A DNA stretch of 64,000 nt from Pseudomonas sp. R76 (GTDB lineage: Bacteria; Pseudomonadota; Gammaproteobacteria; Pseudomonadales; Pseudomonadaceae), in assembly GCF_009834565.1 (NCBI RefSeq), contig NZ_CP019428.1, positions 2,294,001-2,358,000 on the forward strand. The letters run 5' to 3'. Below the pieces are notes generated by a model. The model saw nothing but the letters and a program-made list of their open reading frames with translations, did no database searches and had not been told where the DNA came from. Numbering within the stretch: the first letter of the stretch is position 1; the number at the start of each line of letters is the position of its first letter. Made by a program: the position numbers and the translations under genes. Below, piece by piece: positions 1 through 64,000 of the stretch.

Positions 1-739
1 CGCGCACGGTTTTGATCAGCTGCGGTGCTTTCGGGTCATCTCCCAGTTTCTGGCGCAGGCGCGACACCAGCAAGTCGATGCTGCGATCAAACGCTTCGAT
101 GGAGCGGCCACGGGCGGCATCCAGCAATTGCTCGCGGCTCAGCACGCGGCGCGGGCGTTCGATAAACACCCACAGCAACCGAAACTCGGCATTCGACAGC
201 GGCACCACCAGGCCATCGTCCGCGACCAGCTGGCGCAGCACGCTGTTGAGGCGCCAGTTGTCGAAACGGATGTTGGCGCGCTGCTCGGTACGGTCATCGC
301 GCACCCGGCGCAGGATGGTCTGGATACGTGCCACCAGCTCGCGCGGTTCGAAGGGTTTGGACATGTAATCATCGGCGCCCAGCTCCAGGCCGATGATGCG
401 GTCGGTGGGTTCGCAGCGCGCGGTGAGCATCAGGATCGGGATGTCCGACTCGGTGCGCAGCCAGCGGCACAGCGACAGGCCGTCTTCGCCCGGCAGCATC
501 AGGTCGAGCACCACCACATCAAAGGTTTCGGCTTGCATGGCCGTGCGCATGGCCGTGCGCATGGCCGTGCCGTCGGTGACGCCGATGGCGAGAATATTGA
601 AGCGGGCCAGGTAGTCGATCAGCAGTTCACGGATCGGCAGGTCGTCATCGACGATCAACGCGCGGGTGTTCCAGCGCTTGTCTTCGGCGATCACCGCGCC
701 TTTTTGCTCTTCGTTTACAGAGACGGTAGGGGTATGCAT
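1..739 (-). CDS. OmpR-family two-component response regulator (3' end beyond window)
   Basis: The frame opens at ATG 739 and is still open at base 1, so about 246 residues are visible and the extreme C-terminus is missing. The first 23 or so residues are a non-conserved extension. The receiver domain follows (LIVDDD near residues 28-33, phosphoacceptor Asp in VVVLDLMLP, conserved Lys in MSKPFEP). The winged-helix DNA-binding domain has the PLSNAEFRLL and SIDLLVSRLRQKL motifs of OmpR/PhoB regulators. A partner histidine kinase is expected just outside the window. One oddity is a 12-bp tandem repeat that adds MRTA units between receiver strands beta2 and beta3 (see 536-570). Family is certain; the regulated pathway is not identifiable. 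Confidence 0.9.
   Translation of the reverse strand, partial: MHTPTVSVNEEQKGAVIAEDKRWNTRALIVDDDLPIRELLIDYLARFNILAIGVTDGTAMRTAMRTAMQAETFDVVVLDLMLPGEDGLSLCRWLRTESDIPILMLTARCEPTDRIIGLELGADDYMSKPFEPRELVARIQTILRRVRDDRTEQRANIRFDNWRLNSVLRQLVADDGLVVPLSNAEFRLLWVFIERPRRVLSREQLLDAARGRSIEAFDRSIDLLVSRLRQKLGDDPKAPQLIKTVR
536..570. repeat. 12-bp in-frame tandem repeat inside the response regulator
   Basis: The unit CATGGCCGTGCG occurs 2.9 times back to back. On the minus strand it encodes M-R-T-A-M-R-T-A-M within the alpha2 region of the receiver. Compared with OmpR spacing, about one unit (four residues) looks surplus. Confidence 0.9.
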
Positions 740-999
740 AGTGCGATCATCTGCCTGGTTGTTGCTGTCAGCATAGGCGCCCAGCTCCATGGCTGGAAGT
801 GCTGGACGGGCGGTCATGTGCGCGAGGCTAGACGCGGGGCGTGTTGAGGGCATGTCGGGAATGTATCGGCCCTGACACAATTGCGTGAAATGCCGGGTTT
901 GGCGGCGCTTAATCAGTATTTACCGATCATCGGATCCCGCAACGGCGCCGCTTGCGCTACAATCCGCGCCGATTTCGACTTGCCTGAGAGCCCATTCCA

Positions 1000-1698
1000 A
1001 TGTCCGTTTGCCAGACGCCTATCATCGTCGCCCTGGATTACCCCACTCGTGACGCCGCACTGAAGCTGGCTGACCAGTTGGACCCCGCGCTTTGCCGGGT
1101 CAAAGTCGGCAAGGAACTGTTCACCAGTTGCGCCGCCGAAATCGTCGGCACCTTGCGTGACAAAGGCTTCGAAGTATTTCTCGACCTGAAATTCCACGAC
1201 ATCCCCAACACCACTGCCATGGCGGTTAAAGCCGCTGCGGAAATGGGCGTGTGGATGGTCAACGTGCATTGCTCCGGTGGCCTGCGCATGATGAGCGCCT
1301 GCCGCGAAGTGCTGGAGCAGCGCAACGGCCCCAAACCGCTGCTGATTGGGGTGACCGTGCTGACCAGCATGGAGCGCGAAGACCTGGCCGGCATCGGCCT
1401 GGATATCGAGCCTCAGGAGCAGGTTTTGCGTTTGGCCGCGTTGGCGCAGAAAGCTGGCCTGGATGGCCTGGTCTGCTCGGCACTGGAAGCCCAGGCGCTG
1501 AAGACTGCGCACCCGTCGCTGCAGCTGGTGACTCCAGGGATTCGCCCGGCGGGCAGCGCGCAGGATGACCAGCGCCGCATCCTGACCCCGCGTCAGGCCC
1601 TGGACGCAGGTTCGGATTACCTGGTGATCGGTCGCCCGATCAGCCAGGCGGCCGATCCGGCGAAAGCGTTGGCAGCTGTCGTCGCCGAAATCGCCTGA
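1000..1698 (+). CDS. pyrF: Orotidine 5'-phosphate decarboxylase
   Basis: Decarboxylates OMP to UMP, the last step of de novo pyrimidine synthesis, in the cytoplasm. The 232-residue length is normal. The N-terminus has the IIVALDYP strand. The catalytic signature DLKFHD at residues 62-67 supplies the Asp-Lys-Asp charge network typical of the family. The C-terminal phosphate-binding segment VTPGIRP and the VIGRPI motif are present. It stands alone, with no other pyr gene nearby. The upstream gap to the divergent response regulator (740-999) holds no gene; a TACAAT box at 958-963 could be its -10, but no good -35 is visible. Confidence 0.97.
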
Positions 1699-1699
1699 C

Positions 1700-1806
1700 G
1701 ATCGTTCCCACGCTCCGCGTGGGAATGCCTCTTGTGACGCTCCGCGTCACGCTTTGGGACGCAGAGCGTCCTGGGCAGCATTCCCACGCAGAGCGTGGGA
1801 ACGATC
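1700..1806. repeat. Large palindromic intergenic repeat, copy 1
   Basis: The outer arms GATCGTTCCCACGCTC and GAGCGTGGGAACGATC are perfect inverted repeats. Inside lie two smaller hairpins built on GTGACGCTCCGCGTCAC and GACGCAGAGCGTC. The same element recurs at 2060-2166 and, more diverged inside, at 40631-40743. Elements of this kind are common between Pseudomonas genes and generate spurious open frames on both strands. Confidence 0.9.
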
Positions 1807-1813
1807 TCATCTG

Positions 1814-2059
1814 TCAGCTGACTTTTAGAATCAGCTTCCCAAAGTTCTCACCGTTGAACAGCCTCATCAGCGTCTCCGGGAACGTCTCCAGCCCCTCGAC
1901 AATGTCTTCCTTGCTCTTGAGCTTGCCCTGCGCCATCCAGCCGGCCATCTCTTGCCCGGCCGCGGCAAAATTCGCCGCATGGTCCATCACCACAAAGCCT
2001 TCCATGCGCGCGCGATTGACCAGCAACGACAAGTAGTTGGCTGGGCCTTTCACCGCTTC
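1814..2059 (-). pseudogene. Duplicated C-terminal fragment of the CurA-like reductase
   Basis: This encodes the last 81 residues of the adjacent reductase (from EAVKG to ILKVS), with one amino-acid change (Lys to Arg in the LMKLFNG segment). It is cut off at 2059, where the palindromic repeat of the second copy begins. The frame stays open into the palindrome and gives a chimeric 118-residue product with a meaningless N-terminus and no ribosome-binding site. It lacks the substrate-binding half and the glycine-rich nucleotide loop, so it cannot be an enzyme. Confidence 0.9.
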
Positions 2060-2166
2060 GATCGTTCCCACGCTCCGCGTGGGAATGCCTCTTGTGACGC
2101 TCCGCGTCACGCTTTGGGACGCAGAGCGTCCCGGGCAGCATTCCCACGCAGAGCGTGGGAACGATC
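2060..2166. repeat. Large palindromic intergenic repeat, copy 2
   Basis: Differs from copy 1 at one base (2132). It lies immediately after the stop of the intact reductase, where it may also act as a transcription-ending hairpin. Confidence 0.9.
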
Positions 2167-2419
2167 TCATCTGTCAGCTGACTTTTAGAATCAGCTTCCC
2201 AAAGTTCTCACCGTTGAACAATTTCATCAGCGTCTCCGGGAACGTTTCCAGCCCCTCGACAATGTCTTCCTTGCTCTTGAGCTTGCCCTGCGCCATCCAG
2301 CCGGCCATCTCTTGCCCGGCCGCGGCAAAATTCGCCGCATGGTCCATCACCACAAAGCCTTCCATGCGCGCGCGATTGACCAGCAATGACAAGTAGTTGG
2401 CTGGGCCTTTCACCGCTTC
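2060..2419. repeat. 360-bp tandem duplication, copy 2
   Basis: The partner of 1700-2059. Its coding part (2174-2419) is the real 3' end of the reductase gene. Confidence 0.95.
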
Positions 2420-3181
2420 TTTATTGTTGTACTGGCTAATGGCACCGCAAATCACCACCCGCGCCTTCAATGCCAGGCGGCTGAGCACGGCGTCGAGGAT
2501 GTCGCCGCCGACGTTATCGAAATACACATCCACGCCTTTGGGGCATTCGCGCTTGAGGGCGGCGGGTACGTCTTCGCTTTTGTAGTCGATGGCTGCGTCA
2601 AAGCCCAATTCGTCTACCAGGAACTTGCATTTGTCGGCGCCGCCGGCAATGCCCACCACGCGGCAACCCTTGAGCTTGGCGATCTGCCCGGCAATGCTGC
2701 CGACCGCACCGGCAGCGCCGGAGATCACCACGGTTTCGCCCGCCTTGGGTGCGCCGGTGTCGAGCAGGGCGAAGTAGGCGGTCATGCCGGTCATGCCGAG
2801 GGCCGACAGGTAGCGCGGCAAGGGCGCGAGCTTGGGGTCGACCTTATAGAAGCCACGCGGCTCGCCGAGGAAATAATCCTGCACGCCCAGCGCACCGTTC
2901 ACGTAGTCGCCGACCGCGAATTTCGGGGTGTTGGAGGCAATCACCTTGCCTACACCCAGCGCGCGCATCACTTCGCCAATGCCGACGGGCGGAATGTAGG
3001 ATTTGCCTTCGTTCATCCAGCCGCGCATCGCCGGGTCCAGCGACAGGTATTCATTGCGCACCAGCACTTGCCCCTCTGCCGGCGTGCCCACCGGCACTTC
3101 CTGGTAGGTGAAAGTGTCCCGCGTGGCCGCGCCGACCGGGCGTTTGGCGAGCAGGAACTGGCGATTGGTCTGGGCAGTCAT
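2174..3181 (-). CDS. CurA-like NADP-dependent zinc-free medium-chain reductase
   Basis: A 335-residue member of the MDR superfamily related to E. coli CurA and to leukotriene B4 12-hydroxydehydrogenase / prostaglandin reductases, which reduce alkenal or alkenone double bonds with NADPH. Seen: the N-terminal [12 protein letters not shown] segment of this subfamily, the nucleotide loop GAAGAVGS, then CRVVGIAGG and the C-terminal [11 protein letters not shown] typical of the group. No catalytic or structural zinc ligands are present. The substrate is unknown. The last 246 bp are duplicated in tandem immediately downstream, but the gene itself is intact. Confidence 0.9.
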
Positions 3182-3409
3182 GGCAAGGACTCTTTAGAAA
3201 TGAACCATGAGTGATAGACCCTCAAGGCGCCCGGGGCAAGGTCTACCGAGCAGCGCGAATGCCCGCCGATAGGCAGGGCTAATAGTTGCACCCTGCGCCT
3301 TATCACTGCGATTCATACAGCGCCAACGGGGCTTCTGATAGTGCTGACGCGCCCGTCCTGGCGTTGGCTAGACTCGTGCCACAGCTATTTCTTGCATAGG
3401 ACATCCTCC

Positions 3410-4171
3410 ATGAGCATGACGTTTTCCGGCCAGGTCGCCCTGGTAACTGGCGCCGCCGCGGGTATTGGTCGCGCCACCGCGCTGGCGTTCGCCGCAGAAG
3501 GCTTGAAAGTAGTGGTTGCCGACCTGGATGTGGCGGGCGGCGAGGGCACGGTTGCGCTGATTCAGCAGGCCGGTGGCGAGGCGATTTTTGTGCGCTGCAA
3601 CGTCACGCTGGAGGCTGATGTGCAGCAATTGATGGCACAGACCGTCGCCGCCTATGGGCGCCTCGACTATGCCTTCAACAACGCCGGCATCGAGATTGAA
3701 AAGGGCAAGCTGGCCGACGGCAGCCTGGATGAGTTCGACGCGATCATGGGCGTTAACGTCAAAGGCGTGTGGCTCTGCATGAAGTACCAGTTGCCGCTGC
3801 TGCTGGCCCAGGGCGGCGGGGCGATCGTCAACACGGCGTCGGTGGCAGGGTTGGGGGCGGCGCCGAAGATGAGCATTTATGCGGCGTCCAAACACGCTGT
3901 CATCGGCCTGACCAAGTCGGCAGCCATTGAGTACGCGAAGAAGAAAATTCGTGTGAATGCGGTATGCCCTGCAGTGATCGACACCGACATGTTCCGCCGA
4001 GCCTATGAAGCCGACCCGCGCAAAGCCGAATTTGCGGCGGCCATGCACCCGGTCGGGCGCATTGGCAAGGTGGAGGAAATCGCCAGTGCCGTGCTGTACC
4101 TGTGCAGCGACGGTGCAGCGTTCACCACGGGGCAGGCGCTGGCGGTGGACGGTGGTGCGACGGCTATCTAG
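3410..4171 (+). CDS. Short-chain dehydrogenase/reductase (SDR)
   Basis: A classical SDR of 253 residues. The Rossmann motif TGAAAGIG is at 13-20, followed by the NNAG motif. The catalytic serine is S144 and the active-site YxxxK is Y157-K161. The C-terminal DGGATAI end is typical. The DxD after strand beta2 (VADLD) suggests NAD(H) preference. The start at 3410 gives MSMTFSGQ, the usual N-terminus; an in-frame ATG at 3341 would add 23 residues not expected in the family. Annotated relatives are often called glucose or 3-oxoacyl dehydrogenases, but the substrate cannot be deduced. It is divergent from the reductase gene across 228 bp. Confidence 0.92.
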   Translation: MSMTFSGQVALVTGAAAGIGRATALAFAAEGLKVVVADLDVAGGEGTVALIQQAGGEAIFVRCNVTLEADVQQLMAQTVAAYGRLDYAFNNAGIEIEKGKLADGSLDEFDAIMGVNVKGVWLCMKYQLPLLLAQGGGAIVNTASVAGLGAAPKMSIYAASKHAVIGLTKSAAIEYAKKKIRVNAVCPAVIDTDMFRRAYEADPRKAEFAAAMHPVGRIGKVEEIASAVLYLCSDGAAFTTGQALAVDGGATAI

Positions 4172-4374
4172 GACTCCATGTCGCTGCCTATTCGAAAAGG
4201 CCAGGCGCGCTGTGGGGCGTTTCCAGGGCTGGCACAAGGCCTCGTCAGATTGTGTATCAGTAGGTAAATAACTCAATAAAATCAATGATTTAATAATTTT
4301 TTGCGACCAGTTGAACCGGGCTTCTGTGCTTAACTGTTTAGGGTTGATTAACAGACAGTTGAAGTGAGTGGCTC

Positions 4375-5787
4375 ATGGATTTAGGCATCGATCGACAAGC
4401 CCTTGTACCGGTGGTGCAGCAAATCGTCAGTGCGGTGGCGCAATGGATTCGCAACAGCGGCGCGAGCCCCGGCACGCGCTTGCCGTCCATCCGGCAATTG
4501 GCCCTTGATAACCTGCTCAGTCAATCCAGCGTGCTCGAAGCCTTCGAACGTATGGTGGCCCAAGGGTTATTGGAGGCAAAACAGGGCGCGGGATTTGTTG
4601 TGGCTCAACCGCCGGTTTCCCTGGAGAGCCAATGGTATGAAGGTGCGGAGCTGGGCTGGGGCGCCTATGTCGAGGGGCCTTTGGGCGAATTGAAGCTGGG
4701 CTGCGGCTGGTTGCCGGACGCTTGGCGAGAAAGCGATGACATCTGTTACGCCATCCGCGAGATCAGCCGCACCGATACCGTCGCCCTGTTCAACTACAGC
4801 ACGCCGCTGGGGTTGCCGGTGTTACGCGAACAATTGCTCAAGCGGCTGACCCAGATGAAGGTGGTCACCCACCTCGATTGCATCCTCACCACCCACGGCG
4901 CCAGCCATGCACAGGACCTGTTGATACGCACATTGCTAAAGGCCGGCGATACGGTGGTGGTCGAGACGCCCGGCTATGCCAACCTCTACAGGCAGTTGGA
5001 ACGCCACGGCGTCAAGCTGCTGGAAGTGCCACGCGTCGTGGGTGGCCCGGACATCCCGGTGCTGGAGACGCTGCTGCAAAGCCATCGCCCCAAGTGCCTG
5101 TTCATCAATTGCCTGTATCACAACCCCACCGGCACCAGCCTGTGCCGCGGGGTGGCGGAACGTCTGTTACAACTGGCGCACAGCGAAGATTTCCTGATCG
5201 TCGAAGAAGACGTCTACGGCGACTTGCAGCACGCCAGCTGCACACGGTTGTCGGCGCTGCCCCATGAAGGGCGGGTGATCTATATCTCGAGTTTCTCCAA
5301 AACCCTCAGCAGTGCCCTGCGGGTGGGGTATCTGAGCGCCAGTGCAGCGCTTGTCACGCAGATGGCCACGCTCAAGACGTTGACGGGCATCGGCACCTCG
5401 CGGTTTGCCGAAGCGGTGGTGGCTACGCTATTGGCCAATGGCACTTATCGCAAATGGGTGCAGCGCCTGCGCAAGCGTTTGAACACGCAAATGGCTGCGA
5501 CCTTGCAGGTGCTGGAGGACGAAGAGTGGGAGGTGTTTGCCGTGCCCGCCGGGGGCATGTTTGTGTGGGCGCGGCCTGGCGTCGGTGACCGTTCGCGGTT
5601 GCAGGCGTGCGCCCGGCGCTTGTGTGTATTGCTGTCGCCGGGGGCGCTGTTCAGTCCCAAAGGCGAACACAGTGACTGGCTGCGCATCAATGTGGCCTAT
5701 GCTGCTGATCAGCGGGCGTTGGCGCTGTTCCGTGCGATGGGGCCTGCCAGATCGACCTCGACCATTCTGAAAACGACGAGCGTGTAG
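4375..5787 (+). CDS. MocR-type regulator (GntR wHTH + aminotransferase fold I)
   Basis: A 470-residue transcription factor. The N-terminal GntR winged helix covers about residues 10-75 (LPSIRQLA, SVLEAFERMVAQGLL, GAGFVV). It is fused to a PLP-binding aminotransferase-like domain. The PLP lysine is K309 in SSFSKTLSS; the YHNPTGTS and VEEDVYGD motifs bind PLP. MocR proteins sense amino acids, vitamin B6 or aldehyde metabolites and usually control a neighbouring gene. Here the nearest candidates are the upstream SDR (same strand, 203 bp away) and the downstream chemoreceptor, and neither is divergent, so the target is unclear. Confidence 0.9.
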   Translation: MDLGIDRQALVPVVQQIVSAVAQWIRNSGASPGTRLPSIRQLALDNLLSQSSVLEAFERMVAQGLLEAKQGAGFVVAQPPVSLESQWYEGAELGWGAYVEGPLGELKLGCGWLPDAWRESDDICYAIREISRTDTVALFNYSTPLGLPVLREQLLKRLTQMKVVTHLDCILTTHGASHAQDLLIRTLLKAGDTVVVETPGYANLYRQLERHGVKLLEVPRVVGGPDIPVLETLLQSHRPKCLFINCLYHNPTGTSLCRGVAERLLQLAHSEDFLIVEEDVYGDLQHASCTRLSALPHEGRVIYISSFSKTLSSALRVGYLSASAALVTQMATLKTLTGIGTSRFAEAVVATLLANGTYRKWVQRLRKRLNTQMAATLQVLEDEEWEVFAVPAGGMFVWARPGVGDRSRLQACARRLCVLLSPGALFSPKGEHSDWLRINVAYAADQRALALFRAMGPARSTSTILKTTSV

Positions 5788-5900
5788 CTTTTTGCCATTA
5801 TTGTGGCGCCAACGTCTTGTGCCGGTAGCGCGTCGTTGCGAATCTCGCAGCATGGAAACCAGGCTTGATGGCATCTGCCATTGCAAGAGGATCAAGTGCA

Positions 5901-7868
5901 ATGATTTCGGCCGTGCAACGACGTTTCGCCAACCTCGGTATGGCGAAAAAACTGGGCGTGGGCTTCACCCTGGTGCTGCTGCTGACGGCGCTGGTGGCGG
6001 CCATTGGCGTGTGGTCCCTGCAAACCGTGGGTCAACGTTTTGAGGGCCTCAAGGCAATGTCTTCGCTCAACAGCGGCCTGCTCAAGGTGCGCCTGATCGA
6101 GCAGGATTACGCGTTGCACGCCGACCCCAAGGCCGTCGACGCCCTGCACGAAAGCGTCGACGCCTTGGCCGTCCAAGCCGCCAGCCTCAAGGCCCGGTCC
6201 GCCGCGAATGTGCCGGTGATGAGCGAGGTAGAACAGGCGCTTGCCGCGTATCGCAAGGCGTTCGACGAGTTTGTCGAGTTGACCCAGACCAAGGACCTGG
6301 CCCTGGAAATGGCCAGTTGGTCGGTCTCCAGTGTGGCCAATAACCTCGACGTGTTGCAGGCAGGCCTGGCCGACGATGGTGCCTATGGCCTCAAGGAAAG
6401 CCAGGGCAAGGACGGCGCCGAGTTTATCGAACAGGCCGGGCAGGTCAGCCAGGTGTCGCGGTTGATGTTGCAAGCCATGAACGAAGCGCGACTGCGCCTG
6501 GATCAGAGCCGCAAGGTCGATGCGGACAACGCCGAGCAAGGCAAGATCGAGCAGGCCGACCAAGCCCTGGCGCAGGTCGAGCAGTTGAAAACCTCGGTCA
6601 AGGACGCGGGTTACCAGACTGTGCTCAACGAAGTGTCCGGGCACATCGCCGCGTTCAGCGAGAAACTCGGCGAGTACACCGGGCTGCTGGCCCAGGAAAA
6701 AGTCGTCTACAAGCAATTGCATGACCGCGCCGATCAAGTTGTCAGCCGGGTCAACCAGGCGTATGACGCTGAAGATCAATCCATGCAGGCGCAGCTGAAA
6801 AAAAGCGCGCTGCTGATCGTCGTTTCGTCAGCGCTGGCACTGCTGGTGGGCTTGATTGCCGCGTGGGTGATTACCCGGTTGATCGTGGCGCCGTTGCGCC
6901 GTGTGATCGCCGTGGCCCAGCAGATTGCTGCGGGTGATTTGACTGGGCGGATGGAGGTCAGCCGCCGTGATGAAATCGGCCAGTTGATGCAGGCGATGCA
7001 ACAGATGGGCAGCGGCTTGAGCCAGATGGTCAGCGGGCTGCAGGCCGGCATTGAGCAATTGGCCAGTTCGGCGCAATCACTGTCCAGTGTCACCGAACAG
7101 ACCAATGTCGAGGTCAGCAGCCAGAAAGAAGAAACCGAGCAGGTTGCCACGGCGATGAACCAGATGACCGCCACGGTGCATGACGTGGCGCGCAACGCCG
7201 AAGAGGCCGCGCAAGCCGCGCAGACCGCCGATGACAAAGTCGACAGCGGCCAGCAGGTGGTGCGTCAAAGCCTGCACCGCATTGAATTGCTCGCCACCTC
7301 CAGCACCAGTGCCAGCGCAAGTATCGAAAGCCTGAGCGCGGAAATCCAGAATATCGGCACCGTGCTGGGCGTGATCAAAAGCGTGGCTGAACAAACCAAT
7401 TTGCTCGCCCTCAACGCCGCTATCGAAGCGGCCCGCGCCGGCGAGCAAGGCCGAGGTTTCGCGGTGGTGGCCGATGAAGTCCGGGCGCTGGCCAAGCGCA
7501 CACAGCAATCGACCGAGGAAATCGAGCGCCTGGTCAGTACGTTGCGCAACGCGGCGCAGTCGTCAGTGCAGCAGATCCAGCAAAGTGGCGAGTTGGTGAA
7601 GCTGGCGGTCAGCGATGCACTGTAAACCGAGAGTGCGCTGGGCAGCATCGCGGCAGCGGTGTCGCTGATTCAGCAGATGAACCAACAGATTGCCGCGGCG
7701 GCCGAGGAACAAAGCTCAGTGGCCGAAGAGATCAATCGCAGCGTCACCAGCATTCGTGCCAGTGCCGATCAGTCGGCGTTGAGCATGCAAGGCAATGCCG
7801 CGTCGAGCATTCAACTGGCGCAGTTGGGGGCGGAGCTCAAGGGCATGGTCGGGCACTTCCGGCTTTGA
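5901..7868 (+). pseudogene. Methyl-accepting chemotaxis protein interrupted by an in-frame TAA
   Basis: Start 5901 has AGAGG ten bases upstream. TM1 is at about residues 17-40 and a largely helical periplasmic region at 40-300, whose length and pattern suggest an HBM sensor domain as in McpS. TM2 is near 303-330, then HAMP and the signalling hairpin tip ([18 protein letters not shown]) near residues 490-530. Codon 575 (7623-7625) is TAA. The same frame continues without another stop to 7868, encoding the missing return helix (QQMNQQIAAAAEEQSSVAEE). A full protein would be 655 residues. A single C-to-T change of CAA would explain the stop. Without the last 81 residues the antiparallel coiled coil is incomplete, so signalling is probably lost unless there is readthrough or a sequencing error. 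Confidence 0.9.
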
Positions 7869-7907
7869 TCGCAGCATTTGCACTGCGATCAAAGGGCAGG
7901 GCGGCGA

Positions 7908-8720
7908 TCAGGCGTGGTTGGCGAGGAAGGTCAGCAGCGCTTCATTGACGAAGTCCGGGTTTTCTCGAGAAGAAATATGCCCCGCTTCTGGAACCAGCGT
8001 CAGGCTGCACCCGATCAGATCGGCCATTTCCTTGGATTCGGCGGGCGGCCGAGGCTTGTCCTGTTCGCCACACATGACCAGCGTGGTGTCGGTGTCCAGG
8101 CGCGGCAGTTGGTCGAGGATGTCGGCGCGGCTGAAGATCAGGCGGCCCAGCGGCACGATGCTTTGCTGCAGGCGTTCCTTGGGAAACGCCTGCAACGCGC
8201 TGCGGAAATCCTGATACAGCGCTGATTCACGATCAATCGTCGGGCGGAAGAAGATCGGTGCAACCACATCCAGCAACGGCTCGGGGATGGCGCCGGCGTC
8301 TTCGATCATCTTGAACAGCGAGAAGTAGTATTGGCGGGTAGCCTCGGGCTCGGCGCCGAGGTAGGTGTCCATCAGCACCAGGCTGTTGATGCGCTCAGGT
8401 GCCAGCAGTGCAAGGCGCGCGCCCCACATGCCGCCAACCGACAGGCCGACCAGATTGATGTGGGCGATATCCAACTGATCCAGCAGCGCGAGGGTCTGGC
8501 GTGCGAGGTCGTCCAGGGAGTGGGTGTGCGCCGGCAGCGGGCCGGATTCGCCGTGGCCCCACAGTTCGGGGACGATCACCCGGTACTGTTGCGACAAAGC
8601 TTCAATTTGCGGCGCCCACATCTCGCGGCCCCACAAGTAACTCGAACCCAGCAGGACGACCGGGCCGGTGCCCTGGTCGACGTAGTGCAGCGGTTGTCCA
8701 TCAATCACGGCAACAGGCAT
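7908..8720 (-). CDS. Alpha/beta-hydrolase fold protein
   Basis: A 270-residue soluble hydrolase. The nucleophile is S94 in the elbow GLSVGG. The acid is probably the Asp of MCGEQDKPRPP and the catalytic His lies in PEAGHISS near the C-terminus. The oxyanion segment is VVLLGSSYLWG. The order and length fit the haloperoxidase/3-oxoadipate-enol-lactonase type of esterase, but no neighbour belongs to a catabolic pathway, so the substrate is unknown. GAGG lies upstream of ATG 8720. It is convergent with the chemoreceptor. Confidence 0.88.
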   Translation of the reverse strand: MPVAVIDGQPLHYVDQGTGPVVLLGSSYLWGREMWAPQIEALSQQYRVIVPELWGHGESGPLPAHTHSLDDLARQTLALLDQLDIAHINLVGLSVGGMWGARLALLAPERINSLVLMDTYLGAEPEATRQYYFSLFKMIEDAGAIPEPLLDVVAPIFFRPTIDRESALYQDFRSALQAFPKERLQQSIVPLGRLIFSRADILDQLPRLDTDTTLVMCGEQDKPRPPAESKEMADLIGCSLTLVPEAGHISSRENPDFVNEALLTFLANHA

Positions 8721-8801
8721 AGCAGGCCTCTAACTTCACGGAGTGAGGGGCACTTTTTTACGCTAGTCGGAGGCGGGGGGATAGGTGCAAAGTGATGGCA
8801 T

Positions 8802-8945
8802 GTTGTAGCGAGGCGTTTGTCGGTGGTGAGCAGGCTTATTGTGGCAGGCAGGCTTGTGGTGGGGAGCAGGCTGGTAGTGGCGGGCAGGCTTGTAGTGGGG
8901 AGCAGGCTGGTAGTGGGGAGCAGGCTGGTAGTGGCGAGCGGGCTT
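8802..8945. repeat. Array of 18-bp degenerate repeats, left half
   Basis: About eight head-to-tail units of the form GTAGTGGSGAGCAGGCTK; those between 8838 and 8945 are exactly 18 bp long. The last unit merges into a REP-like sequence (GCGAGCGGGCTTGCCCCGCG). Because 18 is a multiple of three, long meaningless open frames cross the array. No gene is seen between 8721 and 9146. Confidence 0.88.
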
Positions 8946-9047
8946 GCCCCGCGTTGGGCTGCGAAGCAGCCCCAAAACCTGACGATGCGGTTTATCAGGT
9001 ACACCGCGGCGGTTGAAGTGGGAGCGCTTCGCACTCCAACGCGGGGC

Positions 9048-9136
9048 AAGCCCGCTCGCCACAACAAGCCCACTGGCCACAACAAGCCCGCTCGCCACAA
9101 CGAGCCCATTTACCACGACAGCCCGGTTTGCCATGG
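9048..9136. repeat. Array of 18-bp degenerate repeats, right half (inverted)
   Basis: Five units of AAGCCCGCTCGCCACAAC type, the reverse complement of the units at 8802-8945. The two arrays face each other across about 100 bp that includes a REP-like hairpin (GGGCTGCGAAGCAGCCC). It ends just past the stop of the following gene. Confidence 0.88.
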
Positions 9137-9146
9137 GCTGCGTGGA

Positions 9147-9917
9147 TCAGTCGTAGATGACTTTCTTTTTCCATTCGGCGTCGGCGTCGACGACTTTCAG
9201 GCCTTCAGTCAGTTCGTTGACTTCATCTTCGGCAGGCTTGCTGTCGGTCAGTACGGTGGAATTGGCGCGCGCCAGTTGCGACTCCAGCAACTGCAGTTGC
9301 GCGCTGTAGAGCACCGGCTCCGGCTGTTTGCGCAAGTACTGTACGCCGCGCTCGAACGCCAGGCGTGCCTGACCAGGCTGGCCTTGTTGCAGGGCATGCT
9401 GGCCGAGGTTGTTGAAGAACTCGATGTGCAGCAACACCAGGATATGGCGAATTTCCTTGATCCAGTGCTTGGTTTCGTTGGTCGGCAGGAAACCGTCCTG
9501 TGCCGCACGGGTGACTTGGCCGTGCAGGGCTTCGAGCAGGAAGCGCACGTCCTTGGCCTTGGCTTCGGTCTGGATCGGCGCCGGTGGGTTGGTCACCGGA
9601 ATCGATTCGCCCTGGCCGATCAGTGCATTCAACTCAGCGATACGGGCCTTGAGCGGCGCGCTCGATTTGTTGAGGTTCAACAGGCGCTGGTTGACGTTGA
9701 GCTCCAGGCGGGTCAACAACAGTTTCAGCTTCGGGGTCATCAACTGGCCGGGAAACGTCTCGGTGATTTCACCGCAGCGACGCAGCCGATCGTTAAGCTC
9801 AATCTCGGTGCGCTTCTTTTCCAGTTTGTTGTTTTCCACCACGTGGTTCATGTAGCCAATGGCGATCAGTATTACGATCCCGGCTATTACCAGCAGGGTG
9901 ATCATGAGTGGTGTCAC
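9147..9917 (-). CDS. Conserved membrane-anchored protein of unknown function
   Basis: 256 residues. A single N-terminal membrane helix (about residues 4-25) is followed by charged, helix-rich sequence with no catalytic motif. Residues 140-210 resemble a pair of TPR-like helices (FFNNLGQHALQQGQPGQARLAFERGVQYL). An N-in signal anchor would place the soluble part in the periplasm, but topology is uncertain. GTG 9917 is chosen because GAGG lies eight bases upstream; ATG 9905 has no spaced Shine-Dalgarno. Function not recognised. Confidence 0.8.
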   Translation of the reverse strand: MTPLMITLLVIAGIVILIAIGYMNHVVENNKLEKKRTEIELNDRLRRCGEITETFPGQLMTPKLKLLLTRLELNVNQRLLNLNKSSAPLKARIAELNALIGQGESIPVTNPPAPIQTEAKAKDVRFLLEALHGQVTRAAQDGFLPTNETKHWIKEIRHILVLLHIEFFNNLGQHALQQGQPGQARLAFERGVQYLRKQPEPVLYSAQLQLLESQLARANSTVLTDSKPAEDEVNELTEGLKVVDADAEWKKKVIYD

Positions 9918-10184
9918 CGGTGTGACCTCTTTATAGGGTTTGCTGTGGAGTGTAGTGACTGGGCCATCCGACGGATAGGATTGTTCGACCAGTTGCCCAG
10001 GTAGTTTCTTCTATATAGGTACGCTTTCCCTGCATGGATGCACATTGCCATCATTTGCTGAGGCGAACTATAGCGCCTTGTCGGACGCCAGAATATAGGC
10101 GCCAAAGCCTGGACGGGCACAATCCCCGCAAAGCCCTGGAAAGCAGGGGGAAGTCATTGATTTAAATAAATTTATCCTTGGGGG
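9918..10184. other. Intergenic stretch with no gene seen
   Basis: Between the unknown membrane protein and the tRNA promoter. Short open frames here have no ribosome-binding site or recognisable product. It should hold the promoter of the minus-strand gene ending at 9147. Confidence 0.6.
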
Positions 10185-10213
10185 TTGACGACCTTTCAAT
10201 CCATCCATAGAAT
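10185..10213 (+). promoter_or_regulatory. Sigma-70 promoter of the Glu/Gly tRNA cluster
   Basis: A -35 TTGACG (10185-10190) and -10 TAGAAT (10208-10213) are separated by 17 bp, followed by the G+C-rich discriminator GCGCGCC. Such discriminators are characteristic of stringently controlled stable-RNA promoters. Confidence 0.85.
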
Positions 10214-10275
10214 GCGCGCCACTTACAGCGTAAAGCACACAGCGAAACGCGGTAGGGAGTGAATGTTGTACGTGT

Positions 10276-10351
10276 GTCCCCTTCGTCTAGTGGCCTAGGA
10301 CACCGCCCTTTCACGGCGGTAACAGGGGTTCGAGTCCCCTAGGGGACGCCA
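10276..10351 (+). tRNA. tRNA-Glu (anticodon TTC), copy 1
   Basis: 76 nt cloverleaf. The acceptor stem GTCCCCT pairs with AGGGGAC, the anticodon loop is CTTTCAC, the T-arm is GGTTCGAGTCC, and CCA is encoded. Identical in sequence to the copy at 10536. Confidence 0.97.
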
Positions 10352-10355
10352 ATAT

Positions 10356-10431
<76 letters not shown>

Positions 10432-10535
10432 AATTTAAGCAGTGTTGCTTTCGGGCGACACTGAGTGAAACCAGGGCATAATCTTCGGATTTAATCTCTG
10501 GGCACTGAAATACACACCATGTGTTTCAGTAGCGT

Positions 10536-10611
10536 GTCCCCTTCGTCTAGTGGCCTAGGACACCGCCCTTTCACGGCGGTAACAGGGGTTCGAGTCCCCT
10601 AGGGGACGCCA
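10536..10611 (+). tRNA. tRNA-Glu (anticodon TTC), copy 2
   Basis: Identical to copy 1, 184 bp downstream of the first pair. The spacer has no obvious separate promoter, so it may belong to the same transcript. Confidence 0.97.
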
Positions 10612-10614
10612 TTT

Positions 10615-10690
<76 letters not shown>

Positions 10691-10699
10691 TATTTAACG

Positions 10700-10731
10700 A
10701 AAACGCCGATCAGTGATGATCGGCGTTTTTG
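10700..10731 (+). terminator. Rho-independent terminator of the tRNA cluster
   Basis: Stem AACGCCGATCA / TGATCGGCGTT with a GTGA loop, then a run of T. Confidence 0.92.
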
Positions 10732-10892
10732 TTCGTGTTGATTTTTTATCGGGAAAAACTCACCTGCCGCGTAGGCTTGATGGTGAATCTCGTAGGAATG
10801 GTCTGTAATTAGCATCTGCCGGCTGTGTACCTGTCCCGCTGTCTCTACTCTGGCCAGATTATTCTCACTGTTCATCTCAGAGAACTGCCCAG

Positions 10893-12104
10893 ATGCTGCA
10901 ACTCGATTTCTATTCAACCTTGGTCGCCGCTTCCCTGGTGTTGTTGCTGGGGCGTTGGCTGGTGGCTCGCATCGGTTTTTTACGCACCTACAGTATTCCG
11001 GAACCCGTCGCCGGTGGTTTATTGGTTGCCACGTTGCTGCTGGCTTTGCGTGCACTGGCGGGCATTGAGGTTCGATTCGATGGGTCTTTGCAAACCCCAT
11101 TAATGTTGGCGTTTTTTGCCACCATTGGCCTGAACGCGGATTTCGCCAGCTTGAAACGCGGCGGGCGGGTTCTGGGTATTTTCCTGCTGGTCGTGACGGC
11201 TTTATTGGTCGTGCAAAATGCCATGGGCATCGCTTTGGCCAAAGCGTTGGGGCTCGACCCATTGATGGGCTTGCTGGCCGGTTCTATCACCCTGTCGGGT
11301 GGGCATGGCACAGGCGCCGCCTGGGGTGCGGTATTCAGTGAAAAATATGGCGTGGCCTCCGCATCAGAACTGGCGATTGCTTCGGCAACCTTTGGCTTGG
11401 TGCTGGGCGGCTTGATTGGTGGGCCGGTGGCGCGCTTGCTGATCAAACGCGTGCAGGTGCCCGGCCTTGAACACGCGCAGCCGCGCCCGGCCAAAGGCTT
11501 TGAACAGCCCAATCAGGAACGCATGATCACCTCGTTTTCGTTTATTGAGACGTTGGCGTTACTGGCGATCAGCCTGCAAGTCGGCACGTTCCTGAGTGGT
11601 TTTATCCAAGGCACGGCTTTCGAGCTGCCGACCTTTGTGTGCGTGTTGTTTGTCGGTGTGGTGTTGCGCAATGGCTTGTCGGCACTCGGCTGGCATCAAG
11701 TGTTTGAGCGTGAGGTGTCGTTGCTGGGCAATGTCAGCCTGTCGCTGTTCCTGGCGATTGCGCTGATGTCGCTCAAGCTCTGGGACCTGGCGGCGCTGGC
11801 GTTGCCGATTGTCATCCTGTTGGCCGCGCAGGCGTTATTGATGGCGCTGTTCGCGATTTTCGTGACGTTCCGGATCATGGGCAGCAACTACGACGCTGCA
11901 GTGCTGGCGGCAGGGCACTGCGGTTTTGGCTTGGGCGCAACGCCTACTGCGATTGCCAATATGCAGGCGGTGACGCAACGCTTCGGCCCTTCGCAGATTG
12001 CGTTTCTGGTGGTGCCGATGGTGGGGGCGTTTTTTATCGATATCACCAATGCGGTGGTGATCAAGTTGTTCCTGGCGCTGCCATTCCTGGGCGCGTCGGG
12101 CTGA
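10893..12104 (+). CDS. gltS: Sodium/glutamate symporter
   Basis: Imports L-glutamate with Na+ across the inner membrane. 403 residues with 10-12 predicted membrane helices arranged as an inverted repeat. The two re-entrant loop motifs of the family are present: SGGHGTGAAWG in the first half and GHCGFGLGATPTAIANM in the second. Length matches E. coli GltS (about 400). Monocistronic; the LuxR gene downstream is convergent. An alternative name is ESS-family carrier; family assignment is firm. Confidence 0.96.
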   Translation: MLQLDFYSTLVAASLVLLLGRWLVARIGFLRTYSIPEPVAGGLLVATLLLALRALAGIEVRFDGSLQTPLMLAFFATIGLNADFASLKRGGRVLGIFLLVVTALLVVQNAMGIALAKALGLDPLMGLLAGSITLSGGHGTGAAWGAVFSEKYGVASASELAIASATFGLVLGGLIGGPVARLLIKRVQVPGLEHAQPRPAKGFEQPNQERMITSFSFIETLALLAISLQVGTFLSGFIQGTAFELPTFVCVLFVGVVLRNGLSALGWHQVFEREVSLLGNVSLSLFLAIALMSLKLWDLAALALPIVILLAAQALLMALFAIFVTFRIMGSNYDAAVLAAGHCGFGLGATPTAIANMQAVTQRFGPSQIAFLVVPMVGAFFIDITNAVVIKLFLALPFLGASG

Positions 12105-12116
12105 GGCCCGGCGCGT

Positions 12117-12908
12117 TCAATTCAGCGCGTGAGCATCCTGCTTCGGCATGAAGAAACGCGCGAACAGTTCGGACTGCGACTTGATGTTCAACTTGTTGTA
12201 AATGTTGCGCCGGTGCACCTTGACGGTTTCCGTCGACAGGAACAGCTTGCCGGCGATCTCTTTGTTAGAGAAACCACTGAGCAACAATTTAAGTACGTCC
12301 TTTTCCCGCGTGGTGATCTGGGTGCCCAGCTGAATAATCGCTTCCGACCAGAGCGGTGGTTCAGTGAGGTTTTTTTCCACATCAAGCTCAAAGCACATGC
12401 GCTGGTGCATCAGCGCCATCACCCACGGCTTAATGATATCCAGTGTGGCGATCTGCTCCGGGCTGAAGCGCACGTTACTGCCAAATGATATGCACAGCGT
12501 TCTGTCCGCATCGAGCTGGACGTTGTACTGCACCTCGTCCACGGACACGTACTGGGCGAAATACTGGTGGTAATACTCAGTGGTCAGGAAGTGCTCCGGC
12601 GCGATGTCGGACAAATGGAAAAAGCCGCTCTGTGGGTTTTCACGGTTGGCGATGTAGAACGGATCCAGCAGATACAGCCCTTTCACATAACGTTCCGTCA
12701 GGGCGTCCACTTCTTCCGCGTCGGCAACCTCGGTCACGCACACAACGTTGACCTGTTCATTGCTGAACACCAGCACCACCCAGTTATCGATCTGCACATA
12801 CTCCCTTAACACGCGCACCAGCGAGCTCCAGAAGGCTGGGCGGTTCAGCTCCATGATTAGCTTGCCAGCCGATCGATGCCAGGCCAGGTTATGCAGGTCG
12901 AGTGACAT
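12117..12908 (-). CDS. LuxR-family (GerE HTH) transcriptional regulator
   Basis: 263 residues. The C-terminal LuxR HTH spans about residues 195-255 (TTREKDVLKLLLSGFSNKEI, STETVKVHRRNIYNKL). The N-terminal domain of about 180 residues lacks a recognisable autoinducer or receiver motif, and there is no phosphoacceptor Asp pattern. It may be a ligand-sensing module. A strong AAGGGGT lies upstream of ATG 12908. It is divergent from a periplasmic binding protein across 139 bp, which makes that gene its most likely target. This arrangement resembles regulators of amine or amino-acid use, but the ligand is not deducible. Confidence 0.9.
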   Translation of the reverse strand: MSLDLHNLAWHRSAGKLIMELNRPAFWSSLVRVLREYVQIDNWVVLVFSNEQVNVVCVTEVADAEEVDALTERYVKGLYLLDPFYIANRENPQSGFFHLSDIAPEHFLTTEYYHQYFAQYVSVDEVQYNVQLDADRTLCISFGSNVRFSPEQIATLDIIKPWVMALMHQRMCFELDVEKNLTEPPLWSEAIIQLGTQITTREKDVLKLLLSGFSNKEIAGKLFLSTETVKVHRRNIYNKLNIKSQSELFARFFMPKQDAHALN

Positions 12909-13047
12909 GTTCTACCCCTTTAGGGTTAGGGATTCATAGGGCCGAGCTAAGTACTTGTAGGTATTTACTAATCGGCGACGCCGGGTATATTCACCAGCCA
13001 GTGAGTCATGGCCATGATGGCCTGTCGTTTTTGACAAGGATAGTTAT

Positions 13048-14151
13048 ATGAGTCAATCACATTTGCGAGCCATTTTTTTTGCCTCGCTGGTCTGCGTCGG
13101 TATCAGCGCGCCAGCAGCGGCCGCAGAGTCACGGGTCAATCTGTACAACTGGTTTGGGTTGATCGCGCCAGAGACCCCAAAGGAATTTGAGCAAAAAACC
13201 GGCACCAGGATGCACGTGGACGCTTTCGACAGCGCCGAACTCATGCAGAGCAAAGTCATGGCCGGGCGCACCGGGTATGACGTCGTCGTCGCCACCTCGA
13301 ATGTCCTGCCAAGCCTGATCCAGGCAGGCGTGCTCGCACCGCTGGACCGCAGCCAGCTGAGCAACTATGCCCATATCGACCCCGAGATGCTGGCCCTGCT
13401 TTCGGCTAACGACCCAGGCAATCGCTACGCCATTCCCTACTTATGGGGCACCACCGGCATCGGTTATGACGTGGATAAAGTAAAAGCCGCACTGGGTGAC
13501 AACGCCCCGGTAAACAGTTGGGACCTGATCTTCAAAGAAGAAAACATCAGCAAGCTCAAGTCCTGTGGTGTGGCAATGCTCGACTCGCCGAGTGAAATCA
13601 TTTCGATCGCGTTGAATTACCTCGGGCTGCCGAGCAACAGCCAGAACCCTGAGGACTACCAGAAGGCTCAGGCGCTGTTGTTGAAAATTCGCCCCTACGT
13701 CCTCTACTTCGATTCCTCCAGAACCGACGCCGACTTTGCCGATGGCAATATTTGTGTGGTCGTGGGGTGGGCGAATGGGGCGCTGGCGGCACAGGCCATC
13801 AACGAAAAAAACCACACCGGCCGCAAGATCGCCTACAGCCTGCCGCGCGAGGGCGGGTTGGTATGGTCGGAGAATTTTGTGCTGCTCAAAGACGCACCTC
13901 ACGCAAAAGAAGGCTTGGCATTTATTAACTACATGCTTGAGCCCGAGGTGATTGCCAAAAGTTCCAACCATACGCTTTACCCCAACGCCAACAAGGATGC
14001 CACGGTTTTTGTAGAGCAGAAGCTGCGCGACAACCCATGGGTTTATCCGTCCAAGGAGACCATTGCCACACTGGTCCCGCTGGAGCCGTTGCCGTTGAAG
14101 TTGGAGCGCATCCGCACGCGTGTGTGGACCAAAGTGAAGAGTGGTACGTGA
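13048..14151 (+). CDS. Periplasmic polyamine-type substrate-binding protein (PotF/SpuD-like)
   Basis: 367 residues with a signal peptide ending near residue 26 (ISAPAAAAES). The mature start VNLYNWFGLIAP corresponds to the conserved VYNW.DYI region of PotF/SpuD. Other family features are the segments AELMQSKVMAGRTGYDVVVA, PYLWGTTGIGYD and the C-terminal hinge. These proteins deliver putrescine or spermidine to an ABC importer. No potGHI-type permease or ATPase genes follow, so it is an orphan that either shares a transporter or acts as a sensor for the divergent LuxR regulator. AAGGA precedes the ATG. Confidence 0.9.
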   Translation: MSQSHLRAIFFASLVCVGISAPAAAAESRVNLYNWFGLIAPETPKEFEQKTGTRMHVDAFDSAELMQSKVMAGRTGYDVVVATSNVLPSLIQAGVLAPLDRSQLSNYAHIDPEMLALLSANDPGNRYAIPYLWGTTGIGYDVDKVKAALGDNAPVNSWDLIFKEENISKLKSCGVAMLDSPSEIISIALNYLGLPSNSQNPEDYQKAQALLLKIRPYVLYFDSSRTDADFADGNICVVVGWANGALAAQAINEKNHTGRKIAYSLPREGGLVWSENFVLLKDAPHAKEGLAFINYMLEPEVIAKSSNHTLYPNANKDATVFVEQKLRDNPWVYPSKETIATLVPLEPLPLKLERIRTRVWTKVKSGT

Positions 14152-14186
14152 TCGGGTGAGTAAAGTCCCAGAGAGGGAGATAAAGC

Positions 14187-14438
14187 ATGGGCCAACGTGA
14201 TTACCAGTGCGACGTGAAATCGGACGACTACCAGGCGTACAAGGAAATCGAAGAGCAGATCGGTCACTGTGCGCCGGAACAAGCCTGGGCCATGTATTAC
14301 GTCTCGACCGGGATGGTGCGTGAACACGTGACGCGAGCGGTCATGGAGCACATCGGCAGGGGCAACCGGGCACTGCTGCTGGAGTTCCCCGAACTTGCCC
14401 GACAGGAAGAGAACTCTCGTTTAATGCTCCCTCTCTGA
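14187..14438 (+). CDS. Small conserved protein of unknown function
   Basis: 83 residues, soluble, acidic, with a helix-rich pattern and no known motif. It starts with a strong GGGAG nine bases before ATG 14187, 35 bp behind the binding protein, and ends just before a terminator, so it is the last gene of that two-gene unit. Not recognised; coding character is supported by the ribosome-binding site and operon position only. Confidence 0.7.
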   Translation: MGQRDYQCDVKSDDYQAYKEIEEQIGHCAPEQAWAMYYVSTGMVREHVTRAVMEHIGRGNRALLLEFPELARQEENSRLMLPL

Positions 14439-14453
14439 ACGCTGTAACCCCCC

Positions 14454-14485
14454 AAACGCCGATCACTCCTGATCGGCGTTTTTTT
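14454..14485. terminator. Rho-independent terminator between convergent genes
   Basis: Stem AACGCCGATCA / TGATCGGCGTT, loop CTCC, with seven T on the plus strand and an A-rich 5' side. It can serve both the binding-protein unit and the minus-strand MocR gene. The stem is the same as in the tRNA terminator at 10700. Confidence 0.92.
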
Positions 14486-14496
14486 GTGCGCGTGTT

Positions 14497-15978
14497 TCAA
14501 CGGGCGCTCATGGCCCGCGCCAGGCGCAGCGTGGCTTCACGGATCTCGCCTCGATCCAGCGAGGCGAAACCCAGGCGCAGTGCGTTTTCCGGCAGGTTCA
14601 TCGGCGAAAACTGCCGCGCGCTGCGCACCACAACGCCGTGGCCCAGGGCATTTTCTACCAACTGATCGACATCGGTTTCAGCCTCGAAACGCACCCACAA
14701 TGCCAGGCCGCCTTCCGGTTCGCGCACCTGAATGCGTTCGCCGAATGCCTCGTGCAGGCAGCCCTGCAGCACCTCCCGACGCGCCGCGTATTCTTTCGAA
14801 ACCCGGCGCAGGTGTTTCTTCAACTCGCCCTGATTGATCAGGTCTGCGAGCATCTTCTGCGCCACCGCGTCGGTGTCGCCCACCACCAAAGCGGCGCTGC
14901 GTTGCAGCACCTCAATCACACTGGCGGGGGCGACCACGTAACTGCAGCGAAACGTCGACCCCAGCGCCTTGGATAACGAACCGATATAGATCACATGGCG
15001 TTGCGCGTGATCACTGGCCAGTGGCAGGTACGGCCGCCCGTTGAAGTGATATTCGTGGTCGTAGTCTTCTTCAATGATGCAGAAGTCATGCAAGGCCGCC
15101 AGGGCCAGCAAGTGTTGGCGCCGCGCCGCATGCAGGCTGACGGTGGTGGGGAACTGATGATGCGGTGTGAGGTAGATCATCCGCACGTCATTCGCCTGGC
15201 ATAACTGCTCGATGTGGTCGGTGCGGCAGCCTTCATCGTCCATGTCCACGGTGATCAACCGCGCGCCCAGCTTGCGGAAAATCTCCCAGGCCGGCGGGTA
15301 GCTCAGGCGTTCCACCAGCACCACGTCGCCCGGCTTGATCAGCAAGCTGGCGGTCAGGTACAGCGACACTTGGGTACCGGGCGTCAGGCAAATATTTTCG
15401 GCGCTGACCCTCAGCCCGCGTGTGTTGCGCAGCATCTCTGCCAGCGCGCAACGCAACTCATGGCCGGTGCCTTCACTGCCGTAGCGCACGCTGTTGGAGG
15501 CAAAACTGCTGCGCAAGGCGTTGCGGTAGTAACGATGCAACACCGCCTGGGGCAGCAAGCGGTGATCGCAGGCACCGTTGTCGAAAAACAGCGCGTCATG
15601 CCGGTGTTCGAGGGCGATGACCTGGGCGTTCTGGGTGAAATACGGAACCACGGCTTGCGCCAGAAGCGGCGGTGCAAACGACGGTTGCACACCACTGGGC
15701 AGTGGCGTGGGGGCCAGTTGCGCATTGACGAACGTACCGCGCCGCGGCTCGCTGACCAGCCAGCCTTTGGTCAAGGCTTCTTCGTAGGCCAGGATCACCG
15801 TCTTGCGGTTGACGTCGAGCAGCTTCGCCATTTCCCGCGTGCCGGGCAGCAGTGTGCCGGGCGGCAAGCGCCCCTCAAGGATCGCCGCGACGAGGCCTTC
15901 GGCAATTTGCCGGTAGGACGCCTGGCGTGCACTCGCATCGAGCTTGAGCAACGGGCGCCATTTACGCATCTGGACCAT
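14497..15978 (-). CDS. MocR/PdxR-type regulator (GntR wHTH + aminotransferase domain)
   Basis: 493 residues. The winged helix is at about 20-85 (LPGTREMAKLLDVNRKTV, AYEEALTKGWL), then an aminotransferase-like domain with PLP lysine K337 in GSLSKALGS and the DYDHEYHFNGRP segment found in PdxR-like members. It is transcribed away from the ferredoxin-reductase/M24 fusion, with only 78 bp between starts, which is the normal MocR-target geometry. I infer that it controls that fusion gene. Possible effectors are PLP, an amino acid or an amine. MRKW at 15969 is an alternative start. Confidence 0.92.
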   Translation of the reverse strand: MVQMRKWRPLLKLDASARQASYRQIAEGLVAAILEGRLPPGTLLPGTREMAKLLDVNRKTVILAYEEALTKGWLVSEPRRGTFVNAQLAPTPLPSGVQPSFAPPLLAQAVVPYFTQNAQVIALEHRHDALFFDNGACDHRLLPQAVLHRYYRNALRSSFASNSVRYGSEGTGHELRCALAEMLRNTRGLRVSAENICLTPGTQVSLYLTASLLIKPGDVVLVERLSYPPAWEIFRKLGARLITVDMDDEGCRTDHIEQLCQANDVRMIYLTPHHQFPTTVSLHAARRQHLLALAALHDFCIIEEDYDHEYHFNGRPYLPLASDHAQRHVIYIGSLSKALGSTFRCSYVVAPASVIEVLQRSAALVVGDTDAVAQKMLADLINQGELKKHLRRVSKEYAARREVLQGCLHEAFGERIQVREPEGGLALWVRFEAETDVDQLVENALGHGVVVRSARQFSPMNLPENALRLGFASLDRGEIREATLRLARAMSAR

Positions 15979-16056
15979 CTGAAGTATCCAAAACTGGAGG
16001 TTCTAATGGGCCTAGTCTAGCGCAACAATCAAGCCTCACTCACCCCTGAGGTTTTT

Positions 16057-17712
16057 ATGCACACACGCCATGTAATCGAACTGTCTCCCTCGGGGAAAAC
16101 CTTTGAAGCCGGTGACGAACTGTTGCTCGACGCCATGCTCGCCAGCGGCCTGTCGGTGCCGTTCTCGTGCCGACGCGGTGCCTGTGGCTCGTGCAAGGTG
16201 GTGGTCACGCAAGGGCAGTACCGGGCCAAGCAACTGGCGCCCGGCGCACCCGCGCCCTGTTACCCGCTGGCGGCGAATCAACTGCTGTTGTGCCAAAGCC
16301 ACGCCTGCGCCGACATGCGCCTGGAGATTCCCGGCTGGTCGCTGGACACGCCTGCGCTGGTCGTCGAGGCGACGGTGCTGAGCAAGCGCGCACTGAGCCC
16401 CGACATCATCGAGTTGGTGGTAATGCCGGATAGGCCGCTGGCCGTGAGGGCCGGCCAATACCTCAAGTTCCGCCTGGTCGACGGCGACTCACGCTGCTTC
16501 TCGATCGCCAACCTGCCGGCCGAGGGCGATGGCCGCCTGGTGTTTCAGATTCGCCGGGTGAGCGGCGGGCTGTTCTCCGAGACCCTGCTGGGCGACCTTG
16601 AGGCCGGCGATCTGCTGCAACTGGAAGGGCCGTTTGGTGCTTGCACCTGGCAGGACGATGACGCTGCGCCTGTGGTCCTGTTCGCCACGGGCACCGGTTA
16701 CGCGGGTATCAAGCCGATCCTGCTGACCGCCTTGAAACGTGACGTCGAGGTGACGTTTTACTGGGGCGGCGCGCAGGCGAGCGATTTTTACGACCGCGCC
16801 TTTCTGGACCAGGCAGTCATCGACCATCCGCATTTTCGCTGGTATTCGGTATTGGCCACAGAAGGGCGTGTGCAGGAAGTCGCGCTGAGCCATGGGCACG
16901 CCTGGGAAGCGGCGCAGGTGTATGCCTGCGGCAACGGCGCGATGATCAGCCAGACGCGTGCGAATTGCCTGGAAGCGGGCCTGCCGAGCCATCGTTTTGT
17001 CGCCGAAGCCTTCGTGCCCAGCGGCCAGTCGAGCGTCGATACGTTGCTCGGTTCGCTGGATGACACCTGGGAAAAAGTCGGCCCCCGCTATTCGCTGGAC
17101 GGCATGCTCGCCGCGCGGGACAAAACCGTGCGAGCGCTGGCCGCCATCGCCAGCCAGTTGAAGGTCGGCATCACCACCGGCGCCGCCCTGGAAATGGCCA
17201 GCCAGCAATTGCAGGCCATGGGCGCCTCGCACACTTGGCACCCGACTTACATCCGCTTTGGCGACGACACGGTGCGCCCGTCCCGGGAAGGGATTGACCC
17301 GCTGCGTACACTGCGCCCGAGCGACATTGTGGTGGTGGACCTGGGGCCGGTGTGGGACGGCTACGAGGGCGACTACGGCGATACCTTCATCTTCGGCGAG
17401 GCGCCGTTGCACCTCGAGTGCAGGAAGGTGTTGCATGAAGTCTTCGACGAGACACGCGAAGCCTGGCTGCGCGGCATGACCGGATGTGAACTCTATGACT
17501 TCGCCGAAGCCCGTGCCATGGTCAAAGGCTGGCGACTGTCACGTAATCTGGCCGGTCACCGCATCGCGGATTTCCCCCATGCGTTGTTCGGGGACAAGGA
17601 ACTGGCTGACTTGGCGATCGCCCCCAGCGAAATGGTGTGGGTACTGGAGATCCAGATCTGTCATCCCACGCTGCCCATCGGCGGGTTCTTCGAAGACATC
17701 CTGATGCGATGA
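16057..17712 (+). CDS. Fusion of [2Fe-2S] ferredoxin-NAD(P)H reductase and M24 (aminopeptidase P-like) domain
   Basis: 551 residues in three parts. Residues 1-90 form a plant-type ferredoxin with cluster ligands C38, C43, C46 and C79. Residues 100-330 form an FNR-type reductase: the FAD motif RCFSIAN, nucleotide motif GTGYAGIKPIL, and C-terminal CGNGAMI. Residues about 345-551 form a pita-bread M24 fold. Its five metal ligands are all present: D428, D439, H501, E531 and E546. The M24 part ends six residues after the last ligand, slightly short. GAGG precedes ATG 16057. The reductase half resembles electron-transfer components of oxygenases; the M24 half resembles Xaa-Pro or creatinase-type hydrolases. 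A redox module physically joined to a metallohydrolase suggests sequential steps on one amine or peptide-like substrate; that is inference. Confidence 0.88.
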   Translation: MHTRHVIELSPSGKTFEAGDELLLDAMLASGLSVPFSCRRGACGSCKVVVTQGQYRAKQLAPGAPAPCYPLAANQLLLCQSHACADMRLEIPGWSLDTPALVVEATVLSKRALSPDIIELVVMPDRPLAVRAGQYLKFRLVDGDSRCFSIANLPAEGDGRLVFQIRRVSGGLFSETLLGDLEAGDLLQLEGPFGACTWQDDDAAPVVLFATGTGYAGIKPILLTALKRDVEVTFYWGGAQASDFYDRAFLDQAVIDHPHFRWYSVLATEGRVQEVALSHGHAWEAAQVYACGNGAMISQTRANCLEAGLPSHRFVAEAFVPSGQSSVDTLLGSLDDTWEKVGPRYSLDGMLAARDKTVRALAAIASQLKVGITTGAALEMASQQLQAMGASHTWHPTYIRFGDDTVRPSREGIDPLRTLRPSDIVVVDLGPVWDGYEGDYGDTFIFGEAPLHLECRKVLHEVFDETREAWLRGMTGCELYDFAEARAMVKGWRLSRNLAGHRIADFPHALFGDKELADLAIAPSEMVWVLEIQICHPTLPIGGFFEDILMR

Positions 17713-17733
17713 GCCCGCCATTGCGGCGGGCTC
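17711..17733. terminator. GC-rich hairpin between convergent genes
   Basis: The perfect 9-bp stem GAGCCCGCC / GGCGGGCTC with loop ATTGC overlaps the stop of the fusion gene. There is no T tract, so termination is only likely. Confidence 0.5.
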
Positions 17734-17741
17734 AGAGGGCA

Positions 17742-19481
17742 TCAGAGCTTCGGTAGTTGCCCGACGCGGCCGATCATTTCAGTCACGATCTGCAGGTCCA
17801 GCAGGAACTGGTCGACGGTCTTGAACTCACCGTCGGTGTGCCCGGTGTACTTCTCTTCCGGGCGCGCCAGGCCAAATTGCACGCCATTGGGCAATTCATG
17901 CACGGACGTGGCGCCAGCGGAAGTGCCGAACTTGTGTTCCATGCCCAGGTTTTCAGTGGCCACGGCCAGCAGAGCTTTCACCCATTCGCCTTCCGGGTTG
18001 CGGTACATCGGCGCGGCCACCGAGTAAGTGAAACTCACGTTGACCTTGGATTTCTTGTCCCAGGCGCTGAGCTTGTCGGCGATTTGCCCCTTGAGTGTCT
18101 CCGGCGACTTGCCTTTCGGCACGCGCAGGTTCACTGCCAGCTTGAAGGCTTTGGCATCCTGGCCGACAAAGGTCAGCGAGGTGGTCAGCGGCCCCATGAA
18201 GTCGTCGGCGAAGCCCACGCCCAGTTTGCCGCCCAGATAATCCAGGCCCCAGTTATCGGCTGCATAACGCGCGGCGTCGGTGATGTGGTTGTGCTTGAGG
18301 GCGATTTTGCCGTCGACGCCGTGGATCAGCTCCAGCATGCGTGCCACCGGGTTGACACCGGTTTGCGGCGCGGACGAGTGCGCGGACACGCCGGTGACGG
18401 TCAGCTTGACCTCTTTGCCAACGACCTTGGCATCGACAGCAAAGTCGCCGCCATTGGCCTTGACGTAATCTGCGCCGGCTTTCTGCAGGCTGGCGGCCAG
18501 TTCAGCGGGCTTGTCGCTGACCAGGGTGGCCACCGACACCGAAGGAATCTGGTTGGTCGCCGCGCCACCGGTCATCGAGATGATTTCTGCGCCTTTGCCA
18601 TCGCCCTTGCGTACCGGGAAGGTGGCCATGACGGTGCCGTAACCTTTTTCGGCGATCACCACCGGGTAGCCGCCGTCCAGCGCCAGGTTGTATTGCGGCG
18701 TCGGGTTGTGTTCGAAGTAGTAAGGAATCGCGTCGCCGGAGGTTTCTTCAGTGGTGTCCACCAGCAGCTTGAAATTGCGCGCCAGCGGCAGCTTTTCTTC
18801 CTTGATCACCTTCATGGCATACATCGCCACCACGATGCCGTTTTTGTCATCCTCGGTGCCACGGCCGTACATGCGGTCGCCGATCAGCGTGACCTTGAAC
18901 GGGTCGAGCTTGGTGCCGTCCTTGAGCACCCAGTTTTCCGGCGTCACCGGCACCACGTCGGCGTGGGCGTGGATACCGACCACTTCATCGCCGCTGCCTT
19001 CCAGGGAGATCTCGTAGACGCGGTTGTCGACGTTGCGGAAGTTCAGGTTAAAGGCCTTGGCCAGGCTCTGGATCTTGTCGGCGATCTTGAGGAATTCCGG
19101 GTTTTTGTACTGCGGCAGGCCGTCGACATTGAAGGTCGGGATCTCGACCAGCTCGCGCAGGGTTTCGAGGGCGGCTTTGCCGTATTTGACCCGCGTGTAA
19201 ATACCCAGCAGGCGATTGATTTCGTTCTGCTGCTCGCCGGTCAGGGTTTTGTTGGCGAGAAAGGCGTCGATGGCCGGGCCGACGTCAGCGGTTTTGCCCA
19301 GGTCGCCCTTGGCCACGGTGCCGAGGAAACCACGGAAATCGGTGACCGACGTGTCGCTGAAGCGCTTGATAATCGCGGTGCTTTGTTCGGCGCTGATGTT
19401 GGCGAAGGCTGGCGTGGCGAGGGTCGAGAGGCCGGCGGCGAACAGGCTGGCAGCCACCAGTTTTTTGAGTGGAAAGTGCAT
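17742..19481 (-). CDS. Secreted M20 family dipeptidase/peptidase
   Basis: 579 residues. The signal peptide is MHFPLKKLVAASLFAAGLST followed by LATPAFA. The di-zinc M20 centre is complete: H173-A-D175 (IHAHADVVP), the bridging Asp in GRGTEDDKNG, the Glu-Glu pair in DTTEETSGD, Asp in ALDGG, and a late His in YTGHTDGEF. The dimerisation lid (TVTGVSAHSS) is present. It probably hydrolyses dipeptides or short peptides in the periplasm. Start 19481 places AAGGA 12 bases upstream; ATG 19493 is a weaker alternative, and the frame extends further upstream without support. Convergent with the fusion gene. Confidence 0.92.
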   Translation of the reverse strand: MHFPLKKLVAASLFAAGLSTLATPAFANISAEQSTAIIKRFSDTSVTDFRGFLGTVAKGDLGKTADVGPAIDAFLANKTLTGEQQNEINRLLGIYTRVKYGKAALETLRELVEIPTFNVDGLPQYKNPEFLKIADKIQSLAKAFNLNFRNVDNRVYEISLEGSGDEVVGIHAHADVVPVTPENWVLKDGTKLDPFKVTLIGDRMYGRGTEDDKNGIVVAMYAMKVIKEEKLPLARNFKLLVDTTEETSGDAIPYYFEHNPTPQYNLALDGGYPVVIAEKGYGTVMATFPVRKGDGKGAEIISMTGGAATNQIPSVSVATLVSDKPAELAASLQKAGADYVKANGGDFAVDAKVVGKEVKLTVTGVSAHSSAPQTGVNPVARMLELIHGVDGKIALKHNHITDAARYAADNWGLDYLGGKLGVGFADDFMGPLTTSLTFVGQDAKAFKLAVNLRVPKGKSPETLKGQIADKLSAWDKKSKVNVSFTYSVAAPMYRNPEGEWVKALLAVATENLGMEHKFGTSAGATSVHELPNGVQFGLARPEEKYTGHTDGEFKTVDQFLLDLQIVTEMIGRVGQLPKL

Positions 19482-19631
19482 TGCTAGAGGCATTCCTTTG
19501 CAAAATGGGAGTGGGGAATTTCTGATCGAAATGTCAGAAACAATTTCACACACTACCATCACCAAGGAGCGGTAGGGGAGAGCTGGATGAAGGAAATGTC
19601 CGACTTAAATTTCCGAACTGTAGAGATTCAA

Positions 19632-19722
19632 ATGTGGGAGCGGGCTTGCTCGCGAAGGCGGTGTGTCAGTCGAAGTAGGAGCTGACTGACACACCGCCTT
19701 CGCGAGCAAGCCCGCTCCCACA
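19632..19722. repeat. REP doublet (inverted pair)
   Basis: Arms TGTGGGAGCGGGCTTGCTCG and its reverse complement surround a spacer. Further pairing (GGCGGTGTGTCAGTC / GACTGACACACCGCC) extends the hairpin. Typical of Pseudomonas REPINs. Confidence 0.93.
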
Positions 19723-19753
19723 GGGGAATTACGGTGGTGTTTGAAGCGGGTTA

Positions 19754-20971
19754 TCACGGCTTACCCGGATGCGGCTCCGGGTACTGCGCCGCTACATCCA
19801 GCGCCTTGGCATACGGCCCATCCCACAACTGCTCATGCAATTCCCCTACACGCCTGGCCATCGCCTCGCTGCGCATCACCACCTCCAGGTTGCGCGAATT
19901 ATCCAGATACCCGCCCAGCCAGTTGCTGGTGCCGACCCACGCCACTTGCCCGTCGATTTCCATCGTCTTGCTGTGAATCACTCGCGCATAGGGGATAAAC
20001 CCTTGCTTGGCCTCGGGCAACGTGACGACCTTGACCTCTACGTTAGGCAGCACGGCCAGGCTCTTGAGGTAGGGCAGTTCGAGCGCGTCAGTGTTCCAGT
20101 TGGACACCATCAGCTTGACCGACACCCCACGCGCGGCGGCGGCGCGCACGGCGTTGTCGATCACCGCGTAGTACGGCCGGGTGCGGTCCGGCCCGTAGGA
20201 CAGCGGTGCATAGTCCAGCAGTTGCACGCGGACTTCTTTCTTGGCCTCGCTCAGCAAACGTGGCAATTCCAACTGCGAATCGCCCACCCCCGGCGGGTTG
20301 TAGCGTTGCGGGCTGGCCACCAGGTAATTGCCGGTGCGTGCAGGCTCGGGGCCTGTCGCCGGCAATGGCACCGGCTTGTGTTCCGCCAGTGCCGCCTGGG
20401 CTTGCCAGTCTTGCTCGAAGATCGCCTGGACCTGGCCGACCACCGCCTTGTCCGTGATTCGCAGCCCGGTCTCGTGGATATGTTCCAGTGAGCGCCAATC
20501 GAAATTCTGGCTGCCGATAAACGCCTGCTGGCCGTCCACCAGCAGGTATTTGGCGTGGATAATCCCGCCGCTCAGTTGCCCGTACGAGAGCACGCGCAAA
20601 GTCAGGTTGGGAATGGCGCGCAGGCGCTCCAAGGTGGAGGCTTCCGACAACTTGATGCCTTTTTCTTCCAGCAGAAAGCGAATCTTCACACCGCGTTTAC
20701 CGGCCGCTTCCAGGTGTTCGATCACCGTGTCCATCACCGAGCCGGGATGGTCGGCCGCGTAGAACTGGCCGATATCGATGCGGCTTTTTGCAGCGTCAAA
20801 CAGCTCGATCCACACCGGCCCCGGCTGGCGCAAATCAGCCGTACCCAGGGCGGTGTCCACCGGGGCGGTGTGCACCAGTTCAAAGCCTGGAATTGAAAAG
20901 TCCGCCTGGGCCAGCGAACTGAGGAACAAGCCTGCAAGGCCTGCGATACGCAATTTCATCGAGAGGGACAT
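19754..20971 (-). CDS. Exported phospholipase D-family protein
   Basis: 405 residues with a signal peptide (LAGLFLSSLAQADF). Two complete HKD motifs, HxKxxxxD at H139/K141/D146 and H333/K335/D340, each followed by the GSQN or GTSN element, make a normal PLD active site. The mature enzyme would act on phosphodiesters in the periplasm or outside the cell. ATG 20971 has GGTGAG eight bases upstream. It follows exbB by 54 bp on the same strand as the TonB system, so it is probably the last gene of that operon. Substrate (phospholipid, nucleic acid) unknown. Confidence 0.9.
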   Translation of the reverse strand: MSLSMKLRIAGLAGLFLSSLAQADFSIPGFELVHTAPVDTALGTADLRQPGPVWIELFDAAKSRIDIGQFYAADHPGSVMDTVIEHLEAAGKRGVKIRFLLEEKGIKLSEASTLERLRAIPNLTLRVLSYGQLSGGIIHAKYLLVDGQQAFIGSQNFDWRSLEHIHETGLRITDKAVVGQVQAIFEQDWQAQAALAEHKPVPLPATGPEPARTGNYLVASPQRYNPPGVGDSQLELPRLLSEAKKEVRVQLLDYAPLSYGPDRTRPYYAVIDNAVRAAAARGVSVKLMVSNWNTDALELPYLKSLAVLPNVEVKVVTLPEAKQGFIPYARVIHSKTMEIDGQVAWVGTSNWLGGYLDNSRNLEVVMRSEAMARRVGELHEQLWDGPYAKALDVAAQYPEPHPGKP

Positions 20972-21025
20972 AAACGTCTCACCGGGCAAAAAGTAGGGCG
21001 GGCGCATCACGCGCCCGCCCGCAGG

Positions 21026-21673
21026 TCATGCAGTGCGGCTGTGCAGCGGGGTCGGCACCAGGTGCGGCACTTCACCTTGAACCCGCGCGCCGGTGGCGGC
21101 ACGAATCAGCAGGATTTTCAGCTGATCGTTGATGCGCTCCAGGCTGTCCTGGAAGAAGTTGTGGAACACCACGCAGAACAGCGCGATGGCGATCCCCAGG
21201 CCGGTCGCAAACAGGGCCGTCCCGATACCACCGGAAATCTGCCCTGGGTCGGACACCCCAGCACTGGCCAGGGCCTTGAAGGTGTCGATGATGCCGAGGA
21301 TGGTGCCGAGCAAACCCAGGAGCGGCGCGGCGGTGGTGATGGTTTCGATGATCCACAGGCTGCGCGACAGTGGCGCGCGAGTCTTCAGGTACTGGGTTTC
21401 GATTTCATCGTCCAGGTCCTTGCGCGAACCGTGGGAAGCCTTTTGTGCCAGGATCGGCAGCACCATGTTCAGCGGCAGGCTGTCACGGCGGGTCAGGCTC
21501 TCGGGCAAATCGCGCTCGCTGTGCACGTTGGCACCCAGCACCTCGGTCAACGCGCGGGCCTGGCGGCGCACGTAGGCAAAGTAAATGCCCCGCTCGATGG
21601 TGATGAAAATCGCAATCGCCATGGCGGCGTACATGACATAAAAGGTGATGTCGTGAAGCAGGTTCATATCCAT
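21026..21673 (-). CDS. exbB: ExbB-type TonB energiser
   Basis: 215 residues, MotA/TolQ/ExbB family. Three membrane helices: residues 8-28, then a pair near 110-135 (TAAPLLGLLGTILGIIDTF, the family signature with the GLLGT motif) and 150-175. With ExbD it forms the proton channel that powers TonB. The gene lies between the TonB receptor (17 bp upstream) and the phospholipase D gene. Confidence 0.92.
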   Translation of the reverse strand: MDMNLLHDITFYVMYAAMAIAIFITIERGIYFAYVRRQARALTEVLGANVHSERDLPESLTRRDSLPLNMVLPILAQKASHGSRKDLDDEIETQYLKTRAPLSRSLWIIETITTAAPLLGLLGTILGIIDTFKALASAGVSDPGQISGGIGTALFATGLGIAIALFCVVFHNFFQDSLERINDQLKILLIRAATGARVQGEVPHLVPTPLHSRTA

Positions 21674-21690
21674 GATCTATAGCCTCGCAG

Positions 21691-23973
21691 TTAGAAATTC
21701 GCTTCCAGGGAAACCGTGACGGTACGGTCCAGGCCAACGATGTACGCCGGGTCGCCATCGCGGAAACCGCTGTAGCTCGCCGAGTTGGTCTTGGTGGTGT
21801 ACACGCCGTCCAGGTACTTCTTGTCGAACAGGTTGTCGACGTTCAGGCGCAGGGTCGCGTCCTTGACGACTTTTTTGTCCACGGGCAGGTAGATACCGGC
21901 GCCGAGGTTGAAAATAGTGCGCGCGGAGATGGCTTCATCGTTGGTCAGGTCGCCGTAGAGCTTGCTGGTGAACTTGCCGCCGAAGGTGCCTTAGAAACGC
22001 CCGTCGTCATAACCAATGTTGGCCGCCAGCATGTTGGTGGGCACGTTGGCGAACTGCTTGCCGCTGGTGGGCAATACGATCGGCTTGCCCGCGCTGAAGA
22101 CGGTCAAGTCGTCCTGTTGCTTGGAGCTGGTGTAGGTGTAGGACGTGTAGTAGTTGAAGTGGTGGGGCAGTTGGCCGCTCCACTCCAGTTCCAAGCCTTT
22201 GTTGATGACAGTGCCGGCGTTGATGTCGGCCGAATCACCGTTGCTGTCCAGCGAGGTGAGCTGGCGATTCTTGAACTGCATGTAGAACAGGGTGGCGGCG
22301 AGGGTGGTGTCTTCGCCGGTGTAGCGCCAGCCCAGTTCCTGGTTCCAGCTGAGTTCGGGCTTGGAGTCGAGGGAGCCGACGCCTTTGTCGTACAGCACGT
22401 AGTTCTGTGGAATACGCATGTTGCGCGACAGGCTGTAGAACAACTGGTCACGCTCGTCGATCTGGTACTTCAGGCCGGCGTTGGGCAGCAACTTGTTGTA
22501 GGTCTGGTTGGCTTTGCCCGGTTGCTCGGTGAGGCTGCCGTGGTTGGTGCCTTCACGCTCGACATTCATGTAGGCAAGGCCGGCGATCAGCGTCCAGTCC
22601 GAATTGATGTACCAGGTGTCCTGGGCCCAGACTTTTTGCGCCGGGGTCACGGTATAGCGGTCGCGACCTTGTACAGTGTTGCCGTTGGCGTCGACCACCG
22701 AGCTGCCGTCCGGCCAGGTGTCGCTTGGCTTGCCGCTGTTCTTGAGGGCAATGAACGGCTGGGTCTGGCTTTGGCGGGCGCGTTCGTACCAGTATCCGAA
22801 TTGCAGGCTGTGGTCGCCCAGGTCCCAGTTCAGCTTGGTGGTGATGCCCGGGCGCCAGGTCTGGGTGCGCGAAGGGCGGTAGTAAACGCCGGTGGTGGCA
22901 GAACCGTCGGCGTTGTATTGGGCCTGCGTCGGCAGGTTGCCGAGGTCGAACACGCCGCCCTTGTTCGAGCCGCTGTTCAGCGCATAGGCCGAGGAGCCCA
23001 CGCCGCTGCCGTTGCCGTAGTAGTAATACGGGATCACCGAGAGGGACAGGTTATCGCGCAGCTTGTACTGGGTGTTGAGCACGGCGGTGAAGGTCTGGAA
23101 CGGGTTCTGCGCCAGGTCGTAGTAGCTGCTGACCTTGCCGTTGGCGCCCAGCGCCGGTTTCGCCGGGTACGGGTCGTATTTGCGCCCGTACTGCTGGAAC
23201 TGCGCCTTGGTCAACTGGCTGTAACTGTTGTTGTCCTGCTCGTGGTACTTGAGGATCAGGTTGGCGGTGTTGCCGTTGCCGGCGTCGAAGAAGCTGTTCC
23301 ACTCCACCTTGTCCGCCCGCACGGCACCCGAGCCACGCCACATCTGGCCCTCGGTGTGGGACGCCGACAGCCAGTTGCTCAGGCCGTTGACTTCACCGGT
23401 GTTGAGGCGGGCAAAGGTCTTGCGGGTGGCATTGCTGCCGACCACTTGTTTGACGAAGGCACCGGTTTCCTTGGTCGGGCGAATCGTCACGATGCCGATG
23501 TTGCCGCCGCTGGAGCCGATGTGCGGGCCGTCCGCTTCAGAAGAACCCTGGGTGACGAAGATCTGGTCGATGTTTTCCGGGTCGCCCAGCAGGTTCGAAT
23601 ACAGCGCGTAGTTGCCGGAGTCGTTGATCGGCATGCCGTCGACCGACATGCCGACCTGGTCGGAGTTCATCCCGCGCATGGTGAAGCGAAAGCCCGACAG
23701 ACCGGTGTTGTCCTCACTGGAGATGTTCAAGCCCGGCGTGTACTTGAGCTTGTCGATGGCGTTGCCGGTGGCGGTCTGTTTGTCCAACGCTTCCTTGGTG
23801 ATGGTCGAGCGGCCCTTGGCGCTCTCTTCCTGGACCATGTAACCGCCCCCCGCGGTTGCCTTGCCCTGTACACCGATCGTGCCGACGTCACTGTCGCTGT
23901 TATCTGCCATGACCACTCCATGGGTCATGCTCGTCGCGGCAACGAGTGCCAGATGAATACGGGTGAACCTCAT
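21691..23973 (-). pseudogene. TonB-dependent outer-membrane receptor interrupted by an in-frame TAA
   Basis: Start ATG 23973 (AGGA nine bases upstream) encodes a signal peptide, a plug domain (VGTIGVQGKA, FTMRGMNSDQVGMSVDGMPI) and most of a beta-barrel. After 660 codons TAA occurs at 21991-21993. The same frame continues with no further stop for 99 codons through NLFDKKYLDGVYT to a terminal SLEANF, the expected last beta-strand ending in Phe. The intact protein would be 760 residues. A Tyr codon changed to TAA by one base is the simplest explanation. The truncated protein would lack the final strands needed for barrel assembly. Its substrate is unknown; gene context hints at an organic phosphorus compound. 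Confidence 0.9.
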
Positions 23974-23997
23974 CACTGTCGTCCTGGTGTCGGGTGC

Positions 23998-24732
23998 TTA
24001 TTGCACGCTGTAGTTGAAGGTGGCGGTGAAGCGTTGCTCGTTACGTCCACCGAAGGCTTGTTCGGGGAACGGCTTGACCTGCTTGATGCGGCGCAGGCTA
24101 TTGGTAGCGGCCCGATTGAGCAGCATGCTCGGCGCCGGGGTCTGGATCCCGGAATCGAGGACGCGGCCTTGGCGGTCCACCATCAACCAGACCACCACCT
24201 CGCCACTCGGGCGTTCGAGGGACGCCTGGCGCCCGGTGGGGTATTGCTTGTAGGTGTCCAGCTCGTTGCGCAGGCCTTTGAGGTAACCGCCTTCCAGCGC
24301 CTGGCCGTCGACCTTGGGCGGCGCCGGTGGGGCGGGCGGCGCAGGTGGCGCAACGACGGCGGCCTGGACCGGCTTGGCGGCCACCGCAGGGGCTGGCGTG
24401 GGCGTCGGTGTCGGCTTGGCGGCCACGACGGGCTTGGGTTTGGGCACCGGCTTGGGCTTGGGTTCGGGTTTTGGCAGTGGCTTTGGTGGCGGCGGCGGTG
24501 GGGCCGGTTCGGCCTCTTCGTCCTCGATTACCGGTGGCGGCGGTTCCTGCTCCACCACCGGCTCAGGAATCACTTCAGGCTCAGGCTCGACCAGTGCCAA
24601 CTCGACCGCCGATTCGTCGTACACCGGCTCGACCTTCAATGTCTGTGACTGGATGCCCATTGCAATCAGCACCAGGGCGATCAGGGCCGGGACACTGCCC
24701 AGCAGCTGACGCGCACGAAACAAGGCATACAT
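23998..24732 (-). CDS. tonB: TonB-type energy transducer
   Basis: 244 residues. An N-terminal signal anchor (residues 13-30) is followed by an unusually long Pro-rich spacer with EP, KP and PAP repeats (residues about 45-145). The C-terminal TonB domain has the GEVVVWLMVDRQGRV segment and ends in FNYSVQ. It transmits proton-motive force from ExbBD to the receptor. It is two bases behind exbD and 24 bp ahead of the receptor, so all are one operon. Confidence 0.93.
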   Translation of the reverse strand: MYALFRARQLLGSVPALIALVLIAMGIQSQTLKVEPVYDESAVELALVEPEPEVIPEPVVEQEPPPPVIEDEEAEPAPPPPPPKPLPKPEPKPKPVPKPKPVVAAKPTPTPTPAPAVAAKPVQAAVVAPPAPPAPPAPPKVDGQALEGGYLKGLRNELDTYKQYPTGRQASLERPSGEVVVWLMVDRQGRVLDSGIQTPAPSMLLNRAATNSLRRIKQVKPFPEQAFGGRNEQRFTATFNYSVQ

Positions 24733-24734
24733 GA

Positions 24735-25142
24735 TCAGGACTTACGCGTAGCGATGGACACGGAGGTAAAGCCACCCAGGCGCAGGGTGTCCATGACCTC
24801 CACCAGGCGCGAAACTTCCACGCCTTTGTCACTGTTGACGATGATGGTGGACTTGGTATCGGGCTTTTCGGCGGCCTTCAGCGCCGGCACCAACGCGTCG
24901 ACCGTGATGTCTTTGCCATCGAGCTGCAGCTGACCCTCAAGGCCCAGGGTCAGGATGAATTTGTTCTGCGGTTTGAGCTGCTGCGAACTGCTGGCGCTGG
25001 GCAATTGGGTCTTCATGCCGAGTGCCGGAATCACGTTCAGACTCACCAGTACGAAAAACACCAGGAGGAACATCATCACGTCGATCATCGGGATCAACTC
25101 GATGTGCGCCTTGCGTTTCTTGGGTTCATCCCAGGTTCTCAT
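24735..25142 (-). CDS. exbD: ExbD-type TonB accessory protein
   Basis: 135 residues. A short cytoplasmic N-terminus, one membrane helix with the essential Asp in the IELIPMIDVMMFLLVFF segment, and a periplasmic domain. First gene of the operon exbD-tonB-receptor-exbB-PLD, an order that separates exbB from exbD. The 190-bp upstream region should carry the promoter; no clear Fur or Pho box could be read there. Confidence 0.93.
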   Translation of the reverse strand: MRTWDEPKKRKAHIELIPMIDVMMFLLVFFVLVSLNVIPALGMKTQLPSASSSQQLKPQNKFILTLGLEGQLQLDGKDITVDALVPALKAAEKPDTKSTIIVNSDKGVEVSRLVEVMDTLRLGGFTSVSIATRKS

Positions 25143-25332
25143 TCTGTTACCCCGTTATTGAATTAGGGGCGACACGCTAACAACCAAAAATGACCGAATG
25201 GTTAACTTTAATTTACGTTTTAAAGGCTCTAGGACGCGTCTTACAGTGAATTCGCCTTGCAGTTTTATGACGTAATGCAATTGACATGAAGGCCCTACAT
25301 TCTTGAAGAATTTATCTCGAGAGCCTGCTCGT

Positions 25333-25620
25333 ATGCCCACTGCATTGCCGCATTTATCCACCTCGCGACTCCTATTGCGCGCGCTGCAAATGGACCAGGC
25401 CGAGGCGCTTTATTTGCTCGCCAACGGGCCGAAAATTGCTGACAACACGGCCAATATTCCGTCGCCCTATACCTTGCAGACCGCCCAGGACTTTATTGCC
25501 GGGATCGCCGAAAAATACGCTGCCGGTGAGGTGCTGAACCTGGGGATGCATGTGCGAGCAACCGGCGAGCTGATCGGCATGGGCAGCCTGCGTCTGGGCG
25601 ACTGGGAGCGTGCGTTGTGA
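25333..25620 (+). pseudogene. Truncated GNAT-family acetyltransferase
   Basis: 95 residues starting like RimJ/RimL acetyltransferases (LSTSRLLLRALQMDQAEALY) and reaching ELIGMGSLRLG, where the first acetyl-CoA strand begins. It then stops at 25618-25620. Members are normally about 170 residues, so the acetyl-CoA pyrophosphate loop and the rest are gone. The stop overlaps the GTG start of phoD by four bases. The simplest reading is a deletion joining the remnant to phoD. Confidence 0.75.
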
Positions 25621-27191
25621 GTGGCGCAGTGGACCCTGATCGGCGCCGCGTACTCGCCGGGCTGGCGGTTGCCACCGCGTTTTCGATCCTCAGCCCGTTT
25701 GCGCGCAGCGCCGGTGTGGACTACCCGTTCACCCTCGGCGTGGCCTCCGGCGACCCGTTGCCGGACGGCTTTGTGATTTGGACTCGCCTGGCGCCGCTGT
25801 TCAATGCCGCGGACGGGCGCGGCGGGTTGAGCCGCGCCGTGCCGGTGCGTTGGCGCGTGGCCAGTGATGCGGCGATGACGCGTATCGTCCAGCAGGGCGA
25901 GGTCATGGCGACTGAGCGGTTTGCCCATTCGGTGCATGTCGAGGTTGTGGGGTTGCAGGCGGGCAGGCCGTATTGGTATCAGTTCGACGGCCTCGGTGCA
26001 CAAAGCCCGGTGGGCCAGGCACGTACCGCGCCGCCGCTGCACGCCATGGCTGCGGCCAGCGTGGGGTTTGTCTCCTGCTCGCATTGGGAACGCGGTTATT
26101 TCAGCGCGTATCGCCACCTGGCGGCGGAGCAACCCGACCTGGTGTTTTTCCTCGGCGACTACATCTACGACAGTTCCTACGCGCCTGACTCGGGCAAGAT
26201 CATCCGCCCGCACGGCAGCGGCAACGCGGTGAGCCTGAGTGACTATCGCAACCGCTACGCGCTGTATAAAACCGACCCGGACCTGCAAGCCTTGCACGCG
26301 GCGGCACCCAGCGTGGCCACCTGGGATGACCATGAAGTGCAGAATGACTACGCCAACCGCTGGTCCCAGGACCCGAAGATTGCGGTTGAACAGTTTTTAA
26401 GGCAGCGGGCGGCGGCGTACCAGGCGTTTTACGAACATATGCCACTGCGCGCCAGCAGTGTGCCGAAAGGCCCGGACATGCGCATTTACCGACGCCTGGA
26501 TTATGGCCGGCTGGCGCGTTTTCATGTGCTGGATGGCCGCCAGTACCGCTCCGAGCAGCCGTGTATCCAGGCCAACGGCAGTCACCAGGGGCATATCGCC
26601 GCCAACACCTGCAAGGACTTGCGCGACCCTGGCCGCACGATGCTTGGCTGGCAACAGGAAGCCTGGCTCGACCAGGGTTTTGCCCAGTCGCAGGCGCAGT
26701 GGAATGTGATCGCTCAGGACTTGCTGGTGGCGCCGCTGATCCAGCGCGACCTGACCAACCACAAGGTCGGGCATTGGACCGATGGCTGGGACGGCTACAT
26801 GGCCAATCGTGCTCGGATGCTGGCGTCCATCGAGCGCCACAGGCTCAAGAATCCGGTGTTCTGGGGCGGCGATATCCATTCGTTCTGGACCACTGACTTG
26901 CACGCCGATGGCAATAACCCGGACTCGCCCATCGTCGCCACCGAATTTGTCGGCAGCTCGGTGACCTCCGATGGTCCGCCGTTTGAGGCGTTCAGCCAGA
27001 TCTTGCCGCTCAACCCGCATGTGAAGTTCTTCGACAGTCGCCAGCGGGGGTATGTGTCGGTGCAGCTTGAGGCGTCGAAGATGCTGACGAACTTTCGGGT
27101 GATTACGGATCCACGTGACCCGGCGGCGACGGTGTCGACGCTCAAGTCGTTTGTGGTGGAATCGGGGAGGGCGGGGGCGATTACGGTTTGA
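25617..27191 (+). CDS. phoD: PhoD-like alkaline phosphatase/phosphodiesterase
   Basis: 524 residues. A twin-arginine signal (DRRRVLAG, then a hydrophobic stretch to FARSAG) sends the folded enzyme to the periplasm. The N-terminal domain is FTLGVASGDPLPDGFVIWTRL. The metallophosphatase core has FVSCSHWERG, FLGDYIYD, TWDDHEVQNDYANR and GGDIHSFW, the metal-binding segments of PhoD. PhoD enzymes release phosphate from mono- and diesters, including teichoic acids and phospholipid-derived esters. The GTG start overlaps the GNAT stop (GTGA), so translation may be coupled to that remnant. It faces the TonB/PLD operon. Confidence 0.93.
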   Translation: MSGAVDPDRRRVLAGLAVATAFSILSPFARSAGVDYPFTLGVASGDPLPDGFVIWTRLAPLFNAADGRGGLSRAVPVRWRVASDAAMTRIVQQGEVMATERFAHSVHVEVVGLQAGRPYWYQFDGLGAQSPVGQARTAPPLHAMAAASVGFVSCSHWERGYFSAYRHLAAEQPDLVFFLGDYIYDSSYAPDSGKIIRPHGSGNAVSLSDYRNRYALYKTDPDLQALHAAAPSVATWDDHEVQNDYANRWSQDPKIAVEQFLRQRAAAYQAFYEHMPLRASSVPKGPDMRIYRRLDYGRLARFHVLDGRQYRSEQPCIQANGSHQGHIAANTCKDLRDPGRTMLGWQQEAWLDQGFAQSQAQWNVIAQDLLVAPLIQRDLTNHKVGHWTDGWDGYMANRARMLASIERHRLKNPVFWGGDIHSFWTTDLHADGNNPDSPIVATEFVGSSVTSDGPPFEAFSQILPLNPHVKFFDSRQRGYVSVQLEASKMLTNFRVITDPRDPAATVSTLKSFVVESGRAGAITV

Positions 27192-27253
27192 TGCACTGCT
27201 GGGGCGTGTGCAGGTTTGATGTGGCAGGCGGGCTAGCCGCAGCGAAGATCCCT

Positions 27254-27343
27254 TGTGGGAGCGGGCTTGCCCGCGAAAGCGGTGGGTCAGTCAACCATAA
27301 TGTTTGCTGGGCCGCCGCCTTCGCGGGCAAGCCCGCTCCCACA
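27254..27343. repeat. REP doublet (inverted pair)
   Basis: Arms TGTGGGAGCGGGCTTGCCCG and its complement, with additional GCGAA / TTCGC pairing. Between phoD and the convergent editing gene. Confidence 0.92.
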
Positions 27344-27373
27344 GGTGGCACCACCAGCGAGCCCGCTGTGCTG

Positions 27374-28000
27374 TCAGTCGAGGCTGTAACGCACCGAGAG
27401 CGCGCCCTTTTTCTCCGACACGGCCAGAATCGTCACGTGGCCCAGTTCGCTCAAGGCTTGCACATGGGTGCCGCCACACGCGTAGGCGGGCAATTCGCCG
27501 AAGCCGACTTTGCGCGTGCCATCTTCCAGGGTCATATGGCGCGCATGATCCTCGGCGATCCATTGGTTGATCCGCGTTTGAATCGTCTCGGCATCGATGG
27601 CTTGCGCCGCGTGCCCACGGGTAAAGGTGATTTTGCATTCGCCCGGCCAGTGGTGGGCCTTGATCGGCATCCAGCCCAGGCTTTCCCCGGCATTGCCAAT
27701 CAGATGCCCTGCCGAATGCAGGCGCGTGTACAAGGCGCGGCGCTGTTCATCGACCCGCGCAATGATCGGGCCGGGCTCCACGGGCCGGTCGACATAGTGC
27801 ACCACGCGGTCGGCTTCCTGAATGACGCGCAGCACCTGGCTGTCGCCCAGCCAGCCGGTGTCGAAGGGTTGCCCGCCGCCCTGCGGATGAAAAATCGTCG
27901 ACTGCAGCGTGACGGCAAACTGCTCCTCGTGCGGCGTACAGCTCAGCACTTCAAGCTCGGCGGTCAGGTGGTCGTGGGTAAAAAACAGGCGTTCGGTCAT
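27374..28000 (-). CDS. AlaX-type alanyl-tRNA editing protein
   Basis: 208 residues. The free-standing editing domain hydrolyses Ser- or Gly-tRNA-Ala. Zinc-site residues are seen in HSAGH (HxxxH) and in YACGGTHV (CxxxH). The N-terminal FHPQGGGQPFDTGWL resembles the glycine-rich segment of AlaX-II proteins. No catalytic synthetase domain is attached. Divergent from a LysR gene 89 bp away, which may regulate it. Confidence 0.9.
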   Translation of the reverse strand: MTERLFFTHDHLTAELEVLSCTPHEEQFAVTLQSTIFHPQGGGQPFDTGWLGDSQVLRVIQEADRVVHYVDRPVEPGPIIARVDEQRRALYTRLHSAGHLIGNAGESLGWMPIKAHHWPGECKITFTRGHAAQAIDAETIQTRINQWIAEDHARHMTLEDGTRKVGFGELPAYACGGTHVQALSELGHVTILAVSEKKGALSVRYSLD

Positions 28001-28089
28001 CGTCTACATCCGCATCAGGGTTCTACGGGCAGTATAAATAGTGCGCGAATGGGTGATAATCCGCTCAATTATCAATGGACCTGTGCGTC

Positions 28090-29022
28090 ATGAGCATCAA
28101 TCTTCCCTTGCCGCTGCTGGGCGAGATGGCGATCTTCGTCAAAGTGGTGGAAACCGGCAGTTTCTCTGAAGCGGCGCGACAACTCAGCGTTTCGCCTTCG
28201 GCGGTGAGCCGCAGCATCTCGCGCCTCGAAAAGGCCCTGGCCACGCGGTTGCTGCAACGCACCACGCGAAAATTGCGCCTCAGCGAAGGCGGTGAAGAGG
28301 TGTTCAAGCGTTGCCAGGAGATGGTCAATGCGGCGCGTTCGGTGATGGAAATCAGTGGCCAGTTCACTCACGAAGCCGAAGGCCTGGTGCGGGTCAGCGT
28401 GCCCAAGGCCGTAGGGCGATTTGTGGTGCACCCGCATATGCCGGAATTTCTGCGGCGTTACCCCAAGGTGGATGTGCAGTTGATCCTGGAGGACCGGCAT
28501 GTGGACCTGATCGATGACAATGTCGACTTGAGTATTCGCATCACCGACAGCCCGCCACCGGGGCTGGTGGGGCGACAATTGCTGCCCATTGAACACTTGC
28601 TCTGTGCGACGCCGCAGTACCTGGCCGAGCATGGCACGCCTGGCCATCCACATGATTTGCTGGCGCACAGCTGCATCTATCTCGGTGAAACCCCAGGCGA
28701 TTCGCGCTGGAAATTCCGCCAGGCCGGCAAGGCCGTAACGGTTGGCGTGCGCGGGCGCTATGCGGCGAACCACACCGGCGTGCGCTTGGATGCGGTGTTG
28801 CAGCATGTGGGCATTGGCAGCTTGCCGTATTTCACGGCGCGGCATGCGTTGGAGGCGGGGAGTGTGGTGCAGGTGTTGCCCGAGTGGGACTTTATTGCGT
28901 CGTACCACGGCGAGGCATGGTTGCTGCATTCACCGACGCGATATCTGCCGCCGAAGTTGCGGGTGTTTATTGATTATTTGGTGGAGTGTATGGGGCGCGA
29001 GCCTACCCTGCGCCGTCGGTAG
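28090..29022 (+). CDS. LysR-family transcriptional regulator
   Basis: 310 residues from ATG 28090. The N-terminal HTH spans about 10-65 (FSEAARQLSVSPSAVSRSIS, LEKALATRLLQRTTR), followed by the two-lobe effector domain. ATG 28075 is possible but has no better ribosome-binding site. The probable target is the divergent AlaX gene or itself. Ligand unknown. Confidence 0.9.
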   Translation: MSINLPLPLLGEMAIFVKVVETGSFSEAARQLSVSPSAVSRSISRLEKALATRLLQRTTRKLRLSEGGEEVFKRCQEMVNAARSVMEISGQFTHEAEGLVRVSVPKAVGRFVVHPHMPEFLRRYPKVDVQLILEDRHVDLIDDNVDLSIRITDSPPPGLVGRQLLPIEHLLCATPQYLAEHGTPGHPHDLLAHSCIYLGETPGDSRWKFRQAGKAVTVGVRGRYAANHTGVRLDAVLQHVGIGSLPYFTARHALEAGSVVQVLPEWDFIASYHGEAWLLHSPTRYLPPKLRVFIDYLVECMGREPTLRRR

Positions 29023-29039
29023 CTGTGGGGGCTGGTTTG

Positions 29040-29126
29040 TGTAGGAGCTGGCTTGCCTGCGATGGCATCGCCTCGGTTCGACCCACAGACCGAGTCGCCA
29101 GCATCGCAGGCAAGCCAGCTCCCACA
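29040..29126. repeat. REP doublet (inverted pair)
   Basis: Arms TGTAGGAGCTGGCTTGCCTG and its near-complement with GCGATG / CATCGC extension. The left arm has one variant base (TGTAGG for TGTGGG). Confidence 0.92.
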
Positions 29127-29151
29127 GAGAAAAACAGGGTGTCAGCCGGGA

Positions 29152-29556
29152 TCAGTGCTTGCTCTGATCCTGCGGCATGGCCAGCAGCTGTTTTTCCTGG
29201 TTCCAGTCGAACGGTTCGTCGTTCTGTTCGGCTTCGAAGCGACGTTCTTCCAGGGCCTGGTACAGATCCAGTTCTTCATCCGGCATGAAGTGCAGGCAGT
29301 CACCGCCGAAGAACCACAGCAGGTCGCGCGGCACCAGGTGGGCGATTTGCGGGTAGCGCAGGATGACCTGGCTCATCAGGTCCTGGCCCAGGTACTGGCT
29401 TTCAATCGGGTCGATGGGCAGCAGGGCGCGCAATTCGTCGAAACGCTCCAGGAACAGGGTGTGGCTTTCCTCGGGTACCTGTTCGGCTTCGCCGACGGCA
29501 ACCAGGATGCTGCGCAAGTGGTCGAGCAAGATGAGATGATCGGCAACGACGTTGGA
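29152..29556 (-). CDS. Conserved pseudomonad protein of unknown function next to fadE
   Basis: 134 residues, acidic, without membrane segments or known catalytic motifs. GTG 29556 (MSNVVADHLILL) is chosen since GAGGA lies eight bases upstream; the open frame from TTG 29574 has no spaced site. Its place directly downstream of the acyl-CoA dehydrogenase gene matches the arrangement I recall around P. aeruginosa PA2815-PA2816. Function not recognised. Confidence 0.8.
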   Translation of the reverse strand, partial: SNVVADHLILLDHLRSILVAVGEAEQVPEESHTLFLERFDELRALLPIDPIESQYLGQDLMSQVILRYPQIAHLVPRDLLWFFGGDCLHFMPDEELDLYQALEERRFEAEQNDEPFDWNQEKQLLAMPQDQSKH

Positions 29557-29648
29557 CACGAGATAAGTCCTCAAAGCAAAAACGGGCGCGAGAGTATATA
29601 GCTCACGCGCCCGTATTTATATGACCTTCGCTGTATGGGTATGAGCGG

Positions 29649-32096
29649 TTAGCGGACTTTACCCTCAGCCTGGGTCAGCTCTTCCTTGCTGAAATCATCC
29701 ACGTCGATCACCTTGCGCCGTGCCGCTTCAGCGTCCCGCAAGGTTTGCGCTTCGGCCGGTTGCAGCACCCCGGCGTGCAGTGCGGCGTCGATGGCATGTT
29801 CGCCGGCAGACGGCTTGACCTGGCCGCTTTTCAGCGCGGCATGCAGTTTTTTCTGCAGCGGATGGCTGGCACCCAGCAGGTCGTAGGCATGCTGCAGGGC
29901 GCCGACCGGGTCCTCCGCCGATTGCGGGCGGTAGCAGCCGGCCAGCAGTTCTTCGAGGGTCGGGTCGCCTTTGGCGCGGCCGATCACCGCGGCCACTTCT
30001 GCATCCAGTGCGTCGGACGGCCCGGTATGGCGACGGCCAAACGGGAACACGATCACCCGCAGCAGGCAACCGAGCACCTTGTTCGGGAAGTTGCTCAGCA
30101 GCTCATCCAGCGCGCGTTCGGATTCGCCGAGACTTTCTTCCATGGCCCAGGCGAACAGCGGCTCCAGGTGGTCCGGCGAATCCAGGTCGTGATAACGCTT
30201 GAGTGCGGCCGAGGCCAGGTACATGTGGCTCAGCACGTCACCGAGGCGCGCCGACAGGCGTTCGCGGCGTTTCAATTCGCCACCCAGCAGCATCATGCTC
30301 AGGTCAGCGAGCAGGGCGAACGCAGCGGCCTGACGGTTCAGTGCACGGAAGTAACCTTGGCTCAGGCGGTTGCCCGGAGCTTTCTCGAAGTGGCCCACGC
30401 CGAGGTTGAGCACCAGGGTGCTGGCGGCGTTGCTCACGGCGAAACCGATGTGTTGCATCAGCAGGCCGTCGAACTCCTTCAGCGCCTGGTCACGGTCTTC
30501 ACGACCGGCCAGGGCCATTTCCTTGAGCACGAACGGATGGCAGCGAATCGCGCCCTGGCCAAAGATCATCAGGTTGCGCGACAGAATGTTCGCGCCTTCC
30601 ACGGTGATAAAGATCGGCGCGCCCTGCCAGTTACGGCCCAAGTAGTTGTTCGGGCCCATGATGATGCCCTTGCCACCGTGCACGTCCATGGCGTGGCTGA
30701 TGCACTCGCGGCCACGCTCGGTGAGGTGGTACTTGAGGATCGCCGACAGCACCGAGGGTTTTTCCCCCAGGTCCACGGCGTTGGCGGTGAGCATGCGCGC
30801 GCTGTCCATCAGCCAGGCGTTGCCGCCGATACGCGCCAGGGCTTCCTGGATGCCTTCGAAGGCCGACAGCGGCACGTTGAACTGCTCACGCACCTGGGCG
30901 TACTGACCGGTCACCAGGCTGGTGAACTTGGCCGCGCCGGTGCCCACGGCAGGCAGCGAGATCGAGCGACCCACCGACAGGCAATTCATCAGCATCATCC
31001 AGCCCTTGCCGAGCATTTCCTGGCCACCGATGAGGAACTCCAGGGGGATGAACACGTCTTTGCCGGAGTTGGGACCGTTCATGAACGCGGCGCCCAGTGG
31101 CAAGTGGCGGCGACCGATTTCTACGCCTGGGGTATCGGTCGGGATCAGCGCCAGGCTGATACCCAAGTCTTCTTCTTCGCCCAGCAAGTGGTCCGGGTCA
31201 TGCGCCTTGAAGGCCAAACCGAGCAAGGTCGCGACCGGGCCGAGGGTGATGTAGCGTTTTTCCCAGTTCAGGCGCAGGCCAAGGGTTTCCTTGCCTTCCC
31301 ATTCACCTTTGCAGATCACGCCGGTGTCGGGCATGGCGCCCGCATCCGAGCCGGCCAGCGGGCCGGTCAGGGCAAAACACGGAATGTCATCACCACGCGC
31401 CAGGCGCGGCAGGTAGTGGTTGCGTTGTTCGTCGGTGCCGTAATGCAGCAGCAGCTCCGCCGGGCCGAGGGAGTTGGGGACCATCACGGTAGAGGCAAGG
31501 TCGCCGCTGCGGGTCGCGAGTTTCATCGCGACCTGGGAGTGGGCATAGGCGGAAAAGCCCTTGCCGCCATATTCCTTCGGAATGATCAGGGCAAAGAAGC
31601 CGTGAGTCTTGATGTGTTCCCAGGCAGCGGGCGGCAGATCCATGGCCTGGCCGATTTCCCAGTCGCTGACCATCGCGCAGAGTTCTTCGGTGGGGCCGTC
31701 GATAAACGCCTGTTCTTCTTCGGTCAGTTGCGCCTTGGGGTAGGCCAGCAACTTGTCCCAATCAGGGCGACCGCTGAACAGTTCGCCATCCCACCACACG
31801 GTGCCGGCATCAATCGCGTCGCGCTCGGTCTCGGACATCGGCGGCAGGACTTTCTGGAACCAGCTGAACAGCGGCTTGGTGAAGTATTGGCGGCGCAGGT
31901 CGGGCAGCAGCAAGGGCAGGGCCACGGCCGCGATCAACACCCAGAAGATCAGCAGCAGCCAACCCGGTGCGTGGCTCCAGGCGCCCATCGCCAGCAGGTA
32001 AACGGCGACCACGCCCAAGGCGGGCAGGGGCGCGGTGCGGCGGTGTGCCAGGTAGGCAATGCCGACCACCAGAACCAGTATCCACAACAACAGCAT
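29649..32096 (-). CDS. fadE: Long-form acyl-CoA dehydrogenase
   Basis: 815 residues. Two N-terminal membrane helices (residues 2-17 and 24-65) precede the acyl-CoA dehydrogenase domain. Seen: IPKEYGGKGFSAYAHSQVA, the FAD-site segment CFALTGPLAGSDAGAMPDTG, the MNCLSVGRSISLPAVGTGAA region and the VHGGKGIIMGPNNYLGR C-terminal part of the flavin site, then the DUF1974-type tail of E. coli FadE. It performs the first dehydrogenation of fatty-acid beta-oxidation at the membrane. ATG 32096 has GGAGG seven bases upstream. Confidence 0.95.
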   Translation of the reverse strand: MLLLWILVLVVGIAYLAHRRTAPLPALGVVAVYLLAMGAWSHAPGWLLLIFWVLIAAVALPLLLPDLRRQYFTKPLFSWFQKVLPPMSETERDAIDAGTVWWDGELFSGRPDWDKLLAYPKAQLTEEEQAFIDGPTEELCAMVSDWEIGQAMDLPPAAWEHIKTHGFFALIIPKEYGGKGFSAYAHSQVAMKLATRSGDLASTVMVPNSLGPAELLLHYGTDEQRNHYLPRLARGDDIPCFALTGPLAGSDAGAMPDTGVICKGEWEGKETLGLRLNWEKRYITLGPVATLLGLAFKAHDPDHLLGEEEDLGISLALIPTDTPGVEIGRRHLPLGAAFMNGPNSGKDVFIPLEFLIGGQEMLGKGWMMLMNCLSVGRSISLPAVGTGAAKFTSLVTGQYAQVREQFNVPLSAFEGIQEALARIGGNAWLMDSARMLTANAVDLGEKPSVLSAILKYHLTERGRECISHAMDVHGGKGIIMGPNNYLGRNWQGAPIFITVEGANILSRNLMIFGQGAIRCHPFVLKEMALAGREDRDQALKEFDGLLMQHIGFAVSNAASTLVLNLGVGHFEKAPGNRLSQGYFRALNRQAAAFALLADLSMMLLGGELKRRERLSARLGDVLSHMYLASAALKRYHDLDSPDHLEPLFAWAMEESLGESERALDELLSNFPNKVLGCLLRVIVFPFGRRHTGPSDALDAEVAAVIGRAKGDPTLEELLAGCYRPQSAEDPVGALQHAYDLLGASHPLQKKLHAALKSGQVKPSAGEHAIDAALHAGVLQPAEAQTLRDAEAARRKVIDVDDFSKEELTQAEGKVR

Positions 32097-32287
32097 ATTC
32101 AATCCTCCGTGAAACCAGGGGCGAAACCACCATGGAGCTTAGTCGGCATCCGAAAAAGCGCGGTGATCAGGGTGTAACGAGTTGTACAGCGGGCGCCGAT
32201 CACCAGGCGCCGACATTTGGCCGAATCGTCGTTATCGCAAGCGTAGACCTGTGGTTAGACTCAAGCCTTCCTTCGGAGATAACGCGC

Positions 32288-32947
32288 ATGGATACGTACC
32301 TGAATCCCAGCCGCTTCATCGATAGTGACCACCCTGCGGTGGTGGAGTTCGCTGAAAAACATCGCGGTCCCAGCGCGGGTTTACGTGACCAGGCAGTCAG
32401 TCTTTATTACGCCGTGCGTGAGACGATTCGCTACAACCCCTACACCTTCAGCCGCGACCCAGGCACCTTGAACGCCAGCTTCGCCCTGGCTGCCGGTGAG
32501 AGTTATTGCGTGCCCAAGGCCACCTTGCTTGCCGCCTGCGCCCGCCACTGCGGGATCCCGGCGCGCATCGGCCTGGCGGACGTGCGCAATCATCTGTCGA
32601 CGCCGCGCCTGATCGCGTTGCTTAAAAGCGATGTGTTCGCCATGCACGGCTATACCGAGTTGTACTTGAACGGCCGTTGGGTCAAGGCCACCCCGGCGTT
32701 CAACAGCCAACTGTGCGAAGTGTTCGATGTGCCGCCATTGGCGTTCGATGGCATTCTCGACAGCGTGTTTCACGCATTCAATCGCCAGGGCCAGCGTTCG
32801 ATGGAGTATGTGTTGGACCACGGGCAGTTTTCCGACGTGCCCGAAGCGTTTTTCTTCGCGCACATTCAGCAGTGTTACCCGCACCTGTTCGCCGAAGATA
32901 TGCCGCAACAGTTGGGCGATAGGCAGACCGATTTAAGCCGCGCGTGA
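32288..32947 (+). CDS. Transglutaminase-like family protein
   Basis: 219 residues. Cys of AAGESYCVPKATLLAACARHCGIPAR and His of FAMHGYTELYLNGRW match the first two residues of the transglutaminase/protease triad. The third position, usually Asp in a DPT-like motif, reads KATPAFN here, so the acid is absent or different. GGAG precedes ATG 32288, and the upstream open frame is rejected. Its neighbours GST, ABC-2 exporter and fadE form a conserved pseudomonad cluster. Role unknown. Confidence 0.82.
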   Translation: MDTYLNPSRFIDSDHPAVVEFAEKHRGPSAGLRDQAVSLYYAVRETIRYNPYTFSRDPGTLNASFALAAGESYCVPKATLLAACARHCGIPARIGLADVRNHLSTPRLIALLKSDVFAMHGYTELYLNGRWVKATPAFNSQLCEVFDVPPLAFDGILDSVFHAFNRQGQRSMEYVLDHGQFSDVPEAFFFAHIQQCYPHLFAEDMPQQLGDRQTDLSRA

Positions 32948-33003
32948 ACCGGCGTATGCTGCTGCGTTCATCAAGCCATGTTCACCAACAATAAGGCGCG
33001 GTC

Positions 33004-33621
33004 ATGCTGAAAATCTGGGGTCGTAAAAATTCATCAAACGTCAGGAAAGCACTGTGGTGCGCCGAGGAACTCGGCCTGGACTATGAGGCAATTGATGCGG
33101 GCGGGGCTTTTGGTGTGGTCGACACGCCGCAATACCGAGCGTTGAACCCCAATGGCCGGGTGCCGATGATCGAAGATGGCGACTTTGTGCTGTGGGAATC
33201 CAACACCATCGTGCGTTACCTCTGCGCCAAGCAGGCGTCGAGCTGGTACCCGAGCGACCTGCGAGCGCGGGCGAATGCCGAGAAGTGGATGGATTGGACC
33301 ACCTCGACCCTCGCCGAACCGTTCAAGGCGGTGTTCTGGGGCATCCTGCGCACCCCGGCGGAAAAACAGAACTGGGACAGCATCAATGCCGGGCGCCAAG
33401 CCTGTATCGATGCACTGCGCACCGTGGACAAAGCCCTGGCCGAGCAACCTTACCTGTCCGGCACCGAAATCGGCATGGGCGATATCCCTTTGGGCAGCTT
33501 TATCTACGCCTGGTTTGAAATGCCCATCGAACGCCCTTCGATGCCCCATCTAGAGGCCTGGTATCAACGCCTGCAACAGCGGCCGGCATACCGCAAAGCC
33601 GTGATGACCGCGTTGACTTAA
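33004..33621 (+). CDS. Glutathione S-transferase
   Basis: 205 residues, cytosolic GST fold. The thioredoxin-like N-terminal half begins LKIWGRKNSSNVRKALWCAE, where Ser/Asn residues could activate glutathione. The conserved cis-Pro and E-S pair are in GRVPMIEDGDFVLWESNTI, followed by an all-helical domain with the GDIPLG N-capping motif. Probably detoxifies electrophiles. AAGG precedes the ATG. Confidence 0.92.
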   Translation: MLKIWGRKNSSNVRKALWCAEELGLDYEAIDAGGAFGVVDTPQYRALNPNGRVPMIEDGDFVLWESNTIVRYLCAKQASSWYPSDLRARANAEKWMDWTTSTLAEPFKAVFWGILRTPAEKQNWDSINAGRQACIDALRTVDKALAEQPYLSGTEIGMGDIPLGSFIYAWFEMPIERPSMPHLEAWYQRLQQRPAYRKAVMTALT

Positions 33622-33755
33622 TACCCACTATTAATACGGGTGACTGTACTTGTGCGGCGCGGGCAAGCACCATGCCTGTCATGCGCCGCCGTTGAACTAC
33701 CTGGGCTGCGCCCTCATCTATTCTTTCTATTCCCTTCTTTGGTGCGTATTCCGAT

Positions 33756-34688
33756 ATGAGTTCCGCTCTGTCCATCCGGCAGCTAACCAAAACCTACGGC
33801 AACGGTTTCCAGGCCCTGAGTGGTATCGATCTGGACGTTGCCGAAGGTGACTTCTTCGCCTTGCTCGGCCCCAACGGCGCCGGCAAATCCACCACCATCG
33901 GTATCCTTTCCACCCTGGTCAACAAGACCAGCGGTTCGGTGAATATCTTTGGCCATGACCTGGATAAATCCCCGGCGGCGCTCAAGCGCTCCATCGGCGT
34001 GGTCCCCCAGGAGTTCAACTTCAACCAGTTCGAAAAAACCTTCGACATCGTCGTCACCCAGGCGGGCTACTACGGCATCCCGGCGAAAATCGCCAAGGAA
34101 CGCGCCGAGCAGTACTTGACCCAGTTGGGCCTGTGGGACAAGCGTGACGTGCCGTCGCGCTCACTCTCCGGTGGCATGAAGCGCCGCCTGATGATCGCCC
34201 GCGCCCTGGTGCATGAGCCGCGCCTGCTGATCCTCGATGAGCCGACCGCAGGTGTGGACATCGAACTGCGTCGCTCGATGTGGACCTTCCTCACCGAGCT
34301 GAACGAGAAGGGCATCACCATCATCCTCACCACCCATTACCTGGAAGAGGCTGAGCAGCTGTGCCGCAACATCGGCATCATCGACCACGGCACCATCGTC
34401 GAGAACACCAGCATGCGTAACCTGCTGGGCCAGCTGCATGTGGAAACCTTTCTGCTCGACCTGAAAAACAACCTGACGGTGGCGCCGCAATTGCTCGGCT
34501 ACCCAAGCCGGCTGGTCGATGGCCACACCCTTGAAGTCCAGGTGGACAAGGCCATGGGCATTACCGCGTTGTTCACTCAATTGGCAGCCCAGAACATCGA
34601 AGTGCTGAGCCTGCGCAACAAAACCAATCGCCTTGAGGAGTTGTTCGTGTCCCTGGTGGAGAAAAATCTGGCGAAGGTGGCGGTATGA
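33756..34688 (+). CDS. ABC-2 exporter ATP-binding protein
   Basis: 310 residues. Walker A GPNGAGKST near residue 40, signature LSGGMKRRLMIARALV, Walker B LLILDEPTAGVD and the H-loop TTHYLEEAE are intact. It overlaps the permease gene by four bases (ATGA), so they form one exporter. The cargo of this NodI/YadG-like family is unknown; P. aeruginosa has the same pair next to a GST gene. Confidence 0.95.
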   Translation: MSSALSIRQLTKTYGNGFQALSGIDLDVAEGDFFALLGPNGAGKSTTIGILSTLVNKTSGSVNIFGHDLDKSPAALKRSIGVVPQEFNFNQFEKTFDIVVTQAGYYGIPAKIAKERAEQYLTQLGLWDKRDVPSRSLSGGMKRRLMIARALVHEPRLLILDEPTAGVDIELRRSMWTFLTELNEKGITIILTTHYLEEAEQLCRNIGIIDHGTIVENTSMRNLLGQLHVETFLLDLKNNLTVAPQLLGYPSRLVDGHTLEVQVDKAMGITALFTQLAAQNIEVLSLRNKTNRLEELFVSLVEKNLAKVAV

Positions 34689-35464
34689 GTTCCGAACTGC
34701 AACCCAACATTGTCGCGCTGCAAACCATCGTCTATCGCGAAGTGAAGCGCTTTACCCGGATCTGGCCGCAGACGCTGCTGCCGCCGGCGATCACCATGGT
34801 CCTGTACTTCGTGATTTTCGGTAACCTGATCGGTCGCCAGATCGGCGACATGGGTGGTTTCACCTACATGGAGTACATCGTGCCGGGCCTGATCATGATG
34901 TCGGTGATCACCAACTCCTACGGCAACGTGGTCTCCAGCTTCTTCGGCAGCAAGTTCCAGCGCTCCATTGAAGAACTGATGGTCTCGCCGGTGTCGCCAC
35001 ACACGATTCTGATCGGCTACACCTTGGGTGGTGTGCTGCGCGGCTTGATGGTCGGCGTGATCGTGACCTTGCTGTCGCTGTTCTTCACCCACCTGCAAGT
35101 GCATCACCTTGGGGTCACCCTTCTGGTGGTGGTGCTGACGGCGACGATCTTCTCGCTGCTGGGCTTTATCAATGCCGTGTTTGCACGCAATTTCGATGAT
35201 ATTTCGATCATCCCGACTTTCGTGCTGACGCCGCTGACTTACCTGGGTGGGGTGTTCTACTCCATTACCTTGCTGCCGCCGTTCTGGCAAACCGTGTCGC
35301 TGGCCAACCCGGTGCTGCACATGGTCAATGCGTTCCGCTACGGCATTTTGGGCGTGTCGGATATCAAGATCAGCGTGGCGATCACCTTCATGCTGGTGGC
35401 GACCGTGGTGCTGTATGTAGGGTGCGCGCGGTTGTTGGTGAGTGGGCGTGGGATGCGTACCTAA
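34685..35464 (+). CDS. ABC-2 exporter permease
   Basis: 259 residues with six predicted membrane helices, ABC-2 family (YadH/NodJ-like). The signature segment TPLTYLGGVFYSI before the last helices is present. Translationally coupled to the ATPase. Together they probably export a small hydrophobic molecule or envelope component. Confidence 0.94.
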   Translation: MSSELQPNIVALQTIVYREVKRFTRIWPQTLLPPAITMVLYFVIFGNLIGRQIGDMGGFTYMEYIVPGLIMMSVITNSYGNVVSSFFGSKFQRSIEELMVSPVSPHTILIGYTLGGVLRGLMVGVIVTLLSLFFTHLQVHHLGVTLLVVVLTATIFSLLGFINAVFARNFDDISIIPTFVLTPLTYLGGVFYSITLLPPFWQTVSLANPVLHMVNAFRYGILGVSDIKISVAITFMLVATVVLYVGCARLLVSGRGMRT

Positions 35465-35488
35465 GCGTCGATTACACACGGTAAAAAA

Positions 35489-35578
35489 TGTGGGAGCGGG
35501 CTTGCTCGCGAATGCAGGGGATCAGTCACCCGATGTATTGACTGATTCACCGCATTCGCGAGCAAGCCCGCTCCCACA
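35489..35578. repeat. REP doublet (inverted pair)
   Basis: Arms TGTGGGAGCGGGCTTGCTCG and its complement with GCGAATGC / GCATTCGC extension. Confidence 0.93.
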
Positions 35579-35598
35579 TTTGGTTTTGTGTTTGGCCT

Positions 35599-36144
35599 TT
35601 ATCCCTGCAGTGCCAACTCAATGAGTTCATGCAGCTCTTCAACCGGCAGCGGCGCACTGGAAAACAAACTGCGATACACCGTCGGCGCGGCAATCAGATT
35701 CAACAGTCGGTCCAGACTCGGCAGCACATCCGCGCCGCCCTGATAACGGTCGAGAATAACCTGCATCTGGCCCATCAGAATGTTGCTGCAATAGTCCCTG
35801 GGATGGCTGCACTGCACGTCGCGCATCATGTTGCGCCCCAGCTCGGAACTCATTTCATCCAGATACTGTTCGCCCCACGCGCGCAGGTCGCCGCGCAGGC
35901 TGCCGGTGTTGGCGGGCTCGCTGTCGGGGCGCAGGCGTTCCAGCGCCACGTCGGCGAGCAGCGCGGAAAGGTCGCCCCAACGCCGGTAGATGGTCGACGG
36001 CGTAACGCCCGCGCGCGCAGCTATCATCGGCACAGTTACGCTGGAACGCTCATGGGCTTCCAGCAATTCGCGCGCGGCGTTATGCACTGATTCTTGAACC
36101 CGGGCACTGCGGCCCCCCGGGCGAAGGCCTTCTTTAATCGCCAT
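35599..36144 (-). CDS. TetR-family repressor
   Basis: 181 residues. The HTH is at about 25-70 (VTVPMIAARAGVTPSTIYRRW). The C-terminal ligand domain begins around LRGDLRAWGEQYLDE, as in the TetR_C groups that control MFS pumps. Divergent from an MFS gene with 91 bp between starts, the standard repressor-pump layout. Confidence 0.92.
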   Translation of the reverse strand: MAIKEGLRPGGRSARVQESVHNAARELLEAHERSSVTVPMIAARAGVTPSTIYRRWGDLSALLADVALERLRPDSEPANTGSLRGDLRAWGEQYLDEMSSELGRNMMRDVQCSHPRDYCSNILMGQMQVILDRYQGGADVLPSLDRLLNLIAAPTVYRSLFSSAPLPVEELHELIELALQG

Positions 36145-36201
36145 GGATAAAACCTTAACACAAAGAATTTGCTTTAAGCGCTTCCCGGTAGCACACTCTG
36201 C

Positions 36202-36221
36202 AAAAGCAAAATATTAGCTTT
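36202..36221. promoter_or_regulatory. Candidate TetR operator between repressor and MFS gene
   Basis: Inverted AAAGC and GCTTT arms separated by ten A/T bases lie 15 bp before the MFS start. Position fits a repressor site; the arms are short, so this is tentative. Confidence 0.35.
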
Positions 36222-36235
36222 AGCGGAGTGTGCAC

Positions 36236-37426
36236 ATGCCTAGCGTCATTTCTCAACGTTCCAGCCTGGCGTTCCTGGTCATCACGATGTTGACCTTCCT
36301 CGCTGCGTCCAGCGCACCGACGCCGTTGTATCAGGTTTATCAGGACAACCTGCATTTTTCCGCGGCGATGCTGACGGTGATCTTCGGTGTGTATGCCGTG
36401 AGCTTGCTGGCGGCGCTGCTGACCGTGGGTTCATTGTCGGATTACCTGGGGCGCAGGCCGGTGATTTTTGCTGCACTGCTGCTCAATAGTGTGGCGATGC
36501 TGCTGTTTATCAACGCTGACAGCACCGCCTACCTGATTGCCGCCCGAGCGCTGCAAGGTTTTGCCACCGGCACGGCGACGGCGGTGCTGGCGGCGACGCT
36601 GCTGGACACCGACCGCCTGCGCGGCCCGATGCTCAACAGCCTCGCGCCGCTTTTAGGCATGGCCAGTGGCGCTCTGGGCAGCGGCTTGCTCGTCGAATAC
36701 GCACCACGTCCGACCCAGTTGATTTACTTCACGCTGTTGGGCTTGATGGTGTTGCAAGCGCTCTACGTGTGGCGCTTGCCGGAGACCGTCAGGCGCATTC
36801 CGGGTGCCTTGAAGTCATTGGCGCCAACCCTGCACGTGCCCGAGCAAGCACGCCGGGCCTTGTGGCTGGCGATGCCGCTGAACGTGGCGGTGTGGGCGTT
36901 GGGCGGGTTCTTTTCGTCCCTGGCACCTTCGCTGGTGCGGGCTTCAACCGGCTCGACTTCGCACCTGATCGGCGGCGGCCTGGTGGCAGTCGTGACCCTG
37001 AGCGGTGCGGTCATGATTTACAGCCTGCGCGAACACCCGGCAGACAAGGTCATGCGTCTTTCGGCGGTGCTGTTGGCGGTGGGCGTGGCCTTGCTGTTGG
37101 TCGCGGTGCAGAGCGCCAGTCTGTGGCTGTTTTTTGTCGCCAGTGTCATCGCAGGCTTTGGTTTTGGCGGCGGCTTCATGGGCAGTGTGCGCAGCATCGT
37201 GGGCTTGGCGCTGGCCCATGAGCGCGCCGGTTTGATGTCGGCGTTCTATGTTCTGAGCTACCTGGCGTTCTGCGTGCCGGCTCTGCTGGCGGGTAACCTG
37301 AGCCGGGTGTTTGGCCTGATCGCCACCACCGATGGTTACGGCGCCGTGCTGATCGTGCTGGCCCTTGGAGCGCTGGCCGGGTTGCTGCTGCAGCGTGCGG
37401 CGCTGGCCAAGGCAGCAATCGAGTGA
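36236..37426 (+). CDS. MFS transporter (12-TM)
   Basis: 396 residues with 12 predicted helices. The MFS loop motif GSLSDYLGRRP lies between helices 2 and 3. ATG 36236 follows GGAG by seven bases. Probably a drug/metabolite proton antiporter under control of the divergent TetR repressor. Substrate unknown. Confidence 0.92.
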   Translation: MPSVISQRSSLAFLVITMLTFLAASSAPTPLYQVYQDNLHFSAAMLTVIFGVYAVSLLAALLTVGSLSDYLGRRPVIFAALLLNSVAMLLFINADSTAYLIAARALQGFATGTATAVLAATLLDTDRLRGPMLNSLAPLLGMASGALGSGLLVEYAPRPTQLIYFTLLGLMVLQALYVWRLPETVRRIPGALKSLAPTLHVPEQARRALWLAMPLNVAVWALGGFFSSLAPSLVRASTGSTSHLIGGGLVAVVTLSGAVMIYSLREHPADKVMRLSAVLLAVGVALLLVAVQSASLWLFFVASVIAGFGFGGGFMGSVRSIVGLALAHERAGLMSAFYVLSYLAFCVPALLAGNLSRVFGLIATTDGYGAVLIVLALGALAGLLLQRAALAKAAIE

Positions 37427-37537
37427 GTGTCTGTATATTGGTAAAGTAGATAACAGTTAGAGATATTACCCGTTATATAGATATTCGATCAGGTTCTATG
37501 ATGGCCTCAACCTCATGCGAGGAAGAGGATTACAGAC

Positions 37538-38686
37538 ATGACCTGCTCAAGCACCATCAGCTATAAACCTTTCAGTCACCTGACCCGTCCACGGGAAGTG
37601 ATTCGCCAGTTCACCCCCAACTGGTTTGCCGCGACCATGGGCACCGGCGTGTTGGCCCTTGCCCTGGCCCAATTGCCGATCAATCTGCCCGGCGTGCACG
37701 CGATTGCCGAAGGCCTGTGGATGTTCACCGTCGGCCTGTTTGTGCTGTTCAGCGTGTTGTACGCGGCCCGTTGGCTGATGTTTTTCCACGAGGCGCGGCG
37801 CATTTTCGGGCACTCCACCGTGTCGATGTTCTTCGGCACCATTCCCATGGGCCTGGCGACGATTATCAACGGCCTGCTGCTGTTCGGCCTGCCGCGCTGG
37901 GGCGCCGATGTGGTGCCGTTGGCCGAAGCGTTGTGGTGGCTGGACGTGGCGATGGCGCTGGCGTGTGGCGTGTTGATTCCGTTCATGATGTTCACCCGCC
38001 AGGAGCACAGCATCGACCAGATGACCGCCGTGTGGCTGCTGCCCGTGGTGGCGGCCGAAGTCGCCGCTGCCAGCGGTGGCCTGCTGGCGCCGCACCTGGC
38101 CGACGCGCACTCGCAACTGGTGATGCTGGTGACCAGCTACGTGCTGTGGGCGTTTTCCCTGCCGGTGGCGTTCAGCATCCTGACCATCCTGATGCTGCGC
38201 ATGGCCCTGCATAAACTGCCCCACGCCAACATGGCCGCGTCGAGCTGGCTGGCCCTCGGGCCTATCGGCACCGGTGCGCTGGGCATGCTGTTGCTGGGCG
38301 GCGACGCCCCCGCGATCTTCGCCGCCAATGGTTTGCCGGGCGTCGGCGAAATGGCCAACGGCCTCGGCTTGGTGGCCGGCATCACCCTGTGGGGCTTCGG
38401 CTTGTGGTGGATGCTGATCGCCGTGTTGATCACCCTGCGTTACCTGCGTGCCGGCATTCCATTTAACTTGGGTTGGTGGGGCTTTACCTTCCCACTGGGC
38501 GTCTACGCCTTGGCGACATTGAAGCTCGCCAGCCTGCTGCACCTGGGGTTCTTCAGCGTATTCGGCAGTGTGCTGGTGGTGGCGTTGGCGTTGATGTGGC
38601 TGATCGTGGCCTCGCGCACGGTGCAGGGCGCGTATAAAGGCGAGCTTTTTGTTTCACCTTGCATTGCGGGGCTAGCGAATAAGTAA
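37538..38686 (+). CDS. TDT (TehA/SLAC1-type) carrier
   Basis: 382 residues with ten predicted membrane helices. The N-terminal FTPNWFAATMGTGVLALAL is the hallmark of the tellurite-resistance/dicarboxylate transporter family. In bacteria and fungi members export sulfite, malate or tellurite-like anions or act as anion channels. The substrate cannot be told. GAGGA precedes the ATG. Stands alone. Confidence 0.9.
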   Translation: MTCSSTISYKPFSHLTRPREVIRQFTPNWFAATMGTGVLALALAQLPINLPGVHAIAEGLWMFTVGLFVLFSVLYAARWLMFFHEARRIFGHSTVSMFFGTIPMGLATIINGLLLFGLPRWGADVVPLAEALWWLDVAMALACGVLIPFMMFTRQEHSIDQMTAVWLLPVVAAEVAAASGGLLAPHLADAHSQLVMLVTSYVLWAFSLPVAFSILTILMLRMALHKLPHANMAASSWLALGPIGTGALGMLLLGGDAPAIFAANGLPGVGEMANGLGLVAGITLWGFGLWWMLIAVLITLRYLRAGIPFNLGWWGFTFPLGVYALATLKLASLLHLGFFSVFGSVLVVALALMWLIVASRTVQGAYKGELFVSPCIAGLANK

Positions 38687-38753
38687 GCGGGATTAGGTAA
38701 AGTCGTGGCCTGAAGATCAACAATAGCCTACAGGCCACGCAGGAACACGGACG

Positions 38754-40628
38754 ATGAGCCACCCCTCACAATTCACCTTGCTGCGCACACGGCGTTTTCT
38801 GCCGTTTTTCATCACCCAGTTGCTGGGCGCCTTCAACGACAACATCTTCAAGCAATCGCTGATCCTGGCGATTCTCTACAAGCTGACCATCGACGGTGAT
38901 CGCTCGATCTGGGTCAACCTGTGTGCCTTGCTGTTTATCCTGCCGTTCTTCCTGTTCTCGGCGCTGGCCGGGCAATTCGGCGAGAAGTTCAACAAGGACG
39001 CATTGATCCGCGCGATCAAGATCGGCGAGATCGTGATCATGCCCGTGGGCGCCACCGGCTTTTTGTTCAACCACCTGGAATTGATGCTGCTGGCGCTGTT
39101 TGCCATGGGCACGCACTCGGCGCTGTTCGGCCCGGTGAAATACTCGATCATGCCCCAGGCCCTGCACGACGATGAGCTGGTGGGCGGCAACGGCCTGGTG
39201 GAAATGGGCACGTTTCTGGCGATCCTGGCAGGCACTATTGGCGCCGGGATCATGATGTCGTCCACCCATTACGCGCCAATCGTGGCGACGGCGATTGTCG
39301 GCGTGGCGGTACTCGGTTACCTGGCCAGCCGCAGCATTCCGCGCGCGGCGGCGTCTACGCCGCAGCTGCGCCTGAACTGGAACATCTTCAGCGAGTCCTG
39401 GGCCACCTTGCGCCTGGGCCTGGGGCAGACGCCGGCGGTGTCGCGCTCAATTGTCGGCAACTCGTGGTTCTGGTTTGTCGGCGCGATCTACCTCACGCAG
39501 ATCCCGGCTTACGCCAAGGAATGGTTGTACGGCGACGAAACCGTGGTGACGTTGATCCTCACCGTATTCTCGGTGGGCATCGCCCTGGGCTCGATGCTCT
39601 GCGAAAAACTCTCCGGGCGTAAGGTCGAAATCGGCCTGGTGCCGTTCGGCTCGTTTGGCCTGACGGTGTTCGGCCTGCTGCTGTGGTGGCACTCCGGCGG
39701 CTTCCCGCAGAATGTGCAGGCCAACGACTGGCTGGCGGTGCTCGGCTACGGCCAGGCGTGGTGGGTGCTGTTCGATATCCTCGGTTTGGGCGTGTTCGGT
39801 GGCTTCTATATCGTGCCGCTCTATGCGCTGATCCAGTCGCGCACCGCCGAGAACGAGCGCGCGCGTGTCATCGCCGCCAACAACATTCTCAACGCGCTGT
39901 TCATGGTGGTTTCGGCCATCGTCTCGATCCTGCTGCTGAGCGTGGCCAAGCTGTCGATCCCCGAGTTGTTCCTGGTGGTGTCGCTGCTCAACATCGCGGT
40001 CAACACCTACATCTTCAAGATCGTCCCCGAGTTCACCATGCGTTTCATGATCTGGCTGCTCAGCCATTCCATGTACCGCGTGGAGCACCGCAACCTGGAG
40101 TTGATTCCGGATGAAGGCGCGGCCTTGCTGGTGTGCAACCACGTGTCGTTTGTGGATGCGCTGTTGATTGGTGGCGCGGTGCGTCGGCCGATTCGCTTTG
40201 TGATGTACTACAAAATCTACCGGTTGCCGGTGCTCAACTTTATCTTCCGTACCGCCGGGGCGATTCCGATTGCCGGGCGCAACGAAGATATCCAGATCTA
40301 CGAAAAGGCCTTTGCGCGGATTGCGCAGTATCTGAAGGATGGCGAGTTGGTGTGCATTTTCCCGGAAGGCAAGCTGACCGCGGACGGTGAGATGAACGAG
40401 TTTCGCGGTGGCGTGACGCGGATTCTGGAGGAGATGCCGGTGCCGGTGATCCCGATGGCGTTGCAGGGCTTGTGGGGCAGCTTTTTCAGCCGCGATCCGA
40501 ACAAGGGCTTCTTTCACCGGATCTGGTCGCGGGTGGTGCTGGTGGCGGGTGAGCCGGTGACGGTGGAGGCGGCGACGCCTGCGCAGTTGCAGGAGCGAGT
40601 GGGGGCGTTGCGGGGGAGTGTCAGGTAG
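38754..40628 (+). CDS. LplT-PlsC fusion: lysophospholipid transporter with acyltransferase
   Basis: 624 residues. Residues 1-415 are an MFS domain of the LplT type (begins RFLPFFITQLLGAFNDNIFK). Residues about 430-624 are a 1-acyl-glycerol-phosphate acyltransferase domain with the catalytic NHVSFVD (HxxxxD), the FVMYYKIYR and PIAGRN blocks and FPEGKLT. In E. coli the LplT and Aas activities, which take up and reacylate lysophosphatidylethanolamine, are separate proteins; Aas also has an AMP-ligase domain that is absent here. The fused form is known from other proteobacteria. Confidence 0.92.
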   Translation: MSHPSQFTLLRTRRFLPFFITQLLGAFNDNIFKQSLILAILYKLTIDGDRSIWVNLCALLFILPFFLFSALAGQFGEKFNKDALIRAIKIGEIVIMPVGATGFLFNHLELMLLALFAMGTHSALFGPVKYSIMPQALHDDELVGGNGLVEMGTFLAILAGTIGAGIMMSSTHYAPIVATAIVGVAVLGYLASRSIPRAAASTPQLRLNWNIFSESWATLRLGLGQTPAVSRSIVGNSWFWFVGAIYLTQIPAYAKEWLYGDETVVTLILTVFSVGIALGSMLCEKLSGRKVEIGLVPFGSFGLTVFGLLLWWHSGGFPQNVQANDWLAVLGYGQAWWVLFDILGLGVFGGFYIVPLYALIQSRTAENERARVIAANNILNALFMVVSAIVSILLLSVAKLSIPELFLVVSLLNIAVNTYIFKIVPEFTMRFMIWLLSHSMYRVEHRNLELIPDEGAALLVCNHVSFVDALLIGGAVRRPIRFVMYYKIYRLPVLNFIFRTAGAIPIAGRNEDIQIYEKAFARIAQYLKDGELVCIFPEGKLTADGEMNEFRGGVTRILEEMPVPVIPMALQGLWGSFFSRDPNKGFFHRIWSRVVLVAGEPVTVEAATPAQLQERVGALRGSVR

Positions 40629-40630
40629 AG

Positions 40631-40743
40631 GATCGTTCCCACGCTCTGCGTGGGAATGCCGCCATGGACGCTCTGCGTCCGCTTTTAGGGGCGCGACGCG
40701 GAGCGTCACAGGATGCGTTCCCACGCGGAGCGTGGGAACAATC
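40631..40743. repeat. Large palindromic intergenic repeat, copy 3
   Basis: Same outer arms (GATCGTTCCCACGCTC / GAGCGTGGGAACAATC) and inner GACGCTCTGCGTC-type hairpins as the copies at 1700 and 2060, with a different centre. Between two convergent genes. Confidence 0.9.
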
Positions 40744-40749
40744 TGCTAT

Positions 40750-41064
40750 CTAGGCGCTGATCTTGAGGCCAACGAGCCCACAAATTATCAACGCCACACT
40801 CGCCAATCGAAACAACGCCATGGATTCTCCAAACAGGATAATCCCGGCAATCACCGTGCCCACCGCACCCACGCCGGTCCAGATGGCATAGGCGGTGCCC
40901 AGCGGCAGTTCTTTCATCGCAAGGCCCAACAGGCCGAGGCTGATGGCCATGGCGGCGATTGTCAGGGCCGTCGGCAGTGGCTTGCTGAAGCCGTCGGTGT
41001 ACTTCAAGCCGACCGCCCAGCCGACTTCAAACAACCCGGCAAAAAACAGAATGATCCAGGACAT
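40750..41064 (-). CDS. sugE: SMR-family guanidinium exporter
   Basis: 104 residues, four membrane helices. The N-terminal [20 protein letters not shown] contains the essential Glu in the first helix and the GWAVGLKYT pattern of the SugE/Gdx subgroup rather than EmrE. Gdx exports guanidinium in exchange for protons. The upstream leader contains a guanidine-II riboswitch (41086-41137), which independently supports this function. AGAGG precedes the ATG. Confidence 0.95.
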
Positions 41065-41085
41065 GATGACCTCTCTTTTAAAAGT

Positions 41086-41137
41086 GGGGTCGTCCCCTGA
41101 ATAAGCGCTCGACAGCGTCGCGAGGTCGTCCCCGCGA
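41086..41137 (-). promoter_or_regulatory. Guanidine-II (mini-ykkC) riboswitch
   Basis: On the minus strand two hairpins each carry the diagnostic ACGA loop: TCGCGGGG-ACGA-CCTCGCGA (41137-41118, with one G-U pair) and GGGG-ACGA-CCCC (41097-41086), with a 20-nt linker. Paired ACGR-loop hairpins just before an SMR gene define this class. The second hairpin ends about ten bases before the ribosome-binding site of sugE, fitting translational control by guanidinium. Confidence 0.93.
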
Positions 41138-41170
41138 AGCTCGGTAGAGTGCCGAAAATTGATCAGGCGA

Positions 41171-42136
41171 TCAAGTTTCGGGTGTGTTTGCCAACGCGCG
41201 GCGGTCTTCCTTTTCGCTCATGCGGCGGAAGTACGTCGACAGCAGCGCCCCGGAAATATTGTGCCAGACGCTGAACAATGCGCTCGGCACCGCCGCCAAC
41301 GGCGAAAAATGCGCACTGGCCAACGCGGCGCCCAGCCCGGAGTTCTGCATGCCCACTTCCAGTGCCAGCGACTTGCGCTGCGCCAACGGCAGCTTGAACA
41401 GCCGCCCGGTGAAGTAGCCCAGCAGATAGCCGAAGCTGTTGTGCAACATCACCACGGCCATGATCAACAGGCCCGATTCGGCGATCTTCGCCTGGCTCGC
41501 CGCAACGACCGCCGCGACGATGATCACGATGCTCACCACCGACACCAGCGGTAATACTTCCACTGCATGGCGCACGCGCTCGCCGAGCACGCGTTGCGCG
41601 ATCACGCCGAGCACGATCGGCAGCAGCACCACTTGCAGGATCGACCAGAACAACTCCATGAACGACACCGGCAGCCACGCCGACGCCAGCAGCCAGATCA
41701 GCGCCGGCGTAAGCAGCGGGGCGAGGAGGGTGGTGACGGCGGCAATCGCCACCGACAGCGCCAGATCACCCCGTGCCAGCCAGGTCATCACGTTGGACGA
41801 GGTGCCACTTGGGCAGCAACCCACCAGGATCACGCCGACGGCGATTTCCGGCGGCAGGTGGAAGGCCTGGCACAGCAACCAGGCCACGCCCGGCATGATC
41901 ACAAAGTGCGCGACCACGCCCAGGGCCACGCGCCACGGATGGCGGGCAACCTCGGCGAAATCTTCAAGTTTTAAGGTCAGCCCCATGCCGAACATCACCA
42001 GGCCCAGCAACGGCACGATGGCGCCTTTGAGACCGATGAACCAACCGGGCTCAAGGAAGGCGAGCACCGCGAAAATCAACACCCAGTAGGCGAAGGTATT
42101 GCCGACGAAGCGGCTCAAGGCAGCGAGTGCGCGCAT
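41171..42136 (-). CDS. Bile acid:sodium symporter (BASS) family transporter
   Basis: 321 residues, about ten membrane helices. Family motifs [31 protein letters not shown] (crossover region) and [14 protein letters not shown] are clear. Bacterial homologues carry bile acids, pantoate or other organic anions with Na+. ATG 42136 (MRALAAL) is chosen over the longer frame starting at 42178. No metabolic neighbour suggests the substrate. Confidence 0.92.
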
Positions 42137-42183
42137 GGGGGATGTCCTCGTTATTAGATTTCGGAAATGCGAATGCAATCAAA

Positions 42184-42302
42184 TGTGGGAGCGGGCTTGT
42201 GTGGGAGCTGGCTTGCCTGCGATAGCATCAACTCGATCTAGCTGAAGACCAAGGTGCCTGCATCGCGGGCAAGCCCGGCTCCCACACAGGCCCGCTCCCA
42301 CA
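42184..42302. repeat. REP doublet nested inside a second REP
   Basis: The outer arms TGTGGGAGCGGGC (from 42184) and GCCCGCTCCCACA (to 42302) enclose a complete second doublet, TGTGGGAGCTGGCTTGCCTG ... to 42286, of a different subtype. Confidence 0.88.
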
Positions 42303-42320
42303 TTTTGATCTTCACATGGC

Positions 42321-43241
42321 TTAAATGCCCTGTGGGGTTTCTTCACCGCCCAACGCTTCAACCAGCGCCGGCAGGAACTCGCCGAACGTCAGCATCATCA
42401 GGGTAAAGCTGGCATCCAGTTGGCCCAGGGCTTCGTCGCCGCCGTCCTGTTCCGCCTGGTCTTGCAGCAGGTCTTCGAACTTCAGGCGCTTGACGGTCAT
42501 CTTGTCGTCGAGCATGAAGGACAACTTGTCCTGCCAGGCCAGCGACAGTTGGGTCACGACTTTGCCGGTGGTCAGGTGCAGCTGGATTTCTTCGCCGGTC
42601 AGGTCCTGGCGCTTGCAACGCACAATGCCGCCGTCTTCGTGGGTGTCGCGCAGTTCGCATTCGTCGAGGACGAAGAAGTCATCGGCCGGCTTCTGGGTGG
42701 TGACCCAGTCGGTCATGATGGCAGTTGGCGCAGTTTTGACCGTGAGTGGGCGAACCGGCAGGGTGCCGATCACTTCACGCAGGGTCGACAGCAGGTCTTC
42801 GGCGCGCTTGGGGCTGGCCGAGTTGACCAGGATCAGGCCCTGTTTTGGCGCGATGGCGGCGAAGGTCGACGAGCGACGTACGAATGCGCGAGGTAGGAAC
42901 GAGAGGATGATTTCATCCTTGATCTGATCACGTTCTTTTTTATAGACCTTGCTGCCACGTTGGGCTTCCAGCTCTTCGACTTTCTCCTTTACCGCGTCAC
43001 GCACCACGCTACCCGGCAGGATACGTTCTTCCTTGCGCGCGGCGATCAGCAGGAAGTCGCCGCTGACGTGAACCAGGGGAGCGTCTTCGCCTTTACCAAA
43101 AGGCGCGACGAAACCGTAAGTGGTCAACTCCTGGCTTGCACACGGGCGTGCCAGTTTGGTGGCCATGGCCGCTTCCAACGCCTCGGCATCAACAGGCAGA
43201 TCTTGGGTCAGGCGATAGATAAGCAGGTTCTTGAACCACAT
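42321..43241 (-). CDS. rdgC: Recombination-associated protein
   Basis: 306 residues, the usual RdgC length. It starts [15 protein letters not shown] and has the conserved [18 protein letters not shown] and TDWVT segments. RdgC forms a ring dimer on DNA, dampens RecA activity and sits on the nucleoid. The frame extends eight codons upstream of the family start; ATG 43241 fits the family. Monocistronic. Confidence 0.96.
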
Positions 43242-43351
43242 GGGGTGAGTCTCTCCTTTATACAAAGGGGGGCATTATTCTCTTGATATCGCCTGAGGCC
43301 AACCCTGCCTAAGCCATTGGAAGGGCTGAAAAAAAAGATTTAAGAAAGTGC

Positions 43352-43380
43352 TTGCCAGACCCAGGGTCGCTCCGTAGAAT
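43352..43380 (+). promoter_or_regulatory. Promoter of the first Val/Asp tRNA pair
   Basis: -35 TTGCCA (43352-43357), 17-bp spacer, -10 TAGAAT (43375-43380), and discriminator GCGCGCC, as in the Glu/Gly cluster. The second pair has a TATGAT box at 43724-43729 but no good -35. Confidence 0.82.
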
Positions 43381-43400
43381 GCGCGCCACACCGAAACGAA

Positions 43401-43476
43401 GGGTGATTAGCTCAGCTGGGAGAGCATCTGCCTTACAAGCAGAGGGTCGGCGGTTCGATCCCGTCATCACCCACCA
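43401..43476 (+). tRNA. tRNA-Val (anticodon TAC), copy 1
   Basis: 76 nt cloverleaf with acceptor GGGTGAT/ATCACCC, anticodon loop CTTACAA and encoded CCA. Confidence 0.97.
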
Positions 43477-43495
43477 TTCGCTTCATGTGTTACGC

Positions 43496-43572
43496 GCAGC
43501 GGTAGTTCAGTCGGTTAGAATACCGGCCTGTCACGCCGGGGGTCGCGGGTTCGAGTCCCGTCCGCTGCGCCA
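43496..43572 (+). tRNA. tRNA-Asp (anticodon GTC), copy 1
   Basis: 77 nt cloverleaf with acceptor GCAGCGG/CCGCTGC, anticodon loop CTGTCAC and encoded CCA. Confidence 0.97.
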
Positions 43573-43612
43573 TATTCGGTTACCTGGAACGCTGAACGCC
43601 AGGTCACCACAG

Positions 43613-43641
43613 AAAGCCCGCTCATTGAGCGGGTTTTTTTT
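43613..43641 (+). terminator. Terminator of the first Val/Asp pair
   Basis: Stem CCCGCTCA / TGAGCGGG followed by eight T. Confidence 0.93.
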
Positions 43642-43748
43642 GTCCGAAATATGGCGAAAAATCGCCCGATGAAGTTTTTTTAAATAAATTGCATTTAAAT
43701 CAACACATTACGATTTTTTGTTGTATGATGCGCCCACACCGAAACTAA

Positions 43749-43824
43749 GGGTGATTAGCTCAGCTGGGAGAGCATCTGCCTTACAAGCAGAGGGTCGGCG
43801 GTTCGATCCCGTCATCACCCACCA
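43749..43824 (+). tRNA. tRNA-Val (anticodon TAC), copy 2
   Basis: Identical to the copy at 43401. Confidence 0.97.
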
Positions 43825-43843
43825 TTCGCTTCAAGTGTTACGC

Positions 43844-43920
43844 GCAGCGGTAGTTCAGTCGGTTAGAATACCGGCCTGTCACGCCGGGGGTCGCGGGTTC
43901 GAGTCCCGTCCGCTGCGCCA
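43844..43920 (+). tRNA. tRNA-Asp (anticodon GTC), copy 2
   Basis: Identical to the copy at 43496. Confidence 0.97.
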
Positions 43921-43961
43921 TATTCGGTCACCTGGAACGCTGAACGCCAGGTCACCACAAG

Positions 43962-43990
43962 AAGCCCGCTCATTGAGCGGGCTTTTTTTT
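43962..43990. terminator. Terminator of the second Val/Asp pair (probably bidirectional)
   Basis: Stem AAGCCCGCTCA / TGAGCGGGCTT plus a T run. It lies 10 bp from the stop of the convergent MFS gene and could end both transcripts. Confidence 0.92.
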
Positions 43991-43999
43991 GCCTGCGAT

Positions 44000-45514
44000 T
44001 CAGCTTAATCGCTCGACGGCGCGTGACGTGTGCATCGGTGCTGCATCGCGTCGGCCAAGAAACGTAAAGACCACCGCCGCCGTGAGCACCGTAAGCCCCG
44101 CCAGCCCTTGCAGCAATGTATTGAATCCGGCGATGTAGGCAGTGCGCAGCAATTCCAATCGAATGTTGGCGCTGGCGTGCCGGGTATCTCCCATGACCAA
44201 CTGCTGGGCGACGGTTGAACCCTGCTGCACAGCACTGGCCGGCAGATGATGCGCAACCAGTGCGCTCAACACTGCCACGGTAATTGCCAGCGCGACACCT
44301 TCACTGGCGACCCGAGTCGTATTGAAAATCCCCGCCGCCATCCCTGCACGTTCCTTTGGCACCACACTGATTGCCAGGCCATCCATCAAGCCCCACGGCA
44401 ACCCGGTGCCGATCCCGATGATCAGCATCGCCGCCACGGTCTGCGGGGGGTGGCCGACGTCGGCCAGGCTCAGTCCATACAAACCCACGGCCGCGATCAG
44501 CAGGCCAATGGCGCACAGCACGCCCGGCGACAGACAGCGCGTCAGTGTCGCGGCGAGGATCGGCACCACCAGCATGGGGGCCGACAGCGCCAGCATCATC
44601 AACCCGGCTTCAAATGCGCTGGCGCCTTCAACGCCGATAAACCGCAGTGGCAGCAGCACGATCAGGACGATATAGCAGTAACAGGTGCCGATTGGCAGCA
44701 ACTGCACGCCGATGAAGCGGGGGAAGCGAAACAGGCGCAAGTCCAGCATCGGTTGCCTGGTGCGATGTTCAACGACTATAAACGCCAGTAAAAACAGCGC
44801 TGCTGCGCCCAGCAGGTAATAGGTGGTCGCAGTGGCCCAACCCCGTTCCGGTGCCAGAATTACCGCGGTGGTCAAGGCCACCAGCGTGGCCGAAAACGTC
44901 AACATCCCCGCCAGGTCCAGGCGCAGTGCGTTCGGGTCGCGGCTTTCGCGCATTGTGGGTGCCGCGAACAGCAGTGAAAGCCCCGCGAGCAAGGCCGTTG
45001 CGAGGAAAATCGCGCGCCAGCCCCATTGTTCAATCAGCAGTCCCGACAGCAACGGGCCAAACGCCAGGCCCGCGCCAAAGGTCGTGCCCAACAGGCTGAA
45101 AGCACGTGTCCTGGCATGGCCATCGAACTCCTGCGCCAGCGCCGCACAGCCACTGGACAACGCAATGGCCGCCGCCACACCTTGCATCCCGCGCAACAGG
45201 TCCAGCCAGAGAATGCCCGGTGCCATGGCCAACAGCAGGGAGACTGCGCTGAACAGCGCCATGCCCCACAAGAACAAACGCTTGCGCCCATAGAGGTCGG
45301 CGAGCGTACCGGCAGCCATCAACAAGCTGCCGAAACTCAACATGAACGCGTTGGTTATCCACGCCAGCTGTGTGGGGCGGGCGGCGAAAGCCTCACCGAT
45401 AAAGGGCGTAGCCACTGCGCCCCCGGTAAAACTCATGGGTAATACCAGGGCCGCCAGGCAGACTGCGGCCAGGATGGCATAGCGGCCATGGGTGGAGGGG
45501 GTTGTAGTGTTCAT
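44000..45514 (-). CDS. MFS drug transporter of the DHA2 (14-TM) type
   Basis: 504 residues with 14 predicted helices. Motif A is GTLADLYGRKRLFLWG and motif C is TTFGAGLAFGPLLSG, as in EmrB/QacA/SmvA-type proton antiporters. No EmrA-like membrane-fusion partner is nearby, so it probably acts alone. Divergent from a LysR gene 105 bp away, its likely regulator. Confidence 0.92.
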   Translation of the reverse strand: MNTTTPSTHGRYAILAAVCLAALVLPMSFTGGAVATPFIGEAFAARPTQLAWITNAFMLSFGSLLMAAGTLADLYGRKRLFLWGMALFSAVSLLLAMAPGILWLDLLRGMQGVAAAIALSSGCAALAQEFDGHARTRAFSLLGTTFGAGLAFGPLLSGLLIEQWGWRAIFLATALLAGLSLLFAAPTMRESRDPNALRLDLAGMLTFSATLVALTTAVILAPERGWATATTYYLLGAAALFLLAFIVVEHRTRQPMLDLRLFRFPRFIGVQLLPIGTCYCYIVLIVLLPLRFIGVEGASAFEAGLMMLALSAPMLVVPILAATLTRCLSPGVLCAIGLLIAAVGLYGLSLADVGHPPQTVAAMLIIGIGTGLPWGLMDGLAISVVPKERAGMAAGIFNTTRVASEGVALAITVAVLSALVAHHLPASAVQQGSTVAQQLVMGDTRHASANIRLELLRTAYIAGFNTLLQGLAGLTVLTAAVVFTFLGRRDAAPMHTSRAVERLS

Positions 45515-45618
45515 CGGGGATTCCCGCAGGTCTGGAAAGATAAAGACTCTAGGCGGGATGCAATTGGCGATAAACAGGCCTACATTCCGATCATAGCGGA
45601 CAAAAAGGATGTAATGGC

Positions 45619-46515
45619 GTGACGGACAACCTCAGCGGCGTAATCGCATTCGTCAAAACGGCTGAAGCCCTCAGCTTTATCGGCGCGGCGCGGGCGATGG
45701 GTATTTCCGCGTCGGCAGTGGGCAAAAATGTCGCCAAGCTGGAGGCTGAGCTGAATGTGCGGCTGCTGCACCGCAGTACCCGCAAAGTCAGCCTCACCGC
45801 AGAAGGCCAATTGTTCTACGAGCGCAGTCGCAAAATTCTTGATGACCTGCAAGACGCCCGCGCCATGCTCTCCCATGTGATGCAGGCGCCACGTGGCAAA
45901 CTGCGTGTCAGCCTGCCCACCATCGGTTATCGCTTTCTCTTTGCGCACATGCTCGCGTTCCGGCAAGCCTACCCGGAGATTGAGTTGGAGCTGGATTTCA
46001 ACGACCACTTGGTGGACGTGATCGAGGAAGGCTTCGACGTGGTGATCCGCAGCGGCGGGCTGGCCGACTCGACATTGATGGCGCGCAAACTCGGGCCGTT
46101 CCGATTTGTGTTGTGTGCAGCCCCAGAGTACCTGCGCACTCACGGTCGGCCGACCACCCTCAGTGACCTTGAACACCACCAGTGCCTGCGTTATCGCTTT
46201 GCCAGCACCGGAAAGATCATGGACTGGACCTTATCCGCCAACCCGGCGATCACCCAATTGCGCCTGCCCACAGCGCTGACGTTGAACAATATGGAAGCCA
46301 TGCTCAGGGCTGCGATTGATGGCCATGGGATCGCCTACGTGCCGGACTTCCTCGCCCGCGAGGCGTTGGCTCACGCACAGCTGGAAACCGTATTGGACGC
46401 GCACTCCGACGATCAGGGCCAGTTCTGGGCGCTGTGGCCTTCCAGCCGGCACCTCTCGCCAAAAATCCGCGTGTTTGTGGACTTTGCTGCCGAGCGCTTG
46501 TTTACACCTCTTTGA
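45619..46515 (+). CDS. LysR-family regulator (CrgA/DsdC-like group)
   Basis: 298 residues. HTH at about 8-60 (FIGAARAMGISASAVGKNVA, VRLLHRSTRKVSLT) and effector domain thereafter. Start GTG 45619 has AAGGA nine bases upstream; the nearby ATG 45614 opens a frame that stops after two codons. Probably controls the divergent MFS gene. Confidence 0.92.
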   Translation: MTDNLSGVIAFVKTAEALSFIGAARAMGISASAVGKNVAKLEAELNVRLLHRSTRKVSLTAEGQLFYERSRKILDDLQDARAMLSHVMQAPRGKLRVSLPTIGYRFLFAHMLAFRQAYPEIELELDFNDHLVDVIEEGFDVVIRSGGLADSTLMARKLGPFRFVLCAAPEYLRTHGRPTTLSDLEHHQCLRYRFASTGKIMDWTLSANPAITQLRLPTALTLNNMEAMLRAAIDGHGIAYVPDFLAREALAHAQLETVLDAHSDDQGQFWALWPSSRHLSPKIRVFVDFAAERLFTPL

Positions 46516-46712
46516 ATCGGCTATCCGCCCGCACTGGTAATGAAGGGCAGGGGCTGCGCGGATCATATTGATGTTAGTACTTAAGATGTCACAGAGTTTT
46601 TAGTGAGTGTTATAAATGTTCGGAACGATTATATTGATGTAGGGATATTCTGTTGAGCGGGGTTGGTTTTTTTTGTCTGGTTTGTTGCGGAAGTTTTCCC
46701 GGTTTTAGATGT

Positions 46713-46724
46713 GAAATATCTGCT
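46713..46724 (+). promoter_or_regulatory. Motif shared upstream of both serralysin-like genes, site 1
   Basis: GAAATATCTGCT, 89 bases before ATG 46814, within an AT-rich leader of about 300 bp (46516-46813) that holds no other gene. The identical 12-mer lies 93 bases before the second paralogue (56979-56990). It is preceded by GTGA and followed by an AAAT run in both. Confidence 0.6.
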
Positions 46725-46813
46725 CAAATTATCCCTGTTTATTTTTTATTTATGGGGTGTGTAAGGTGTGCGTGATGTAAATTTTCCTTTATTAATTTGC
46801 GCAGGTGGTTTTT

Positions 46814-48079
46814 ATGAGTATTGGCTCCTCCACATCGACTCCCTCTCCGTCTTTCACCCCGGTTACTCATTCGCTATCGCCGGGACAAGCAAACGATACC
46901 CTGACAGCCTCTCGGAATAACGTGGACACCGCTACGTCCTTTAAGGATAGGGATGGTAATGGGTGGGTAGATATCGAAGTGGATTATGACAGTGGCCCTG
47001 GCACACACTTTGAAAATCTTGGTAATCGCGGGTATCAACCGCTTAATGCTGCGCAGAGGCGCGAGTTATACGCTCAGATGAGTGACTTGGGCGTCGATTT
47101 ACAAGTCAGGTTTCACCGTAAAGGTACTTACGCCACCCCCGATGGGAAGGTAAAGTTTGGGACTTTCAAGCAGAATGAAACACGCTCCAACCTGGTGGTT
47201 GGTTATCCATCAACTGACCCAACCAAACCGACCGAGGTTTATATTCGTAGCAACCCTGATAACCCCAAAGATCAGGCTTTCCTGGCGCCTACCGGGAATA
47301 ACAGAGGGGGGAACTTGCTGGCTCGCGCGTTGTTGTATTCGTTGGGCGTACCTGCTCGTACACCTGCGGAGGGTGAACCTGACTCCAGAGGTTACAGCGT
47401 TCACAGTCGAAATTCGGAAATGACTACAGGTCAAGACTTTAAAGATAAGGCTGTCTCGCGTCCGCAAGAAAAAGACTACGAGCGGTTGATCTCCGCTTAT
47501 AAATTAAATACAGACATTTCTGGGGCTGAATATCTGATTGGTAACCTGGGGCGTGATAATAATCCTGCGACGATGGTCATAGTGAACGGGTTCGGTCATG
47601 ATTCTCTCGATGCAACAGGTGATACGCATGATCAAGTTATCGATATGCATTCCGGGGCGCGCTCTAGTCTAGGCGGATTTAAGGGGAACGTAGTGATTGC
47701 TTCGCACGCGGTCATTGAGGATGTTAAGACGGGGTCGGGGACTAATAGGGTGGTTCCGAATGCCGTGCCTAACACGATTACTTTAGGGCCAGGCAAAAAC
47801 ACGGTTGTCTTTCAAAATCAGTCGGACTCCACCCCGGACAAGTTTGATACTGTCATCGGGTTTAAAGCCGGCGTGGACAAAATAGATATCAGTGCTGTTG
47901 CTACTTCTCAAGGCAGTACGCAATATGCTGTGCCTAATGGCTCTCACCTGGAAATTCAATCAGGTGCGGCGGGCGATACGTATGTATTGTATTGGAAGGA
48001 CTTTTTTACTCGTGACAGTCAAGCACCCGATTTTAAAGTGCGGGCGGACGGCGTCCAGCGGCGCGATATCATTAAATAA
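46814..48079 (+). CDS. Serralysin-like protein lacking the zinc site (predicted pseudoprotease)
   Basis: 421 residues, no Sec signal peptide, as in type I secreted serralysins. Compared with AprA-type proteases, the helix that should carry HEIGHxLGLSH reads RALLYSLGVPA (residues 171-181), so all three His and the Glu are gone. The Met-turn region keeps its frame (YSVHS...TTGQDFK; AprA has YSVMSYW..NTGQDFKG) without the Met. The C-terminal part retains the start of the beta-roll domain (GGFKGNVVIASHAVIEDVKTGSG) and the FDTVIGFKAGVDKIDIS strand. Canonical GGxGxDxL calcium repeats are absent. The end DFKVRADGVQRRDIIK resembles the DF...DIVV type I export signal. AGGTGG precedes ATG 46814. Base composition is more AT-rich than neighbours. 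No transporter is adjacent. A paralogue lies 10 kb away. Confidence 0.75.
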   Translation: MSIGSSTSTPSPSFTPVTHSLSPGQANDTLTASRNNVDTATSFKDRDGNGWVDIEVDYDSGPGTHFENLGNRGYQPLNAAQRRELYAQMSDLGVDLQVRFHRKGTYATPDGKVKFGTFKQNETRSNLVVGYPSTDPTKPTEVYIRSNPDNPKDQAFLAPTGNNRGGNLLARALLYSLGVPARTPAEGEPDSRGYSVHSRNSEMTTGQDFKDKAVSRPQEKDYERLISAYKLNTDISGAEYLIGNLGRDNNPATMVIVNGFGHDSLDATGDTHDQVIDMHSGARSSLGGFKGNVVIASHAVIEDVKTGSGTNRVVPNAVPNTITLGPGKNTVVFQNQSDSTPDKFDTVIGFKAGVDKIDISAVATSQGSTQYAVPNGSHLEIQSGAAGDTYVLYWKDFFTRDSQAPDFKVRADGVQRRDIIK

Positions 48080-48236
48080 TTGCCTTTAATGGCGGGAGCC
48101 TGTTGTTAATGGCTCAGCGGCGGATGCTCTCCTGCCTGATCGAAGGGCGCCGCCAATTCAGGCTATAACCGCCCAGGCAACATCTGATGGCCCTGGTGTG
48201 CCGTATCGACCCCGAGCCAGGTGAGCGAGTATTTTC

Positions 48237-48929
48237 TTATAAACCCATCAACCGATACCCCACCTGCAACTCGGTAATAAAGTGCTTTGGCTGCGCCGGG
48301 TCCGTTTCCAGCTTTTGCCGCAAATGCGCCATGTGCACGCGCAAATAGTGGGCGCGGTCGACGTAATCCAGCCCCCACACGTCCAACAATAATTGCCGAT
48401 GCGTCAGCACTCGGCTCTGGCCGCGAATCATCGCGCAGAGCAGGCGGTATTCGATGGGCGTGAGGTGCACCGGCTGGCCCTGGCGCCACACCTCATGGGT
48501 CGACAGGTCGACTTCAATCTCGCCAAACGCCACCTTGCTGGTGGCCGCCACGGCGCCGGTCTGCCCATGCCGGCGCAATTGTGCGCGGATGCGCGCCAGC
48601 AGCTCGGGCACGCCGAATGGCTTGGTCAGGTAATCATCCGCGCCGGCGTCGAGCGCGGCGACTTTTTCTTCTTCGCGATCACGCGCCGACAGCACCAGGA
48701 TCGGTACCGCCAGCCAGCCGCGCAATTCGCTGATCAGTTGTTTGCCATCGCCGTCCGGCAGGCCGAGGTCGACGATCACCAGGTCCGGCTGGCGGCTGGC
48801 GGCATGGATCAACGCGCGCTTGACGCTGTCGGCTTCGAATACCTGAAAACCCTCGTCTTGCAGGGCTATCCCGACAAAGCGGCGAATATTGGCTTCGTCT
48901 TCAACAATCAAAATGCGTGCAGTGCTCAT
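48237..48929 (-). CDS. kdpE: KdpE response regulator
   Basis: 230 residues: receiver (ILIVEDEANIRRF, phosphoacceptor in LVIVDLGLPDGDG, Lys in YLTKPFG) and OmpR-type winged helix (LTPIEYRLLCAMI, YLRVHMAHLRQKLE). It activates kdp transcription under K+ limitation after phosphorylation by KdpD. Overlaps kdpD by four bases. The 157-bp region beyond its stop to the serralysin-like gene contains nothing recognised. Confidence 0.95.
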   Translation of the reverse strand: MSTARILIVEDEANIRRFVGIALQDEGFQVFEADSVKRALIHAASRQPDLVIVDLGLPDGDGKQLISELRGWLAVPILVLSARDREEEKVAALDAGADDYLTKPFGVPELLARIRAQLRRHGQTGAVAATSKVAFGEIEVDLSTHEVWRQGQPVHLTPIEYRLLCAMIRGQSRVLTHRQLLLDVWGLDYVDRAHYLRVHMAHLRQKLETDPAQPKHFITELQVGYRLMGL

Positions 48930-51577
48930 AGGGCTTCCATGGGCGGCGGAGTGCCCGCCGGTAACGTGATGATGAAGTGCATGCCGCCTGCATCGCCGGG
49001 GTTGGCGTGGATGCGCCCGCCATGGGCCTCGACAATGCGTTTGGCCAGCGCCAGGCCCAGGCCGATGCCGGCGACGGACGACTCCTGCTGGCCGCGCGCG
49101 AAGGGTTCGAACAGGTTCGCCGGCGCTTTACCCGGGCCGGTGTCGCTCACTTCCAGCACGATGCTGTCTGCCACTGCGCGTGCGGCGACAGTAATGGCGG
49201 TGCCCGGCGGGGTGTACTTGGCGGCGTTGTCCAGCAGGTTGACCAGCACCCGCTCGATCAACAGCGCGTCGATGTCCACCAGTGGCAATGTCGGGTCCAG
49301 CAGGGTGTGCACGCGGTGTCTCGCCAGCGGCTCACGCAACTGGCGCAACGCACTGCCGACGATTTCTTCCAGCGAATGCCATTGCCGGTTCAGGCGCACG
49401 CCGCGTTCCTGCATGCGCGCCATGTCCAGCAGGTTTTCGATCAGGCGCTGCATCGACGTGGCCTGTTCGTGAATGCCATTGAGCAATTCGGTCAACGGCC
49501 CCGGTGGCGCGTGGGGCAGGGCGGTGTCGGCGGCGCCGATCAGGGTGGTCAACGGTGTGCGCAAGTCGTGGGAAATCGCCGCGAGCAGGGTGTTGCGCAT
49601 CTTCTCGCCTTCCATCTGTACCAGCGTGCTTTGCGCCACTTCGACGAAGTGCACGCGCTCCAGCGCAATTGCCAGCTGGCTCATGCAGGCTTCCAGCAAG
49701 CGACGTTCCTGTGGGTCATTCAGGCGCTCGCTTTGCGCCAGCTCCAGCACCAGCACGCCGCGCACGCGCATCGGCGCTTTGAGCGGCAAATAGCAACCTT
49801 TGGCCGCCGACAACGTGTCGGTGCCTTGGCCGGCGGCTTGGCCGTGGTCGTAGGTCCATTGCGCGATGCTGTCGTCAATCGGAAGCCCGCTGGCACTGAC
49901 GCTGTGCACGCCATCGGCCGCGTCCGGCAGTGCCAGGCCGACCCGTGCTTCGAACACGCCGCTGAAGGTGCGCAGGGCCACCTCGCTGATGTGCTCCACG
50001 GTCAACGCCGCCGACAGGTCACGGGCCAGCCGCGCCAACGAGGTCGCGCGGCGTTCGCGGGCGGCGGCGGTGCGCGCTTCGTGGCGCAGGCGTGCGGTGA
50101 GTTGCCCGGTGATCAGGGCGATGCCAAGCATCAACGCAAAGGTGAAAAAATACTGGGTGTCATTGACGGTGAACGAGTAGCGCGGCTGCACAAAAAAGAA
50201 GTCGAAACACAACACCGCAAGCATCGCCGCCCACACGCCGGGGCCACGGCCAAAACGCAGGGCTACCAGCACCACCGTGAGCAAAAACAGCATGACCACG
50301 TTGGCCAGGTCGAACACTTGCAGCAGCAAAGCCGCGATGGCGCTGGCGGCGAAGCAGGCGAGGGTGGCCCACAGGTAGGCCAGGGCTCGGCCCGGTGCAG
50401 GCGTCGACTGTTTGATCGCAGGCGTTGGGCCAGGCAATACGCCGTGGGCGATCACGATCTGATCGATTTGCGGATGGTGCCGGCTGATCCGGTCGCTCAC
50501 CGACGGGTGCCAGAACCGCCAGGCCCGGCGCGGGTGGTGGCCGAGCACCAGGCGATTGGCATTGTGTTCGCGGGCGCAGGCAGCCAGGGCTTCGGCCACG
50601 TCCATGCCCGGCAGCGTCGCGGTGTCGGCGCCGAATTCAGTCGCCAGCGCCAGGGTCTTCATCGCCGTCAGGTAACGCCTGGCGCCGCGGCCCTGGTGGG
50701 TGGCCACATGCACGACGATCCAGTCGGCTTCGAGTTTTTGTGCCAGCCGCGCGGCTTCACGCACCAGGCGTTCATCACCGGTATCTCCGGCGATGCCCAC
50801 CAGCAGCCGCTCGCGAGCCGGCCAGAGGGTTTTGATCGACTGTTCGCGGCGGTACACGCGCATTTGCGTATCGACCCGATCCGCTGTGCGCCGCAACGCC
50901 AGCTCGCGTAACGCCAGCAGGTTGCCCTTGCGGAAAAAGTGCTGCGAGGCGCGCGCCGCCGCAGGGCCCAGGTACACCTTGCCGTCCTTGAGACGTTGCA
51001 AAAGGTCGTCGGGTGGCAGGTCGATCACCACCACTTCGTGGGCGTTATCGAACACATGATCCGGCACCGTTTCGCGTACGCGAATGCCGATGATGCCGCT
51101 GACCAGATCATTCAGGCTTTCCAGGTGCTGGACGTTGAGCGTGGTCCACACGTCGATGCCCGCGCTGAGCAGTTCTTCGATGTCTTGCCAGCGTTTGGGG
51201 TGGCGCGAGCCGGGCGCGTTGCTATGGGCCAGCTCGTCCACCAGCACCACGGCGGGGTGGCGGCGCAGGGCGGCGTCGAGGTCGAATTCGCTGAGGGCGA
51301 ACTCGCGGTGCAGCAAGGTGGCGCGGGGCAGTTGTTCCAGGCCTTGGAGCAGCTCGGCGGTCTCGGCACGGCCGTGGGTTTCTATCACCCCGGCGAGCAG
51401 GTCACGGCCAAGGGCGACTTCGCGTTGCGCCGCCGCGAGCATGGCGCAGGTTTTGCCGACGCCCGCGTTGGAGCCGAAGTAGATACGCAATTTGCCGCGC
51501 AAGGCGGCCTGTTCTTCCAGCTGTACCCGGGCCAGCAGGGCGTCGGGGTCGGGGCGCTCATTTTTTAATGCGGGCAT
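48926..51577 (-). CDS. kdpD: KdpD sensor histidine kinase
   Basis: 883 residues. The N-terminal KdpD domain has Walker A GSNAGVGKT and Walker B VVLVDELAH. A Usp-like domain follows (RLLVGIAGDTGDERLV), then four membrane helices at about 400-500, a GAF-like region, HisKA with the phosphoaccepting His in AAISHDLRTPLTTL, and HATPase with NLLDNAAKYTP and GIGLGLALAKRIVEAHGG. It senses K+ and turgor. AGGAAG precedes the ATG. A REP element separates it from kdpB. Confidence 0.96.
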   Translation of the reverse strand: MPALKNERPDPDALLARVQLEEQAALRGKLRIYFGSNAGVGKTCAMLAAAQREVALGRDLLAGVIETHGRAETAELLQGLEQLPRATLLHREFALSEFDLDAALRRHPAVVLVDELAHSNAPGSRHPKRWQDIEELLSAGIDVWTTLNVQHLESLNDLVSGIIGIRVRETVPDHVFDNAHEVVVIDLPPDDLLQRLKDGKVYLGPAAARASQHFFRKGNLLALRELALRRTADRVDTQMRVYRREQSIKTLWPARERLLVGIAGDTGDERLVREAARLAQKLEADWIVVHVATHQGRGARRYLTAMKTLALATEFGADTATLPGMDVAEALAACAREHNANRLVLGHHPRRAWRFWHPSVSDRISRHHPQIDQIVIAHGVLPGPTPAIKQSTPAPGRALAYLWATLACFAASAIAALLLQVFDLANVVMLFLLTVVLVALRFGRGPGVWAAMLAVLCFDFFFVQPRYSFTVNDTQYFFTFALMLGIALITGQLTARLRHEARTAAARERRATSLARLARDLSAALTVEHISEVALRTFSGVFEARVGLALPDAADGVHSVSASGLPIDDSIAQWTYDHGQAAGQGTDTLSAAKGCYLPLKAPMRVRGVLVLELAQSERLNDPQERRLLEACMSQLAIALERVHFVEVAQSTLVQMEGEKMRNTLLAAISHDLRTPLTTLIGAADTALPHAPPGPLTELLNGIHEQATSMQRLIENLLDMARMQERGVRLNRQWHSLEEIVGSALRQLREPLARHRVHTLLDPTLPLVDIDALLIERVLVNLLDNAAKYTPPGTAITVAARAVADSIVLEVSDTGPGKAPANLFEPFARGQQESSVAGIGLGLALAKRIVEAHGGRIHANPGDAGGMHFIITLPAGTPPPMEAL

Positions 51578-51607
51578 ATTCTTCCTGTTGAATGCAGTGC
51601 TGTTCCC

Positions 51608-51696
51608 TGTGGGAGCTGGCTTGCCTGCGATGGCGGTGTGTCAGTCGGTACAGGGCAAGCTGACCCACCGCTATCGCAGGCAAGCCAGCTCCCACA
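51608..51696. repeat. REP doublet between kdpB and kdpD
   Basis: Arms TGTGGGAGCTGGCTTGCCTG and its complement, extended by GCGAT pairing. It sits where kdpC would be expected in the canonical gene order. Confidence 0.92.
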
Positions 51697-51709
51697 TTGG
51701 ATTTTGTCG

Positions 51710-53779
51710 CTACACGAGACCCAACCCACTCAGCAGCATGTCGATCAGCTTGATCCCGGCAAACGGCACCAACACACCGCCCAGGCCATAGATCAACAGG
51801 TTGCGATTGAGCAACGCCGCCGCGCCGATGGCGCGGTACGTCACGCCGCGCAACGCCAGTGGAATCAACGCGACAATGATCAGCGCGTTAAAAATCACCG
51901 CGCTGAGAATCGCCGAGTTGGGGCTGCTCAGGTGCATCACGTTCAACGCGCCGAGCTGCGGGTAGGTGGCGACAAACGCCGCCGGGATGATTGCGAAGTA
52001 CTTCGCCACGTCATTCGCCACGCTGAAGGTGGTGAGGGCGCCACGGGTCATCAGCATCTGTTTGCCGACCTCGACCACTTCGATCAGCTTGGTCGGGTTG
52101 CTATCGAGGTCGACCATGTTGCCGGCCTCTTTCGCCGCCTGGGTGCCGCTGTTCATCGCCACCGCCACGTCGGCCTGGGCCAGCGCCGGTGCGTCGTTGG
52201 TGCCGTCGCCGGTCATCGCCACCAGCTTGCCCTGGGCCTGGTAGTCGCGGATCAGTTGCAGCTTGTCTTCCGGGCGGGCCTCGGCGAGGAAGTCATCCAC
52301 GCCGGCTTCCACCGCAATCGCGGCCGCGGTGAGGCGGTTGTCGCCGGTGATCATCACGGTCTTGATGCCCATGCGCCGCAGTTCGGCGAAGCGCTCCTTG
52401 ATGCCGCCCTTGACCACGTCCTTGAGCTCGACCACGCCCAGCGCCTTGGCGCCGTCGCTGACCACCAACGGCGTGCTGCCGCGTCGTGACACTTCATCGA
52501 CTTTGGCCTGCAACGCCGCCGGAAAACTCCCACCCAAGGCTTCGATGTGGCTGCGAATCGCATCCGCCGCGCCCTTGCGAATCGCCCGGCCTTCGGGCAG
52601 GTCGACGCCGCTCATGCGGGTTTGCGCGGTGAAGTGCACAAAGCTGGCGCCCAGGGCGTTGATGTCCCGTGCGCGGATGTCGAATTTCTGCTTGGCCAGT
52701 ACCACGATGCTGCGGCCTTCCGGGGTTTCGTCGGCCAGGGACGCGAGTTGCGCGGCGTCGGCCAGCTCGGCTTCCTTCACGCCGGGTGCCGGTAAAAAGC
52801 TGCTGGCCTGGCGGTTGCCCAAGGTGATGGTGCCGGTCTTGTCCAGCAGCAACACGTCGACATCACCCGCCGCCTCGACCGCACGGCCCGAGGTGGCGAT
52901 GACATTCGCCGACATCATCCGGCTCATGCCCGCCACGCCGATGGCCGAGAGCAGGCCGCCGATGGTGGTGGGGATCAGGCACACCAGCAACGCCACCAGC
53001 ACCGTGGCGCTGATCACGCTGCCGCTGCCGCTCATGGCCACGGCGAAGATCGAGTAGGGGCTCAGCGTGGCGATCACCAGCAGGAACAACAGGGTCAGGC
53101 CCACCAGCAGAATCGTCAGGGCGACTTCGTTGGGCGTCTTCTGGCGCTTGGCCGATTCGACCATCGAGATCATGCGGTCCAGAAATGATTCGCCAGGGTT
53201 GACGCTGATGCGCACCACCAGCCAATCCGACAGCACCCGCGTGCCACCGGTGACCGAGGAAAAGTCGCCACCGGCCTCGCGAATCACCGGGGCCGACTCG
53301 CCGGTGATCGCGCTTTCATCCACCGAGGCCACGCCTTCAATCACCACGCCGTCCAGCGGCACCAGGTCACCGGCTTCGATCAACACCACGCTGTCTTTGC
53401 GCAGCAGGCTGGCTTCCAATGGCAGCCAGGCCGCGCCGTGGCGCGGCTGCTGCAGCAACTTGGCCAGGGTCTGGCGTTTCATCCCGCGCAGGCTCGCGGC
53501 CTGGGCGCGGCTGCGACCTTCGGCCAGGGCTTCGGCGAAGTTGGCGAACAGCACGGTGAACCACAGCCACAAGGTGATGCTGAGGATAAAACCACTGGGC
53601 GCTTCACCCTTGCCGCCCAGGGATTGGAACCACAGCAGCGTGGTGAGGATGCTGCCCAGGTACACCACGAACATCACCGGGTTTTTCCATTGGGCCTGGG
53701 GCAGCAGTTTCTTCAGCGCGTCGATGCCGGCAGTCAGCACGATGCGTTGGTCAAACAGGGGTAAACGAGCATTCTTCAT
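51710..53779 (-). CDS. kdpB: KdpB, P-type ATPase subunit of the K+ pump
   Basis: 689 residues. The phosphorylation motif DKTGTIT has Asp at residue 313. Also present: the actuator loop [10 protein letters not shown], the membrane motif [19 protein letters not shown], and hinge [21 protein letters not shown]. It hydrolyses ATP to drive K+ uptake through KdpA. Here it follows kdpC (12 bp gap) instead of kdpA. Confidence 0.97.
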
Positions 53780-53791
53780 GAGGGCAATCTC

Positions 53792-54439
53792 TTACTCACT
53801 GACCGCAATAGAGGGCTGACGCGCATCCAGCGCCAAGTTGAGTTGCAGCACATTCACCCGTGGCTCGCCGAGCAGGCCGAGGGTGCGTGCGGCGGTGTGG
53901 TCGTTGAGCAGTTGCAGCAGGTCGGTTTCAGGGATGTGGCGCAAGCGTGCGACCCGCGCCAATTGCAGCCGGGCGTTGGCCACCGAGATGTGTGGGTCCA
54001 GTCCCGAGGCGGAGGCGGTGACCGCGTCGACCGGCACCGGGGCGTCGGTGGCCAGGCCGTTGTCCTGGCGATAGGCCTTGGCACGTGCGGCGACCTGGTC
54101 CAGCAGTTTCTGGCTGGTCGGGCCGAGGTTGCTGGCGCCGCTGGAACCGGCGTTGTACGGCTGCGAAATGCTCTTGCTCGGGTCTTGCGGGTCGGCGCCG
54201 AGGGTCATGCTTGGGCGGCCCTGGAAGTACTCGGGTTTGGCGAAGTTCTGGCCGATCAACGCCGAGCCGATCACCAGTCCGTCGCGTTCAATCAGCGAGC
54301 CACTGGCCTGATACGGGAATAACAGTTGCGCGGCCACGGTGGTGAACGCGGGGTACGCCAGCCCGGTCAGCAGCATAAAAAACACCGCTGACACCAGCAC
54401 TGGGCGCAGCAGCCCTTTGAATATCGATTGAGTCGTCAT
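53792..54439 (-). CDS. kdpC: KdpC subunit of the K+ pump
   Basis: 215 residues. One N-terminal membrane helix (LVSAVFFMLLTGLAYPAF) and a periplasmic domain with the family segments LIGQNFAKPEYFQGRPS, SGASNLGPTS, PVPVDAVTASASGLDPHIS. ATG 54439 with AAGGA eight bases upstream is preferred to the preceding TTG. Located between kdpA and kdpB, an unusual order. Confidence 0.96.
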   Translation of the reverse strand: MTTQSIFKGLLRPVLVSAVFFMLLTGLAYPAFTTVAAQLLFPYQASGSLIERDGLVIGSALIGQNFAKPEYFQGRPSMTLGADPQDPSKSISQPYNAGSSGASNLGPTSQKLLDQVAARAKAYRQDNGLATDAPVPVDAVTASASGLDPHISVANARLQLARVARLRHIPETDLLQLLNDHTAARTLGLLGEPRVNVLQLNLALDARQPSIAVSE

Positions 54440-54449
54440 CAACAGGTCC

Positions 54450-56156
54450 TTAGTTGTACGTCTGGCCGGACAGCAACTGCAGTTGCTCCACCAGCGGGCC
54501 GAGCGCGAGCGCCGGCAGGAAGGTCAAGCCACCGACCACCAGCACCACGAACACCACCAGCAGCATGAACAGCGGCGTCGCGGTGGGGATGGTGCCGGCG
54601 CCGGCCGGAACGGTTTTTTTCATCGCCAGGGAACCGGCTACGGCCAGCATCGGCAGCATGGTGAAGAAGCGTCCGATCAACATCGCCAGGCCGATGGTGG
54701 TATTGAAAAACGGCGTGTTGGCATTCAGCCCGGCAAACGCCGAACCGTTGTTGGCGGTGCCCGAGGTGTAGGCGTACAGCACCTCGCTGAAACCGTGGGG
54801 GCCGAGGTTGTTGAGGCTGGCCAGAGTGCCCGGCCAGAGGGCGGCGAGGGCGGTGAAACCGAGGATGCTGATGGGGTGCGCGAGCACCGAGAGCATCACC
54901 AGTTTCATCTCCCGGGCTTCGATCTTCTTGCCGAGAAATTCCGGGCTGCGGCCGATCATCATGCCCACCAGAAACACCGTGAGCAGCGCGTACTGAATCA
55001 GGTTGATAAAGCCAACGCCGTCACCGCCGAACACGCAGTTGAGCATCATCTGCGCCAGGGGCACGAAGCCGCCCATGGGTGTCAGCGAGTCGTGCATGGC
55101 ATTCACCGAGCCGGTAGTGGCAGCGGTGGTGGTGGCGATAAACAAGCTGCTGTCGGCGATGCCGAAGCGCAGTTCCTTGCCTTCCATATTGCCGCCGCTT
55201 TGCTCAATCGACAGCGTCTGGTTGGCGCCGGCCTGGGTCAGCAGCGGGTTGCCGGTTTGCTCGGCGCCATACACCAGCGCGAGGAAACCGATGAACATCA
55301 CCAGAAACGTACCGAAGAACACCCAGCCTTGGCGGCGTTGCAGCAGCATGCTGCCAAAGGTGTAGGTCAGCGCCGACGGGATCAGCAACATGCTGAGGAT
55401 GTGCAGGATGTTGGTCAGCGGCGTCGGGTTTTCGAACGGGTGGGCGGCGTTCATGCTGAAAAAGCCGCCGCCGTTGGTGCCGATATGCTTGATCGACTCA
55501 AAGCTGGCGACTGCGCCAACGATCAACTGTTGCTGCGCGCCCTCAAGCGTCGTCGCCAGGGCTTGGGAAGCGAAGGTTTGCGGCATGCCTTGCCACACAT
55601 ACACCAACGCCATGCCGACGCAGAGGGGCAGCATCACCCGGTAAAGGGTGCGGGTGAAGTCGACCCAGAAGTTGCCGATATCCGCCGCGCTTGAGCGGCT
55701 CAAACCGCGAATGAAACCCGCCGCCGCGACCACGCCGGAGGTGGCGCCGACAAACATCAGAAAGGTGATGACCGCCATCTGGCTGAAGTTCGACAGGCTG
55801 GTTTCACCCGAGTACGCCTGCCAGTTGGTGTTGGTAATAAAGGACGCGGCGGTGTTGAACGCCAGGTCCGGGGTTTGCGCGTCCAGCCCCAGCGGGTTGA
55901 TCGGCATCACCGCCTGCAGGCGCAGGACGATATAGCCGAGCAGCATCATCGCCGCGTTCGACAGCAACAAGGCCGAACCGTAGCGGGCCCAGCCCATGGT
56001 CTCCAGCGGGTCGATGCCCAGCAGGCGATACGTGCAGCGTTCCGGCAGGGCGTGGCGGTTCCCGGTAAAGACCCGGGTCAGCCACTTGCCCATCAGCACG
56101 GCGAGCGCGGTCATCAACCCCAGGACCAGCGCGAATTCCAGCAGAGTGCTTAACAT
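54450..56156 (-). CDS. kdpA: KdpA, K+ translocating subunit
   Basis: 568 residues, the family's usual length, ten or more membrane helices. The four selectivity-filter repeats are recognisable, for example [40 protein letters not shown], and the [15 protein letters not shown] segment. The start at ATG 56156 gives [13 protein letters not shown]; the longer frame from 56210 overlaps a small upstream ORF and is rejected. Followed by kdpC after 10 bp. Confidence 0.97.
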
Positions 56157-56169
56157 GTCGTGGCTCCGT

Positions 56170-56253
56170 TCAAATCTTGCCCATGGCGACAATGGCCATG
56201 GCAGTCGCACTGAAAAACACCAGGGAGAGGCCCATAAACATCACGTCGTACAT
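56170..56253 (-). CDS. 27-residue membrane protein between kdpF and kdpA
   Basis: [20 protein letters not shown] plus seven residues ending GKI: a single hydrophobic helix with acidic N-terminus and basic end. ATG 56253 has GGGAG six bases upstream. It lies 10 bp behind kdpF and 13 bp ahead of kdpA, so it is translated within the operon if real. Short hydrophobic ORFs with a similar DVxFxxLSLxFF pattern occur near kdpF in other bacteria as I recall; function unknown, possibly a pump stabiliser. Confidence 0.65.
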
Positions 56254-56263
56254 GGCGAACTCC

Positions 56264-56362
56264 CTAGAACTTTTCGGCGCGAATGAGGGCGTAGCCCAAG
56301 TAAGCGAACAGCCCCACGGCACATACGCCGCTGGCAACATAGATGAAGGTCAGTGTGAGCAC
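56264..56362 (-). CDS. kdpF: KdpF small subunit
   Basis: 32 residues from GTG 56362, preceded by GGGGAG with seven-base spacing. One membrane helix ending in LGYALIRAEKF, which matches the E. coli KdpF end (Y-A-L-I-x-A-E-x-F). KdpF lies in the membrane against KdpA and stabilises the complex. Confidence 0.88.
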   Translation of the reverse strand: MLTLTFIYVASGVCAVGLFAYLGYALIRAEKF

Positions 56363-56551
56363 GGTGTAACTCCCCTTTTGGAATAAGCCGGGGAGGTTAT
56401 GTGTTCGGGTATCAAGCTTGGGCACTGATTACGGGCCGCGGTATTAAGACGGTATATAGATGAGATTTTGCTGGGCGAACGAAAACAAGGGACAGCCCGC
56501 TGCCGGGGTATCCCTTGAAAAACTGGGGTTCTGCTGATTTCGGTGATCAGC

Positions 56552-56668
56552 TTATTTGGCTTTCTTTTTCTTTTCGCCGCGGGTGGCAAGGTGCTCGAAG
56601 CAAAACGCGGCGGTGCCGAAGAGCGCAATCATTGACAGGACGACCATGCCTAAAGTTGAACTTTCCAC
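56552..56668 (-). CDS. 38-residue putative membrane protein upstream of kdpF
   Basis: GTG 56668 with AGGA eight bases upstream opens a frame with one helix (LGMVVLSMIALFGTAAFCF) and a strongly basic tail GEKKKKAK. It points into the kdp operon, 189 bp before kdpF. A weak hairpin (GCTGAT / ATCAGC) follows its stop. It could be a leader peptide or an additional small membrane protein; not recognised. Confidence 0.5.
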   Translation of the reverse strand: MESSTLGMVVLSMIALFGTAAFCFEHLATRGEKKKKAK

Positions 56669-57083
56669 GATGAATTCCTACGGGTGTTGGGGGTAGGAAG
56701 TGACGGTAAAGTGTGTAGGGGGAGTGGCTCAATAGGGGCGACGTAATCGTTATGGGGAACCCCGGATTTATACGGATTCTTTACGGATAAGGGGCTCCGC
56801 GATGAAGGTTTGGCGTGATTGGGCGGTATCACCCGGCAGGCAATGGGGTTGTTGGCCAGGACCGTGGGTTCAAACGCAACGATCAAATAAAGGCGCGAAC
56901 TGGGTGATATAGGATTTTGCCTATTTGATATTGGCTGTTGGCTATTTTTGTTGTGGTTTTCTATTTGATAGGGAGTGAGAAATATCTGCTAAATGTTGGC
57001 TGTCTTGTGTTTCTGTTTTGGGGTGCATAGTCTGGGTGTGTTGTTATCTTATCGGTTGTGATCAATGGCTGAAGGTGATTGAT
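56669..57083. other. AT-rich intergenic region between the kdp leader and the second serralysin-like gene
   Basis: 415 bp with no convincing gene. It should contain the outward promoters of both units. The AT-rich half from 56890 includes the 12-bp motif at 56979. A minus-strand frame at 56650-56886 lacks a ribosome-binding site and family character. Confidence 0.6.
56979..56990 (+). promoter_or_regulatory. Motif shared upstream of both serralysin-like genes, site 2
   Basis: GAAATATCTGCT, 93 bases before GTG 57084. Same sequence and nearly the same distance as at 46713-46724. A GCATAGT box (57024-57030) could be a downstream -10. Confidence 0.6.
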
Positions 57084-58332
57084 GTGAATGTTAATGCGTC
57101 CTCTAATAGCGTTATTGCTAGTTCCATTCCTGCTTCAAATCCGGTCACGTCGCAGGGTAATGATGTCCTTTCCGCCCAGAACTCTGCGCGCTGGCAAGAT
57201 AAAGACAATGATGGGAAAATTGATATTGAAGTCGATTTCGGTGACGAAGAAGGTGAGCATTTTTCCGGTTCAGGTCTGACAGGCTTCAACGCACATAATG
57301 AGGCGCAGCAGAGAGGACTGTGGTTTCAGATGGGCCTCATGACTAATGATGTAAATGTGAAGTTTCACAGGCAGGGTTCAATAGACAGCCCTGATGGGAA
57401 AATCAAAATCGGGTCCTTTCAGCAAAGCACAACACAAAATAGTGATGTGGTGAGCTACACGCCAACGGATTCAAGTAAGCCTGTCGAGGTTTACTTTAAC
57501 GGGAACGAAGCGCAGAACCCAACGATTTCAACTCCCGACGACTTTAATAAAGGCGGTAACACGCTGACTCGAACGGTGCTATACGCCATGGGTGTAACCC
57601 CTCCCACGCCAGTGGAAGAGGGCGGTACGCATGATTCCCAGGGTTACAGTGCACTCAGCCCTCGGCCAGAAATCGAAACGGGCCAGGATTTTAAGGGGCA
57701 CTCTGTCGCCAGAGCGCAAGTAAAAGACAAGGAAAAGTTGGAGAGTCTCTATACAAACACGAATATTAAAGAGCAGACATTTGAGTTGCATAATTTAGGT
57801 GCTGATGGGTATGGCGCGACGTTTTCTATTTCGAGTGGAGTCAGTGGCCATGAGATCATCGACGCGAGTGAAGATACTCATGATCAAGATATCAATCTGA
57901 AGCCGGGAGCACATTCCAGTGTAAGGGGCTATACAGGTAATGTGTCTATTACTTCCGGGACGGTGGTTGAAGATGTTAAAACAGGATCGGGTAAAAAACG
58001 GGATCTATCCTAACGCTGGGGCGAATACTATCACCTTGGGTACAGGCGCAAATACCGTCGTTTATGAGCAAGAGTCGGATGGCAGTCCAGCACGCCAGGA
58101 TAAAATAATTGGGTTTAAAACGGGGGTGGATAAGCTGGATGTGAGTCATCTTTGGACTTACCCACCTTACATGCGCTTTGAAGTCGAAACAAACGCAGAC
58201 GGGTCCACCTGGGTGAAGGGATGGTCGGGCGCTGATAAAAGTGGGCCGGTTCCTGATAAAGCCCCAGACTTTTTGCTACGTGCTGATGGCGCCCAAAGGA
58301 GCGACCTCATCTTAAATGCCATAGGTATTTAA
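57084..58332 (+). pseudogene. Second serralysin-like gene, frameshifted at an A6 run
   Basis: Start GTG 57084 with AAGGTG upstream. The N-terminal 310 residues parallel the first paralogue: KDNDGKIDIEVDFG, RTVLYAMGVTPP replacing the zinc helix, YSALS...ETGQDFKG. The first frame ends at TAA after GSGKKRDLS. The sequence GGT-AAAAAA-CGG contains six A; with five, the frame would run GSGKNGIYPNAGANTITLG and continue to 58332 through the DKIIGFKTGVDKLDVS strand and the DFLLRADGAQRSDLIL end. One inserted A therefore explains the break. Zinc ligands are absent as in the first copy. AT-rich like its paralogue. Confidence 0.78.
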
Positions 58333-58347
58333 GGTTTATATGAATCC

Positions 58348-58393
58348 TGCAATACCCTGACCTTGACCCGATCAGGGTATTGCAATGTTTTTT
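58348..58393 (+). terminator. Rho-independent terminator after the second serralysin-like gene
   Basis: A 13-bp perfect stem TGCAATACCCTGA / TCAGGGTATTGCA followed by ATG and six T. A dedicated terminator supports a formerly functional transcription unit. Confidence 0.92.
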
Positions 58394-58467
58394 GAGTGAG
58401 CGAACGGCCTACCCTTCTGTAGAAAGGTGGGCTCTTCCACGTCGGACCCTAAACTGCTTCATCCCGA

Positions 58468-59598
58468 TTATAAGTTTCGACTATGCCGATAGTCGCTCAC
58501 CGCCTCATACACCGCCTTGCGCAACCGATTGATCCCCCCAATCGGCCGATGTGCCTCCAACCCGAACCAGGGGTTAAACGACTGGTTATCACAGGCCAGA
58601 TTCAACGCCGGTGTATCGAAATCCTGCGCAGGGATCCGCACCTTGGCCACGGTTTCATACGGCGCATCACTTTCCTTCCATTCAATGCTGGTGTCTTCAA
58701 TCGGCATGAACTTCTGCGGGTTCTGCCGCTGAATCTGCAACACAAAACACGCCGGCACGCGATCAGTCGACAGTTGCTGGTTCAACGCGCTGCGCAGAAA
58801 ATTCGGCAGGTCCTGGTTCTGCTTGGGCAACACATATTCCGGGCAGCTTTGCGGGTCGGGCGTCACACGGAACTTGGCATTCGCCGCGCCGAACTTGTAA
58901 GGCGAAACCGAAAAGTATGTAGTCTGCGTCGGGCTGGCCGGGGCGGGTGCCAGGGTCGCCAGGGCGATAAACAAGTGCCGCACCTGCCAACTGCGCGGGT
59001 CTGCCTTGGGAAAGAACGCGAGGACTTTCTTGCCATCGGCCTGGGCACCGATGTTCTGCGCATATTCCGCCACATCGCTGACAAAAAAGTTCGGATGGCT
59101 GAACATTACGAAGTCTTGTTCCGTGCGTGCCTGCTGGTCCGCCATCAGCTGTTTGCCCGGTACGTCCAGCAGTTTGAGGGCCATGCCTCGCGCATCGCGG
59201 ATGCTGTCGAATTGCGGATAAGCGTTGCCGTTGGACAGGCGCACCAGCGCTTGCCAGGTCTTGCCCGGCTCGGCGAATACGCCTTGGCGCAATGCCGGGT
59301 CGAGGTCCGCCATTACGCTGACTTCGGCCTTCACGCAGCCGTGGGCCTTGGCATGGGCATCACGCAGGTAGCGCGTGCCTTCGCGGTGCTGGTCGACGAT
59401 GCGCACCGCCGTCTGGATGATGCCCTGGCTCATGGCCGCTTCACCGGGCGGGATTTGCTCGTTCGGTGACACCGGGCCGCTGTGTTGCCAAGCGAACCAG
59501 GCGGTAGCGATCAGCCAGCCCAGCAGCCCCAGGCCCACCAGCCACAACAGGGTCTTACCCAGAAACGCGCCGAGGCGCAGCCACAGACGAGCGAGCAT
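58468..59598 (-). CDS. Membrane-anchored catalase-family haem protein
   Basis: 376 residues. One N-terminal membrane helix (about 14-36) then a catalase-like barrel domain: HGCVKAEVSV (position of the distal His region), VRLSNGN, DARGMALKLLDV, DFVMFSHPNFFV and the late NPWFGLEAHRPIGGINRLR segment. It is shorter than true catalases (about 480 residues or more) and resembles catalase-related proteins such as those next to lipoxygenases or peroxidases. ATG 59598 with AAGGA upstream; a start at 59631 would overlap the previous stop by four bases. Second gene of an operon with the di-haem protein. Confidence 0.85.
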   Translation of the reverse strand: MLARLWLRLGAFLGKTLLWLVGLGLLGWLIATAWFAWQHSGPVSPNEQIPPGEAAMSQGIIQTAVRIVDQHREGTRYLRDAHAKAHGCVKAEVSVMADLDPALRQGVFAEPGKTWQALVRLSNGNAYPQFDSIRDARGMALKLLDVPGKQLMADQQARTEQDFVMFSHPNFFVSDVAEYAQNIGAQADGKKVLAFFPKADPRSWQVRHLFIALATLAPAPASPTQTTYFSVSPYKFGAANAKFRVTPDPQSCPEYVLPKQNQDLPNFLRSALNQQLSTDRVPACFVLQIQRQNPQKFMPIEDTSIEWKESDAPYETVAKVRIPAQDFDTPALNLACDNQSFNPWFGLEAHRPIGGINRLRKAVYEAVSDYRHSRNL

Positions 59599-59627
59599 GG
59601 AACGGTCCTTGTATTGCGATCGGATAA

Positions 59628-61439
59628 TCATGGCAATTGTTGCTCCAGCGGGCCGCCCAGCACTTTGAGGTATTCCAGCAGCGCCCAGCGTTCCTGCGGC
59701 AGCAGGCCACGGCCGATCACGCCATTGCCACGCTTGCCGTCACGGAATTCATGGCCGCTGTTGTGGTTGCCGGTGATTGAGGTGTCGAACAGGAAGGCGT
59801 TCTTGAATGCGCCGGTCTCAAAGCCCAGGTGGCGCGGGTCGTAGGCGAACGTGCCTTTATAGAAGGTAGTGCTGCGCTCATCCTGGGGCGAGAGCAGTTG
59901 GTAGATCGTCGGCACCGAGCCGTTATGCAGGAACGGTGGCGTGGCCCATACGCCGGCCAGGGGGCGCGCCTTGTAGGCACGCAGCTCGCGCACGCCGATG
60001 GGCAGGCCGAACCCGTCCAGGCTCGGCCGCTCGGCTGGAGTCACGCCAGCGGTGCGATAGGCGTGGTCTTCGACAAAGGCGGTGACGTAGGCCAGGCCTT
60101 GGGCCACGGACATTTTGTGCAGGTCCAGCGCTGCGGTCGGCGTGGGGTGCAGCTCGACGTTGAGCTTGGCCAGTTCTGCCGGGTCCCATTGCAGGGCGCT
60201 GAGGTCGTAGCGCTGGTCGGCGATGTTGCTGGCGGTGCCGGGGTCGGTGCCGATGTACTCCACAGGCAGCATTTTCAGTTGTTGCACCGGGCGGCCATTG
60301 ACCTGGCTGACGGCGGGCACATGGCAGCCGGCGCAGTTCTCGGCAAACAGCGCGCGGCCTTGGGCGGCGAGGGGTTTGTCGACGGCGCCGAACAGGTCTT
60401 GCGGCCAGGTGGGCGGCTTGAGGCGTTGCAGGGTTTCTTCGATCAGGTTGAGGTCGCGCACGCGCACGCTGGAGGGATAGCGGGCAGCGCCTTGAAGTGG
60501 CTGGCCGGCACTGTCGAAGAAATCCAGCGTCGCGCCGACACCGAGGGCTTCACCGATATTGCGCGCCATGGGTTGCTGGGCCGAACCGTTCCATTGCACC
60601 CAGTCGAAGGTCCAGATATCCCACAGCTGCGGGTAGTCCACCGGCGCATTGGCGACACGGTAGTTGTCCGGCGAGATGGCATCGCCAAAGCTGGCGTTGG
60701 CGATACGGCCGAACGCGTCGGTGCGGCCCGGGCCTTCTTCGGTGGGGTAGAGGCCGCGATGGGTGTCGTTCCAGGCGACCTTGAGGAACTGGTTCAGGGA
60801 TTGTTTGAAGTCCTGACGCAGTTGCTGCTTGTTATGATCGTCATAGTCGTGGCCGAGCACCTTGCGGGCGAAACGGTCGAACTTCCACGGGGTGTAATAG
60901 GTGGCGGCAAGGCTGGCCACCAGCGCCTGGCCGAAACTGCCGCCGCGCAATGTGGGCACGCTGGAGGGCAGCACGTGCTGGGCCGAACCGCCGTCGATGC
61001 GCAGGGCCTGGCCTTTGAAGTGCAGCTCGCCGGTGTGGCAGGCGGCGCAGGTGATGTCCAGGTATTCAACCTGGCTGCCGGCGTTCTGGTGCCGGGCGAA
61101 ACCCACCGGCAGGTTGCCAGGGTTTTGCGCGGTAGGAACCTGCTTGGGATCGACCAGGAAGCCAAAGCGCGCCAAGTACTCGGGCGTGGCGAAACGCTGG
61201 TCTGAAAACGGCAATTCCAGAGCGGTGAACCAGTCGTAATGCAGGCCTTTGACCTGGGTGCCCTGGGGCGTGAAGTAGAAGGTCTGGCGGTCGGCGGCAC
61301 TCCATTGGTCCTGATAGTGGACCTGCTCCACGGGCACGTAGTCCGGCAGCTTGGGGTTGATGGTGTAATAGAGCACGACGGCCAGCAGCAGGCCGAGTGC
61401 GAGCAATATCAGAAGCAAAACACGGGAAAAAGTGCGCAA
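59628..61439 (-). CDS. Membrane-anchored di-haem cytochrome c peroxidase-like protein
   Basis: 603 residues from TTG 61439 (AAGGA eight bases upstream). A signal anchor (residues 7-27) places the rest in the periplasm. Two CxxCH haem c sites: C131-C134-H135 and C369-C372-H373. The C-terminal half contains the RARPLAGVWATPPFLHNGSV-like segment (here KARPLAG...) typical of di-haem peroxidase/RoxA-related proteins. It may use peroxide or O2; neighbouring catalase-like protein suggests a joint role in peroxide or lipid-peroxide handling. Confidence 0.85.
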   Translation of the reverse strand: MRTFSRVLLLILLALGLLLAVVLYYTINPKLPDYVPVEQVHYQDQWSAADRQTFYFTPQGTQVKGLHYDWFTALELPFSDQRFATPEYLARFGFLVDPKQVPTAQNPGNLPVGFARHQNAGSQVEYLDITCAACHTGELHFKGQALRIDGGSAQHVLPSSVPTLRGGSFGQALVASLAATYYTPWKFDRFARKVLGHDYDDHNKQQLRQDFKQSLNQFLKVAWNDTHRGLYPTEEGPGRTDAFGRIANASFGDAISPDNYRVANAPVDYPQLWDIWTFDWVQWNGSAQQPMARNIGEALGVGATLDFFDSAGQPLQGAARYPSSVRVRDLNLIEETLQRLKPPTWPQDLFGAVDKPLAAQGRALFAENCAGCHVPAVSQVNGRPVQQLKMLPVEYIGTDPGTASNIADQRYDLSALQWDPAELAKLNVELHPTPTAALDLHKMSVAQGLAYVTAFVEDHAYRTAGVTPAERPSLDGFGLPIGVRELRAYKARPLAGVWATPPFLHNGSVPTIYQLLSPQDERSTTFYKGTFAYDPRHLGFETGAFKNAFLFDTSITGNHNSGHEFRDGKRGNGVIGRGLLPQERWALLEYLKVLGGPLEQQLP

Positions 61440-61686
61440 GATAACTATCCTTGTCGAGTTGTCGCGTTGTTATGCCACTACGCCATAGGTGCGGCAAGTG
61501 GCCATGATCCTGGTTACAGGCGGTCCCGCGATCCTTCGCGGGCCCCCATCATGAATGAAAATGCTTTTAAACACGTGAACTTATCAGAAGTTTCCTGCTC
61601 ACATGCCGGTAGCCATTGGTCGTGGCCGCCTGATAAGCTCGCGACTTTACTCGAATGCCCTTTTGGCGCACGAACAAGGAAATAGC

Positions 61687-62418
61687 ATGAAACAGCATCG
61701 GTTGGCGGCGGCGGTGGCCCTGGTTAGCCTGGTACTTGCGGGTTGTGATTCGCAGACCAGCGTAGAGCTGAAAACCCCGGCGCAGAAAGCTTCCTACGGT
61801 ATCGGCCTGAACATGGGCAAAAGTCTTGCCCAGGAAGGCATGGATGACCTGGACTCCAAAGCGGTAGCCCAAGGCATCGAAGATGCCGTCGGCAAGAAAG
61901 AACAGAAGCTGAAAGACGACGAACTGGTCGAAGCGTTTGCCGCACTGCAGAAGCGTGCAGAAGAACGCATGACCAAAATGAGTGAAGAGGCGGCAGCCGC
62001 CGGCAAGAAATTCCTCGAAGAAAACGCCAAGAAAGACGGCGTAGTGACGACTGCTTCCGGTCTGCAATACAAGATCGTGAAGAAGGCCGACGGCGCCCAG
62101 CCCAAGCCGACCGACGTGGTGACTGTTCACTACACCGGCAAGCTCACCAACGGCACTACCTTTGACAGCTCCGTGGATCGCGGTAGCCCGATTGACCTGC
62201 CGGTCAGCGGCGTGATCCCAGGTTGGGTCGAAGGCCTGCAACTGATGCACGTTGGCGAGAAGGTCGAGTTGTACATCCCGTCCGACCTGGCCTACGGCGC
62301 TCAGAGCCCGAGCCCGGCGATTCCAGCCAACTCCGTGCTGGTATTCGACCTGGAACTGCTGGCGATCAAGGACCCAGCCAAGGCTGACGCACCTGCTGCT
62401 CCAGCTGCCAAGAAGTAA
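61687..62418 (+). CDS. FKBP-type peptidyl-prolyl isomerase, lipoprotein
   Basis: 243 residues. Lipobox LVLAGC makes it a lipoprotein. The N-terminal dimerisation domain (YGIGLNMGKSLAQEGMDDLD) matches FkpA/Mip-type proteins. The FKBP domain at about 120-230 has VHYTGKLTNGTTFDSS, GVIPGWVEGLQLM and PSDLAYGA. The C-terminal tail is Ala/Lys-rich. A periplasmic folding helper. AAGGA precedes ATG 61687. The 247-bp region upstream holds no gene. Confidence 0.95.
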   Translation: MKQHRLAAAVALVSLVLAGCDSQTSVELKTPAQKASYGIGLNMGKSLAQEGMDDLDSKAVAQGIEDAVGKKEQKLKDDELVEAFAALQKRAEERMTKMSEEAAAAGKKFLEENAKKDGVVTTASGLQYKIVKKADGAQPKPTDVVTVHYTGKLTNGTTFDSSVDRGSPIDLPVSGVIPGWVEGLQLMHVGEKVELYIPSDLAYGAQSPSPAIPANSVLVFDLELLAIKDPAKADAPAAPAAKK

Positions 62419-62434
62419 TCGGCAACTGAACAGA

Positions 62435-62460
62435 CAACGCCCCGTTTAGACGGGGCGTTG
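62435..62460 (+). terminator. Terminator-like hairpin after the FKBP gene
   Basis: Perfect 10-bp stem CAACGCCCCG / CGGGGCGTTG with loop TTTAGA; only a short T-rich tail. Confidence 0.75.
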
Positions 62461-62503
62461 TCGTATCTGACGCCAGCATAAATCAGCTGTGGAGCTTGGC
62501 TCG

Positions 62504-62590
62504 TGTGGGAGCTGGCTTGCCTGCGATGCGGGCACCTCGGTTGAACTGAACCACCGAGGTGCCCGCATCGCAGGCAAGCCAGCTCCCACA
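62504..62590. repeat. REP doublet with long stem
   Basis: Arms TGTGGGAGCTGGCTTGCCTG and complement, continued by GCGATGCGGGCACCTCGGT and its complement, giving nearly 40 paired bases. Confidence 0.93.
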
Positions 62591-62795
62591 GTGAAGGGGG
62601 GCCCTTCAAGGTCGCACAAATCCAAACGAACCCCTGCAACCTGAAACAGTCTGATATAAGACTCGAGCACGGGTAGCCGCACATCAGCGCCAAGTCAATG
62701 AAATCTTGGGTTTTTTTATGTGCGCAAAAAACGCCCGATCTGAGTGTAGGCCTTGTAGTCCGTGGCTTTCAGCCGATAAAACAGGCTCTGTTCAC

Positions 62796-62826
62796 AAGGT
62801 TATCCACAATTTGTGTGGATAACCTT
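62796..62826. promoter_or_regulatory. Perfect inverted pair of DnaA boxes
   Basis: AAGGTTATCCACA-ATTTG-TGTGGATAACCTT. Both arms contain the consensus DnaA box TTATCCACA (62800-62808, and complement 62814-62822). It lies 28 bp before the DUF1232 gene. It could bind DnaA or fold as an RNA hairpin. Confidence 0.7.
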
Positions 62827-62853
62827 TTATGTCGCCTGGAACTGGAGTGACCC

Positions 62854-63309
62854 ATGAAACCACCCTTCAATTTCACCCGATTCCTGCCGATGGCCGCGCG
62901 CCTGCTCGGTCGTGGGCGTCTGCCGACCCTGCTATTTGCGGTCGCCGCCAAAGGCTCAAGCCAGGGCAACCGCCTGGGCAAACTCAAGGATGACCTCAAA
63001 CTGCTCCAGGCCCTGTGCCTGGCCTACTGGCGCGGTGAGTACCGGGCAATCAGCCCCAAGGCGCTGATTTCGGTGGTGGCAGGGCTGATGTACTTCCTGA
63101 GCCCAATTGACGCGATCCCGGACTTTATTCCGGTATTCGGCATGCTCGACGACATTGCCGTGCTGGCATGGGTCATGAAGACCCTGGATGGCGAACTGAG
63201 CGCTTTTCGCGCCTGGCGCGACGCCCAGCGCCCGGAGAAGCTCGCGGTGGTTGAGCGCTTGCCTGCGACGCCTGCGCTGCTGGCCCAGGAAAACCCGCAA
63301 AAAAACTGA
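62854..63309 (+). CDS. DUF1232 (YkvA-like) membrane protein
   Basis: 151 residues. The DUF1232 core is VVAGLMYFLSPIDAIPDFIP followed by VFGMLDDIAVLAWVMKTL, predicted to form two membrane-associated helices. GGAG precedes the ATG by about seven bases. Function of the family is unknown. The inverted DnaA boxes directly upstream raise the possibility of DnaA-linked expression. Confidence 0.88.
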   Translation: MKPPFNFTRFLPMAARLLGRGRLPTLLFAVAAKGSSQGNRLGKLKDDLKLLQALCLAYWRGEYRAISPKALISVVAGLMYFLSPIDAIPDFIPVFGMLDDIAVLAWVMKTLDGELSAFRAWRDAQRPEKLAVVERLPATPALLAQENPQKN

Positions 63310-63343
63310 CGACGCTTATATCCCCCTGCGACCTTTGTGGCTG

Positions 63344-63361
63344 TTAGGATTACACTCCTAA
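63344..63361. promoter_or_regulatory. Dyad, probable operator of the XRE regulator
   Basis: TTAGGA-TTACAC-TCCTAA, 44 bp before the XRE start; a related half-site (ATCCTA) follows at 63390-63395. Position and symmetry fit autorepression. Confidence 0.5.
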
Positions 63362-63405
63362 GGAAAGAGCTTACTTAGTGAGTGTTGTTATCCTACGGGG
63401 CAGTC

Positions 63406-63744
63406 ATGGATATTCAGATAATTTCACGCGATGGCGAACCCGAGTACGCGGTGTTGCCATGGGACCAGTACCAGGCGCTACTAAAAGCAGCCGGTCAGCA
63501 ACAACCAGCGCCAACGCCATCTTCTACTGCTCAGGTCACTCCCGATCAGGCATTGCGCCCGCTCGCGGACCTCAGTGGCCTGCGTGAAGCCAAGGGCCTG
63601 GCCATAGAAACGCTGGCCCGCACAGTGGGCATCAGCCCCTCGTATCTCGGATTGATCGAAAGTGGTGAACGCCAGCCGGATGCCGCCATTCGCCGCAGCC
63701 TGGCCTGGGAATTGGGCGTTGCAGGTTGGAGGGATGAATCTTGA
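63406..63744 (+). CDS. XRE-family regulator (antitoxin-like)
   Basis: 112 residues. A short N-terminal segment (MDIQIISRDGEPEYAVLPWD) is followed by a linker and an HTH_3 domain at about 63-105 (LREAKGLAIETLARTVGISP, SYLGLIESGERQPDAAIRR). ATG 63406 is chosen over the upstream open frame. Its stop overlaps the start of the next gene (TTGA), so the two are coupled, as in HipB- or HigA-type pairs, but the partner is not a recognised toxin in the part visible. Confidence 0.85.
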   Translation: MDIQIISRDGEPEYAVLPWDQYQALLKAAGQQQPAPTPSSTAQVTPDQALRPLADLSGLREAKGLAIETLARTVGISPSYLGLIESGERQPDAAIRRSLAWELGVAGWRDES

Positions 63745-64000
63745 GCCTACGTATCAGCCGTCAACACTGGGATGGGCTACTCAACGAACTGGACCAGGCG
63801 CGCCGCCAGCGCCATCTGCTGACGTATCGCGCGCTGCTGGAGCGCCTGCAATTCCCCACGCCGGCCATGCAAACCCTGGCCGCCGCCCTTGAGCACCTGG
63901 CCGCACTCGACGCCAAAGCCGAGCAGCCATTGCGCAGTTCGCTGGTGATCAGCCAGGGCGCAAGTCGCCTGCCGCGTACCGGTTTCTTTGAATGCGTGGA
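63741..64000 (+). CDS. Unrecognised protein, 5' part only (runs off the window)
   Basis: The frame starts at TTG 63741 with GGAGGG seven bases upstream and overlaps the XRE stop. 86 residues are visible. They are rich in Leu, Arg and Gln with helix-forming character (HWDGLLNELDQARRQRHLL), ending in TGFFECVE at the edge. No family recognised. Coding is supported by the ribosome-binding site and the overlap. Confidence 0.7.
   Translation, partial: MSLRISRQHWDGLLNELDQARRQRHLLTYRALLERLQFPTPAMQTLAAALEHLAALDAKAEQPLRSSLVISQGASRLPRTGFFECV

What the first reader, a model, noticed from the sequence alone, without database searches (positions are those of the whole stretch)
46814..48079. Serralysin relative with its whole zinc site replaced
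The protein follows AprA-type serralysins around the Met-turn (TGQDFK), the first strands of the beta-roll domain and the C-terminal export-signal region. The HExxHxxGxxH helix instead reads RALLYSLGVPA, so no zinc can bind and the calcium-binding nonapeptides are missing. The second copy in this window has the same kind of replacement (R..LY..GV), so the loss predates their duplication and the altered helix may be kept by selection. A secreted non-enzymatic serralysin could act as a decoy for AprI-type inhibitors, a binding protein or a toxin. I know of no described family with this exact make-up.
Basis: partly seen in the sequence, partly recalled or inferred. Interest (0 to 1): 0.8.

Follow-up and report, generated by a model that had tools for sequence, protein, structure and literature searches.

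The report
Secreted protease relative with dead site
A Pseudomonas gene encodes a close structural relative of a secreted zinc protease whose metal-binding and catalytic residues are all gone, yet relatives of it are kept as intact genes, so it probably works by binding something rather than cutting it.

The parts
46814..48079 (+). Pseudoserralysin gene, copy 1 (421 aa)
46946..46984 (+). EF-hand-like loop DRDGNGWVDIEVD; this form of loop in 19 of 19 family rows, inside the most conserved stretch of the family
   Evidence: calcium binding is inferred from a recalled motif
47324..47356 (+). Former zinc helix, RALLYSLGVPA in place of HExxHxxGxxH
   Evidence: gap-free columns
47393..47410 (+). Former Met-turn, YSVHSR in place of YSVMSY
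47579..47926 (+). Best stretch of Pfam Peptidase_M10_C (beta-roll), no strict nonapeptide
48023..48076 (+). C-terminal APDFKVRADGVQRRDIIK, like serralysin C-terminal regions but ending in K
   Evidence: compare L056...PDFKVLVKGQVTRSDIVA
57084..58013 (+). Copy 2, first piece (likely GTG start; ends shortly after the frame break)
57997..58332 (+). Copy 2, second piece in another frame (C-terminal part)
48237..56210 (-). kdp operon between the two copies
   Evidence: Pfam KdpD, KdpC, KdpA; KdpE and KdpB named from position, response-regulator and P-type ATPase domains
58468..59631 (-). Catalase-like gene, flank of the region in other species
   Evidence: Pfam Catalase 26.3 bits
42321..43265 (-). 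rdgC, other flank of the region
   Evidence: Pfam RdgC 380 bits

Best explanation
A serralysin-derived pseudoprotease, probably still exported by the AprD/PrtD-type type I system, that acts by binding. Shown by computation: serralysin ancestry; loss of catalytic Glu, zinc His, Met-turn Met and Tyr, and strict nonapeptides; purifying selection on the dead domain; one chromosomal region with very divergent versions. Inferred: export; that the old substrate groove now binds a protein or peptide partner without cutting it; that the partner is extracellular and variable (a host or competitor protein, or a substrate of the active protease), which would explain the divergence. Sub-mechanism I rank first: competition with active AprA for a foreign inhibitor or a substrate (bodyguard decoy or substrate shield).
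Against: No ligand, expression or export is shown. Loss of nonapeptides could impair export, and 11 of 18 full-length members do not end in a hydrophobic residue. One of five genomic copies is frameshifted. dS is saturated in 4 of 6 carrier pairs and high in the others, and the low GC3 of these genes makes dS comparison with neighbours uneven. The helix to Met-turn segment's own dN/dS interval is wide (0.088-0.542), and the N-domain and beta-roll intervals overlap. The model has pLDDT under 50 at 159-166, 186-195 and 200-213, next to the former site.
Confidence: 0.5

Rival explanations
1. Low-GC accessory cargo kept weakly: a gene that enters one region, diverges and is lost again, with no strong function.
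For: GC 0.48-0.51 and GC3 0.46-0.51 in five copies against GC 0.59-0.65 and GC3 0.73-0.86 in five comparison genes. Rare: 3 of 398. Not found between rdgC and kdpE in G030 or between the catalase-like gene and rdgC in G040. Copy 2 is broken.
Against: dN/dS about 0.2 with open frames over long divergence; the same region in four carriers, three of them with both flanks. No transposase or integrase was recognised by eye in the nearby ORF lists, but none was searched for.
Confidence: 0.22
2. Structural or adhesive extracellular protein: beta-roll and dead domain serve as a matrix or surface component.
For: After serralysins the beta-roll matches AlgE R-modules, secreted lipases and the S-layer protein RsaA; RTX proteins with structural roles such as S-layers exist (PMC3034196, passages).
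Against: A small protein without strict nonapeptides; the N-domain is not less constrained than the beta-roll (0.135 against 0.274, intervals overlapping).
Confidence: 0.15
3. Decoy for the cell's own or other bacteria's AprI (Inh).
For: Inh lies next to an AprA-type gene in 4 of 4 carriers. AprI also makes contacts with the surface of the protease domain beside the zinc (PMC4070987, passages).
Against: AprI's N-terminal residue is coordinated by the zinc, and N-terminal fusions block inhibition (same passages; the crystal paper of Hege 2001 was seen only in reference lists). His-lost members have no zinc ligand. In the window's genome the gene is about 0.96 Mb from the Inh gene.
Confidence: 0.06
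4. An active enzyme with a new chemistry or an altered metal site.
For: The former site stays among the conserved parts; four members keep three His; S191, Y194, S195, S198, E202 and D208 are invariant in 18 family proteins.
Against: R, Y and A/P at the ligand positions, with Q or S in single members; several of those invariant residues are also usual in serralysins. Geometry was not examined.
Confidence: 0.05

Closest known systems
Serralysins / AprA alkaline protease (Pfam PF08548 with a metzincin domain; NCBIfam NF035945)
   Same: Predicted two-domain fold over about residues 37-421, M10_C match, TGQDF segment, C-terminal region
   Different: No catalytic Glu, no zinc His, no Met-turn Met or Tyr, no strict nonapeptides; NF035945 score 79.6 against a cut-off of 500
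PsXLP1 bodyguard decoy of Phytophthora sojae (PMC5814044, passages)
   Same: Paralogue of a secreted enzyme, without known activity, in an organism that also has the intact enzyme
   Different: A truncated glucanase paralogue, not a protease; decoy binding not tested here
CLCA zincin-like proteins with substituted catalytic sites (PMC3650047, search listing only)
   Same: Zinc-protease lineage in which some members have a substituted catalytic site
   Different: Another family; not read further

Membership tests
Serralysin (metzincin protease) | HExxHxxGxxH zinc-binding motif (PMC3034196 and PMC4070987, passages) | tested here: not met
   RALLYSLGVPA
Serralysin (metzincin protease) | Met-turn methionine (PMC3034196, passages) | tested here: not met
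   absent in 19 of 19 family rows, present in 25 of 25 serralysin rows
Serralysin (metzincin protease) | Metzincin N-domain plus beta-roll fold | tested here: met
   predicted model only; profile comparison
Serralysin (metzincin protease) | Peptidase_M10_C domain over the curated cut-off | tested here: met
   78.1 bits against 20.7
Serralysin (metzincin protease) | NCBIfam serralysin model NF035945 over its cut-off | tested here: not met
   79.6 bits against 500
Serralysin (metzincin protease) | Proteolytic activity | not testable with these tools
   needs purified protein
[quoted passage not shown]
   0 strict motifs in 18 of 18 full-length family proteins, at least one in 66 of 67 motif-bearing serralysin-type ORFs
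RTX proteins | Uncleaved C-terminal type I secretion signal | tested here: inconclusive
   similar C-terminal sequence; the window protein ends in K; secretion not testable
Bodyguard decoy | Inactive paralogue of a co-secreted enzyme | tested here: inconclusive
   dead-site paralogue and intact AprA-type gene in one genome; activity and secretion not tested
Bodyguard decoy | Binds the enzyme's inhibitor better than the enzyme does | not testable with these tools
   needs binding assays

The most novel reading that the evidence does not exclude
A Pseudomonas clade of type I-secreted serralysin pseudoproteases whose active site was dismantled stepwise (catalytic Glu first, zinc ligands later) and re-used as a binding groove, with old divergent allelic lineages exchanged at one chromosomal region under antagonistic selection: a bacterial bodyguard decoy for a secreted protease.
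Probability: 0.22. Interest if true: 0.78.

Novelty: new variant of a known kind. Interest (0 to 1): 0.56.

Why it matters
Serralysins are well-studied secreted proteases linked to virulence. A natural dead version under purifying selection, with members that still keep three His but no Glu, would be a stepwise record of an enzyme turning into a pseudoenzyme in bacteria, and would make the bodyguard-decoy idea testable for a bacterial protease. The region, with neighbours 87-99% alike and this protein under 60% alike, hints at an antagonistic partner.

Tried and rejected
Decaying pseudogene as the general explanation: rejected for copy 1 by dN/dS and open frames; copy 2 is broken. Unrelated fold: rejected. 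Mis-aligned helix: rejected, the columns are gap-free through the helix. Comparison of five upstream regions gave only weak shared stretches; no test of chance was made. Genome contigs with the single protein found nothing; with the alignment 6 loci, 2 of them family members and 4 HExxH-bearing M10 proteins of alphaproteobacteria. A profile search of 392 relatives rang in 106 at E <= 1e-30, but among the rows listed only three places in two genomes (the window's two copies and G031) exceed 500 bits and the next has 175, so the rest are taken as serralysins; likewise 35 of 95 at E <= 0.001. A second genus draw (397 genomes centred on G031, query P0015) matched only G031 and G409; the window's own genome shows no row there and was apparently not drawn. 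The profile search of the protein database added one protein, P0015 (only the 8000 candidates sharing most words were scored). TesG was considered as another type I effector; the searched words serralysin and metalloprotease do not occur in the paper looked at (PMC12646011, passages), so it was dropped. Foldseek against 'pdb' never ran; only VIA-align on Foldseek's own list did.

Tree caveat: with helix and Met-turn columns and five long-branch outgroups left out, the His-kept members stand together at 99/98 but the His-lost ones only at 79/48, so a single loss of the His is likely, not proven.

Full report

The dead site. In a gap-free alignment the helix HEIGHTLGLAH of the genome's own AprA-type protease becomes RALLYSLGVPA. 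Over 19 family rows: catalytic Glu in 0, Met-turn Met in 0, Met-turn Tyr in 0. In 15 His-lost rows the first ligand is R in 14 and Q in 1, the second Y in 14 and S in 1, the third P in 10 and A in 5. In 4 His-kept rows (P0012, P0013, P0014 and P. salomonii P0017; the last two database rows and P0017 are close to each other) all three His remain, as in HALLHALGLPH, but the Glu is A in 3 and T in 1. Serralysin rows in the same alignment keep Met in 25 of 25 and Tyr in 24 of 25. Of 71 non-family ORFs that a family profile finds in the loci held, 67 carry HExxHxxGxxH (48 distinct by motif plus 30 residues; some are one gene in overlapping loci) and 4 are ORFs of 156-242 aa without it. These loci are the best places of their searches, not a random draw. 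Strict nonapeptides: 0 in 18 of 18 full-length family proteins, at least one in 66 of the 67 motif-bearing ORFs (L008 has none).

Evolution. The protein database gives 14 relatives at E <= 0.001 and 15 with the profile at E <= 1e-30. Two of the 15 carry a name, both Pseudomonas (P. fluorescens; Pseudomonas sp. KBS0710): 'M10 family metallopeptidase C-terminal domain-containing protein' and 'hypothetical protein'. Among genomes, 3 of 398 of the same-genus sample match at E <= 1e-30, one being the window's own. P. trivialis (a contig as long as that of G031) and P. salomonii came from genome contigs; G409 has a contig as long as that of KBS0710's P0015. The tree puts the 19 rows on one side of a branch, 100/100 (all columns, LG+G4, helix and Met-turn columns and five long-branch outgroups left out, mixture model). 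His-kept and His-lost rows separate at 98/94 and 99/96, 99/98 and 79/48. The simplest history is Glu loss on the stem and one loss of the His; the weaker support without the trait columns leaves that open.

Selection. By Nei-Gojobori, copy 1 against P. trivialis gives dN 0.338, dS 1.638, ratio 0.207 (bootstrap 0.124-0.284); N-domain 0.135 (0.071-0.226, 181 of 200 bootstraps valid); beta-roll and C-terminus 0.274 (0.127-0.474); helix to Met-turn 0.248 (0.088-0.542). AprA between the same two genomes: 0.138 (0.093-0.191). Against KBS0710 the ratio is 0.197, with 159 of 200 bootstraps valid; its N-domain dS is saturated. Four of the six carrier pairs have saturated dS. Among 11 representatives the former helix window ranks 19 of 360 and the window beginning at residue 190 third.

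The region. In the window the copies flank the kdp operon, with rdgC on one side and a catalase-like gene on the other. KBS0710 has its copy beside kdpE, with rdgC and a piece of the catalase-like gene in the 19.5 kb held; P. salomonii has it beside a kdpE remnant (83% over 52 residues), no other kdp match, with both flanks; P. trivialis has it beside the catalase-like gene with no kdp and no rdgC match in the 21 kb held. Neighbouring proteins are 87-99% identical between carriers, family proteins 39-58%; neighbours' dS is 0.13-0.92 against 1.6, 2.3 or saturated. Family genes have GC 0.48-0.51 and GC3 0.46-0.51, five comparison genes 0.59-0.65 and 0.73-0.86. In G030 rdgC and kdpE lie about 730 bases apart without a family match; in G040 the catalase-like gene and rdgC lie about 970 bases apart without one. 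So it is an accessory gene at a recurrent place whose versions are older than, or evolve faster than, their surroundings.

Secretion context. All four carriers have an Inh gene and a PrtD-type exporter over the curated cut-offs, side by side with an AprA-type M10_C gene. The family C-terminus (APDFKVRADGVQRRDIIK in the window) resembles that of L056 (PDFKVLVKGQVTRSDIVA). D followed by two of I, L or V occurs within the last 45 residues in 18 of 18, but 11 of 18 do not end in a hydrophobic residue, while 43 of 67 serralysin-type ORFs end in A and 6 in V. Export is likely, not shown.

Function. A bodyguard decoy for a foreign inhibitor, as PsXLP1 is for PsXEG1 (PMC5814044, passages), or a shield for a protease substrate (AprA degrades flagellin monomers and so avoids plant and mammalian detection; PMC3161968, abstract and passages) fits a dead but conserved site and divergent versions. 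This is inference.

Literature. Searches for serralysin with pseudoenzyme (1 paper), inactive/HEXXH/catalytically (20 of 186 listed), Peptidase_M10_C/non-peptidase, zinc-site wording, pseudoprotease/metzincin (10 of 120 listed) and the KBS0710 locus tag showed no paper on such a family in their listings; most subscription journals are not held.

Noticed in passing
window 57084-58332: Copy 2 is split over two frames near 57990-58001; near relatives with a full-length frame exist (P0004, P0006).
   Followed up: partly
L049 9511-9666: P. salomonii keeps a 52-residue match to the end of kdpE here and no other kdp match in the 21 kb held.
   Followed up: partly
G000:C1 about 256-265 kb (L002, L003, L004, L006): A cluster of several M10_C genes with intact HExxHxxGxxH; the open frame in L002 is 740 aa, against 486 for the AprA-type gene.
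   Followed up: no
upstream of copy 1, copy 2 and the genes in L048, L049, L054: Weak shared stretches (around GAAATATCTGCT and TAGGA) in otherwise diverged upstream DNA; no test of chance made.
   Followed up: no
L054 10909-14929 and L049 11796-15816: Sigma factor, FecR and TonB-dependent receptor genes (Pfam for L054; L049 by likeness) lie between the family gene and rdgC, where the window has an MFS and a LysR gene.
   Followed up: partly
L054 12497-14929: The receptor frame of KBS0710 appears as two adjoining ORFs (12497-12997, 12998-14929) where L049 has one of 810 aa.
   Followed up: no
window 46946-46984: EF-hand-like loop in all 19 family rows, less regular in serralysins by eye; a possible calcium site outside the beta-roll.
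   Followed up: no
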